IMG/VR virus record: IMGVR_UViG_3300047495_000037
Location: 1-34,857 of that record
Length of the DNA: 34,857 nucleotides
Reading direction: 5' to 3' (one strand)
Source: a virus
Below are positions 1-34,857 of this stretch, piece after piece. The notes below the pieces were generated by a model. It was not told the origin of the DNA. It saw only the letters and a program-made list of their open reading frames with translations, and did not search any database. Position 1 is the stretch's first letter; each line of letters starts with the position of its first letter. A program made the position numbers and the translations under genes.

Positions 1-127
1 GGTGGACAAAACAAAACGGGCCGGAACCGGACCAACCGGATCGGGGCCGGAAACCGACCCGGAAATCAACTTTCGTGTGGAACGGCCTTGCGAGGCCGGG
101 AAATGCGGTGGAGAATCGGCGTAACAC
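1..127. repeat. Terminal direct repeat (circular closure), left copy
   Basis: Bases 1-127 are identical to 34731-34857. A perfect repeat of exactly 127 bases at both ends is what de Bruijn assemblers using k=127 leave on circular contigs. The true molecule is therefore probably a circle of 34,730 bp. A genuine phage terminal redundancy is the alternative but would not be expected to equal a k-mer size. Confidence 0.95.
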
Positions 128-158
128 TCGGTGGGATGGTCGTCCAACCGAGTGTTAC
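121..158. promoter_or_regulatory. 12-bp inverted repeat upstream of the serine recombinase
   Basis: GTAACACTCGGT (121-132) and ACCGAGTGTTAC (147-158) form a perfect 12-bp dyad with a 14-base centre, about 60 bp before the recombinase start. The contig end falls inside the left arm, so the dyad is intact only in the circular form. It could be the recombinase's crossover/accessory site or an operator; the sequence does not decide. Three GTAC tetramers follow at 174, 184 and 192. Confidence 0.5.
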
Positions 159-216
159 CTCACCAGCCAAAGCGTACAAAGCCGTACTGCTGTACAAAAC
201 CAAACATGGGTGAACC

Positions 217-990
217 ATGGGTGACAGGTTCGTCGGCCTGATCCGGGTCAGCACAGACGAGCAAGGCGACTCGGGGCTGGGGCTGAGCGCCGGCCGTCGA
301 GACATCAACGAATACATATCCCGCAACAATGGCGATCTGGTCACGATACTTGAAGAGGTCGGCAGCGGTGGATATGAGATGATCGAGCGTCCGGTCTTGC
401 TCCGGGCTATCGCCTTATGCAAGCGCCAGAATGCGATTCTCCTCGTCCCCAAGATTGACCGGTTGGTCCGCTCGACCGAGGTCCATACTGACCTGAAGCG
501 CTCGGGTGTGCCGATCCGGGCGTGCGACAATCCCTTTGCTAATGAGTTCATGCTCGATGTCCTGGTCGCCTTCGCCGCGAACGAGCGGCGGGTGATCCGC
601 AAGCGAACCAGGGAGGGTCTCCAGGAGTACAAGCAGAACAAGGAGGTCTCCGAGGTCCAGATGGCCAAACTGATCAAGGTCCACGGTCCCGAAGTCCCCC
701 CCGAGGCGATCGCCGACGTCGCCGGCAAGCTGGGCTCGCACCTGGTCGGCTGCCACCTGACCAAAGAGGCCAGGGACAAGGGGAGGCTCAAGGCGAACGA
801 GCGGAGCCAACGCAAGGCCGTCGACGTGTACGAGGACCTGGTCCCGGAGATCCGGGCGAGGCGGGAGTCTGGAGAGTCGCTTTCGAAGCTCGCCCAGTGG
901 CTTAACGAATCAGGCGAGCGCCGGCCGTCGGGCAAGCCCTGGACCAAGATGCAGGTCAAGCGACTCCTGGATCGGGCGAAGGCATCGTGA
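217..990 (+). CDS. Serine recombinase (resolvase/invertase family)
   Basis: A 257-residue serine recombinase, which cuts and rejoins DNA through a 5'-phosphoserine link. The catalytic domain is visible at residues 4-130: RVS with the nucleophile Ser12, the GLGLSAGR segment typical of the family, KIDRLVR with Arg82 and Arg85 as the active-site arginines, and ANERR with Glu123 leading into the long helix. The C-terminal 110 residues are basic and probably bind DNA. It is far shorter than large serine integrases, so multimer resolution or inversion is as likely as integration. The ATG at 217 has no clear ribosome site. The 3' end overlaps the convergent XRE gene by 35 bp. Family call is firm; role is inferred. 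Confidence 0.88.
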   Translation: MGDRFVGLIRVSTDEQGDSGLGLSAGRRDINEYISRNNGDLVTILEEVGSGGYEMIERPVLLRAIALCKRQNAILLVPKIDRLVRSTEVHTDLKRSGVPIRACDNPFANEFMLDVLVAFAANERRVIRKRTREGLQEYKQNKEVSEVQMAKLIKVHGPEVPPEAIADVAGKLGSHLVGCHLTKEARDKGRLKANERSQRKAVDVYEDLVPEIRARRESGESLSKLAQWLNESGERRPSGKPWTKMQVKRLLDRAKAS

Positions 991-1336
991 GCGGTTCGGA
1001 TCGACCTAGAGTGACCCCATCTGGCCAGCTCCGCAGCTCAAAGCGGCGACCGTCGGCCGAGAAGCTGACCACGGTCACATCGGGTCCGGCTTGGGCCAGG
1101 TCGATCCCGATCCGTGGGGACGTCGCCGGCTTTGGCCCCTCCCCCTGGAGCAACTCGGCCGGCTCGACCCCCAGCGCCAGAGCCAGCGACCGGACGGTCG
1201 AGGCCCGAGGGTTGGGCGAGTGGCCCGACTCGATCTGATAGAGCGCGGTCCGCGAGATCCCGGCCCGCTGGGCGAGTTGCTCCGGACCCCAGCCCTTCGT
1301 ATAGCGCAGGCCCTTGAGGCGATCGGCGAGTGACAT
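956..1336 (-). CDS. XRE-family transcriptional regulator
   Basis: A 126-residue protein with a Cro/CI-type helix-turn-helix at residues 3-62 (LAQRAGISRTALYQIESG is the recognisable core). A C-terminal segment contains GIDLAQAGPDVTVV. It is probably a repressor or immunity regulator of the lysogeny control operon. I chose ATG 1336 rather than the longer upstream start because GAGG lies 8 bases before it. That GAGG overlaps the stop of the preceding 75-residue gene, which ends 8 bp away, so the two look translationally coupled. Last gene of the leftward operon starting near 3286; convergent with and overlapping the recombinase. Confidence 0.82.
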   Translation of the reverse strand: MSLADRLKGLRYTKGWGPEQLAQRAGISRTALYQIESGHSPNPRASTVRSLALALGVEPAELLQGEGPKPATSPRIGIDLAQAGPDVTVVSFSADGRRFELRSWPDGVTLGRSEPLTMPSPDPGVA

Positions 1337-1344
1337 CAGTGGCC

Positions 1345-1572
1345 TCAATAGCGCTCGGTGCCGACCATCAGTTTCGTGGCTTCGGCATGACACTTCCGCG
1401 CCTCGGCAAACGCGGCCTCCTTAAGCTCCTCGAAACTCTCGATCGACTCCTGGAGCGCGATACCGCGATCCCGGGCGATTTTGGCCTGGAGCAGGAGCGC
1501 GTTGCCCCGAGCCACGGCTTCGGGCGTGGCCTGGTGAGCCGGTTTGGAGTACGGGATGGAGCTGCTGATCAT
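1345..1572 (-). CDS. Small hypothetical protein, 75 aa, helical
   Basis: Not recognised. The 75 residues are largely helical and charged, with two cysteine-poor amphipathic stretches. The start at 1572 is supported by GGGAGAC nine bases upstream. The frame stays open for another 276 bp upstream to an identical start context at 1848, because the leader and first codons are duplicated (see the repeat at 1834-1971). The extended 167-residue form would begin with the same MISSS residues and is probably not the native product. It sits just before the XRE gene, so it may be its partner or an antirepressor-like protein. No function can be assigned. Confidence 0.6.
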   Translation of the reverse strand: MISSSIPYSKPAHQATPEAVARGNALLLQAKIARDRGIALQESIESFEELKEAAFAEARKCHAEATKLMVGTERY

Positions 1573-1696
1573 GATTGTGTCTCCCGGTCTGACTTCGTCC
1601 CCCTTCGTTAAGATCGTTGTTTCGAGGGGGTCGCTAACCGGGTTTTTTCCAAGTATGTCCCGCGCATCGGTACGCTTGGGCGCAAATCTTTGCGCT
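1558..1696. repeat. Direct repeat of control-operon leader, copy 1 (139 bp)
   Basis: About 139 bp nearly identical to 1834-1971, with only a one-base indel plus a substitution near 1628 and a changed palindrome centre. Read leftward it contains a 16-bp palindrome, a spacer, a GGGAGAC ribosome site and the first codons of the 75-residue gene. Confidence 0.92.
1680..1695. promoter_or_regulatory. Operator-like palindrome GCGCAAA-TC-TTTGCGC
   Basis: Perfect 7-bp arms around a 2-bp centre, about 108 bp upstream of the start at 1572. It lies in an operon with two XRE regulators, so a repressor operator is the simplest reading. The same palindrome with the opposite centre (GA) is at 1955-1970. Confidence 0.5.
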
Positions 1697-1833
1697 TCCC
1701 TTTCCGGCTCATAGGTGAATAATGAAAGCGCGGTGAGGAGGTTAGCCGGACGTGGCCTCATCGTATGCCGACCGGACTGCAAATGAGTGCGGAGCCGGCG
1801 AAACTCCGGACGGATAGTGAAGCTCGCGCATGA

Positions 1834-1971
1834 GGAGCTGCTGATCATGATTGTGTCTCCCGGTCTGACTTCGTCCCCCTTCGTTAAGATCGTTGTTTCG
1901 AGGGGCCGCTAACCGGGTTTTTTCCAAGTATGTCCCGCGCATCGGTACGCTTGGGCGCAAAGATTTGCGCT
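1834..1971. repeat. Direct repeat of control-operon leader, copy 2 (138 bp)
   Basis: Second copy of the 1558-1696 leader, offset by 276 bp (exactly 92 codons between the two ATGs). It begins 3 bp beyond the stop of the 69-residue XRE gene and includes a duplicate ribosome site and ATG at 1848. The 137 bp between copies encode no recognisable protein. This looks like a partial tandem duplication of a leader region. Confidence 0.92.
1955..1970. promoter_or_regulatory. Operator-like palindrome GCGCAAA-GA-TTTGCGC
   Basis: Same 7-bp arms as 1680-1695 but with centre GA instead of TC. It lies immediately beyond the stop codon of the 69-residue XRE gene. Confidence 0.5.
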
Positions 1972-1973
1972 GG

Positions 1974-2183
1974 TCAATCGCCATCGGGATATCTGATCTC
2001 GCACCGCGCTCCGATCGCGTGCACGATGCGTTCGACCGTCGAAAACCGTGGGTCAGATTGTCCACACAAGAGCTTCGACAGGTTGGCGGGATCGAGGCCA
2101 GCCCGCTCGGCGATCTGGGTACGGGTCAAACCCGACTCGTCGCAGAGCGCGGCGAGTCGGGCGATGAGAGGGTTGGCGGACAT
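1974..2183 (-). CDS. Small XRE/Cro-type DNA-binding protein
   Basis: A 69-residue single-domain helix-turn-helix protein. Residues 19-58 carry the fold (TQIAERAGLDPANLSKLLCG, then FSTVERIVHAIGA). Similar one-domain proteins act as Cro-like repressors or as the antitoxin half of toxin-antitoxin pairs. The ATG at 2183 overlaps the upstream stop as ATGA, so it is coupled to the 74-residue gene. A GCGCAAA palindrome starts 3 bp after its stop. A lysis-lysogeny role is inferred from the two XRE genes in this operon. Confidence 0.8.
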   Translation of the reverse strand: MSANPLIARLAALCDESGLTRTQIAERAGLDPANLSKLLCGQSDPRFSTVERIVHAIGARCEIRYPDGD

Positions 2184-2407
2184 CAGGCTTGGCCCTCTGG
2201 TTGCCGCTGGCGAGCCTCGTCGAGGCGAGCGATCCGCTTGGCCATGAGGGCCAATTCGGCTTCGAGGATTGGTGTTGGTGCGTTCAGATCAAGGAATTTG
2301 ATCATGCGATCGGCGGATACGCGAGCCTCGATTGTCCAGTAAGCCGCCGCCTCGTGAGGCGAAAGGGTATCGGGATCGACATCCCATGAATTTTTCCGCA
2401 TGGTCAT
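2183..2407 (-). CDS. Hypothetical protein, 74 aa
   Basis: Not recognised. It has an acidic N-terminus followed by two probable helices rich in Ala, Glu and Arg, with no membrane segment or cysteine motif. The start at 2407 follows GGGAGACGAG, and the bases around this start (about 2404-2429) match those around the start at 3233, so the two genes share a leader. Its stop overlaps the start of the small XRE gene. If the pair were a toxin-antitoxin unit this would be the partner, but nothing in the sequence shows a toxin fold. Confidence 0.6.
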   Translation of the reverse strand: MTMRKNSWDVDPDTLSPHEAAAYWTIEARVSADRMIKFLDLNAPTPILEAELALMAKRIARLDEARQRQPEGQA

Positions 2408-2438
2408 CGGTCTCGTCTCCCATCTCGGGTCAAGCTTG

Positions 2439-2461
2439 CCCGGCCGGACGTTCCGGCCGGG
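2439..2461. promoter_or_regulatory. Intercistronic hairpin, copy A
   Basis: CCCGGCCGGA / TCCGGCCGGG, a perfect 10-bp stem with a 3-base CGT loop, 32 bp before the start at 2407. No T-tract follows on the minus strand. The hairpin and its flanks recur at 2880-2902, also just before a gene of the same operon, which suggests an RNA processing or stability element. Confidence 0.6.
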
Positions 2462-2478
2462 TTGGGTGAGGGAAATTG

Positions 2479-2841
2479 TCAGGCGATGGCTTCCGCGTTG
2501 CCTTTGGATTTGGACCAGCCGAATCCGGGGTTATCGCCTCCTCGCCCCTCGATCGACGCAGCGACGAGGCCGATTGCATCGCTGGCGGAGTAGCCCGAGA
2601 CACTCCCCGGGACAAAAATCAGGAAATCCCCGATCTCGGTCTCAAGCACTCTCGACCCAGTCGGTGCGGTCAAGGTGCCGACAAGTCCACCGTCCATGAC
2701 GTCCGCAGTGACGAGGTCCGCGTGACCTTCGGGGTGGATGCGATCTGTGCCATCCTGGCGGAAAAAAGACAGATGGGAAACGATTCGTCCGTCGCCGTTG
2801 TCTTGCTCAACTCGGTAAACTGGGAAGGATGTCCGCGTCAT
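2479..2841 (-). CDS. Hypothetical protein, 120 aa
   Basis: Not recognised. The start is ATG 2841, chosen because GGGAG lies 9-13 bases upstream; a longer start at 2874 lacks this. The protein is beta-rich and acidic in the middle, with a glycine-rich C-terminal tail, and has no signal peptide or cysteines. It lies in the leftward control operon between two intercistronic hairpins (2439-2461 downstream, 2880-2902 upstream), so its expression may be set by RNA structure. Confidence 0.6.
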   Translation of the reverse strand: MTRTSFPVYRVEQDNGDGRIVSHLSFFRQDGTDRIHPEGHADLVTADVMDGGLVGTLTAPTGSRVLETEIGDFLIFVPGSVSGYSASDAIGLVAASIEGRGGDNPGFGWSKSKGNAEAIA

Positions 2842-2879
2842 TGGTCTGACTCCCGAAAAAGTGGAATGGGTCAAGGTTG

Positions 2880-2902
2880 CCCGGCCGGACGTTCCGGCCG
2901 GG
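2880..2902. promoter_or_regulatory. Intercistronic hairpin, copy B
   Basis: Same 10-bp stem and CGT loop as 2439-2461, with matching flanks on both sides, 39 bp before the start at 2841. The two copies are 441 bp apart in equivalent positions. Confidence 0.6.
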
Positions 2903-2918
2903 TTGAGTGGTTTGCATG

Positions 2919-3233
2919 TCAGGATCGGACAAGGCCATTACAAAGGAGTTGAGCGGACGTCCGGTTGCGACTGTCAATCCATGTCGTCGCTTGTGTCTCG
3001 GACGCGAGGAAATCGAGCATGGCGATCATCTTCTCGAGGACGGCGATGGCGGGATAGAGTCTGCGGGCCGGATCGCCGCCAGTCTCAACATTGATCTGGG
3101 CTTGTTCGATCGAGTCCTCTTGATTGGCGATTACCCTCGCGAAACCCGCGAACTTTTCAGCTCGGATCGTCTCGGCCCAGGCAACCTGTTTCTCCGATCC
3201 AGTCAATGTTGCCAGGGATCGCTCGGTCGTCAT
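2919..3233 (-). CDS. Hypothetical phage protein with SEKQ-WA motif, 104 aa
   Basis: First gene of the leftward control operon. Near the N-terminus it has TGSEKQVAWAETIR, a motif I associate with small conserved proteins of phages and conjugative elements whose function is unknown. The rest is helical. The start is ATG 3233, preceded by GGGAGATGAG; an upstream ATG (3320) lies inside the promoter region and is rejected. A strong promoter with an overlapping dyad ends about 60 bp upstream. Confidence 0.68.
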   Translation of the reverse strand: MTTERSLATLTGSEKQVAWAETIRAEKFAGFARVIANQEDSIEQAQINVETGGDPARRLYPAIAVLEKMIAMLDFLASETQATTWIDSRNRTSAQLLCNGLVRS

Positions 3234-3292
3234 CGGTCTCATCTCCCATCTCGGCCTCAGACCCGAGTCTCTTTTGCTCGTGTCATGATGGT

Positions 3293-3320
3293 ATCTTATC
3301 AAACTCGCCAACAAAGTCAA
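3293..3320 (-). promoter_or_regulatory. Promoter of the control operon
   Basis: On the minus strand, TTGACT (3315-3320) and TAAGAT (3293-3298) are separated by 16 bp, close to a sigma70 consensus. Transcription would start near 3286, about 50 nt before the start codon at 3233. Confidence 0.7.
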
Positions 3321-3345
3321 CAGCTTCGTTGGCGAATTTGATAAG
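3295..3345. promoter_or_regulatory. Long dyad operator overlapping the control promoter
   Basis: The arms 3295-3312 and 3328-3345 are inverted copies with 17 of 18 positions matching, and are separated by 15 bases. The left arm fills the promoter spacer and part of the -10; the -35 lies in the gap between arms. A bound dimer or tetramer would block the promoter, so this is a good operator for one of the XRE proteins. The bases are AT-rich compared with everything around. Confidence 0.65.
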
Positions 3346-3535
3346 AATTTTTGTTCAGCAGGGGAACCACGGAGTTGGCCGGATTTTGCGGTCCATCCGC
3401 TCCAATCAGAATCGATTGATCATAAGTTCGATTATCGGACGTGAACTTTCGACCGAAACCAACGCCAGGCGAGGACCACCAGTAAGCCGGCGAGCGATCC
3501 GAAGATCATCCGATCGCGTAGATCGAGCATTGGTA
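3346..3535. other. Intergenic stretch without a supported gene
   Basis: Only shadow frames occur here. The stretch is downstream of the 160-residue minus-strand gene and upstream of the control promoter. I see no terminator with a T-tract. Confidence 0.5.
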
Positions 3536-4018
3536 TCAATCCTTGCGGGCGATCGCCGCCAACCTCGCGCGGATCTGCGCCGCGACCTGGTCGTCATCAC
3601 CGGGCCGGACCATGTCCGAGCCGGCGTCGACCCTCGACTCAAACTCCTGGAAAACGTCAAGCTTCGCACGGCCGGTCCGGTTGGCCAGCTCCGTGCAAAA
3701 CATCTCGGCCGAGTACTCCGGCCCCTTGGGATAGCGGAGCCGGCGTTCGTCGAGCTGCGCCAGCTCCTCCGGGCTCACAAGCTCGGCGACGGCCTGGCGA
3801 TAGAGAGCGGCCTTGCGGCGGGTCCGTTCCTTGCGCTCCTCGAAGTAGGCTAAGCGTTTCTCTCTTCGCGCTGCCACTTCCCTACCGTCGATAATCTCCA
3901 CCACCTGGTCGAGCTTCCCAGCCCCAGCCCACAACGCCCAGCGATCGGCGTTCCGGGCGTTGTGCCGGGCCGCTGACTCCTGGTCGAGCTGCTCACGACT
4001 CTTGAGCTTGCGAGTCAT
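3536..4018 (-). CDS. Hypothetical protein, 160 aa, charged coiled-coil
   Basis: Not recognised. Highly charged: residues 45-80 are a run rich in Arg, Lys and Glu that should form a coiled coil, and the C-terminus ends in a helix rich in Ala and Arg. The start ATG 4018 follows GGGGAG at good spacing; a longer frame to 4126 has no such site. It overlaps the upstream zinc-finger gene by 26 bp and is the last gene of the leftward group 5449-3536. Confidence 0.62.
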   Translation of the reverse strand: MTRKLKSREQLDQESAARHNARNADRWALWAGAGKLDQVVEIIDGREVAARREKRLAYFEERKERTRRKAALYRQAVAELVSPEELAQLDERRLRYPKGPEYSAEMFCTELANRTGRAKLDVFQEFESRVDAGSDMVRPGDDDQVAAQIRARLAAIARKD

Positions 4019-4247
4019 TGGCTGGCTCCCCTTTGGCCCCGCATTGTTCCCTGGCTTCGGCCAACGCACGCTCGACGGCTGGCGGATCGCCGAGACGCCG
4101 TCGCTCAGCCTCGACAAGCCGCTCAACCTGGGCGATCGTCAGGCCGATTTCGATATAACCCTCGGCCATGCATCCCAGGCAAGTCCCGCCCATCTTGCTG
4201 ACGCGCGATCCATTACAAAGAGAGCATCGCTCATACAGCTTGCCCAT
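3993..4247 (-). CDS. Small zinc-finger protein with DnaJ-like CxxC pairs
   Basis: An 84-residue protein with Cys8/Cys11 and Cys23/Cys26 (CSLC and CLGC), a four-cysteine zinc site like half of the DnaJ central domain. A charged helix follows. The start ATG 4247 is preceded by GGAGG. Zinc binding is inferred from the spacing. The role is unknown; small zinc proteins of phages often bind nucleic acid or act as adaptors. Confidence 0.65.
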   Translation of the reverse strand: MGKLYERCSLCNGSRVSKMGGTCLGCMAEGYIEIGLTIAQVERLVEAERRRLGDPPAVERALAEAREQCGAKGEPANDSQAQES

Positions 4248-4270
4248 CGCTCGCCTCCAGGTCCTCGGGA

Positions 4271-4519
4271 CTACCAGTCCTGCTTGTACCCTTGAATACC
4301 GAGTGGAGCATACCCGACATAGGGTCCCGAGGGCTCGGCAGACCGATCCCGTTCGGCCTGCTCCTGGATGTTCGCCTCGGCCCGGATTTGGGCTTCGAGA
4401 TCGGCCAGTTGGCGATGGAGATACCGCAGAATATCGCAATCCGTTGAGTCGGTGCGGACTCGCTCGGGGAGGCCAAAACCGAAGTCAAGCAACTCGGCGA
4501 TCGGGTCCCTATCATTCAT
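4271..4519 (-). CDS. Hypothetical protein, 82 aa
   Basis: Not recognised. Acidic N-terminus, then a helix with a coiled-coil look (residues 33-57) and a Gly/Pro/Tyr tail. The start ATG 4519 overlaps the stop of the upstream 114-residue gene, with GGAGG 8-12 bases before, so translation is coupled. No motif suggests a function. Confidence 0.6.
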   Translation of the reverse strand: MNDRDPIAELLDFGFGLPERVRTDSTDCDILRYLHRQLADLEAQIRAEANIQEQAERDRSAEPSGPYVGYAPLGIQGYKQDW

Positions 4520-4856
4520 CAGTCACCTCCAGGTCCTCGGGCTCGGCCTCGGCCAGGATCTTCCGCGCTTCGAGGAGCGCCCCGGCGATCCGCTTGGCCC
4601 GCGCGTCGTGCCAGAGCTGCTCGGCCCACCACATCACGTCGGCCTCCGGGATCGCGTCGATTTCCGCCGCCGCCCGGTCGATCACATCCGCCAGCCGATC
4701 GCGTTCGGCGACCGCCGCCGTTAAAGCACCGGCCGGGTAGACAAACTCAAGAGTCCGGGCCGGGAAGCCCTCCCAGGCCGCTTGGTTCACGGCGTCAACG
4801 ATCGACTCGGGTGGCGAGCCGGGCCGGTAATCGGGTGGGACCAGGTCATCAGCCAT
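4512..4856 (-). CDS. Hypothetical protein, 114 aa
   Basis: Not recognised. The first 40 residues are rich in Pro and Asp; the remainder is predicted helical, with many Ala, Glu and Arg and two Trp (VMWWAEQLW). It is soluble and acidic. The start at 4856 follows a GAGG-containing stretch and lies 10 bp after the upstream zinc-ribbon membrane gene, which fits a single leftward operon. Confidence 0.62.
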   Translation of the reverse strand: MADDLVPPDYRPGSPPESIVDAVNQAAWEGFPARTLEFVYPAGALTAAVAERDRLADVIDRAAAEIDAIPEADVMWWAEQLWHDARAKRIAGALLEARKILAEAEPEDLEVTDE

Positions 4857-4866
4857 CGTCGGGCCC

Positions 4867-5217
4867 TCAGTGTCTCGCCACCTCGATCGCCAGGTTCGTC
4901 ACCATATAAATCAGCCACAATACGATGGCCGTCGGGCCCGCCGCGAACGTCCATTTGAAGATGAACCAGACCATCGACTTGTAAGGCATCTTGATATCGA
5001 TGATCGACACTCGCTGGATCGTCGGCTCGTAAAGCGCCGCCGCGCTCGGCACGGCCGCCGCGCTCACGATGGGCGACGGGACCACATCCACCGCCACTTT
5101 CTCCCCCGGCACCGGCACCGAGGCGTTGCACTTCGGGCACCGGCCCTTGCGGCCGGCCATCGACGGCGGGACGCTCAGCGCTTCACCGCAAGCGGGACAT
5201 TTGAAGTTGATGGACAT
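4867..5217 (-). CDS. Zinc-ribbon membrane protein
   Basis: A 116-residue protein. The N-terminal zinc ribbon has Cys7/Cys10 and Cys27/Cys30, with the element GRKGRCPKC between and around the second pair, a form very common in Planctomycetota proteins. A flexible Ala/Val/Pro linker follows, then a hydrophobic stretch at about residues 82-108 that should cross the membrane once, leaving a short C-terminal tail. It may be host-derived. A role in superinfection exclusion or membrane signalling is possible but not shown by the sequence. It is the best single clue to the host phylum. Confidence 0.72.
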   Translation of the reverse strand: MSINFKCPACGEALSVPPSMAGRKGRCPKCNASVPVPGEKVAVDVVPSPIVSAAAVPSAAALYEPTIQRVSIIDIKMPYKSMVWFIFKWTFAAGPTAIVLWLIYMVTNLAIEVARH

Positions 5218-5233
5218 GGGAATGCTTACCTGA

Positions 5234-5449
5234 TCATGGGGTTCTTCGCGGGGGCTTGGAATACTTCAATCGCTCGGCCAATTCCCGCAAAGCCTGGTCG
5301 ATTGTGACCGTGATCGGGGCCTGATTGGCTTCGGCCAAGCCGTCGAGCCAATCCTTCCATTCCTCGGTCCCCCGGATGACCACCAGGTTTTTCGTCGGCT
5401 TCTGGATGGTTGCCTCGGCTGGCACGGGCTTCCCCTTGATCTTAGCCAC
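5234..5449 (-). CDS. Ribbon-helix-helix-like small protein (paralogue 1)
   Basis: I place the start at GTG 5449, because GGGGGAGG lies 9 bases upstream; the frame is open to 5488 but that would put the start inside the promoter. The 71 residues have a short beta segment (NLVVIRGT) followed by EEWKDWLDGLA and a helix, the pattern of RHH/MetJ-Arc DNA-binding proteins. It resembles the protein at 7763-7978 (PEWKEWLERVA). It heads the leftward group and probably represses its own divergent promoter, where ACTAG-type repeats are present. Confidence 0.65.
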   Translation of the reverse strand: MAKIKGKPVPAEATIQKPTKNLVVIRGTEEWKDWLDGLAEANQAPITVTIDQALRELAERLKYSKPPRRTP

Positions 5450-5470
5450 TAGATAGAACCTCCCCCGGTC

Positions 5471-5499
5471 ATCATAGGCTAGTCTCAAGCTAGTAGCAA
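5471..5499 (-). promoter_or_regulatory. Leftward promoter of the RHH-like gene
   Basis: On the minus strand TTGCTA (5494-5499) and TATGAT (5471-5476) are 17 bp apart. Two direct GCTAGT repeats (5478-5483 and 5489-5494) lie one helical turn apart within it, suitable for an RHH repressor. Confidence 0.5.
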
Positions 5500-5524
5500 G
5501 GACGAAATTTTTTTCGGTGGGATG

Positions 5525-5553
5525 TTGACGCCGTACTAGTACGAGGCTATTAT
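5525..5553 (+). promoter_or_regulatory. Rightward early promoter with embedded operator
   Basis: TTGACG (5525-5530), 17-bp spacer, TATTAT (5548-5553): a near-consensus sigma70 promoter. The spacer holds a perfect 12-bp palindrome CGTACTAGTACG (5532-5543), so a repressor bound there would block RNA polymerase. This is the likely main promoter of the rightward replication/partition operon. Confidence 0.75.
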
Positions 5554-5593
5554 CGTATGTGTCGAGACGAACGGCGTCGCGGCAACGAAAAAG

Positions 5594-5627
5594 GGCTCGA
5601 AGGTGCTTGGTACCACCTTCGAGCCCG
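5594..5627 (+). promoter_or_regulatory. Leader stem-loop
   Basis: GGGCTCGAAGGTG pairs perfectly with CACCTTCGAGCCC around an 8-base loop, about 35 nt after the expected transcription start and 35 nt before the GTG at 5662. No T-run follows on the plus strand, so it is not a simple terminator in the sense direction. A5 precedes it, so it could terminate leftward transcription. A leader control element is the likely role. Confidence 0.55.
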
Positions 5628-5661
5628 GATGTTCAGGACCCCAGCCCGGAGACACAGAACA

Positions 5662-6069
5662 GTGTCCACTCTACACCGCAGCCGCCTGCGAGTCCACCGG
5701 ACCCGTCCCAATCTCACCGTGACCTCCGAACCCGAGCCGATCCGCTTCGACAGCGAGCCGGAGCCCTTCCACCCCTCGGCCGAGGACCTCGCTTACGATG
5801 CCGCCTACCAGCTCGCCCGCAACGGTGAGCTGGGCCAGTGGGACTGGCCTGCCGGTGATCAGCTCGCGCACATGACCACCGACATGCTGACCTCGTACCT
5901 CGCCGGCCGCGACAAGGGCTATCAGGCCCGCAAGCAGGCCGAGCTGCAAGACGAGCTGGCGACCGACGCCTGGATTCGCGAGCAAGAGGCCGAACGGCTC
6001 GAATGGGCCTACCGGGACCTGGAGATCACCGACCGCGATATGTGCCCGCTCCCGGGTTACACGACCTGA
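5662..6069 (+). CDS. Hypothetical protein, 135 aa
   Basis: First gene of the rightward operon; not recognised. The start is GTG 5662, because GGAGA lies 9 bases upstream; an in-frame ATG at 5557 would force translation through the leader stem-loop. The first 30 residues are basic, the centre is acidic and helical with an Asp/Trp segment (GQWDWPAGDQ), and the C-terminal helix carries many Glu and Arg. No membrane segment. Early position suggests a regulatory or host-takeover role, but there is no motif to support one. Confidence 0.55.
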   Translation: MSTLHRSRLRVHRTRPNLTVTSEPEPIRFDSEPEPFHPSAEDLAYDAAYQLARNGELGQWDWPAGDQLAHMTTDMLTSYLAGRDKGYQARKQAELQDELATDAWIREQEAERLEWAYRDLEITDRDMCPLPGYTT

Positions 6070-6124
6070 CCGGACCGGACCGATCCGATCCGACCCGTCG
6101 TCACTCGTGTTGACCTTCTATCCA

Positions 6125-6148
6125 GCCCGGCCGGGGAACCGGCCGGGC
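6125..6148 (+). promoter_or_regulatory. GC hairpin with GGAA loop
   Basis: GCCCGGCCGG / CCGGCCGGGC, 10-bp stem closed by a GGAA tetraloop, 24 bp before the ATG at 6172. A short CTT follows but no real T-tract. Likely an intercistronic stability or attenuation element. Confidence 0.5.
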
Positions 6149-6171
6149 CTTCCCGGGGAGCGTGTCCATCC

Positions 6172-6384
6172 ATGAACCATCCGGAATCGATCGATCAGAT
6201 CACAGCCATCGAGCGTTGCCTCCTGATCTCGACCGAGGACGCGGTCGAGGTCCTGGAGCGGGCCTCGAAAGATCCGTTCTGGCCCTACCGCGAGGACCTC
6301 GACGTGTTCGAGGAAATTGTCCTGGGTCACTGGCGAGCCATCCAGGCCGAGCGGGCCAGGGCGGCGAAAGGGGGTGGCGAGTGA
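6172..6384 (+). CDS. Hypothetical protein, 70 aa
   Basis: Not recognised. Acidic, mostly helical, with one aromatic cluster (DPFWPYRED). The start ATG 6172 follows GGGGAG. Its stop overlaps the next GTG start, so these small genes form a tightly coupled series leading to the RAD52-like gene. Confidence 0.6.
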   Translation: MNHPESIDQITAIERCLLISTEDAVEVLERASKDPFWPYREDLDVFEEIVLGHWRAIQAERARAAKGGGE

Positions 6385-6626
6385 CCATCCTCAAGATCGG
6401 TAATGACTACCTCAACATGGCCCACCTGGTACATGCCAGGTTCGACGACAAGGGTGTCACGCTCAAATTCGCCGCACCCACCCCGGCCAGTGTTGGGGCC
6501 TCTGACTGGTCGGTCGGCCTCTACTCGATCGGCTTCAAGGGCCAGGATGCCGAGGCGGTCCGGGCGTTCCTGGAACTCCGGCCCCTTCCGCTTCGCGTTG
6601 AGCCGTCGAAAGGGGGTGGCTCTTGA
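6381..6626 (+). CDS. Hypothetical protein, 81 aa
   Basis: Not recognised. It begins with GTG 6381, overlapping the previous stop as GTGA, with GGGGTGG upstream. A beta-rich N-terminal half (ILKIGNDYLNMAHL, then VTLKFAAP) is followed by a helix and a basic/Gly tail. The size and predicted strands recall small single-domain phage proteins, with no assigned role. The next gene starts at TTG within its last codons. Confidence 0.57.
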   Translation: MTILKIGNDYLNMAHLVHARFDDKGVTLKFAAPTPASVGASDWSVGLYSIGFKGQDAEAVRAFLELRPLPLRVEPSKGGGS

Positions 6627-6844
6627 GCGATCCCATCAAAGTTCACCTTTTCAGCTTGAAACCCGGTGAGCGGTTCCGCGTCGCCGGGATGCCCGACCTT
6701 TTTTCCGTGGTCGCTGGCCAGGGCGACTTGACCGCATTCCTCGACGGGACGGGGCAACCCGTCTCATCGCGAGCGATCGCGATCGCCAACAACGGGAGCC
6801 TGTTTGTCTATCCGATCACCACACCCGGGAGCCCGACCTCATGA
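6623..6844 (+). CDS. Hypothetical protein, 73 aa
   Basis: Not recognised. It starts at TTG 6623, inside the end of the previous gene, with a GGGGG ribosome site 7 bases upstream. Mostly beta-strand prediction with VHLFSLKPGERFRVAG near the start. Its last codon overlaps the ATG of the RAD52-like gene, so it may be co-translated with the recombination protein. Confidence 0.57.
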   Translation: MSDPIKVHLFSLKPGERFRVAGMPDLFSVVAGQGDLTAFLDGTGQPVSSRAIAIANNGSLFVYPITTPGSPTS

Positions 6845-7575
6845 CCCAATATCCCGATCTTTTTGCCGCCCTGGGCGCCCCCTTTGAGGCCAACGAGGTC
6901 AAGGTCCGCAGCCAGGGCAACCGCCAGGTCCAATACATCACCGCCCGCACGGCGATGAACCGGCTTGATACCGTGCTCGGCCCGGAGAACTGGTGGGACG
7001 AATACCTGCCCGGCGACAACTCGGTCCTTTGCAAGCTGACGATTCGCCTGCCCGATCCCGAAGGGGGTGAGGGCGGCGGCTGGACGACGCTCACCAAGGC
7101 GGACGCCGGTGGCTATGCCGGGATGCCCGACCAGGGCGACGACGACAAGAGCGGCTACTCCGATGCGTTCAAGCGCGCGGCGGTGAAGTTCGGCGTCGGC
7201 CGCTATCTCTACCGCGACGGCGTCCCGGTCTTCGGTCGCGATCGAACCGATCCCCAACCGGCTCCCGCTCACGACCAGGTCGAGCCGCCGATCCCGGCCG
7301 AGAAGACGGTCCAGGTCTGGGGTGGGGGTGGCCAGTCGCCCCCACCCGGCGACCCCGGCAAGTGCCCCGGGTCCGGCCGGGGACTCTTCGCGAAGCTCAA
7401 GGAGCTGGAGACCCACCACCAGGTCGGCCTGATCAAGTACCTGAACGGCTGGGCCAAGCTCCAGGAGTTCCCCGGCCGGATGGTCGACTGGGATCAGGAC
7501 CAGGTCCAGCAGGGATGGGCCGAGGTCCGCCGCAAGCTCGCGACGATCGGCCACGCGGAGGCGATCGCGTCGTGA
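6841..7575 (+). CDS. RAD52/Sak-type single-strand annealing protein
   Basis: A 244-residue recombinase of the RAD52/22 family, which anneals complementary single strands during phage recombination and replication. Residues 27-124 carry the family signature: QVQYITARTAMNRLD, LGPENWWDEY, a beta sheet, then KADAGGY and GYSDAFKRAAVKFGVGRYLY. The C-terminal third has a Pro/Gly linker and a helix that probably binds partners. No exonuclease or single-strand-binding protein was found beside it. ATG 6841 overlaps the previous stop. A minus-strand cassette begins 14 bp downstream. Confidence 0.88.
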   Translation: MTQYPDLFAALGAPFEANEVKVRSQGNRQVQYITARTAMNRLDTVLGPENWWDEYLPGDNSVLCKLTIRLPDPEGGEGGGWTTLTKADAGGYAGMPDQGDDDKSGYSDAFKRAAVKFGVGRYLYRDGVPVFGRDRTDPQPAPAHDQVEPPIPAEKTVQVWGGGGQSPPPGDPGKCPGSGRGLFAKLKELETHHQVGLIKYLNGWAKLQEFPGRMVDWDQDQVQQGWAEVRRKLATIGHAEAIAS

Positions 7576-7588
7576 TCAGGTCAACCCG

Positions 7589-7756
7589 TCATGACTCGGG
7601 GTCGGCCTCATCGCCGGCCCCATCGTCCTGGTTTGCGCCCTGGACGATCCCCTCGATCGCCCGGCGAATCCAGCAGTGGGCCGGCAGGAGTTGGAGGCCG
7701 ATGACGATCGCGGGGAGCACCAGCAGGACCACGACCGCCATGACATTTTCGATCAC
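7589..7756 (-). CDS. Small single-pass membrane protein, 55 aa
   Basis: A short gene read from the minus strand. It starts at GTG 7756, with GAGG 9 bases upstream, 6 bp after the RHH-like gene's stop. Residues 6-25 are almost all Val, Leu, Ile, Ala and Pro and should span the membrane; the tail is acidic (NQDDGAGDEAD). Being translationally linked to a DNA-binding-like protein, it could be the toxin of a pair, a holin-like pore, or a small accessory membrane protein. No family was recognised. Start and frame are well supported, function is open. Confidence 0.6.
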   Translation of the reverse strand: MIENVMAVVVLLVLPAIVIGLQLLPAHCWIRRAIEGIVQGANQDDGAGDEADPES

Positions 7757-7762
7757 CGTCCG

Positions 7763-7978
7763 TTACCTCGGGGGAGGTGGGTCCTCAAACCCATTCGCTT
7801 TTGCATATTCGGCTACCGCCTTGTCTATGACTTGCGCGACCGGGTCTCGGCAATGTTTTGCCACCCTTTCTAGCCATTCCTTCCATTCCGGTCTCGCCTT
7901 GATACTCACCGCGGACTTGCGAGGTGGCTGGCCGGAAACATCTCCCGGTTTTTTCGGCATCTCCGTCGGAAGCTCCAT
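7763..7978 (-). CDS. Ribbon-helix-helix-like small protein (paralogue 2)
   Basis: A 71-residue protein similar to the one at 5234-5449. The shared core is a short strand (AVSIKA), then PEWKEWLERVAKH and a helix (VAQVIDKAVAEYAK), ending in a proline-rich tail. Such proteins are small DNA-binding regulators or antitoxins. ATG 7978 follows GAGGCGG. It is transcribed against the surrounding operon, together with the 55-residue membrane gene, from its own promoter near 8034-8062. This looks like a self-contained moron inserted between the RAD52-like gene and the next rightward gene. Confidence 0.68.
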   Translation of the reverse strand: MELPTEMPKKPGDVSGQPPRKSAVSIKARPEWKEWLERVAKHCRDPVAQVIDKAVAEYAKANGFEDPPPPR

Positions 7979-8033
7979 AGCCGCCTCACCTTTGGTTCGA
8001 TCCCAGGGGAAAAAGTATCACCAGATGCTGGCT

Positions 8034-8062
8034 ATGTTACAACCCCCTTCCTACCATTGCAA
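8034..8062 (-). promoter_or_regulatory. Promoter of the leftward two-gene cassette
   Basis: Minus-strand TTGCAA (8057-8062) and TAACAT (8034-8039) are 17 bp apart, with the ATG 56 bp downstream. The AT-rich block 7995-8125 stands out from its surroundings. Confidence 0.5.
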
Positions 8063-8085
8063 CCTTAAAGTAAACCAAAAGTCTG

Positions 8086-8105
8086 GACTATTGTTGTCCA
8101 TAGTC
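8086..8105. promoter_or_regulatory. Dyad operator GACTAT-N8-ATAGTC
   Basis: Inverted 6-bp arms (8086-8091 and 8100-8105) overlapping the -35 of the rightward promoter that follows. A nested TGGAC...GTCCA dyad shares the same centre. Probably a repressor site controlling the divergent cassette. Confidence 0.45.
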
Positions 8106-8123
8106 GATTCTTTGAGGTATTAT
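8094..8123 (+). promoter_or_regulatory. Rightward promoter downstream of the cassette
   Basis: TTGTCC (8094-8099), 18-bp spacer, TATTAT (8118-8123). It would restart rightward transcription after the leftward cassette. Confidence 0.5.
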
Positions 8124-8200
8124 GACATCGAATTCAGCGGCTTGTCGGCCAGACCGACCCGTCGAAGGTACGCCCCCGCCCTACCGAAGGACCCCAATCG

Positions 8201-8524
8201 ATGCCCCCCCCTGCCCCTCCGCCGGACGACGTCCAGGATGCGAAGCTGCTCACGCTCGATCTCGACGAGCTGGTCGACCTCTCCGAGCACACCCGGTCCG
8301 AGATCGCCCTTCGGGAGACCGACCTGGGAATCCTGCGAGGGCTCAAGAAACGGATCAACCGGGTCCTCGCCCGGCGGCTCCTGGTCGAGGCTCCCGAGGG
8401 CCTCCATGTCCAGCCCGACTTGCTGATCCGGGCCAACCGCGACGGCCAGGGGATCGACCGTATCCCGGTCCGACCCAGTGTCCCACTCGACGCGCAGCTT
8501 TCGAACCAGGGAGGTGAGTTTTGA
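8201..8524 (+). CDS. Hypothetical protein, 107 aa, coiled-coil
   Basis: Not recognised. A Pro-rich start is followed by a helical, charged middle with Leu spacing (residues 14-62) that could form a coiled coil, and a C-terminal part rich in Pro and Asp. ATG 8201 has AAGGA 11 bases upstream. It overlaps the next gene by 4 bp. Confidence 0.58.
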   Translation: MPPPAPPPDDVQDAKLLTLDLDELVDLSEHTRSEIALRETDLGILRGLKKRINRVLARRLLVEAPEGLHVQPDLLIRANRDGQGIDRIPVRPSVPLDAQLSNQGGEF

Positions 8525-8823
8525 CGGGCACAGAGATTACCCCCGGCAACTGCCCGCGTTGCGGCCAATCGGTGTGGGTCGTGCCCTTGGGCCGGCACAC
8601 CTACATGACCGATGTCCGACCCCTCGGGTCGGACCTGACTGGCTTGCCCAAGATCCACGCTTGCCCGCCCGATCCCGAGTCCGAGCCCAAATTCTTGGCT
8701 CATCCGTGGCTCTGGCTCCGTAGATGGTGGTCGGATCTCTACGACGACTGGGGACCACCCAACCAGGGTCATGCCCCAGGGTGCGACTGCGATTACTGCG
8801 CAATCCAGAGGCCGATCCAATGA
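8521..8823 (+). CDS. CxxC zinc-ribbon protein, 100 aa
   Basis: A 100-residue protein starting at TTG 8521, with GGGAGG a few bases upstream. An N-terminal CPRC pair (Cys11, Cys14) and a C-terminal cluster CDCDYC could together bind zinc. A tryptophan-rich stretch (WLWLRRWWSDLYDDW) lies in between and could bind a membrane or a protein partner. The stop overlaps the following ATG. No function is known. Confidence 0.62.
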   Translation: MTGTEITPGNCPRCGQSVWVVPLGRHTYMTDVRPLGSDLTGLPKIHACPPDPESEPKFLAHPWLWLRRWWSDLYDDWGPPNQGHAPGCDCDYCAIQRPIQ

Positions 8824-9110
8824 CGCTGCCCGCAGGTGGTCGGATCTTGCCAACCTCGCGACCGTCGCGGTGCGGCGCCTGCCGGCGCGAAATCCGGCTG
8901 CTGGAGTGGTCCGGCCATCTGCTGGTGATCGAGCCCGATCCCAACTCATACACCCCGCATCGATGCGACCCTGACGCCATCCTCGCATGGACGACGCGGG
9001 ACCGCATCGAGCGGATCAAGTCACGCGTGGCCCGCTCCACGCCCCCCGACCACGCCCGAACTGCCCACCAGTCCGGGCGTTATGACGTTTCCCATCCACC
9101 GGAGGACTAG
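8820..9110 (+). CDS. CxxC/HxC zinc-binding protein, 96 aa
   Basis: Starts at ATG 8820, overlapping the previous stop as ATGA. Cys18/Cys21 (CGAC) and His47/Cys49 (HRC) give a possible zinc site, with a beta hairpin (RLLEWSGHLLVIEP) between. The C-terminus is basic. Two adjacent zinc proteins in the replication operon suggest DNA- or RNA-related accessory roles. Not recognised beyond that. Confidence 0.62.
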   Translation: MTLPAGGRILPTSRPSRCGACRREIRLLEWSGHLLVIEPDPNSYTPHRCDPDAILAWTTRDRIERIKSRVARSTPPDHARTAHQSGRYDVSHPPED

Positions 9111-9455
9111 CCGAACGAGTCGAAGCCTTGCACAAATTAACATACGATAAGCCGCCGTCAAGGCCGGTGCCGTGGAAACTCTTGCCCAACATAATTCGTA
9201 TTAGAGTGAATTTTGATGAGTGTAAGCCCTTACAGTCAGACATTTTATGGTCAATCCTCTTGTGATCTCGGATGCGCGCAGGTAGGTTCGAATGCGGCGG
9301 ACTTCCCTTTCGCAAAAAAAAGAGGGCGGCTCCGACCGGGCCAATCACACCCGGGCGAAGCTCGCCCCCTCAACACCCGACGATCTCTCGATCCGAACGT
9401 GCCCTTAGCAGCGAAAGAGCGGCACGTCCAGACCCCCAAAGGAAACGTCAAGGCC
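9111..9455 (+). promoter_or_regulatory. AT-richer intergenic region before the Rep-like gene
   Basis: A 345-bp gap without a convincing gene. Its first half (9121-9260) is clearly richer in A and T than the rest of the window and contains an inverted repeat TGTAAG-CC-CTTACA (9221-9234). There is an A8 run near 9316. Its position before a winged-helix initiator candidate makes it a possible origin or operator, but I see no clear iterons or DnaA boxes. The reading frame of the next gene is open back to 9213. Confidence 0.45.
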
Positions 9456-10616
9456 ATGTCAATTTTACCAGAATCGACCTTCCGGCGAAATCCGGAAGTA
9501 GGGGAATTTCCGCGCACTCCGAAGCCGGTCCCTCCCCACGGGCTCACCTCGTACCGGACCGATCCAGCCCGCGAAGTGACCTTCCCCGGCGAGTTCCTCG
9601 ACCTGGAGCCGACCAAGGTCGAGATCCAGGTCTTTCGCGCCCTGATCCGGCTCGTCCACAAGCACCGCTGCGCCGGGATTTTCCCCTGGGCCTCGAATCT
9701 GGCCAACGAGCTGGGTTGCTCGGTCCGCGCGGTCGAGCTGGCCCTGGCCCGGCTCGTCGAGGCCGGCCTGGTCGTGGTCGACCGCCGCGAGATCGTGGTC
9801 GAGGGCCGGCTCCAGTACCGGACCGTTTACTGGTGCCGCTGGCTCTACGAGGATTTCCGCCAGGGCACCTTCGACTTCGGCCACGGCGTCCAGGCCCGGC
9901 TCGATCCAGCTGCACCTACTGTCTTTTCTTGCACCACCCGGGCGCAAATTTCTCCGAAGGAAATTGCGCCTAAAGAGGGGTATACGAATAAGACTACAAA
10001 AGAAACGACAACACAGGGAGACGTGTCGTCGTCCTTTGTCCAGTATATCCCGGAGGGAGCCGGAGGCGACACTCCTCCGGCCTCGACCGAGCCATCCCAG
10101 TCCCCCGCGATCGACCCCCAGATCACGGCCGCGATCGACCGCTGGCTCCCCGGCGAACCTGATCCCACCAAGATCCGTGCGGCGGTGCCCGAGTGGCTCG
10201 CCCTGGGGGTCACCGTGGCCTGGGTTTGCCTCGTGATCGAGGAGATGGCCGGCTACAAGGCCGACGGTCGACGGATCTACACCTTCAAACGGCTGGGGCT
10301 CCAGATCCTCAAAAACTGGATCGAGACCGGCGAGCCGACCCCCCGCTTCGCCGCCAAACCGGTGATCGCGCCGGCATCCAACCAGCCGACGCCTGACGAG
10401 GCCGAGCGGGGCCGGGCCGAGCGGGCCAGGGCGGCGGCCGAGCACGCGGCCAAGCTCGGCGCCTGGGAACGGCTCACGCCCCCTGAGCGATCGGCCCTGG
10501 AGGCTGAGTACGATCGCGATCACCCGCAGCCGGCCGGCGTGACCGCGACAATCTGGCGGATGACTCGCTCCGCCGCGCTCCGCGAACTGGCGGCCGAGCG
10601 ATCCGGCCGGGTGTAG
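9456..10616 (+). CDS. Winged-helix protein, candidate replication initiator
   Basis: Start taken as ATG 9456; the frame extends to 9213 but the upstream part reads as low-quality shadow. The 386 residues have a winged-helix domain at about 47-110 (TKVEIQVFRALIRLV, NLANELGCSVRAVELALARLVEAGLVVVDRR) like plasmid and phage Rep/DnaD-type initiators. A low-complexity linker follows, then a helical C-terminus. It lies between the recombination genes and ParAB, fitting a replication role. Inside the gene at 9941-9970 is an AT-rich near-palindrome that could be an embedded origin. Initiator function is inferred, not proved; a transcription factor is the alternative. Confidence 0.6.
   Translation: MSILPESTFRRNPEVGEFPRTPKPVPPHGLTSYRTDPAREVTFPGEFLDLEPTKVEIQVFRALIRLVHKHRCAGIFPWASNLANELGCSVRAVELALARLVEAGLVVVDRREIVVEGRLQYRTVYWCRWLYEDFRQGTFDFGHGVQARLDPAAPTVFSCTTRAQISPKEIAPKEGYTNKTTKETTTQGDVSSSFVQYIPEGAGGDTPPASTEPSQSPAIDPQITAAIDRWLPGEPDPTKIRAAVPEWLALGVTVAWVCLVIEEMAGYKADGRRIYTFKRLGLQILKNWIETGEPTPRFAAKPVIAPASNQPTPDEAERGRAERARAAAEHAAKLGAWERLTPPERSALEAEYDRDHPQPAGVTATIWRMTRSAALRELAAERSGRV
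9941..9970. repeat. Near-palindrome in the Rep-like gene
   Basis: GGCGCAAATTTC (9941-9952) and GAAATTGCGCC (9960-9970) are inverted copies apart from one extra base. The following 60 bases are unusually AT-rich. A relative of the GCGCAA/TTGCGC palindromes elsewhere in the window. Confidence 0.5.
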
Positions 10617-10632
10617 CGCAGCGCAGCAAAAA

Positions 10633-10666
10633 GCCCCTGACGTGCCAGCGAAAACACGTCAGGGGC
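10633..10666. terminator. Stem-loop after the Rep-like gene
   Basis: GCCCCTGACGTG (10633-10644) pairs perfectly with CACGTCAGGGGC (10655-10666); loop 10 bases, A-rich. The run of A just before it would be a T-tract on the minus strand, so termination is better for leftward transcripts. It lies 16 bp after the stop of the Rep-like gene. Confidence 0.6.
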
Positions 10667-10765
10667 ACGTCAAAGGCCGATTCAAATATACACCAGGTTG
10701 CCGGGGAGTCAAGCGGGAAATTGTGGTCGAGATGAATTTTGTGAGGCTTGGAGGAGGAGCGATTG

Positions 10766-11200
10766 ATGCGTGAAATCCCGATCTATCGACCCGAAATCTG
10801 GACGTTCGATGTCATCGATTACGAGTGGGTTTGCCAGAAGGGCGTGTTCACGAACACGATGTTCGTCCCGATGCCGGATGAGGATCGGGCCTGGCACGGT
10901 GTCTTTCTCCGGACCGTCAAGAATGGCGCGTCCCCGGCGTTCACGATCCGCGTCCCTGACGCCTGGGGTCTGGTCGCGGTCGGCACGGCTACAAAGCTCC
11001 AGCGAACCGATGGCGACCGCCAGAAGCTCCAGACGGCCATCGGGGCTCTCATCTGGGCCAAGCGTTGTGAGGAGGGCTTCGAGCTGGTGACTTCGAGCCG
11101 GCCGAGCCCCGACCTGAATATTCCGGCCAGGCCCCTGCCCTCGATCGTCCGACCTGCCGCCATTGCGGCCGGTCCGTTTCGCCAGCTATCGATGTTCTGA
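10766..11200 (+). CDS. Hypothetical protein, 144 aa
   Basis: Not recognised. Start ATG 10766, behind an exceptionally strong GGAGGAGGAG site. Mixed alpha/beta, with a hydrophobic, aromatic N-terminus (REIPIYRPEIWTFDVIDYEW) and a Pro-rich C-terminal third. One of the best translated genes of the region judging by its ribosome site. No motif gives a function. Confidence 0.6.
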   Translation: MREIPIYRPEIWTFDVIDYEWVCQKGVFTNTMFVPMPDEDRAWHGVFLRTVKNGASPAFTIRVPDAWGLVAVGTATKLQRTDGDRQKLQTAIGALIWAKRCEEGFELVTSSRPSPDLNIPARPLPSIVRPAAIAAGPFRQLSMF

Positions 11201-11235
11201 GTCGGAAGCTTGAAACCCGCCGGCCCAACTAATCA

Positions 11236-11496
11236 ATGAGGACTGAATCCTTGGCACGAAAGACCAAGCCCTCACTCGAAGAAATGGCCAAGGCTCTGGC
11301 CCCGTGCTTGATCTCGATCTCGGCCGATTGCAATAGCCTTTTTGATACCCCACGCTGGGTCGTTACGTTCTGGGGAGACGATCGAGCTGAGGTCGTGGAG
11401 TCAGATTCGTTGGCCGACGCGGTCGGCCACGCCCTGGCTCGCACGCAATGCGAAGGAGTGATCCCGTGGCACCCTGGGAAACGACCGCGATCCTGA
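11236..11496 (+). CDS. Hypothetical protein, 86 aa
   Basis: Not recognised. The ATG at 11236 has no ribosome site, while the in-frame TTG at 11251 has GAGGA 7 bases before it, so the real product may be 81 residues. It has a helix, a beta pair (RWVVTFWGDD, AEVVES) and another helix, the size of a small alpha/beta domain. It overlaps the next gene by 31 bp. Confidence 0.55.
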   Translation: MRTESLARKTKPSLEEMAKALAPCLISISADCNSLFDTPRWVVTFWGDDRAEVVESDSLADAVGHALARTQCEGVIPWHPGKRPRS

Positions 11497-11753
11497 ACTA
11501 TGTCAAGTCCAAGCCGGTGGCCGGCGTGACGGTCAGCTCGATGCGCCACTACCTCTGGCACTTCCAAAAAAAGACCATCGAAGATGTCCAGGCCGAATTC
11601 GAACGGCTGGTAGCCGACGGTCTGATCACGGCCGAAGAAATCCCAGCGTCCACCGGACCGATCCGGCCCGGCCGGAATACGGTCCCGATGCGACTCTACC
11701 GTCCGTCGGCCCAGTTATTACTCGGTAATAATCCGGTCGAGAAGACCGGCTAG
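11466..11753 (+). CDS. Small winged-helix-like protein, 95 aa
   Basis: GTG 11466 is preceded by AAGGAG. Residues 6-55 (AILNYVKSKPVAGVTVSS, then IEDVQAEFERLVADGLI) look like a winged helix. Its 3' end carries one parS-like palindrome (11715-11731), so the centromere overlaps coding sequence. It lies directly upstream of parAB and may be a partition-locus regulator or copy-number control protein; this is inference from position and fold. Confidence 0.6.
   Translation: MAPWETTAILNYVKSKPVAGVTVSSMRHYLWHFQKKTIEDVQAEFERLVADGLITAEEIPASTGPIRPGRNTVPMRLYRPSAQLLLGNNPVEKTG
11715..11731. promoter_or_regulatory. parS-like palindrome 1 (variant)
   Basis: TTATTAC-TCG-GTAATAA, 7-bp inverted arms with a 3-base spacer, inside the end of the 95-residue gene. 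The spacer differs from CGG in the other three sites. Confidence 0.75.
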
Positions 11754-11760
11754 CCCGGAC

Positions 11761-11777
11761 TTATTACCGGGTAATAA
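11761..11777. promoter_or_regulatory. parS-like palindrome 2
   Basis: TTATTACCGGGTAATAA, 46 bp after palindrome 1 and about 80 bp before parA. AT-rich arms in GC-rich surroundings. Confidence 0.78.
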
Positions 11778-11857
11778 ACCCGGATTGACGCACCCTCGAC
11801 CGGCTCAAATGCCGATGAAACTCCCGGAGATGGAACCGTTTTCGGAGGCCGACCGCC

Positions 11858-12697
11858 GTGGATATCGTGACGCTCTTGAATCAAAAAGGAGGGGTCGGAA
11901 AGACCTCGACCACGCACCACCTGGCCGGCACCCTGGCCAGGATGGGCCGGAGTGTCCTCCTGGTGGATAATGATCCCCAGTCGTCGCTCTCGCAGGGGCT
12001 CTACGGCCCGGCCGAGGCTCTCTCACTCGATCCAGCGGTGACGATCCATGCGATCCACACCGGTGAGCAACCGTTTCCCGAAGACATCATCCGGCCGACC
12101 GGGATTCTCGGCATCGACCTGGTTCCCGGCTCCGAAGCCGCTGGCGTGCTCAACGCTCGCGACCCGCAATCGCTTGGTTCCGACGACTGGGATCGGCTCA
12201 AAGATTTTCTGGTAGAGGCCGGGCCAAATTACGAGGTATGCTTGATCGATTGCCCACCGAACCTGTACTATTGTTCGTGGGTGGCCCTGGTCGCGTCCGA
12301 TGGCCTGGTGGTGCCGATGCAGGCCGAGGATTACGGGGTCCAGGGGATCGCCGCCGTCCGACGCTCGATCGAGCTGGTCCAGGCCGGTCCCAACCCGTCA
12401 CTCCGGTTGCTCGGTTACTTGCTGACGATGGTCGGCCGCAAGGCGATCCACCAGGTCAATGAGGAGATCCTCCGCGAGACCTATGGGCCTCTCATTTTCG
12501 AGACGGTGATCCCCGAAGCCGTCCACTATGTCGAGGCGATCACCAACCGCAAACCCATCGCCGATTACAAGCCCAAGTCCGCCGCCGCCAGGGTCATGCA
12601 AGCCCTGGCCGACGAGCTGGTCCGGCGCATCGAATCAGGACCCCCGCCCGCCATCGCCCGCGACGTCGCGTTTCCAATCACCGAGGAGGCCGCCTGA
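11858..12697 (+). CDS. parA: ParA-family partition ATPase
   Basis: A 279-residue Walker-type ATPase that moves plasmids or prophage circles to daughter cells by forming DNA-bound gradients with ParB. The deviant Walker A motif KGGVGKT is at residues 10-16 with the signature Lys10, Walker A' VDNDPQSS at 36-43, and Walker B CLIDCPPN in the middle. No N-terminal helix-turn-helix, so it is the short Soj-like type. Start GTG 11858 with GGAGG upstream. It is 2 bp from parB and flanked by palindromic candidate centromeres. Confidence 0.95.
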   Translation: MDIVTLLNQKGGVGKTSTTHHLAGTLARMGRSVLLVDNDPQSSLSQGLYGPAEALSLDPAVTIHAIHTGEQPFPEDIIRPTGILGIDLVPGSEAAGVLNARDPQSLGSDDWDRLKDFLVEAGPNYEVCLIDCPPNLYYCSWVALVASDGLVVPMQAEDYGVQGIAAVRRSIELVQAGPNPSLRLLGYLLTMVGRKAIHQVNEEILRETYGPLIFETVIPEAVHYVEAITNRKPIADYKPKSAAARVMQALADELVRRIESGPPPAIARDVAFPITEEAA

Positions 12698-12699
12698 AA

Positions 12700-13665
12700 A
12701 TGGCTACGAAATCCGAGAGCATGAAAAAGGGGCTGGGGTCGAACATCAAGGAATCGATCGGGGCAGGGGGGGGAAAGCCAGCCAATCCCGCCGCTCCGCC
12801 GACCCCCAAAGCGCCGTCGCTCAAGTCCGAAGGGGTCGAGCGAAGCCGCAATGTCTCGCAGATCCCGCTGGGCTCGATCATGGCCGACGCCGGCCAGCCG
12901 CGCAAGGAGTTCGACCAGGTCGAACTCCAGCAGCTCGCGGCGTCGCTGAAGTCGATGGGCCAGCTCCAGCCGATCCAGGTCTGGTGGTCGGCTCCCGACC
13001 AGCGCTACATCATCGCGGTCGGCGAGCGGCGATGGCGAGCCGCGAAGATCGCTGGTCTGACCACGATCCAGGCCGTCATCCGCGAGTCCAGGCCCGACGA
13101 AAAGGAGCTGAGGGCGATCCAGTTGATGGAAAACTGTATCCGCCAGGATCTCCAGCCGATCGAGCGATCCGAGGCGATGCGCGATCTGATGCTGGTCCAC
13201 GGCTACGGCCAGGCCGAGCTGGCCAAGCAGCTCGGGTTCAGCCAGGGATTGATCAGCCAGGCTGTGGCGATCCTCGATCTCCCCGAAGAGGTCAAGGCCA
13301 AGGTCTCGGCCGGCAAGATCACGGCCAAGGCCGCTTACGAGCTGACCAAGCTGGAAACGGCCGAGGAACAGCGCGAGGTCGCCGGCCAGATCGAGTCCGA
13401 CAAGCTCTCGACGGCCGACGTTGGCAAGGTCGTCAAGAAGCGGGTCGCCGCCAGCAAGGCCGCAGCCCCGGCCACGCCGACGACTCCCGGCAACGCTCCC
13501 AAGCCCAAGCCCAAGGTCGCCAATAAACCGACCGAGCGGATTTTCAACCACGCGGGGATCAAGCTGGTCGCCTCCCGGGGTCGGGGTTTCGACAAGACCG
13601 AGTTACGCGAGGCACTTGAAAGCGCTCTGACCCAGGTCAACAGAGAGTTGAGCGAGGTCGCCTAG
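12700..13665 (+). CDS. parB: ParB-family partition protein
   Basis: A 321-residue ParB, the CTP-dependent DNA clamp that loads at parS and stimulates ParA. GERRWRA at residues 108-114 and ENCIRQDL at 144-151 are the family's nucleotide-binding motifs. The helix-turn-helix follows at about 170-192 (QAELAKQLGFSQGLISQAV), and a Pro/Ala/Lys linker precedes the C-terminal dimerisation part. The N-terminal 45 residues are basic and low complexity. ATG 12700 is preceded by GAGGAGG near the end of parA. Two parS-like sites and a terminator follow. Confidence 0.95.
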   Translation: MATKSESMKKGLGSNIKESIGAGGGKPANPAAPPTPKAPSLKSEGVERSRNVSQIPLGSIMADAGQPRKEFDQVELQQLAASLKSMGQLQPIQVWWSAPDQRYIIAVGERRWRAAKIAGLTTIQAVIRESRPDEKELRAIQLMENCIRQDLQPIERSEAMRDLMLVHGYGQAELAKQLGFSQGLISQAVAILDLPEEVKAKVSAGKITAKAAYELTKLETAEEQREVAGQIESDKLSTADVGKVVKKRVAASKAAAPATPTTPGNAPKPKPKVANKPTERIFNHAGIKLVASRGRGFDKTELREALESALTQVNRELSEVA

Positions 13666-13671
13666 CCGAGA

Positions 13672-13688
13672 TTATTACCGGGTAATAA
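13672..13688. promoter_or_regulatory. parS-like palindrome 3
   Basis: TTATTACCGGGTAATAA, identical to palindrome 2, starting 7 bp after the parB stop. Confidence 0.78.
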
Positions 13689-13728
13689 CGGATCGGTGTT
13701 GGCCGATCATCGACGCTTTTACCCGAGA

Positions 13729-13745
13729 TTATTACCGGGTAATAA
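13729..13745. promoter_or_regulatory. parS-like palindrome 4
   Basis: TTATTACCGGGTAATAA, 57 bp after palindrome 3. Both downstream sites share the preceding bases CCGAGA, so the unit is slightly longer than 17 bp. Confidence 0.78.
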
Positions 13746-13753
13746 AACGACAA

Positions 13754-13788
13754 AAGGGGGGCCGATTCCACAGGAATCGGCCCCCCTT
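13754..13788. terminator. Bidirectional rho-independent terminator
   Basis: A perfect 16-bp stem (13754-13769 with 13773-13788) closed by ACA. The left flank is A-rich and the right flank T-rich, so it can end transcripts from both directions. It separates rightward parAB from the leftward structural module. Confidence 0.9.
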
Positions 13789-13812
13789 CGTTGTTTGGTG
13801 ATCCCGGTCAAA

Positions 13813-14181
13813 TCACAGCCCGTAGCAGAGCTGGTCCCAGACCGATGCGACACGGTTCAGCAAGTCTTGATCCGAACTCGCGTACGAGGTCACCCCGTCG
13901 CACGCCAGCGCCGCCAGGGCGTTTGACGCATAAAGGGTCGGGTTCGAGAGGGCCAGTCGCGCGTAATTCTTGCGGCTCGACGCGTTGGTGAGGCTATTAT
14001 CCTCCTGGATCACGGCCAGGGCGTACTCGACCAGTGCGACCTGGGCTGCCTGCGCGAAGGATGGGCTGTAGACCGAGACCAGCGCCGTGGCGATGGTGCC
14101 GCTGGCGATCGTGACCGTGACCGGTGACCCGGAATTGTAGGTCAGTGAGACATCGGAGGAAACGGTGAGCGTGGTGGACAT
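13813..14181 (-). CDS. Hypothetical virion-module protein, 122 aa
   Basis: Last gene of the leftward structural module. The N-terminal 40 residues are beta-rich (TLTVSSDVSLTYNSGSPVTVTIASG), then a helical Ala-rich C-terminal part with a few aromatic residues. It has no signal peptide or catalytic motif. Position after tail genes suggests a tail-tip or fibre-associated protein, but a lysis-related protein cannot be excluded. Not recognised. Confidence 0.6.
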   Translation of the reverse strand: MSTTLTVSSDVSLTYNSGSPVTVTIASGTIATALVSVYSPSFAQAAQVALVEYALAVIQEDNSLTNASSRKNYARLALSNPTLYASNALAALACDGVTSYASSDQDLLNRVASVWDQLCYGL

Positions 14182-14212
14182 GGTTTATCAAGGGTCCAGG
14201 GAAAGGGATCGG

Positions 14213-15034
14213 TTAGCCGGAGATCGATACGGAATTGGGTGGGCACTCCGATCCTGGATAGCCAACACCCGTAAAGAGGCTGAAGGGATTGCAGGAGTTG
14301 CCGTAGCCTCCCACGATCCATGAGTAAAGCAACCCATCTCTATATGGTGATCCGAATGGGCTATCGAGATAGACCCGCGAGAGGTTGAACTGGTTGAAAT
14401 AACAGGTGAACAGGTAGCGAAACATCGCCCCGCCCGCGACGACGTCGGGGAAACTCTCGACCGAAAGAAACGAGTTGACGCCAATCTGGAGCGGGGCATA
14501 GCCCTCGGGCGTCGGCCCGTAAACGATCGAACAAGACTGGAACATACCAAAATTACACGCTGGGTCCGAGGAGACCATCGAGAGTGTGGTCGGGATCTTG
14601 GGGCAGATGCAGTCTGACACCGTCGTGGTGCCACCGTCGTCGCCGCCGCCTGACGAGCCGACCCGGACCATCCGGAACCGCCAGTCGCCGGCCGTGGTAT
14701 AGGTGAGCTTTTGGACGGTCCCGCTGACTCCCGAGACCGCTCCGTTGCACTCATAGGCCGGGAGTGAGCCTGGACCGCCCGATCGTCCGCCCGAGAGCAA
14801 ATCGAAGCTTCCGCTCGCATTGGGGATCGCCTCTTGCCAGCTCCAGGCCGGTCCCGATCCACTGATCTGAGCCCAGATCCGGGGCTGGAGTCGCCGGGCG
14901 ATCGCCGACCCCGACCGCTCAAGGCCGTCGCCCAGGCCGGTCACCCTGGACCGTTTGAGCAGGTCCAGGATCGCGTTATACTCCGCGTTGGACGGGGGAC
15001 GGTCCCCGGATGTGAACTGGGTTCGAAACATCAA
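14213..15034 (-). CDS. Putative tail-tip/fibre protein, 273 aa
   Basis: Not recognised by family. Seven cysteines and many Gly, Ser and aromatic residues, with an Asp/Gly-rich loop (GGGDDGG) in the middle, read as a beta-rich surface protein. It starts at ATG 15034, overlapping the stop of the upstream gene. Its place among the last tail genes fits a receptor-binding or baseplate component. Confidence 0.6.
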   Translation of the reverse strand: MMFRTQFTSGDRPPSNAEYNAILDLLKRSRVTGLGDGLERSGSAIARRLQPRIWAQISGSGPAWSWQEAIPNASGSFDLLSGGRSGGPGSLPAYECNGAVSGVSGTVQKLTYTTAGDWRFRMVRVGSSGGGDDGGTTTVSDCICPKIPTTLSMVSSDPACNFGMFQSCSIVYGPTPEGYAPLQIGVNSFLSVESFPDVVAGGAMFRYLFTCYFNQFNLSRVYLDSPFGSPYRDGLLYSWIVGGYGNSCNPFSLFTGVGYPGSECPPNSVSISG

Positions 15035-15459
15035 CAGGTCCCCGCTCGAAACGTGAGCCGACCGACCGCCGCGTCCCGGCTCGCGTCCTCGACGATGTAT
15101 CCGATCGGCACATGCGAATTACCGTTGGCTTCCCAGGCCGGGTCCGCCGGGACCGATCCCTTGGCCGGGTCACCGGTCGCGTAACCCTTGCGGGTGCCGG
15201 CCGTCCAGCCGCCGCCAGCGGCGGCGATTTGTTCGATCCACGAATAGCTCGATCCCGACTGATAAGTGAGCTTGATCGCGACCAACGGGGTTCGATGTAT
15301 CGCCAGGGCTGTTCCGCCGCTGCCTGAGCTGGAGACGAGTCCCGACGACCCGTCGACCGAGATCCGGTTGGCCATCGCGGCGGCGACAAGCTGATTGAGC
15401 CAGGCCGCACCCGGGGGTGCACCGCCGGGGTCCAGGGGATCGGGATAATCGACAGGCAT
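15031..15459 (-). CDS. Hypothetical tail-associated protein, 142 aa
   Basis: Not recognised. It begins with PVDYPDPLDPGGAPPGAAWLNQLV, a proline-rich lead, and continues with beta-rich, glycine/serine-containing sequence. Start ATG 15459, 3 bp from the upstream gene. Organisation suggests a short tail-fibre subunit partnering the 273-residue protein, with which it is translationally coupled. Confidence 0.58.
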   Translation of the reverse strand: MPVDYPDPLDPGGAPPGAAWLNQLVAAAMANRISVDGSSGLVSSSGSGGTALAIHRTPLVAIKLTYQSGSSYSWIEQIAAAGGGWTAGTRKGYATGDPAKGSVPADPAWEANGNSHVPIGYIVEDASRDAAVGRLTFRAGTC

Positions 15460-15462
15460 CGG

Positions 15463-16344
15463 TCAATCTCCCCAGAGGTCGTTGAGTTCGCCTTCGGGGA
15501 GCATGTATCTAGGATCGGTGATATCCTCATCTTCCGTGATGTCGTCGGTGACCTCGGTGACCTCGACGGGCGCCTCGAAGCCGGCACCGTCGGGCCGCAT
15601 GATCTGATTCCAGGGGATCGATCGATATTTAAAATTGTGAGTGACGGTATAGCTGGGAAGGCCGCCCAGCATGAACTCGCCCTCGCAATTTGGCCCGTCG
15701 TAAAGTACGGTCCCTTCCGGACGGCCCCAGAACTCGGTCAGATTCACGCAGCCGGCCAGAGCGCAATAAGTATCTTTATCCAGTGATGCGAGTCGGTTCA
15801 TCGTGAGTCCGAATTCGACCACCTTGACCGGGACTCCCACGTCATGGTTGATCCGCTTGCCATCGCTCGGAAATTCGTAAGCCGACCCGGGCCGGGTGAC
15901 CATTTCCTGGCCCCCTGAGAGTCGGGTCTGGACCGTCGGATAGTCGCCGGACTCCATCGGATAAGCGGGTGTAGAAAAATGCACGTCGCAGAAGTAATCC
16001 GTGAAGGAAATACCGCCTGGGCTCGGCTCGCCGCTGATCGTGTACGACCCCGAATCCGTCGACGCGACCGAGCCAGGGGCCGGATAAACGCGGACGTCAT
16101 CGGCGTAGCAACCGGACGTGATATAAGGATGCTTGAGCGGGATCAAGCGTGTGACTGACACCCCGTTGATCGTGATCGTCTGGGATTTGCCGGTCACCGT
16201 CGACGTAAACCCAAAGAGATCGGCTCCGAGAAACCAGAACCGAATGGTGCCAAAATAGCCTTGCGCGTTGGCCTGAAGGTCGTAGCCCTCGACCAGGATC
16301 TCGGTCGAGGGTGCGGCGGTGTAGAGGTCTTGCAGTGTGCTCAT
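15463..16344 (-). CDS. Putative distal tail protein, 293 aa
   Basis: Not recognised by signature. Beta-rich 293-residue protein directly downstream of the tape measure, where siphoviruses carry the distal tail (Dit) protein that links tail tube and baseplate. Cys occurs in the core (GCYADD, FCDVHF, CALAGC, NCEGEF) and the C-terminal 40 residues are very acidic. The assignment is by position and should be read as likely rather than shown. Confidence 0.58.
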   Translation of the reverse strand: MSTLQDLYTAAPSTEILVEGYDLQANAQGYFGTIRFWFLGADLFGFTSTVTGKSQTITINGVSVTRLIPLKHPYITSGCYADDVRVYPAPGSVASTDSGSYTISGEPSPGGISFTDYFCDVHFSTPAYPMESGDYPTVQTRLSGGQEMVTRPGSAYEFPSDGKRINHDVGVPVKVVEFGLTMNRLASLDKDTYCALAGCVNLTEFWGRPEGTVLYDGPNCEGEFMLGGLPSYTVTHNFKYRSIPWNQIMRPDGAGFEAPVEVTEVTDDITEDEDITDPRYMLPEGELNDLWGD

Positions 16345-16351
16345 TGATGGA

Positions 16352-17932
16352 TCATGGCCCCAGGACCGGACCTTGCTTGGCGATCCGGACCAGCTCGGTG
16401 AGTTGCTCTTTCATGGCCGCCGTGTTGTCGGCCGTTTTTTGGTCGAAGCCCGACGACTCGACCGATCGGGCGAAGTCGGCCGAGCCGCTATGCTCGACCT
16501 TGCGCATCTCGGCCGGCTCCATCGCCCGGTCGTTGATGTCATCGCCGAGCTTCGCGGCGTGTTCCTCGGCCTTTTCCTTGCCGAGCTTGTCGGCCGTCTC
16601 GGCGTCGATCCCTTTGCCCTGAAGTTCACGCGAGATCATCCCGGCGACCTGCGCGGTGGCGACCCCTTGCTGGCCGCCCGAGGCGAGCGCGGCGCGGAGC
16701 ATGGCGTCCTCGACGCGCTTGTCCAGGCCGGTGCCTTGCATGGCCTTCTTGCCGGCCTTCTCCCGCTTGTCGGCGTCCTCTTTGTTCAGGGCCTGAACCT
16801 GGTCGGCGGCGTCATCCTCGGCTTCTCGCATCCGCTCGCTTTGCGCATCGCGCTTGTCCTGTTTCGACTTTTTCTCCTTATATTCGCGGTCGGCCTTGTC
16901 GAAATCTTCGTCCAAGGCGTCTTGTTCGGCTTTCTTGTCGGCGTCGACTTGCGCCTTGTTGGCCCTGGCCTGCTCGGCCTTCTTCGGGTCGGCATTCTTG
17001 AGCGACTCGGCGAATTTCGCCCCGCCCGGCCCGAAGTCGTCGGGGTGGGCCTCAGCCGCCTTCTGGACTTCCTTGACCGTGTCGGGCTTATTGGGCAAGT
17101 CGCCCCGGAACCGCTCGCGAGCCTCGCCGTAGATTGCGGATTTTTGCCTCTGAAGATCGTCGAGCCGTTCCTGCGTCTCTTTCTCGGTCAGTCGATCGCC
17201 GAACTGGTCCCGGCCTCGACCGGCCTTGGTGTGGGCGATCCGCTCGTCGATCTCCTTGTTACGCGGGTCCATATCGGCCATCGCCTGGATACGGTTGCCG
17301 AAGTGCTTATCAAGACCCTTGTCGATATCCGCCAGCGGGCCATCCGCGATCGCCTTGTCGACGTTCTTGCCGAACTCCGTCTGGGCTTCGGGCTTGGCCC
17401 CCTGGGCCTTGACGTGGGCGCGTTGCTCCTCGTATTTGAGGAGCCGGGCCGTCTCGTCGGCGGTCTTCTCGGTCTTCTTCCCTAGCTCCTCCATCTCCTC
17501 GGCCTGACTCTTCGCGTGGCCCTGGCCGAATAGGCCAGCGATCTGATCCCAGTGCTCGTAGAGCTGATTGGCGGCGATGGCGGCGATCGAGATCGGCCCG
17601 GCCAGGCCCGCCATGGCCGGGATCTGCGACAGGATCGGCTGGATATTGTTGGCGATCCCCTTGAATCCGTACTGGAGGTCGTCGGCCGCGTAGCCAATTT
17701 GACTGAGGGCCTGGCCGGCGCTCTTGCTACTCCCGCCGGCTGACTTGAGCTGCGAGTTGAGTCCAAGAAGTGCTGATGCGGATGCCTTGGTTGCCGCGTC
17801 GTGCGATCCCATCGTGGCGATCAGTTTCTTGAGGTTGGCTTCTTCGAGTTTGATCGCTTCGGCCAGGGCGTTGACTTTGGCCTCGTTCTCGACCTTCACG
17901 ATGAACTCAATGATTTCCGCGTCGCTCGGCAT
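16352..17932 (-). CDS. Tail tape-measure protein
   Basis: A 526-residue protein. Residues 70-125 contain SAGQALSQIGYAADD, GFKGIANNIQPILSQIP and a hydrophobic segment GLAGPISIAAIAA, the usual N-terminal signature of tape-measure proteins, which set tail length and assist DNA ejection. The remainder is a very long, charged coiled coil (Lys, Glu, Asp, Ala; residues 140-500). Tape measures scale at roughly 1.5 angstrom per residue, so a tail near 80 nm is suggested. It follows the tail tube gene by one gene, as expected. Confidence 0.82.
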   Translation of the reverse strand: MPSDAEIIEFIVKVENEAKVNALAEAIKLEEANLKKLIATMGSHDAATKASASALLGLNSQLKSAGGSSKSAGQALSQIGYAADDLQYGFKGIANNIQPILSQIPAMAGLAGPISIAAIAANQLYEHWDQIAGLFGQGHAKSQAEEMEELGKKTEKTADETARLLKYEEQRAHVKAQGAKPEAQTEFGKNVDKAIADGPLADIDKGLDKHFGNRIQAMADMDPRNKEIDERIAHTKAGRGRDQFGDRLTEKETQERLDDLQRQKSAIYGEARERFRGDLPNKPDTVKEVQKAAEAHPDDFGPGGAKFAESLKNADPKKAEQARANKAQVDADKKAEQDALDEDFDKADREYKEKKSKQDKRDAQSERMREAEDDAADQVQALNKEDADKREKAGKKAMQGTGLDKRVEDAMLRAALASGGQQGVATAQVAGMISRELQGKGIDAETADKLGKEKAEEHAAKLGDDINDRAMEPAEMRKVEHSGSADFARSVESSGFDQKTADNTAAMKEQLTELVRIAKQGPVLGP

Positions 17933-17935
17933 TTT

Positions 17936-18721
17936 TCACCATCCCATCGCCAGATTGACCCGCCGCATCGCGTCGGAATAATCCTTGGTAAACTCCAGGG
18001 CCTTGCCGCCCGAGCAAAGGCACCGCCATTGCCCCAGGTAAAGTTCCCCGAGCTGGGGAAACACCAGGGCCGCCGCGTACTCACCGGCCGCCGCATGCGC
18101 CTGCTTCCACCAGTCCGACGGCTTGGCCGGTGACGTGTCCGGGGCCAGCTCGGCGGCGATCTCCATCCGGGGATGGATCGCCCAGGCGATCCGGACCAAC
18201 CTGGCCCACTGGCTGGGGGTGACCCGGGGGAGTAACTCCAGGGCCTCGGTCAGACCGAAGCCCGGGTCGTACTCGCGGACGTTCAGGGCCAGAAAATTCG
18301 CCCGGCCCGCTGGCGAGCCCAGGAGGATCGAGCCCCGCGACGTGCCCAGCCGTGCCGGCCACTCGCCGGCCCGGTCCCAGGCCGCTTTCAGCCGTGCCGG
18401 TCGTGTGGCGGGATCGGCATCCGCCCAGGCCGGGTCGAGGCCGTCGAGCGGGTGCGGGTCAGCCTCTTCGAGGTAGGCTTGCAGCTCGGCCAGGTGACGG
18501 AGTCGCATCTCGTTGACGACGCGGAGTCCCGGCCCCAGGGGGATCGCCCTGGGGACCGGGAGGACACGCGTGATCGGGGCCTGGAGCCGTTCGTGACGGC
18601 CCAGGACCCGGGCACGCTCGGCCTTGATCCTGGCCAGGTCGTAGGTCTTCGGCGGCGCACTTTCTTGCGCCGCCCCGGACCGCCGGGCCTTGATCGCGGC
18701 CCAGGTCGCTGGGGATTTCAT
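17936..18721 (-). CDS. Tail assembly protein candidate, 261 aa
   Basis: Occupies the slot between the major tail protein and the tape measure, where many phages have tail assembly chaperones. Start ATG 18721, with GAGG about 10 bases upstream; longer starts are rejected. The protein is basic at the N-terminus, rich in Arg, Leu and Trp, with no transmembrane segment. No slippery heptamer or second overlapping frame is obvious, so a frameshifted G/GT pair was not found. A palindrome GGCGGCGCA...TGCGCCGCC lies inside the gene at 18651-18674. Confidence 0.6.
   Translation of the reverse strand: MKSPATWAAIKARRSGAAQESAPPKTYDLARIKAERARVLGRHERLQAPITRVLPVPRAIPLGPGLRVVNEMRLRHLAELQAYLEEADPHPLDGLDPAWADADPATRPARLKAAWDRAGEWPARLGTSRGSILLGSPAGRANFLALNVREYDPGFGLTEALELLPRVTPSQWARLVRIAWAIHPRMEIAAELAPDTSPAKPSDWWKQAHAAAGEYAAALVFPQLGELYLGQWRCLCSGGKALEFTKDYSDAMRRVNLAMGW
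18651..18674. repeat. Dispersed palindrome in the tail assembly gene
   Basis: GGCGGCGCA-CTTTCT-TGCGCCGCC, 9-bp perfect arms, encoding SGAAQESAP on the minus strand. A related element is at 32859-32876. Confidence 0.6.
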
Positions 18722-18738
18722 GGGTGTCGGCCTCTTGG

Positions 18739-19203
18739 TCAGGTACTCGGGGTCGCCCCGGTCGCCGAGCCGACGGTGTAAGAGCCGGTCGAGTCGAGCG
18801 CGAGCGACCATGAGTAATCGCCGTCGACAACCCAAGAATCCTTGATGATCTCGACCAGATATTGACCGGTGAGCAGTGTTCCGCCCGGAGTGGTGGGAGT
18901 CCCTCCGGCTCCGTCTTCGAGGTTGTCGCCCGATTCGAAACCGACACCATCGAAGATCACGGTGACCTCCTGGCCTTCGATGATCGTCGGCGGCGCATCG
19001 CCGTTATAGACGCATTCGAGGTTGAGCTGGCTCGACTTGATGCCGGCCTTGAGCTGCTGGTAGCCGCCGCTCTTGCTGTTGGTCACCGTGATTTTGACCA
19101 CGCCCCGGGTGAGGTCACCCGACTTGACGTAGGCTTCTGTGCCGGCGACCGAGACGGCCACGGCCGCCCCGACGAGGTAATTGGGAGTGAGAGTCGCGCT
19201 CAT
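18739..19203 (-). CDS. Major tail (tube) protein
   Basis: A 154-residue beta-rich protein of the size and composition of siphovirus tail tube subunits. NSKSGGYQQLKAGIKSSQLNLECVY and EGQEVTVIFDG are typical of the tube fold. The C-terminus is Ser/Thr/Gly rich. It lies just upstream of the 261-residue gene and tape measure. A single start at 19203 gives the full protein. Confidence 0.75.
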   Translation of the reverse strand: MSATLTPNYLVGAAVAVSVAGTEAYVKSGDLTRGVVKITVTNSKSGGYQQLKAGIKSSQLNLECVYNGDAPPTIIEGQEVTVIFDGVGFESGDNLEDGAGGTPTTPGGTLLTGQYLVEIIKDSWVVDGDYSWSLALDSTGSYTVGSATGATPST

Positions 19204-19242
19204 TGGATAAGAATCCCGGGCTCCGTCCGGGTGGTGGTTAAG

Positions 19243-19755
19243 TTAAGAGAAGAATTGCAGGGTGAGTTCGTAGCTGCCCTGGCCGACGACCGCGATCTGG
19301 CCGAACGACTCGGCCGACATGGGCAGGATCTCGCGCTTGAGTTGCCAGTCTTTGATGCCGGCCACGCGGAATCGTTCAGCCAGCTCGGCCCTCGCGTCCA
19401 TGTCCTGCGGGGCGAGGGCGGAGTAGATCAGGTCGGCGAGGTCGGACAGGTCGCCCTGGTCGGTCCCGGCGGTCCAGAGGTCGATCAGGACGGTCAGTTC
19501 GGATTCGTCGCCGTGGCTCATCGGCTTGCGCGGCGCCCGGGTCGTGGTCAGCCGGCGAACCGGGCCGCCGAGTAGCCGAATTTGAATCCCCGGCATCGCG
19601 GCTTCGGAGGGATCGACGATCGGGTCGGAGCCATTCCAGGTCATCCATGTCTTGATGACGCGGTTGTTGGCCAGTTTCGGGTCGGATCGCAAGGCGTTGA
19701 TGAACGCGGCGAGGACCTGGCGGCGGAGGCCCTTGGGCACACCTGGAATACTCAT
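19243..19755 (-). CDS. Tail terminator / minor tail protein
   Basis: A 170-residue protein immediately before the tube gene, the usual slot for the tail terminator (gpU-like). It has an N-terminal helix (RQVLAAFINALRSDPK), a central beta sheet and a C-terminal GSYELTLQFFS. It ends 40 bp before the tube protein start. No signature beyond order and fold type. Confidence 0.6.
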   Translation of the reverse strand: MSIPGVPKGLRRQVLAAFINALRSDPKLANNRVIKTWMTWNGSDPIVDPSEAAMPGIQIRLLGGPVRRLTTTRAPRKPMSHGDESELTVLIDLWTAGTDQGDLSDLADLIYSALAPQDMDARAELAERFRVAGIKDWQLKREILPMSAESFGQIAVVGQGSYELTLQFFS

Positions 19756-19967
19756 GATTGTTTTTGGTCCCGGAAGGCTTTGAAATCGAAGGGCTCGTAG
19801 GTGCCCCAGCCATAGTGGTCATATTGAATTTGTACGGCTTCCTCAAACGAATCAGACTCGAAGACCTTGACCAGCACGGCGTCCTCGTCGCCGGGCATCG
19901 ACGGTTTTTCGGCTCCCGGTTTGAGGGTGAGTCCGCTCTCGTCGCCCTCCCACATCGAATAGGTCAT
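19752..19967 (-). CDS. Hypothetical protein, 71 aa
   Basis: Not recognised. Acidic, with aromatic C-terminal half (YDHYGWGTYEPFDFKAF). It overlaps both neighbours by 4 bp, so it belongs to the head-tail joining gene series. Possibly a small head-completion or chaperone protein. Confidence 0.6.
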   Translation of the reverse strand: MTYSMWEGDESGLTLKPGAEKPSMPGDEDAVLVKVFESDSFEEAVQIQYDHYGWGTYEPFDFKAFRDQKQS

Positions 19968-20509
19968 TTCGCGCCTTTCAATCCGTCACGGAATTCGTCG
20001 ATCTGTTCCCGGATCAGGACCCATGTGTTGGGGCTGATGCCGAAGATCGGCCGGGGCGGGATTCGCCAGCTCCCAGTGAGCTTGGCCTTGACCCGGTGAA
20101 AGAGTTTGCCGATGAGGCTTCTGGCGCCCCCGGTCGAACCCCGGACACCCTCATGCAGTGCCACCAGAAACGGGAAGCCCGACTTCGAGACGACTCCGTC
20201 CCATCCCGCCGTGATCGTATAGGGCGGCTTCGATCCCTTGTACCGGGCGGAAAAGTGGGTGACGACCCGGCTCGCGGCCCCAAAGGGGGCGATCGGCGGG
20301 CCGGACGCCCCCTTGTACTTGCCCTGGCGTTTCTTGACCGGGGCCTGGGGCTGGCCGTAGGAATTCCGGCCGTTGAGCCGGTCGTGTTCGTTGCCCAGAA
20401 CGACGGCGGCGGCGATGTTCTGGGCGAGGTTGCGCGAGCCGGGTCCGCTGATATACGCGAGCTTGTCGTTGAGCGTATTGAGCGCTCGCGGCTTGTAATT
20501 GACCTTCAT
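19964..20509 (-). CDS. gp10/gpG-like virion morphogenesis protein
   Basis: A 181-residue basic protein resembling HK97 gp10 / Mu-type tail completion proteins. The C-terminal RPIFGISPNTW, followed by a helix that ends the protein, is the usual end of the family. Its N-terminal half is rich in Arg, Lys and Tyr. Between the 98-residue gene and the tail terminator, it fits the head-tail joining module. Confidence 0.65.
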   Translation of the reverse strand: MKVNYKPRALNTLNDKLAYISGPGSRNLAQNIAAAVVLGNEHDRLNGRNSYGQPQAPVKKRQGKYKGASGPPIAPFGAASRVVTHFSARYKGSKPPYTITAGWDGVVSKSGFPFLVALHEGVRGSTGGARSLIGKLFHRVKAKLTGSWRIPPRPIFGISPNTWVLIREQIDEFRDGLKGAK

Positions 20510-20594
20510 CGGGAGGTGATCTCGCCAGAGTTGGCGGGATCATCCCGGGGATTCGAGGGGGCTTCATCGCCCGGTCGTGGAAGGGAGGGGAGTG

Positions 20595-20891
20595 TCAGGC
20601 CGGGATCGCTACCGGACCCGGGGTGATCTCGTCCGCCTGGAGGAACTCATCGTAGAGCCGGAACAGGGTCTCGTCGCGGGAGAAACCCCGAAGGGTTGTC
20701 GTATGGCCGTCGCCGGTGGGGAACTCGATCGGCGGGACCGCGTCGGCGAACTCGCTACCCAGGAAGACGATCCCGGCCTCGTGCAGGCTCGGCTTGCAAT
20801 CCGTCCCCATCTCGGCCATCCGTCCATCGACCTCGACGGCGAGCATCGGATAACCATCGTTCCAGTAGTAGCGGGCATTGGCAAGGATCAT
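20595..20891 (-). CDS. Hypothetical head-tail region protein, 98 aa
   Basis: Not recognised. Acidic, alpha/beta, with VEVDGRMAEMG and many aromatic residues; no cysteine motif except one Cys. Its start overlaps the end of the large kinase-ART protein by 4 bp, so it could be an immunity or chaperone partner to that protein. This is only suggested by the arrangement. Confidence 0.6.
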   Translation of the reverse strand: MILANARYYWNDGYPMLAVEVDGRMAEMGTDCKPSLHEAGIVFLGSEFADAVPPIEFPTGDGHTTTLRGFSRDETLFRLYDEFLQADEITPGPVAIPA

Positions 20892-23071
20892 GAGGACTTC
20901 TTCTTATACGTGAACGGGATGTCGTCGAGGATCGCCAGGAATTCGTTTTCACTGTCTTTCAGGAAGGCAACGTCCGCTTGTCCCGGGGTCCTCTCCTGCC
21001 AGTAAGTCGCGAACACTCGGTGGATCGGCACGTCCTGGACAGTCAGCTCTCGATTGCCAGCGATCGACACTTTCGCATAGATCGAAGTCGATTCGAGAGC
21101 CCCACGTTTCATCTTAACATCTTGGTCGCCCGGCCGCAATTTCGCGTGCTTCATGATTTTGAGGTTTTCGGTCCGCATCAGTTTGACCGTCCCCTTGACA
21201 GAGTTCTTGCCGTCGAACTCGACCGACCCGAGCAACTCTCGGGTGAAAGCGTGTTGAGCGGTCATGGCGACCCGGTATTTCTCGGGTCCGCCTGCCTTCG
21301 CGATCGCCTCGTCGAGCATGGCCTTACACTCCGCAGGCGACTTTTTCCAGTAGTATTCGCCGAAACTTCCTGCGCCGCCTCGCTGTTCGGCGATGTGGTA
21401 TTTGAGCGCCTGCGAGAGGTCGGACCACGATGACCCGGCCTGGCTGCCCATCCAGTTTTTGACGGCGGCCTGGTTGCCGCCAGCCTTGTCCATGTAAGCC
21501 TCCAGGTCCTCGACCAACGACCCCTTGCCGCGAAGGTGGTCCCAGGGCTTGCCGTTCTCATCCACGACGACGACGGAGCCCTCTGACTTCTGATCGAGCG
21601 TGGCGGGCATCCGCTTCGAGATCCCGGCGGCCCTGATGCCCGAAGTATGCTTGGTGAATTCATCGGCATAACTCTCGATGAACTTGTCATTGCGAAGGGT
21701 CCGGCCGATCCCAACCAGGTCCTTCATCTGGGCGAGCCGAGCGTCGACGGTGCCGGCGACGTCGGGGGGGAGCTTGAGCGATCCGGCCCTCTTCGCCAGT
21801 TCGTCCACCTGCTTCGCCACATCGTCGAATCCGAGCTTGCCAAAGACCTGGGCGGCTGAGGGGTTGATCTTGGGATCGCGCATCGACCAGAGATCGGTCG
21901 GATGGCCGTTCCATTGCTCGATCGACTTCAGGCCCCCCTGTGCCCGGAACTTGAGCGAGCCCCCGTTGTCGATTCGCCAGGGCTTGCCGGCCTTGTCGAT
22001 CAGAATGTTATCGGCACCGAGTCCCACCACATCCCAGTTGCCCAGGAGGGCGTCGGCGGCGAACCCTTCGCGGATGGCTGCCTCGGCCCTGGCGGCGAGC
22101 GCCGGGTCGGACTTGCGGAGATCGGCGAGCGACTGGCCGTCGATGTACTTCGACAGCTTGATCGGACCACCCTTGGTCTCATAGAGCTTTGGCTCGGGCA
22201 CGTCGATCCCGAGGGCTCGGTAGGCGTTGTCGGCGGCGACCTCGGATCGGAGATGGTCGGGGCTGGCGCCTCGTTTGCGGACGAAGAGGCGTCCATGCTC
22301 GTCCTGGACCAACTCGGCCCCGGTCGAGCCTCCCAGCTTGCGGACCACTTTGAGCTTTTCCGGGTCGGTCGGGAACGGATCGAGCGGGACGGGCCTGGGT
22401 GCCGGCTTGGGCTTGGGTGCCGGTTTTGGTTTCGGCGGCGGCGTCCTCTTGGGACTGGCCTTCGGTTCCAGGTAATCCTTCAGATAAGGATACTTGTCGA
22501 TCAGCTTTTGCTGCGCGGCGGTGAATTTCTTGGAGGCGGCCTTCGGTTTTGGGACGGTCTTTGGCGCTGCCGAGGGCTTCGGCTTCGCCTTCGCGGCGTC
22601 CCTGGCCTGCGCCCGAAGGTGGGCCGTCCACCAGACCGCCATCGCCTTGCGAACCGCCTTGATGCCCCGCTTCGAGAGCCGGACGTCCCGCCTGGGGGCT
22701 CCCTTGACCTTGCCGTCGGCGTGATAGCCGAGGATCACGCCCCAGGCTTTCTTGCACGCCCGGGTGATCCCGGCATGCCAGAACAGGGTGAGCCCCACGG
22801 CCCAGGCCCGGAAGGCCAGGAGCTTGCTGGTGCGGCTGGCGGCGTCGTGCGGGGTCAGGACCGGGCCGTTGGCCCCGTCGGGCCTGGGATGCTTCCTCGG
22901 CGCCATCTTGCGGCCGTTGGAACCGATTCCCCGGCTCAACTCGGACCGCTTTTCCTTGACGGCAAGTTTGCCGGCCATTTGATAGAATGCCTCCTTGTCC
23001 GCATCCGTGGCGGTTTTCCAGCTTCGAGCGGCAGGCTCGACGAGTCCGGCGAGGGGTTGATTAAAGGGCAT
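20888..23071 (-). CDS. Kinase-like plus ADP-ribosyltransferase-like protein, probable virion effector
   Basis: A 727-residue multidomain protein in the head-tail gene cluster. Residues 1-160 are basic with no recognised family; 160-235 is a Lys/Pro linker. Residues 240-410 look like a HipA/PI4-kinase/actin-fragmin kinase fold: Gly loop GGSTGAEL (247-254), Lys266 in LFVRK, Glu277, catalytic GNWDVVGLGADN (344-355), and IDNGG (367-371) as metal-binding Asp. Residues 600-715 resemble R-STS-ExE arginine-specific ADP-ribosyltransferases: Arg633, STS 661-663, ENE 708-710. The enzyme could be packaged and injected to modify host proteins, as T4 Alt is. Activity is inference; the motifs are visible. 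It overlaps the 98-residue gene downstream. Confidence 0.75.
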   Translation of the reverse strand: MPFNQPLAGLVEPAARSWKTATDADKEAFYQMAGKLAVKEKRSELSRGIGSNGRKMAPRKHPRPDGANGPVLTPHDAASRTSKLLAFRAWAVGLTLFWHAGITRACKKAWGVILGYHADGKVKGAPRRDVRLSKRGIKAVRKAMAVWWTAHLRAQARDAAKAKPKPSAAPKTVPKPKAASKKFTAAQQKLIDKYPYLKDYLEPKASPKRTPPPKPKPAPKPKPAPRPVPLDPFPTDPEKLKVVRKLGGSTGAELVQDEHGRLFVRKRGASPDHLRSEVAADNAYRALGIDVPEPKLYETKGGPIKLSKYIDGQSLADLRKSDPALAARAEAAIREGFAADALLGNWDVVGLGADNILIDKAGKPWRIDNGGSLKFRAQGGLKSIEQWNGHPTDLWSMRDPKINPSAAQVFGKLGFDDVAKQVDELAKRAGSLKLPPDVAGTVDARLAQMKDLVGIGRTLRNDKFIESYADEFTKHTSGIRAAGISKRMPATLDQKSEGSVVVVDENGKPWDHLRGKGSLVEDLEAYMDKAGGNQAAVKNWMGSQAGSSWSDLSQALKYHIAEQRGGAGSFGEYYWKKSPAECKAMLDEAIAKAGGPEKYRVAMTAQHAFTRELLGSVEFDGKNSVKGTVKLMRTENLKIMKHAKLRPGDQDVKMKRGALESTSIYAKVSIAGNRELTVQDVPIHRVFATYWQERTPGQADVAFLKDSENEFLAILDDIPFTYKKKSS

Positions 23072-23075
23072 ATAT

Positions 23076-23903
23076 TTATCCTCGCATCGATTTCATTCCG
23101 AGGTTCATCGCGAACTGTGGATAGCCGTTGCCATCCGCGTCGATCTCGGCCCGGAGCGTCTTGACCAGCTCGTTGGCTTCCCGGCTGTACCATCGACCCA
23201 GCTTCGCGAAATCAAAGGTCGATCCGCTCGCACCCATCTGCCCCTCGCAGATGAACGCCAGGGCCTTTTTCGCCACGATCTCCACCACCAGGTCACGAAG
23301 GACCAGGCCACCGGCGGCGAGCTGCTGACGGATCCAGACCGAGGGGAGCTGGCCGGGGTTCTGGCCCACCAGGACGGCGCCATAGCCCGGATCGCCGACC
23401 CCGATGGGAAATGACACCTCCCATGCGTTGATGACGAGGTCGTCGAGCCAGGACCGTGCCCGCCCCCGTTCGGTGGCAAAACCGGCGTCCTCGTCCTGGC
23501 TCTGGAGCGACCGGACCCAGCCCTTGCCATAGGTCAGGAGGTCGGAAAACTGGCAGTAAACCGGCGGCGTGGTCGCGGTGCCTGGGGCCGCCAGCACGTC
23601 CATCGACCAGTTGTAGACCTCGACTGGCCCGGCCACCGGATCGGTGAGGCTCAAGGTCCCGGTGTAACGCCCCTCGTCCAGGCCAGCGGTCTGGCCCGAG
23701 GTGACCAGGATCGTGAGCTGGCCGGCGGGTCCGGAAACCCAGTTTGCCGCGGGCATGAACGCGGCCGGAAGGTTGCCCCCCGGCCAGATCGCGGCGGCGA
23801 GAGGCTCAAGCCCGGTGTATTTGGTGACAGGGTTGCCCTGATCGTCACTGAGCTGGACCGCGATGGGGAGCGCCTCGCCCTGGCGAATCGCAAAAATATC
23901 CAT
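23076..23903 (-). CDS. Putative head-tail connector protein, 275 aa
   Basis: Not a single clear family. The N-terminal half (residues 1-110) is an Ig-like beta domain (ALPIAVQLSDDQGNPV, then GRYTGTLSLTDP). The C-terminal half (125-270) is helical, with LKTLRAEI-type elements like phage head-tail connectors. It follows the fibre genes and precedes the kinase-ART gene by 4 bp. Connector role is by position and by the C-terminal part; adaptor or neck protein is equally possible. Confidence 0.58.
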   Translation of the reverse strand: MDIFAIRQGEALPIAVQLSDDQGNPVTKYTGLEPLAAAIWPGGNLPAAFMPAANWVSGPAGQLTILVTSGQTAGLDEGRYTGTLSLTDPVAGPVEVYNWSMDVLAAPGTATTPPVYCQFSDLLTYGKGWVRSLQSQDEDAGFATERGRARSWLDDLVINAWEVSFPIGVGDPGYGAVLVGQNPGQLPSVWIRQQLAAGGLVLRDLVVEIVAKKALAFICEGQMGASGSTFDFAKLGRWYSREANELVKTLRAEIDADGNGYPQFAMNLGMKSMRG

Positions 23904-23909
23904 TGCTAT

Positions 23910-24191
23910 TTACCCCTGGCCGGAGGAACCGGAGACTCGACGGCCGGTCGAGAAATTGGGATCGGCCCCGAGCCGGCGGCCGGCGCTCTGGAATCCGGTC
24001 GGCGAGGTGGGCCGGAAGCGGTGCGGTGGTCGCAAGGTGCCGTCGTAGGTCCGGGCGTCGAATGGACACACGTCAAAGGCATAGAGGGCATGCAAGCCCA
24101 TCAACCCGCCAGGGTACGCGACGTTCGCCGGCCCGTCGAACGATCCGATGTCGAACGGCGATCCGTCATAGGTATAAGCGGTTTCGATCAT
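23910..24191 (-). CDS. Hypothetical protein, 93 aa
   Basis: Not recognised. Start ATG 24191 overlaps the previous stop as ATGA, with GGGGGACACC directly before. It contains repeated aromatic/Asp pieces (TYDGSPFDIGSFDGPANV; CPFDARTYDG) that look like a two-fold repeat. Position between LamG-like and connector genes suggests a small structural protein. Confidence 0.58.
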   Translation of the reverse strand: MIETAYTYDGSPFDIGSFDGPANVAYPGGLMGLHALYAFDVCPFDARTYDGTLRPPHRFRPTSPTGFQSAGRRLGADPNFSTGRRVSGSSGQG

Positions 24192-24901
24192 GGTGTCCCC
24201 CATTTGGATCGGAGGTAATTGGTCACTGCGCTGTCGTTACCCGTGATGAGCGCGCTGTTGAACAGAAGCAGCTCACCCAGGACGACGTTGCAATTTTCGC
24301 TGGCAATGTTGTCTGAACCGATAAAAAATGGCAGATTCGACCCCTCGGGCGGATTCAGCGCCGACCGCGAGACCGAGGAGGAGTCGACCGACAACACGCC
24401 AATCTCAGTCGAACTCGAATAAAGATATTTAACGATATGAGGCGTCCCCGTCGTTGGAGTTGGACTGCTGCCGATACTAAACTGACTGTTCATATTAACA
24501 CTCAAATTAGGTGGCGACCCGCCATCGGTACTGAGGTCCATGTCGGTCGAGTAGCTGGTATAAATCAGCTTGCTGTATGTCGGCCAGGAGACCGGAATCA
24601 AAGCGAGATAGAGCGAGAGGCTGGTCGGCTGAGCGAACGTGGGAGTGCCGAGCGAACTTCCGGTGAACGTGAGCCCCGGAAGCCCGTTGAACGCGGTCGA
24701 GCCGTAAGCGGGCTGTTTCGAACCGGTGGACTGCGTCGCGTTGCGGCCGTTCCCGCTGAGGTCGTTCCACTGGCTGACACCGGTGCCAATCGTGATCGAG
24801 CCCGCCGCGCTCGCGTCAAGCCAAAGCATGAGTCCTGAGATCGACGACGGTGAGAACCCAACCGCTGGCGGGTTCATGAGCGAGAAGGGCAATCCAAACA
24901 T
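24188..24901 (-). CDS. LamG/concanavalin-like surface protein
   Basis: A 237-residue protein with GLMLWLDASAAGSI, VSQWNDLSGNGRNA and LPGLTFTGSS, the hallmarks of LamG/ConA-like jelly-roll domains that bind sugars or surfaces. A C-terminal LGELLLFNSALITG closes the fold. The domain is near the size of a single LamG unit. Gene order among capsid proteins suggests it decorates the capsid or a head fibre rather than the tail tip, but this is an inference. Confidence 0.7.
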   Translation of the reverse strand: MFGLPFSLMNPPAVGFSPSSISGLMLWLDASAAGSITIGTGVSQWNDLSGNGRNATQSTGSKQPAYGSTAFNGLPGLTFTGSSLGTPTFAQPTSLSLYLALIPVSWPTYSKLIYTSYSTDMDLSTDGGSPPNLSVNMNSQFSIGSSPTPTTGTPHIVKYLYSSSTEIGVLSVDSSSVSRSALNPPEGSNLPFFIGSDNIASENCNVVLGELLLFNSALITGNDSAVTNYLRSKWGTP

Positions 24902-24902
24902 A

Positions 24903-26081
24903 TCAAGCCACTCCCGTCAGAGCGTTGAGCGTGACGCTTGTTCCGTCCTCCGAGTACCACCCGATCTGATCCTTCGAGTTCGCGGCGGTCGAGAGCACCG
25001 GCTTGACGCCTCCCACGCCTTTGTACGCTGATCCCCAGGTAACGACGCGACCTCCCGTCCCGTCCTGGGTTATTGTGAGCACCCCCGAACCGCCGGCCCG
25101 GAGATTTGTGGGATTGCTCACCGTGAAATTTGAGTTTGGTGTGAGCGTTGCGTTGGGCGCGAGGTCCATATTCCACGCGACCGTAACGCCCGGCGTGAGA
25201 GCCACCGGTGTGATCACCTGCTGCCGTGTAAATGCGGTGACCGTTCCGGGAGCTGCATAATCCGTGCCCGCTGCCGCGGTCGAGAGGACACCGGCTGTGG
25301 CCTTGAGGACACCGCTCAGCCCAGTGGGCAAAGTGACGGTGCCCGTGAAGCTGGGCGATGCGATTGTGGCGAGAGCCGCCAGGGCAGCGGCCAGGCCAGT
25401 GACCTGACTCTCGGAGATGGAGCCGGTGATTGATCCCGCGTTGCCCGCGATGTTACCGGAGATCTGCGAGCCGGGAATCGTCGGCAAATCGGTCGCCTGG
25501 AGTGCCCGGAAGGCGGGAGCGGCATTGAAGCCCGACGCTGGCCCGGCGAACACCAGGGCCTGGGCCTGGGTCGCGAGGGTCACCGCGATCGTGCCCGAGC
25601 CGGTGATGGGCGAGTTGGCCACCGCGAAGATCGCGGGCATCGACAGCCCGACCGAGGTCACCGTCCCGCTGCCGCCTCCACCGCCTCCACCAGCGTTCAC
25701 AACGGTGATGGTGGAGTTCAGCGCGTCGATTGCGGCGACAACAGCGGTATTGAGGTCCTGGACCGCACCCGACGAGGCAAAGATACCGACCTTGTCGCCA
25801 GGGGCCAGCGGAATATCGCTGTAGCCGTCGAGCGTGCTTGCGACCGTCAGGGTATCGCTGACGACCGCCGTCACAAGAAAATGGACATGCCGGCCGTCGG
25901 ACGTGGTCCGGATCGCCGACACGCGGAGCGGTGCTGCCGAGCTGGGGGAGCCAAACAGCGACCCCGTCCCCGGAGCCACGGTCAGCGACCCCGAACCGGT
26001 CGCGTAGCCGCCGGAGCCGACGGTGGTCTCGACCCCATCCCTGGGGACGCAAAACGTGGGGACTGAAACGGGATTGAGCAT
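24903..26081 (-). CDS. Tail-fibre-like repeat protein
   Basis: A 392-residue low-complexity protein with the recurrent fibre motif GTVTSVGLSMPAIFAVANS, then FRALQATDLPTIP and GNAGSITGS, well known from phage fibres. A Gly8 stretch (about residues 130-138) separates an N-terminal beta domain from the fibre shaft. It ends 3 bp before the LamG-like gene. As its neighbours are head proteins, it may be a head fibre; the tail tip is the alternative. Confidence 0.72.
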   Translation of the reverse strand: MLNPVSVPTFCVPRDGVETTVGSGGYATGSGSLTVAPGTGSLFGSPSSAAPLRVSAIRTTSDGRHVHFLVTAVVSDTLTVASTLDGYSDIPLAPGDKVGIFASSGAVQDLNTAVVAAIDALNSTITVVNAGGGGGGGSGTVTSVGLSMPAIFAVANSPITGSGTIAVTLATQAQALVFAGPASGFNAAPAFRALQATDLPTIPGSQISGNIAGNAGSITGSISESQVTGLAAALAALATIASPSFTGTVTLPTGLSGVLKATAGVLSTAAAGTDYAAPGTVTAFTRQQVITPVALTPGVTVAWNMDLAPNATLTPNSNFTVSNPTNLRAGGSGVLTITQDGTGGRVVTWGSAYKGVGGVKPVLSTAANSKDQIGWYSEDGTSVTLNALTGVA

Positions 26082-26104
26082 GAGAGTCTCATGTATGCAA
26101 AAGC

Positions 26105-26158
26105 AGTGGGTAGTGGTCAGTGGTTAGTAATGCAACGCAATGGAATCCACTACCCACT
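26105..26158. repeat. Hairpin repeat copy 1 (GTCAGTGGTTAGTAATGCAA family)
   Basis: AGTGGGTAGTGG (26105-26116) pairs with CCACTACCCACT (26147-26158), a perfect 12-bp stem with a 30-base loop. The loop bases GTCAGTGGTTAGTAATGCAA match those of the copy at 26703-26763. Sequence is AT-richer than the genes around. Confidence 0.8.
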
Positions 26159-26165
26159 AGCGAGA

Positions 26166-26681
26166 TCAGGAGTCTTTGACGGTCGCGCCCAGGAGGATCA
26201 CGGCTCCGGTGTGCGTGTCCGCGACGGCGGTGGACACCCGCCGGAGCCGGAGCAGGAAGTTGTTGCCGGCTGCCAAGCTCGATAGCTTGCTGTTGGCCAC
26301 GGTGATGGTCGCAACCGTGACGTTGCCCTCGGTCGAGCTGAGGGTCACCGTCGCCGTGGCCTCGTTGGTCTGGGCCGGTGGTGTGATGACCCCTCCCGAG
26401 GTGAGGGGCACAATCGTGGCCCCGAGGACGACGGCCGCACCCGGATCAGGGTTGTTGGCGTCGTCGACGATCACCACCTCGACCGTCAGACCGGTCGAGA
26501 GCGGGGTGCCATTGGCCCAGACCTTGCCCAGGGCCAGGTAAGCCGACCCGTCGGCGGTCGGACCGCCCTTGCCCAGCCGGACCCCCGAGACCGCGCCCGC
26601 CGGGACGAGTTGGCCGAGGCGGCCGGATTCGGAGGTGAGCGCTTGCGGCTGGTAGCGCTCGAAGATATCACCGCTTGCCAT
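26166..26681 (-). CDS. Head decoration protein candidate, 171 aa
   Basis: A 171-residue beta-rich protein right after the major capsid gene, the usual slot for a capsid stabilising/decoration protein. It has Thr/Val/Ala rich strands (ATATVTLSSTEGNVTVATITVANS) and a basic LLRLRRVS near the C-terminus. Two hairpin repeats (26105-26158, 26703-26763) bracket it exactly, separating it from the capsid and fibre genes. Confidence 0.6.
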   Translation of the reverse strand: MASGDIFERYQPQALTSESGRLGQLVPAGAVSGVRLGKGGPTADGSAYLALGKVWANGTPLSTGLTVEVVIVDDANNPDPGAAVVLGATIVPLTSGGVITPPAQTNEATATVTLSSTEGNVTVATITVANSKLSSLAAGNNFLLRLRRVSTAVADTHTGAVILLGATVKDS

Positions 26682-26702
26682 GTTCGGAGCCTTTCTGGGT
26701 GT

Positions 26703-26763
26703 AGTAGTCAGTGGTTAGTAATGCAATGGAATGGAATTCACTGACCACTGACCACTGACTACT
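26703..26763. repeat. Hairpin repeat copy 2 (GTCAGTGGTTAGTAATGCAA family)
   Basis: AGTAGTCAGTGGT (26703-26715) pairs with ACCACTGACTACT (26751-26763), a perfect 13-bp stem. The right arm region contains three tandem CACTGAC units. The loop core is shared with copy 1. Confidence 0.8.
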
Positions 26764-26771
26764 GTTTTCGA

Positions 26772-27701
26772 TCACTCGGCCGTCGAGTAGAGCTGGGCCA
26801 TGTTGGGACGCACGACACTCGCGCCGAAACCGGCGTCGATGTTCACGAGCCAGCCGGACTTTTCGACCGAGTAGCCGAACGTGATCCGGATCGGCAGGCC
26901 CTTCCAGTCGATATACGTGAACTCGCTGACCTTGGGGTCGGGCTTGGGCAGGGGGCGGTAGGCGGCGGCGATGGCCCAGCGGTGCATCAGGACCGAGGTA
27001 TACGTATAGGAACCGACAGTGCCGGTGGTCGGCATCTGCTGGTCATACTTGGACATCGCCCCGTAGATTTCCCGGAGCTGGCCGCCGGTCCGGGCCTGAA
27101 ACGCGATCGGCAGGCCGACGATGCTCTCCTGGGTGAAGCTGTTGTTCTGGAGAGCGTTTCCGTACACCTGGGGGGCCATGATCAGCGACATGTTCGCCGA
27201 GTCCATGACGGGGACCTTCTGGTTGACCAGGTTGGTCCAGCCGCTGATCACCTGCGCAGGGCTGATGCTCGAACCCGTGGTCGAGATCGTGCCGTTGAAC
27301 GCCAGGTTGGCCGAGTTGAGCAGGCCGGCGAGATAGTTATTGACCCACTCGGCAATGCCCTTGATCGCCGGATCGACCATCAGGTTGCGGATCGACTGGG
27401 GGCTGTTGTACTGCTCGAAGTCGTTGATCTTGTAGCCGAACTGGGGATGCTGGTTGAAGACGATCGGCTCGGTCGTGAACTCGACGTCGGAGAACGTCGG
27501 GTCATTGGTCCCGATGTTCTCGACCTCGCTCGAGACCGGGTTGGGGATCGCGATATTGAGCGTCTGGCCGGTGGCGGCCTCGGTCGGACTGTAGTCCTGA
27601 TAGATCGCGTCCATCAGGGCGGTGGTGCCGACCAGGACCTGGCTGGCCTCGCTCGCGGCGGCGACCAGGGTCTGGAAAAAGCTGCTGATCTGATTGGCCA
27701 T
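26772..27701 (-). CDS. Major capsid protein (HK97-type)
   Basis: A 309-residue protein forming the capsid shell. Order (scaffold upstream, decoration downstream) and length fit the HK97-fold family. Recognisable parts are the N-terminal helix (MANQISSFFQTLVAAASEASQ), SEVENIGTNDPTFSDVEF, a spine helix (IKGIAEWVNNYLAGLLNS) and a C-terminal KGLPIRITFGY. The N-terminus lacks a long processed delta domain, consistent with a separate scaffold. 139 bp of upstream leader (27702-27840) contains short GC hairpins. Confidence 0.82.
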   Translation of the reverse strand: MANQISSFFQTLVAAASEASQVLVGTTALMDAIYQDYSPTEAATGQTLNIAIPNPVSSEVENIGTNDPTFSDVEFTTEPIVFNQHPQFGYKINDFEQYNSPQSIRNLMVDPAIKGIAEWVNNYLAGLLNSANLAFNGTISTTGSSISPAQVISGWTNLVNQKVPVMDSANMSLIMAPQVYGNALQNNSFTQESIVGLPIAFQARTGGQLREIYGAMSKYDQQMPTTGTVGSYTYTSVLMHRWAIAAAYRPLPKPDPKVSEFTYIDWKGLPIRITFGYSVEKSGWLVNIDAGFGASVVRPNMAQLYSTAE

Positions 27702-27840
27702 CGGAAAACATTCCCGGATGGGTGAATGGGTCGCGTCGATACGCTTCCCGGCCCGTCACGGGTCGAGTGCTGTGGCCCATCGCGGGCCGTCGTGGGGCGG
27801 CATCGCCCCGGTGTCGCATCAAAGTACGGCGGATGCGTCG
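27702..27840 (-). promoter_or_regulatory. Leader of the major capsid gene
   Basis: A 139-bp gap in an otherwise tightly packed module. Short GC stems occur (GGCCC...GGGCC near 27783, GGGGCG...CGCCCC near 27795). They may stabilise or boost capsid mRNA. No clear promoter. Confidence 0.35.
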
Positions 27841-28479
27841 TCAGTCTTCCATGATCAGCGTGCCGGCCTTGCGAGCCTCGTTGATCTTCGATGCGTTGTC
27901 CTTCATCCAGGTGTAATCCTGGCTGTTCGCCTTCGTCACCCGGAAGCCGGGGATCTGGATGTTGCCGCCCCCCCGTCCGTTGTCCATCACCACATCGAGC
28001 TTGGTTTTGACCGGCGGCGTGGTGACCGTCTTCTCGGTCTGGCCCTGGCCTTCGGCCGGCTGAAAGAGGTAGCTCTTCGCGGCCTTGACCGTCTCGATCG
28101 TCGAACTGATCGCGGCGGGGTCGGGAGTGTCCCCCTCGGCCTTGTAGCCCGAGAGCGTCCACAAGTCGTCGATCGCTTCAGGCCGGACGCCCTGGGCGGC
28201 GGCGGCGGTGTCGAACGCCTTGCGGTGGGTTCCGACCCGGATCATGCCTTCCAGCTCACTGACCTTGGCGGCCAGCTCGGGGGCCGAGGTCTCGGCCTTG
28301 CTCTTCCAGTCGTCGCGATCCTTCGAGAGGTTCGTGACGGTGCCCTTGAGGGTCTCATTCTCTTCCGAGAGCTTCTTCCCCTTGACCCGGCGATCTTTCG
28401 CCTCGGCCTTGAGGTTGATGGTTTCGCTCTCCAGTTCGTTCACCCGGCGCTGCAGGCTCTTGATGAGTTCGTCGGACAC
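27841..28479 (-). CDS. Scaffolding protein
   Basis: A 212-residue helical protein. Residues 1-85 form a charged coiled coil (Leu, Glu, Lys) of the scaffold type, and the middle and C-terminal parts are acidic (TPPVKTKLDVVMDNGRGGG at about 155-175). Scaffolds guide capsid assembly and then leave. It sits just upstream of the capsid gene with the right size. No protease motif was found. Confidence 0.75.
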   Translation of the reverse strand: MSDELIKSLQRRVNELESETINLKAEAKDRRVKGKKLSEENETLKGTVTNLSKDRDDWKSKAETSAPELAAKVSELEGMIRVGTHRKAFDTAAAAQGVRPEAIDDLWTLSGYKAEGDTPDPAAISSTIETVKAAKSYLFQPAEGQGQTEKTVTTPPVKTKLDVVMDNGRGGGNIQIPGFRVTKANSQDYTWMKDNASKINEARKAGTLIMED

Positions 28480-28550
28480 GGATCAAATCTCGCTGGTATA
28501 AAAGTTCGGATTTCTAACGTCGGCTTGGGACACGCTGCGGCATCGGCCGG

Positions 28551-28862
28551 TCAGTCGTCGAGGTCTTCGCGGATCGGGACCGGCTTGCCTTCGATCAGGT
28601 AATGCAGCTCATGCATCCGCTTGGATTGCTCGGGGGTCGGCCCTTTGGGGATCTCGCGGCCCATCTTGATCAGGTCCTTCTTCTCATCCCGGTTCAGATA
28701 CTGGACCAGTCGCGGCTTGGTTCCGAGCCGGACCACGACGGTCCCCAGGAGCTGAAGCTCGCGCAATTCTTTGCGGTAGGCTTGCTTGGCCTTCTTGCGG
28801 GCCAGGGCCTCGGCCTGGGGATCGGCGGGGGGCTTGGTGGGCTTCTCGGTTGCTTCAGCCAT
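28551..28862 (-). CDS. Hypothetical protein, 103 aa
   Basis: Not recognised. Start ATG 28862, overlapping the portal stop by 8 bp; the longer frame to 28964 is a shadow of the portal gene. Basic, with Lys/Ala/Pro-rich N-terminus and helical remainder, between portal and scaffold. Head-assembly role by position only. Weak near-palindrome CGCAA-TTCT-TTGCG at 28762-28775. Confidence 0.6.
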   Translation of the reverse strand: MAEATEKPTKPPADPQAEALARKKAKQAYRKELRELQLLGTVVVRLGTKPRLVQYLNRDEKKDLIKMGREIPKGPTPEQSKRMHELHYLIEGKPVPIREDLDD

Positions 28863-30357
28863 CGGTTTCGCTCTCGTCTTCGGTGTCGAGTTCAGCGGCG
28901 TCCGCCGAGGTCGGCGGTTTGGCCTGGGATTCGGGGTCAACCTGGACCGGGTCAAGCCTGGCAAACAGCGCTTGCTCGCGCTCGAGGTCGCGGGCCACCT
29001 GGTCGAGGTATTGCTCGGCCTCTTCGCGGGTCAGATTCTCGCGCTGCATTACTATCATGGTTCTCGATATGGTCTTCTCGTCGAGCGCAATCTTGTTCGA
29101 CGCGTTGGCCTCGACTCCGGAGAGCTTGGGCCGGAGACAGGGCCAGCGGAGCGTCAAGCCCGGATCGGCGGCGGCTTGCCGGAGCTGCTCAGCGGCGGCG
29201 GCGATCCCGTTGCGGCCGAGGTGACTGGCCCCGACAGCCAGGGTGACCTTGGCCAGCTCGGCCTCGTAATAGCCAAAGGTCCGCTCGCGTCCCTCGGCCC
29301 GGAGAATCAGGGGGAGTTGCTCGGCGATGATCGCCAAACCCGACGACGCCGAGTCCTGGACGAGGCGGAAAAACGACGGGGGCACCCCCGCGCATTGCAT
29401 CGCGTGATCGAGCCGGTTCTGGAGATCGAGCCAGTGGGCGTCGACGAAGTTGGTATCGGGCTGCATGTAGCCGACGTCGGGCGGGATGCCGTTGCCGTCC
29501 GCGTCCATCCCCTCGGCCGGGATATCCCAGATATCGCCGGGCTGGACCGGCGTCCTCGGCCGCCAGCCGGCCCGGACACCGAGGGCCTTGACGATCGGTT
29601 TCAAGCAAAACCGGATCGAGTCGCCCGAGTCGGTGAGGCTGCAATTCAGGTAGTCGTTCAGTTCCTTGAACGTGGTGCCTGGAGCGCCGGACCAGAACTC
29701 GGTGGTCGGGAAGTTGTAATGCACAAAGCTGAATGGGAGGAAGCCAAACGGATTGGCCTCGGTCTTGACCAGCTTGTACGCCCGCTGCCCCTGGCCCCGG
29801 TCGGACTCCAGCTTGTCGGTGACGTAGGTCACCCGAGCGTCGGCGGTCCAGAGCCGGAGCCGCTTGCGATTGTCGTACTTGTCGATCGTGGCCACGGCCT
29901 CGGGGATGAGCGGGTCATCCTCGGATTCCCATACGCAAATCTGATGAGCCGGCCAGAGCGCGTGCTTGACGGGCCGGGCTTGGTCCTCGGTCGGGATGAC
30001 CTGGATCGCCGAGACCTGGCTGACCGTCGACCACTGGTCGGCCGACTGGAGCAGGGCATCCATCGCCGAGGTTTTATAGATCGCGTTGAGCCACTCGGCG
30101 GCGGCCTTGTGATCGGGCAGCGACCGCGTCGGCCCGGACCCATAAAGATTCATGGCCAGCGTCTCGACCAGCCAGGTCATGATCCGGCTATCGCACTTGT
30201 TCCGTGCCCCTTCCCAGGCCGACGACGGAGGCCGGTTGCCGTAAGCGTCGAACTCACCCCGGAAGAAATCGGCATTCTCTTTCGCGTCGTCGAGCCGGTT
30301 TTGCTCGTTCTTCAGGCCCGCCAGGACCTCGTCATGGAGTGCGGATAGCTCGATCAT
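28855..30357 (-). CDS. Portal protein
   Basis: A 500-residue portal, the dodecameric channel at the capsid vertex through which TerL pumps DNA. The sequence follows SPP1 gp6-type portals: ALWPAHQICVWESEDDPL, FLPFSFVHYNFPTTEFW, then the stem region VPPSFFRLVQDSASSGLAIIAEQ and helix LPLILRAEGRERTFGYYEAELAKV, with an acidic C-terminal tail. Length is typical. It lies directly after the 84-residue gene that follows TerL. Confidence 0.85.
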   Translation of the reverse strand: MIELSALHDEVLAGLKNEQNRLDDAKENADFFRGEFDAYGNRPPSSAWEGARNKCDSRIMTWLVETLAMNLYGSGPTRSLPDHKAAAEWLNAIYKTSAMDALLQSADQWSTVSQVSAIQVIPTEDQARPVKHALWPAHQICVWESEDDPLIPEAVATIDKYDNRKRLRLWTADARVTYVTDKLESDRGQGQRAYKLVKTEANPFGFLPFSFVHYNFPTTEFWSGAPGTTFKELNDYLNCSLTDSGDSIRFCLKPIVKALGVRAGWRPRTPVQPGDIWDIPAEGMDADGNGIPPDVGYMQPDTNFVDAHWLDLQNRLDHAMQCAGVPPSFFRLVQDSASSGLAIIAEQLPLILRAEGRERTFGYYEAELAKVTLAVGASHLGRNGIAAAAEQLRQAAADPGLTLRWPCLRPKLSGVEANASNKIALDEKTISRTMIVMQRENLTREEAEQYLDQVARDLEREQALFARLDPVQVDPESQAKPPTSADAAELDTEDESETDG

Positions 30358-30608
30358 GGTTGACCTCGAACGACGACTACGGGGCCGAGCTTCTCGATCC
30401 TGTCGAACAGCTTCTTCAGGCTGCGGTAAGCCTCGATCGCCTCCCCATCCGCCCGATCCCTCATTCCGACCGAGGGGAGCATCCGCCCGATCCGGTCGAG
30501 CTGGCCGACGTAATGTTCGACGAGGATCTGGAATGGGGGATCATGCTCCGGCGTCTCGACGGAAAACCGGCCCTTGATTCGCTTGATCTTCAATCCATTT
30601 TTCGGCAT
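30354..30608 (-). CDS. Hypothetical protein, 84 aa
   Basis: Not recognised. Basic N-terminus (KNGLKIKRIKGRFSVE) then a helix and VVVVRGQP at the end. Overlaps the portal start by 4 bp and follows TerL by 7 bp, so it belongs to the packaging/head operon. Confidence 0.58.
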   Translation of the reverse strand: MPKNGLKIKRIKGRFSVETPEHDPPFQILVEHYVGQLDRIGRMLPSVGMRDRADGEAIEAYRSLKKLFDRIEKLGPVVVVRGQP

Positions 30609-30615
30609 GCGTTTC

Positions 30616-32040
30616 TCACGAGTTCGGGGACATAAACGATTGGGTCAAGGCATCGGTATAGTCCGGGCTGAATCGGAGCGCGGCCCGGACTTCGAGGCCG
30701 TTGCGGACGATGTTGGCCCCGGTATCGTCGGTTGTGTATGTGATCTCGCGAAGCTCGACCCGCATCCGTTTGAGATACTCGGCCGGGATCGAAAACGGCG
30801 GCGGGATGCGGCCGTCCTCACCGCAATGAAACGGATCGAGCCGACGGCGAAGCATCCAGTGACAGGCGTCGCGGAGACAGCCCCACTTCGCGACCTTGCT
30901 CTTCCGGCCACCCCGGTAGGCCCTGGCTCCGACCAGGCCCACCTGGGCGAGCCGGTTGGCGAAGTCGGCGCCTGGACCGAACTGGTCATAAATGATGTGT
31001 GATGGATCAATCGCGTAGGCGTCGACCAGGAAGCGGGCTTGCTCGGCGATCCAGGCGAAACCGCCCCGGTTGCCGCCCTTAAAATCGATGATCCCGTTGG
31101 AGTCTCTCACCACCAGGACGGCCTGGTCGGCCCCGGTGCATTCGCTCACATCGATGCCCAGCCAGCGAGGCCCGCCGGGGACGTGAGTGGCCCGCTCGGC
31201 CCGATCGAGCCAGGAGGGCGGGATAAGGAGGTCGGCCCCGCCATCCGGAAACTGGGCCAGGACGCGGACCTTGAAGGTCTGGCTATCGACCCCATAGTCC
31301 GCGATCATCTCGCGGAGCCAGGCCGCGTCGGCCAGACCCCTGGGGCTTTCTTCGAGGTGGATGTCCGGTGAATCTGTTGATGGGATCGTGATCAGCCGGA
31401 CCGAGCGGTCATCCTCGGCGCGACGGCAGGTCTCATAAAAGTGCCCGTGGTCATAGAGCGGGTTGGAGATCAGCAGCGTTTTCTTGGGCTTCAGGCTCTT
31501 GAGCGTGGCCCAGCTCGCCGGATCGCGGATGCCGCTCGCCTCGTCGACCACGACATACAGTGGCCCACCGGCCGCGTGGAAGCCTTGCATCCGCTCGGCC
31601 TGGTTGGTCGCGAAGCCATAGGATTCCCAGCCGTCCCCCAGGTCGAGGTGGTTGGGATTCTTGGTCAAGCGGCCCGAGTTTTTGATCAGTGGAGCATGGG
31701 TCCACGCCTTGCGAATCTCTTTCCAGAGCACCCCCGAGAGCTGGGTATTGCTGGGGCTGGTCGTCATCACCAGCGAGTCGAGGTGGAGATGCTGGAGCCC
31801 CAGGATAAACCCGGCCGCCGAGTAGGACTTGCCGACCGAGTGCCCCGCCTTGACCGCAACCGTGGTGACGGTGGGATCTTCGAGGGCCAGCCCGATCTCG
31901 CGCTGGGCTCGCCAGAGCGGCGGCCGGCACAGAATCACATCGTTGAATGCGTTGAGCGGATTTCGTTGCTCCAGACACCAGGTCAGAGTTTCGGCCAGCT
32001 CCTCGGTGAGGCTGGGCTCATTCAGGGGGTGAGGGTGCAT
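30616..32040 (-). CDS. terL: Terminase large subunit
   Basis: A 474-residue packaging ATPase-nuclease. Residues 65-72 AGHSVGKS are Walker A; VVVDEASG (163-170) is Walker B with Glu167. The nuclease domain starts at WLGIDVSECTGAD (Asp297), with IIYDQFG (Asp352) and DYTDALTQ (Asp460/Asp463) as metal ligands. It cleaves concatemeric DNA and translocates it into the head. It overlaps TerS by 23 bp, and the start at 32040 matches this coupling. Confidence 0.93.
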   Translation of the reverse strand: MHPHPLNEPSLTEELAETLTWCLEQRNPLNAFNDVILCRPPLWRAQREIGLALEDPTVTTVAVKAGHSVGKSYSAAGFILGLQHLHLDSLVMTTSPSNTQLSGVLWKEIRKAWTHAPLIKNSGRLTKNPNHLDLGDGWESYGFATNQAERMQGFHAAGGPLYVVVDEASGIRDPASWATLKSLKPKKTLLISNPLYDHGHFYETCRRAEDDRSVRLITIPSTDSPDIHLEESPRGLADAAWLREMIADYGVDSQTFKVRVLAQFPDGGADLLIPPSWLDRAERATHVPGGPRWLGIDVSECTGADQAVLVVRDSNGIIDFKGGNRGGFAWIAEQARFLVDAYAIDPSHIIYDQFGPGADFANRLAQVGLVGARAYRGGRKSKVAKWGCLRDACHWMLRRRLDPFHCGEDGRIPPPFSIPAEYLKRMRVELREITYTTDDTGANIVRNGLEVRAALRFSPDYTDALTQSFMSPNS

Positions 32041-32593
32041 CGTCGTCGGGTATCCCCGGTTCGTCGCCGGCGACGTCGGCCGGCGGCTGGGCGTCGGGGT
32101 CCACGTAAGCGGCGCGAGCCAGTCGGGCCAGCGTCAGCGCGGCACGGAGGTCGATCGACTCGGGGTCCACCGGCGGGATCTGGCCGGGCTTGCCGCCCAG
32201 GCGTGCCCAGATTTCGATGATCGCCTTGATGTCGGGCTTGCCCGGGTACTGCTCGATCCGGATCAGCTTGCCGGGTGGCAGTTCCGGAAAGAGCGGGGCA
32301 TCGATCACGACCGGCTTACCCTTATCGTCGGTCCAGACGTCGTCGAAGGGCTCGTCAGCGGGCCAGTCGCTCGGCCGCTTCTTCCTGAGTACATCCTTGC
32401 GGGTTACCAGGCCGGCCAGAACCCACTTTTCCCCGGGGATCTCGCCCAACGCGAGCTGGGCCTGGGCCTCGGCCACTTCGAGAAGCCGGCTGGCCAGGTG
32501 GTCGGCGGCGGTCCCGAGCTGCTCCGCGTACCGCTCCGAGTTGGGCTTGCGACCGGCCCCGGGCCTGGCTCCCCCATTGGTGGTGCCAGACAT
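32018..32593 (-). CDS. Terminase small subunit candidate
   Basis: A 191-residue protein. The start is GGARPGAGRKPNSERYAEQ, the PGAGRKP element typical of small terminase subunits, followed by helices for oligomerisation and an acidic Pro-rich tail (DDDAPSPPE). TerS recognises pac/cos DNA. It overlaps TerL by 23 bp. Confidence 0.72.
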   Translation of the reverse strand: MSGTTNGGARPGAGRKPNSERYAEQLGTAADHLASRLLEVAEAQAQLALGEIPGEKWVLAGLVTRKDVLRKKRPSDWPADEPFDDVWTDDKGKPVVIDAPLFPELPPGKLIRIEQYPGKPDIKAIIEIWARLGGKPGQIPPVDPESIDLRAALTLARLARAAYVDPDAQPPADVAGDEPGIPDDDAPSPPE

Positions 32594-32623
32594 GCAGGCC
32601 CCTTGGGTTGATTGTTGATGGGT

Positions 32624-32947
32624 TCACGCGGCCGAGTCGGGCACTGGCTCCAGGATCTCGGCCAGGATGGCCTGGACGCCCGTACTGCCCCGCCTCGTCT
32701 CCCGGCCGAGCTGATCGGCCGTCAAGCCGCAGATCGTCGCCAGAGCGGCGCCATAGGCCCGGATCAGCCGTTCACGGCGGCGTGTGTCCAGCCCCTCCCA
32801 GTGCCCTTCGAGCCGGCGGCGCATCGAGTCGGCGAGGCGGATCTCGGCCGGCGGACCGGGCGCAATTTCTTGCGCCGGCCCCGGCGGGCTCAGAAATCGG
32901 CCCGTCAGGTGGACCGGATCGGGTCGATAGAGGTGAGGTTGGAGCAT
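32624..32947 (-). CDS. Hypothetical protein, 107 aa
   Basis: Not recognised. Proline-rich start, then a basic helical part (MRRRLEGHWEGLDTRRRERLIRAYGAALA). It has a GCGCAA-TTTC-TTGCGC palindrome in its N-terminal coding part (32859-32876). It overlaps the next upstream gene by 43 bp. Just upstream of TerS, so probably co-transcribed with packaging genes. Confidence 0.58.
   Translation of the reverse strand: MLQPHLYRPDPVHLTGRFLSPPGPAQEIAPGPPAEIRLADSMRRRLEGHWEGLDTRRRERLIRAYGAALATICGLTADQLGRETRRGSTGVQAILAEILEPVPDSAA
32859..32876. repeat. Dispersed palindrome GGCGCAA-TTTC-TTGCGCC
   Basis: 7-bp perfect arms with a 4-base loop in the coding sequence of the 107-residue gene; related to 18651-18674, 9941-9970 and the two operator-like palindromes at 1680 and 1955. 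Confidence 0.6.
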
Positions 32948-33162
32948 GGGAGATTTTCTCGGGCTCGGGCGTCGAGGATGGGTGTCAACCGGGGTCGGCC
33001 GGCCAGTTCCCAGGCGCCAAAGCCAAGGCGGTCGCGGAAGATCGGCCCGGATGGGCCGGCCGGAGTGTGGACGATCGCGTAAGCCCCAAAGTCGGGATGC
33101 TCATGCCGAATCTCACCAGGAGCCAGCTCGTCGTCGAGAGGATCGGCGTGGGAATCGCTCAC
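32905..33162 (-). CDS. Hypothetical protein, 85 aa
   Basis: Not recognised. Acidic start (SDSHADPLDDELAPGE), then a beta/Pro/Gly-rich middle. It overlaps the downstream 107-residue gene by 43 bp and lies downstream of a promoter-like sequence at 33266-33294. Confidence 0.52.
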   Translation of the reverse strand: MSDSHADPLDDELAPGEIRHEHPDFGAYAIVHTPAGPSGPIFRDRLGFGAWELAGRPRLTPILDARARENLPCSNLTSIDPIRST

Positions 33163-33333
33163 GGTCGGGTCTCGGTCGGAGGAGTAGGATCACCAAAATT
33201 TAGCGCGCGGCGATACCCCTAACCCGTTCCAACTGGTCAGTTTCCGACCGGTCGAGGCCAGCGCAATAAATTTCGTCCACCCTGGATCGGTCAATCCGAC
33301 CCGCTCACTTTGGACCCACCCATCCAAGCAGGA
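33163..33333. other. Intergenic region before the packaging genes
   Basis: A 171-bp gap with a promoter-like sequence at 33266-33294 (see next entry), dyads ACTGGTCAGT near 33229 and GACCGGTC near 33246. No gene. Confidence 0.5.
33266..33294 (-). promoter_or_regulatory. Late-operon promoter candidate
   Basis: Minus-strand TTGACC (33289-33294) and ATTTAT (33266-33271), 17 bp apart; the first gene would be the one at 33162. The -10 is imperfect. Confidence 0.45.
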
Positions 33334-33549
33334 TCACTCGATCCTCAATGCGAACCAGGCTCCCGAGGGATGGGCCATCGCGTCGGCCGGAGGGTGAGCC
33401 AGGGCGGCGAACTCCCGGGCCGTCCAGAGATGGAGCGACGCCGGCCAGCCCGCGATCTGGAGACGCGCGGACTCGCCACCACCGGCCTCCGACCGGTGCA
33501 ATCGGAGGCCGGAACCGAAATCACATCTAGGCTTGTAAATTGCTGACAT
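33334..33549 (-). CDS. Hypothetical protein, 71 aa
   Basis: Not recognised. Start ATG 33549, with GGAG upstream; the longer frame is a shadow. Basic N-terminal half (YKPRCDFGSGLRLHRSE), C-terminal helix with many Ala. Isolated between two intergenic gaps. Confidence 0.5.
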   Translation of the reverse strand: MSAIYKPRCDFGSGLRLHRSEAGGGESARLQIAGWPASLHLWTAREFAALAHPPADAMAHPSGAWFALRIE

Positions 33550-33977
33550 GCGTACCTTACTCCAGCGTCGGAGTCGGCTCGCCGGCCACGGGTCCACCGG
33601 TCCGTTCGCGCGTGGACCCTCTCATGGGCGGCTGGCCCAGTGTACACGATAGCCTAAGTAGGCGTAAAGAGCCTATTACGGCCAACTCCGAAGCCTGTCG
33701 GATTTCGCGGCGAGCCGTTTTCCGGGGCGACCGTTGGTGTTACGATGGGGCGACCCATCAGCGACCGGGTTCCCACCGGCCGCAATCGTCGGCGATCGGC
33801 GGATGGACCCCTGCTGCCTGACGGCGAGGGCGTCCGATCGCGACGGGTCGGTTTGCTCCCTCGCTTCCCGGTCGCACTCCACCGCCTGGCCGTCAGGGAT
33901 TGACGGCCAGGCCGGCACTTCCAGTAAGTGTACAAAGCGGTGTAAATTTCGGCCGGCCGAAACTATCGATAGTTTGG
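33550..33977. other. 428-bp intergenic region with a 12-bp dyad
   Basis: No gene is supported. It includes a dyad GCCTGGCCGTCA / TGACGGCCAGGC (33884-33912, 5-base centre), two TGTACA hexamers (33642, 33926) and short AGGC/GCCT repeats near 33660. It may hold regulatory sites or an origin, but I see no iterons. Confidence 0.45.
33884..33912. promoter_or_regulatory. 12-bp inverted repeat
   Basis: GCCTGGCCGTCA (33884-33895) and TGACGGCCAGGC (33901-33912), perfect arms around GGGAT. No T-tract, so a protein or recombinase site is as likely as a terminator. Confidence 0.55.
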
Positions 33978-34292
33978 TCAGTAAGCGGGCCGGGCGTAGA
34001 CAGGCAGGCCCACGAAGTGAAACCGATAGGTCAGATCCTCGGCCAGGGCCTTCTCGGCGAGCCCCTTGGCGATCGCCAGGATCTCACCGACGGTCTCCCG
34101 ACCTTCGAGGTAAGCCGGCTCCAGGGTGTGGTGTTTGGTGTCACTGTCGATCGCGAGGCGGTGGCGGCCGGCCGCGTCGACGAAGGTCCGGAACCGGAAG
34201 TTGGGGTGACTGATCCCCTCGGCCGTGGCGATGGCCAGGTCACGGAACTCGGGGATCAAGGGACGCGATCCAAGGAGTGAGTTGGTAATCAT
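33978..34292 (-). CDS. Hypothetical protein, 104 aa
   Basis: Not recognised. Start set at ATG 34292; upstream in-frame ATGs at 34304, 34328 and 34340 exist and cannot be excluded. Alpha/beta, with FRFRTFVDAAGRHRLAIDSDTKH in the middle. TGTACA near 34311 lies upstream. Soluble, with no motif. Confidence 0.52.
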   Translation of the reverse strand: MITNSLLGSRPLIPEFRDLAIATAEGISHPNFRFRTFVDAAGRHRLAIDSDTKHHTLEPAYLEGRETVGEILAIAKGLAEKALAEDLTYRFHFVGLPVYARPAY

Positions 34293-34357
34293 AGGTGGGT
34301 CCATATAGTGTACAAGTTCGGTGAACATCGGCGATCGCAACGAAAGAAATCGTCATA

Positions 34358-34714
34358 TCAAAACTTGATGTATCTCCAGGGCAACCGGAATGGCGGCACG
34401 GCGTTCCCAGTGAAAACACCAATGGGAGCGACCTCGATCACTCGCTTGCCCTGGGAGTTGGGGTCGGGCGTTCGCGAAAATGCATTGGGCTCCCAGACCT
34501 CGACCAGGTCGCGGTGAAGGTGGTCAGCCACCCGACCGAGCCGGACCATGTTGCGGTAGCCCACCGGCATCTGGAACCGGTCGGGAAATGTCAGGAGCAG
34601 GTGGACGACGTCGGCGAACTCGATCCCCTCCAGGAACTCGTAGTCCACCGGTGCCAGGGCTTCCCCCAGGATTCCGGGGGAGATGGCTTCAAAGATTGAT
34701 CGGGGTTTGGACAT
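34358..34714 (-). CDS. Hypothetical protein, 118 aa
   Basis: Not recognised. Start ATG 34714, near the assembly junction, with GGAG 12-15 bases upstream. Mixed alpha/beta, acidic, with FEAISPGILGEALAPVDYEF and an aromatic C-terminus (PPFRLPWRYIKF). Divergent from the serine recombinase across the circular junction. Confidence 0.55.
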   Translation of the reverse strand: MSKPRSIFEAISPGILGEALAPVDYEFLEGIEFADVVHLLLTFPDRFQMPVGYRNMVRLGRVADHLHRDLVEVWEPNAFSRTPDPNSQGKRVIEVAPIGVFTGNAVPPFRLPWRYIKF

Positions 34715-34730
34715 GGCCTAAGAACTCCAA

Positions 34731-34857
34731 GGTGGACAAAACAAAACGGGCCGGAACCGGACCAACCGGATCGGGGCCGGAAACCGACCCGGAAATCAAC
34801 TTTCGTGTGGAACGGCCTTGCGAGGCCGGGAAATGCGGTGGAGAATCGGCGTAACAC
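34731..34857. repeat. Terminal direct repeat (circular closure), right copy
   Basis: Identical to bases 1-127; see the left copy. Confidence 0.95.

Follow-up and report, generated by a model that had tools for sequence, protein, structure and literature searches.

A short open reading frame (ORF) beside the major capsid protein gene of an uncultured phage is bracketed by two hairpins that share a core sequence, and the question that this locus raises is whether the hairpins are the ends of an element that brought the gene in, or intergenic repeats of another kind. The window, by which we mean the whole stretch of DNA analysed, is one complete IMG/VR record of 34857 bases.

The orphan ORF and its two hairpins

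The orphan ORF of 171 amino acids (26166..26681, minus strand) lies between both hairpins and adjoins the major capsid protein gene (26772..27701, minus strand; PHROG 283, E 2.8e-20), which is upstream of the right hairpin and whose product is weakly matched by capsids of Streptomyces phages. A 392-aa tail-fibre-like gene (24903..26081, minus strand; PHROGs 9625 and 9017) lies downstream of the left hairpin. No homologue of the 171-aa protein was found in the libraries searched, and its predicted structure (mean pLDDT 46.6) gave no fold match with E <0.001. From its location beside the capsid gene it may be an accessory protein of the virion; the label “decoration protein” of the initial annotation, for which this position is the sole basis, is unproven. 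The phage has no close relatives as judged by portal, capsid and terminase: the capsid protein, the terminase and the 171-aa protein are without a relative in the viral contigs, the portal is without a match in the phage records, and phage DNA similarity to the region of the 171-aa gene did not rise above chance. Duplication of a hairpin and a gene as one unit was considered and rejected, the 171-aa and 392-aa proteins being dissimilar.

The core shared by the hairpins, GTCAGTGGTTAGTAATGCAA, is present in two exact copies, 26116..26135 and 26707..26726, both on the plus strand, with no further copy in the window at up to 3 mismatches (100 shuffles also gave none). The left hairpin (26105..26158) has a perfect 12-bp stem, AGTGGGTAGTGG/CCACTACCCACT (26105-26116/26147-26158), and a 30-nt loop containing the core. 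The arms of the right hairpin (26703..26763), AGTAGTCAGTGGTTAGT and ACTGACCACTGACTACT, are complementary at 16 of 17 positions and include a perfect stem of 13 bp, AGTAGTCAGTGG/CCACTGACTACT (26703-26715/26751-26763); its 3′ arm contains three tandem CACTGAC heptads (26739..26759, plus strand), i.e. a CCACTGA array. Thus the two hairpins with a common core and the tandem CACTGAC units were correctly recognized in the initial annotation. The loop sequence of the pair is AATGCAAYGNAATGGAAT, and the left and right copies, in direct orientation, are 88% identical over 49 nt. Five mononucleotide shuffles of the window contained 0-2 perfect stems of at least 10 bp each, the longest being 10 bp.

Both hairpins are intergenic, the left one in the gap 26082-26165 and the right one in the gap 26682-26771, and they occupy the sole gaps that flank the 171-aa ORF. 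They were said to stand exactly at both ends of the gene, which is true in that both gaps are filled and inexact in that 7 nt separate the left hairpin from the stop of the ORF and 21 nt separate the right one from the start codon of the ORF. The sequence itself shows that each hairpin starts 6-8 nt past a stop codon and ends ahead of the next ribosome site. The sense-strand RNA of the right gap folds at -31.7 kcal/mol (z -5.4) and that of the left gap at -26.6 kcal/mol (z -4.2), to be compared with z values of -1.6 and -0.5 for the nearby stretches 27702-27840 and 28480-28600, respectively; both hairpins are stable as DNA too. The outer stems differ between the copies while the loop is common. 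Because each arm pairs with its own partner at 12/12 positions and crosswise at 9/12, the core being identical, the arms have changed while complementarity was kept, through either selection or templated correction.

The record carries plasmid partition genes for ParA (11858-12697) and ParB (12700-13665) on the plus strand (11858..13665). Among the plasmid matches listed, the best ones for both proteins are in Planctomycetota; the first six for ParB are from Planctomyces sp. SH-PL62, Singulisphaera and Isosphaeraceae EP7, in keeping with the planctomycete label given earlier, and the first match listed for the recombinase is an EP7 plasmid. ParA/ParB make a planctomycete phage-plasmid the probable identity of the record. 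The heptad repeat CAGTGGTNAGT is absent from ten planctomycete plasmids, so that a planctomycete host would be no more than a putative source of the repeat. Two further palindromes were observed in the window. One, at 13754-13788 between the ParB gene and 13813-14181, which converge, is perfect over 16 bp, AAGGGGGGCCGATTCC, around a loop of 3 nt and resembles a bidirectional terminator. The other is a perfect stem of 10 bp, CCCGGCCGGA, likewise with 3 nt in its loop, present twice (2439-2461 and 2880-2902) at a distance of 441 nt.

Heptad arrays in the gaps of other phages and of bacteria

Searches of IMG/VR gave no exact copy of the core in any other viral contig, and a degenerate form of it has seven matches in bacterial genomes, which is about the number estimated by chance; several of these are within CAGTGGT runs, and one, in an Acidobacteriota genome (L003), carries the same kind of hairpin. 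The arms tell more: those of the window hairpins are built of the heptad TCAGTGG/CCACTGA, a case of a general NNACTGA heptad that recurs between the genes of dozens of other uncultured phages. Absence of the repeats from all other genomes, which the initial annotation named as counting against its reading, holds for the exact core in the collections searched and fails for the arms. ACTGANNACTGANNACTGA has one match in the window (reversed control, 0), and at least three CCACTGA units occur in 50 IMG/VR stretches as against 13 for the reversed heptad. Runs of CCACTGA fall in gaps 38 times and in genes nine times, the reversed control six and eight times, respectively.

Where arrays are opposed, TCAGTNN comes first and NNACTGA follows in 35 of 35 viral cases (25 when the overlapping contig L050 is left out) and in six of six bacterial loci, and the right copy of the window has the same arm order (G-C-C). 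Repeat dyads number about 125 in 15.2 kb of gaps and 8 in 101 kb of genes of eight records, these figures being sums over the rows printed and two of the contigs (L106 and L076) being parts of one record that may overlap. Single arrays in co-directional gaps follow the strand of the next gene (sense to antisense, 40:8; P 1.7e-6), and the distance from their end to the start codon is mostly 0-50 nt; gap and orientation counts are approximate, as they come from a simple GC-based gene caller that misplaced the early plus-strand genes of the window. The triple CCACTGA array of the window is antisense and is one of the eight exceptions to this orientation. Nor does the right hairpin put a sense-strand array at several nt from the start codon, as ~27 nt, which include an SD-like AGAAAGG, separate its sense-strand CCACTGA from the ATG.

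Such elements can be very dense, one 31-kb record having 90 triple heptads, and a hairpin or array is borne by 8 of 11 gaps in L010, 12 of 17 in L106 and 10 of 12 in L076. As most gaps carry one, a gene flanked by these hairpins is ordinary in those phages; in another phage contig (L011) a 164-aa ORF is similarly flanked by two hairpins that share a loop. Sharing of loops within one genome is seen in the window pair, in three hairpins of L011 and in two hairpins of G001, whose loops are near-identical. In an arm-swap test on two other phages no hairpin-specific pairing was detected (0.935 and 0.999 of permutations were as good), so that in general selection may act on something other than complementarity. 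Between the near-identical phages L036 and L069 there are two 1-bp indels, both in non-heptad sequence; near-identical phage pairs further showed one 1-bp indel, at a contig end beside a spacer, and no changes of heptad count.

The arrays are not uniform in composition. In the 31-kb record G213 and the contigs that overlap it (L106, L076, L042 and L050), gap elements have AATCAGT-type and GGCCAGT-type arrays, and these two-flavour arrays surround a TTTTTGCCTTT spacer in both orientations. In L037, L057 and L066, further heptads, e.g. AGGATGA, TTGTCCT and TGACTCC, stand beside CCACTGA arrays, so the gaps of these three may host several heptad families.

In bacteria, the class is scattered across Acidobacteriota, Bacteroidota, Firmicutes and Streptomyces plasmids. 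Genomes with triple NNACTGA numbered 30 of 149 in Acidobacteriota, 16 of 80 in Bacteroidota and 4 of 80 in Pseudomonadota, and the matches per genome ranged from 0 to about 1,275; the contrast with the reversed control is weaker here, since ACTGACT-type units match both readings and the control also scores in some bacterial genomes. Four identical hairpin copies are present in a Selenomonadaceae genome (G003), and in Streptomyces and Pantoea plasmids the repeats lie in stretches that are non-genic or carry no annotation. Two contigs (C2 and C4) of one Acidobacteriota genome (G073) contain about 1,275 triple ACTGAGG-type heptads, with an arm order often opposite to that of the phages.

The window hairpins thus belong to a widespread intergenic class 5′-(TCAGTNN)n - loop - (NNACTGA)m-3′, which occupies gaps of many soil phages and bacteria and is recognized by its composition, arm order, intergenic position, loop-sharing copies in the same genome and presence in other phages and in bacteria.

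Comparison with described repeats and signals

The nearest described kind of repeat is the TAACTGA heptad, found intergenically in Beggiatoaceae, cyanobacteria and some Bacteroidetes (PMC4679880). The two have in common a seven-base unit, an ACTGA core, tandem arrangement and intergenic location, and, like the arrays of the phage set, TAACTGA repeats mostly stand in sense orientation ahead of start codons and are scattered across phyla. They were described as direct repeats in bacteria, with one indirect repeat in the BOGUAY genome, in a paper that makes no mention of phages (PMC4679880). In contrast, the first two bases here are usually CC, TT or GG (the units of the window are CCACTGA, not TAACTGA), the arrays often form opposed pairs and phages are included. 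TAACTGATAACTGA was absent from 115 loci, among them the window stretches around both hairpins (L001 and L002). Another seven-base intergenic repeat is GGGAATC of Xanthomonas and Nostoc, studied in bacterial genomes, sometimes in inverted repeats and of G-quadruplex type (PMC4692102), which, unlike the window heptad, is built on a different unit.

REP elements are GTAG- or CGTC-tagged palindromes of 20-40 bp with an unpaired tag, the GTAG type being associated with a RAYT transposase (PMC3733652). Similarly to the elements described here, they are small intergenic palindromes; they exist in many copies, also in Planctomycetes, and are possibly mobile (PMC3733652). They differ in their arms, which in the window are made of heptad arrays, and in their tag, which in the window is not at an unpaired foot in both copies (GTAG 26701-26704 overlaps the foot of the right stem and GTAG 26110-26113 is inside the left stem). 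The phage record itself has no Y1 transposase (PF01797), a host-encoded enzyme being conceivable, and has two hairpin copies in 34.9 kb. The SAS/ESAS repeats of cluster K mycobacteriophages, as given in PMC12699233 after Pope et al. 2011, lie in gaps by start codons, ESAS being 17-nt imperfect inverted repeats. They share with the window hairpins their phage-borne, gap location, but have no heptad structure, and the SAS/ESAS consensus GGGATAGGAGCCC had 0 matches in the window at ≤2 mismatches. The PeSL stem-loops between genes of T4-type phages (Arbiol 2010 and Comeau 2014, as cited in PMC4503421) include an early promoter and are proposed to mediate gene shuffling. Unlike PeSL, the window hairpins come with no promoter that we found: a scan for sigma-70-like promoters in 24500-28600 returned 0.

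Neither hairpin was called in a scan for intrinsic terminators that covers loops of 3-8, and inspection of the minus strand by eye showed no T run after either stem. Rfam 15 gave nothing at the gathering cut-off, the best E value of 0.66 being at chance level, and no match to the heptad sequences was found among open-licence papers. Intergenic heptads are known in bacteria, while their occurrence in phages and the opposed arrays are undescribed in the papers found.

Origin and putative role of the hairpins

The initial annotation proposed a small insertion, mobile or derived from a repeat, with or around the gene. In its mobile form, the hairpins would be the ends of a small, moron-like element that placed the 171-aa gene between the capsid and fibre-like genes. 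This would account for 88% identical direct copies around a single orphan gene and for the similar position of the 164-aa ORF in L011, and it has a parallel in the gene-shuffling PeSL cassettes of T4-type phages (references in PMC4503421). We regard it, however, as distinctly unlikely: the scans described above gave no promoter or terminator at the hairpins, the target-site duplication that the initial annotation had asked for was not seen by eye, a Y1 transposase of the IS200/RAYT type is lacking in the record, such hairpins occupy most gaps in other phages, and the 171-aa gene has no relative that shows movement, neither a relative with the gene nor one with an empty site having been found. 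Since flanked genes are the rule in hairpin-rich phages, the main reason for proposing a gene cassette is removed. The earlier proposal is retained insofar as the hairpins are repeat-derived, being members of a dispersed intergenic heptad class, and lacks support insofar as it implied a gene-carrying insertion. That the hairpins are recombination or processing sites, e.g. direct-repeat sites for a phage serine recombinase, origins or packaging signals, is very improbable; a serine recombinase is encoded in the record (217-990) and recombination of the two direct 49-nt copies could delete the gene, but the same kind of hairpin in many gaps of many phages with no detectable protein relatedness, and in bacteria, is unlike one specific site.

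A possible though doubtful alternative is that the repeats are neutral or selfish and have no function for the phage, heptad arrays having grown by polymerase slippage, arms having been made complementary by template switching inside the hairpin, and the result being tolerated in gaps. Heptads are over-represented among bacterial simple repeats, for which slippage was proposed as the cause (cited in PMC4679880 and PMC4692102); no hairpin-specific pairing of arms was detected in two other phages; and the number of arrays varies hugely among genomes, from 0 to about 1,275 matches. Slippage and tolerance alone, however, would not lead one to expect an arm order of 35:0 or a start-codon orientation of 40:8, and slippage should amplify any heptad, while one NNACTGA core recurs across phyla.

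We favour an account that combines membership of the heptad class, copying within the genome, a role as intercistronic RNA hairpins and no carriage of the 171-aa gene, and we give it as a whole a probability of roughly 0.55. On this account, one hairpin with its arms and loop would have been copied from gap to gap inside the window phage or a related genome, and its arms would then have been altered by gain, loss and correction of heptads with complementarity retained. The putative transcribed hairpins would stand between late-operon cistrons in the order capsid - orphan - fibre-like. As they start 6-8 nt after a stop codon and end before the ribosome site, which is left free, their effect would be to insulate the individual cistrons and stabilise them, and not to block translation. 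The most likely reading of the sequence is that the hairpins are transcribed between cistrons and have spread through copying inside genomes, with the function inferred; that the hairpins brought in the 171-aa gene as a cassette is not supported. A wider proposal is that the cross-phylum class of hairpins, with its fixed arm order, serves phages and hosts alike as an intercistronic RNA signal read by a conserved factor of the host; the host of a phage could then be predicted from its heptad flavour. We consider this proposal unlikely.

For the window, a likely false lead of a jumping capsid-accessory gene is removed. Should a full survey bear out the arm order and the start-codon orientation, these would provide a testable rule for an unexplained class of repeats, and the flavour of the arrays could then serve as a host marker for uncultured phages.
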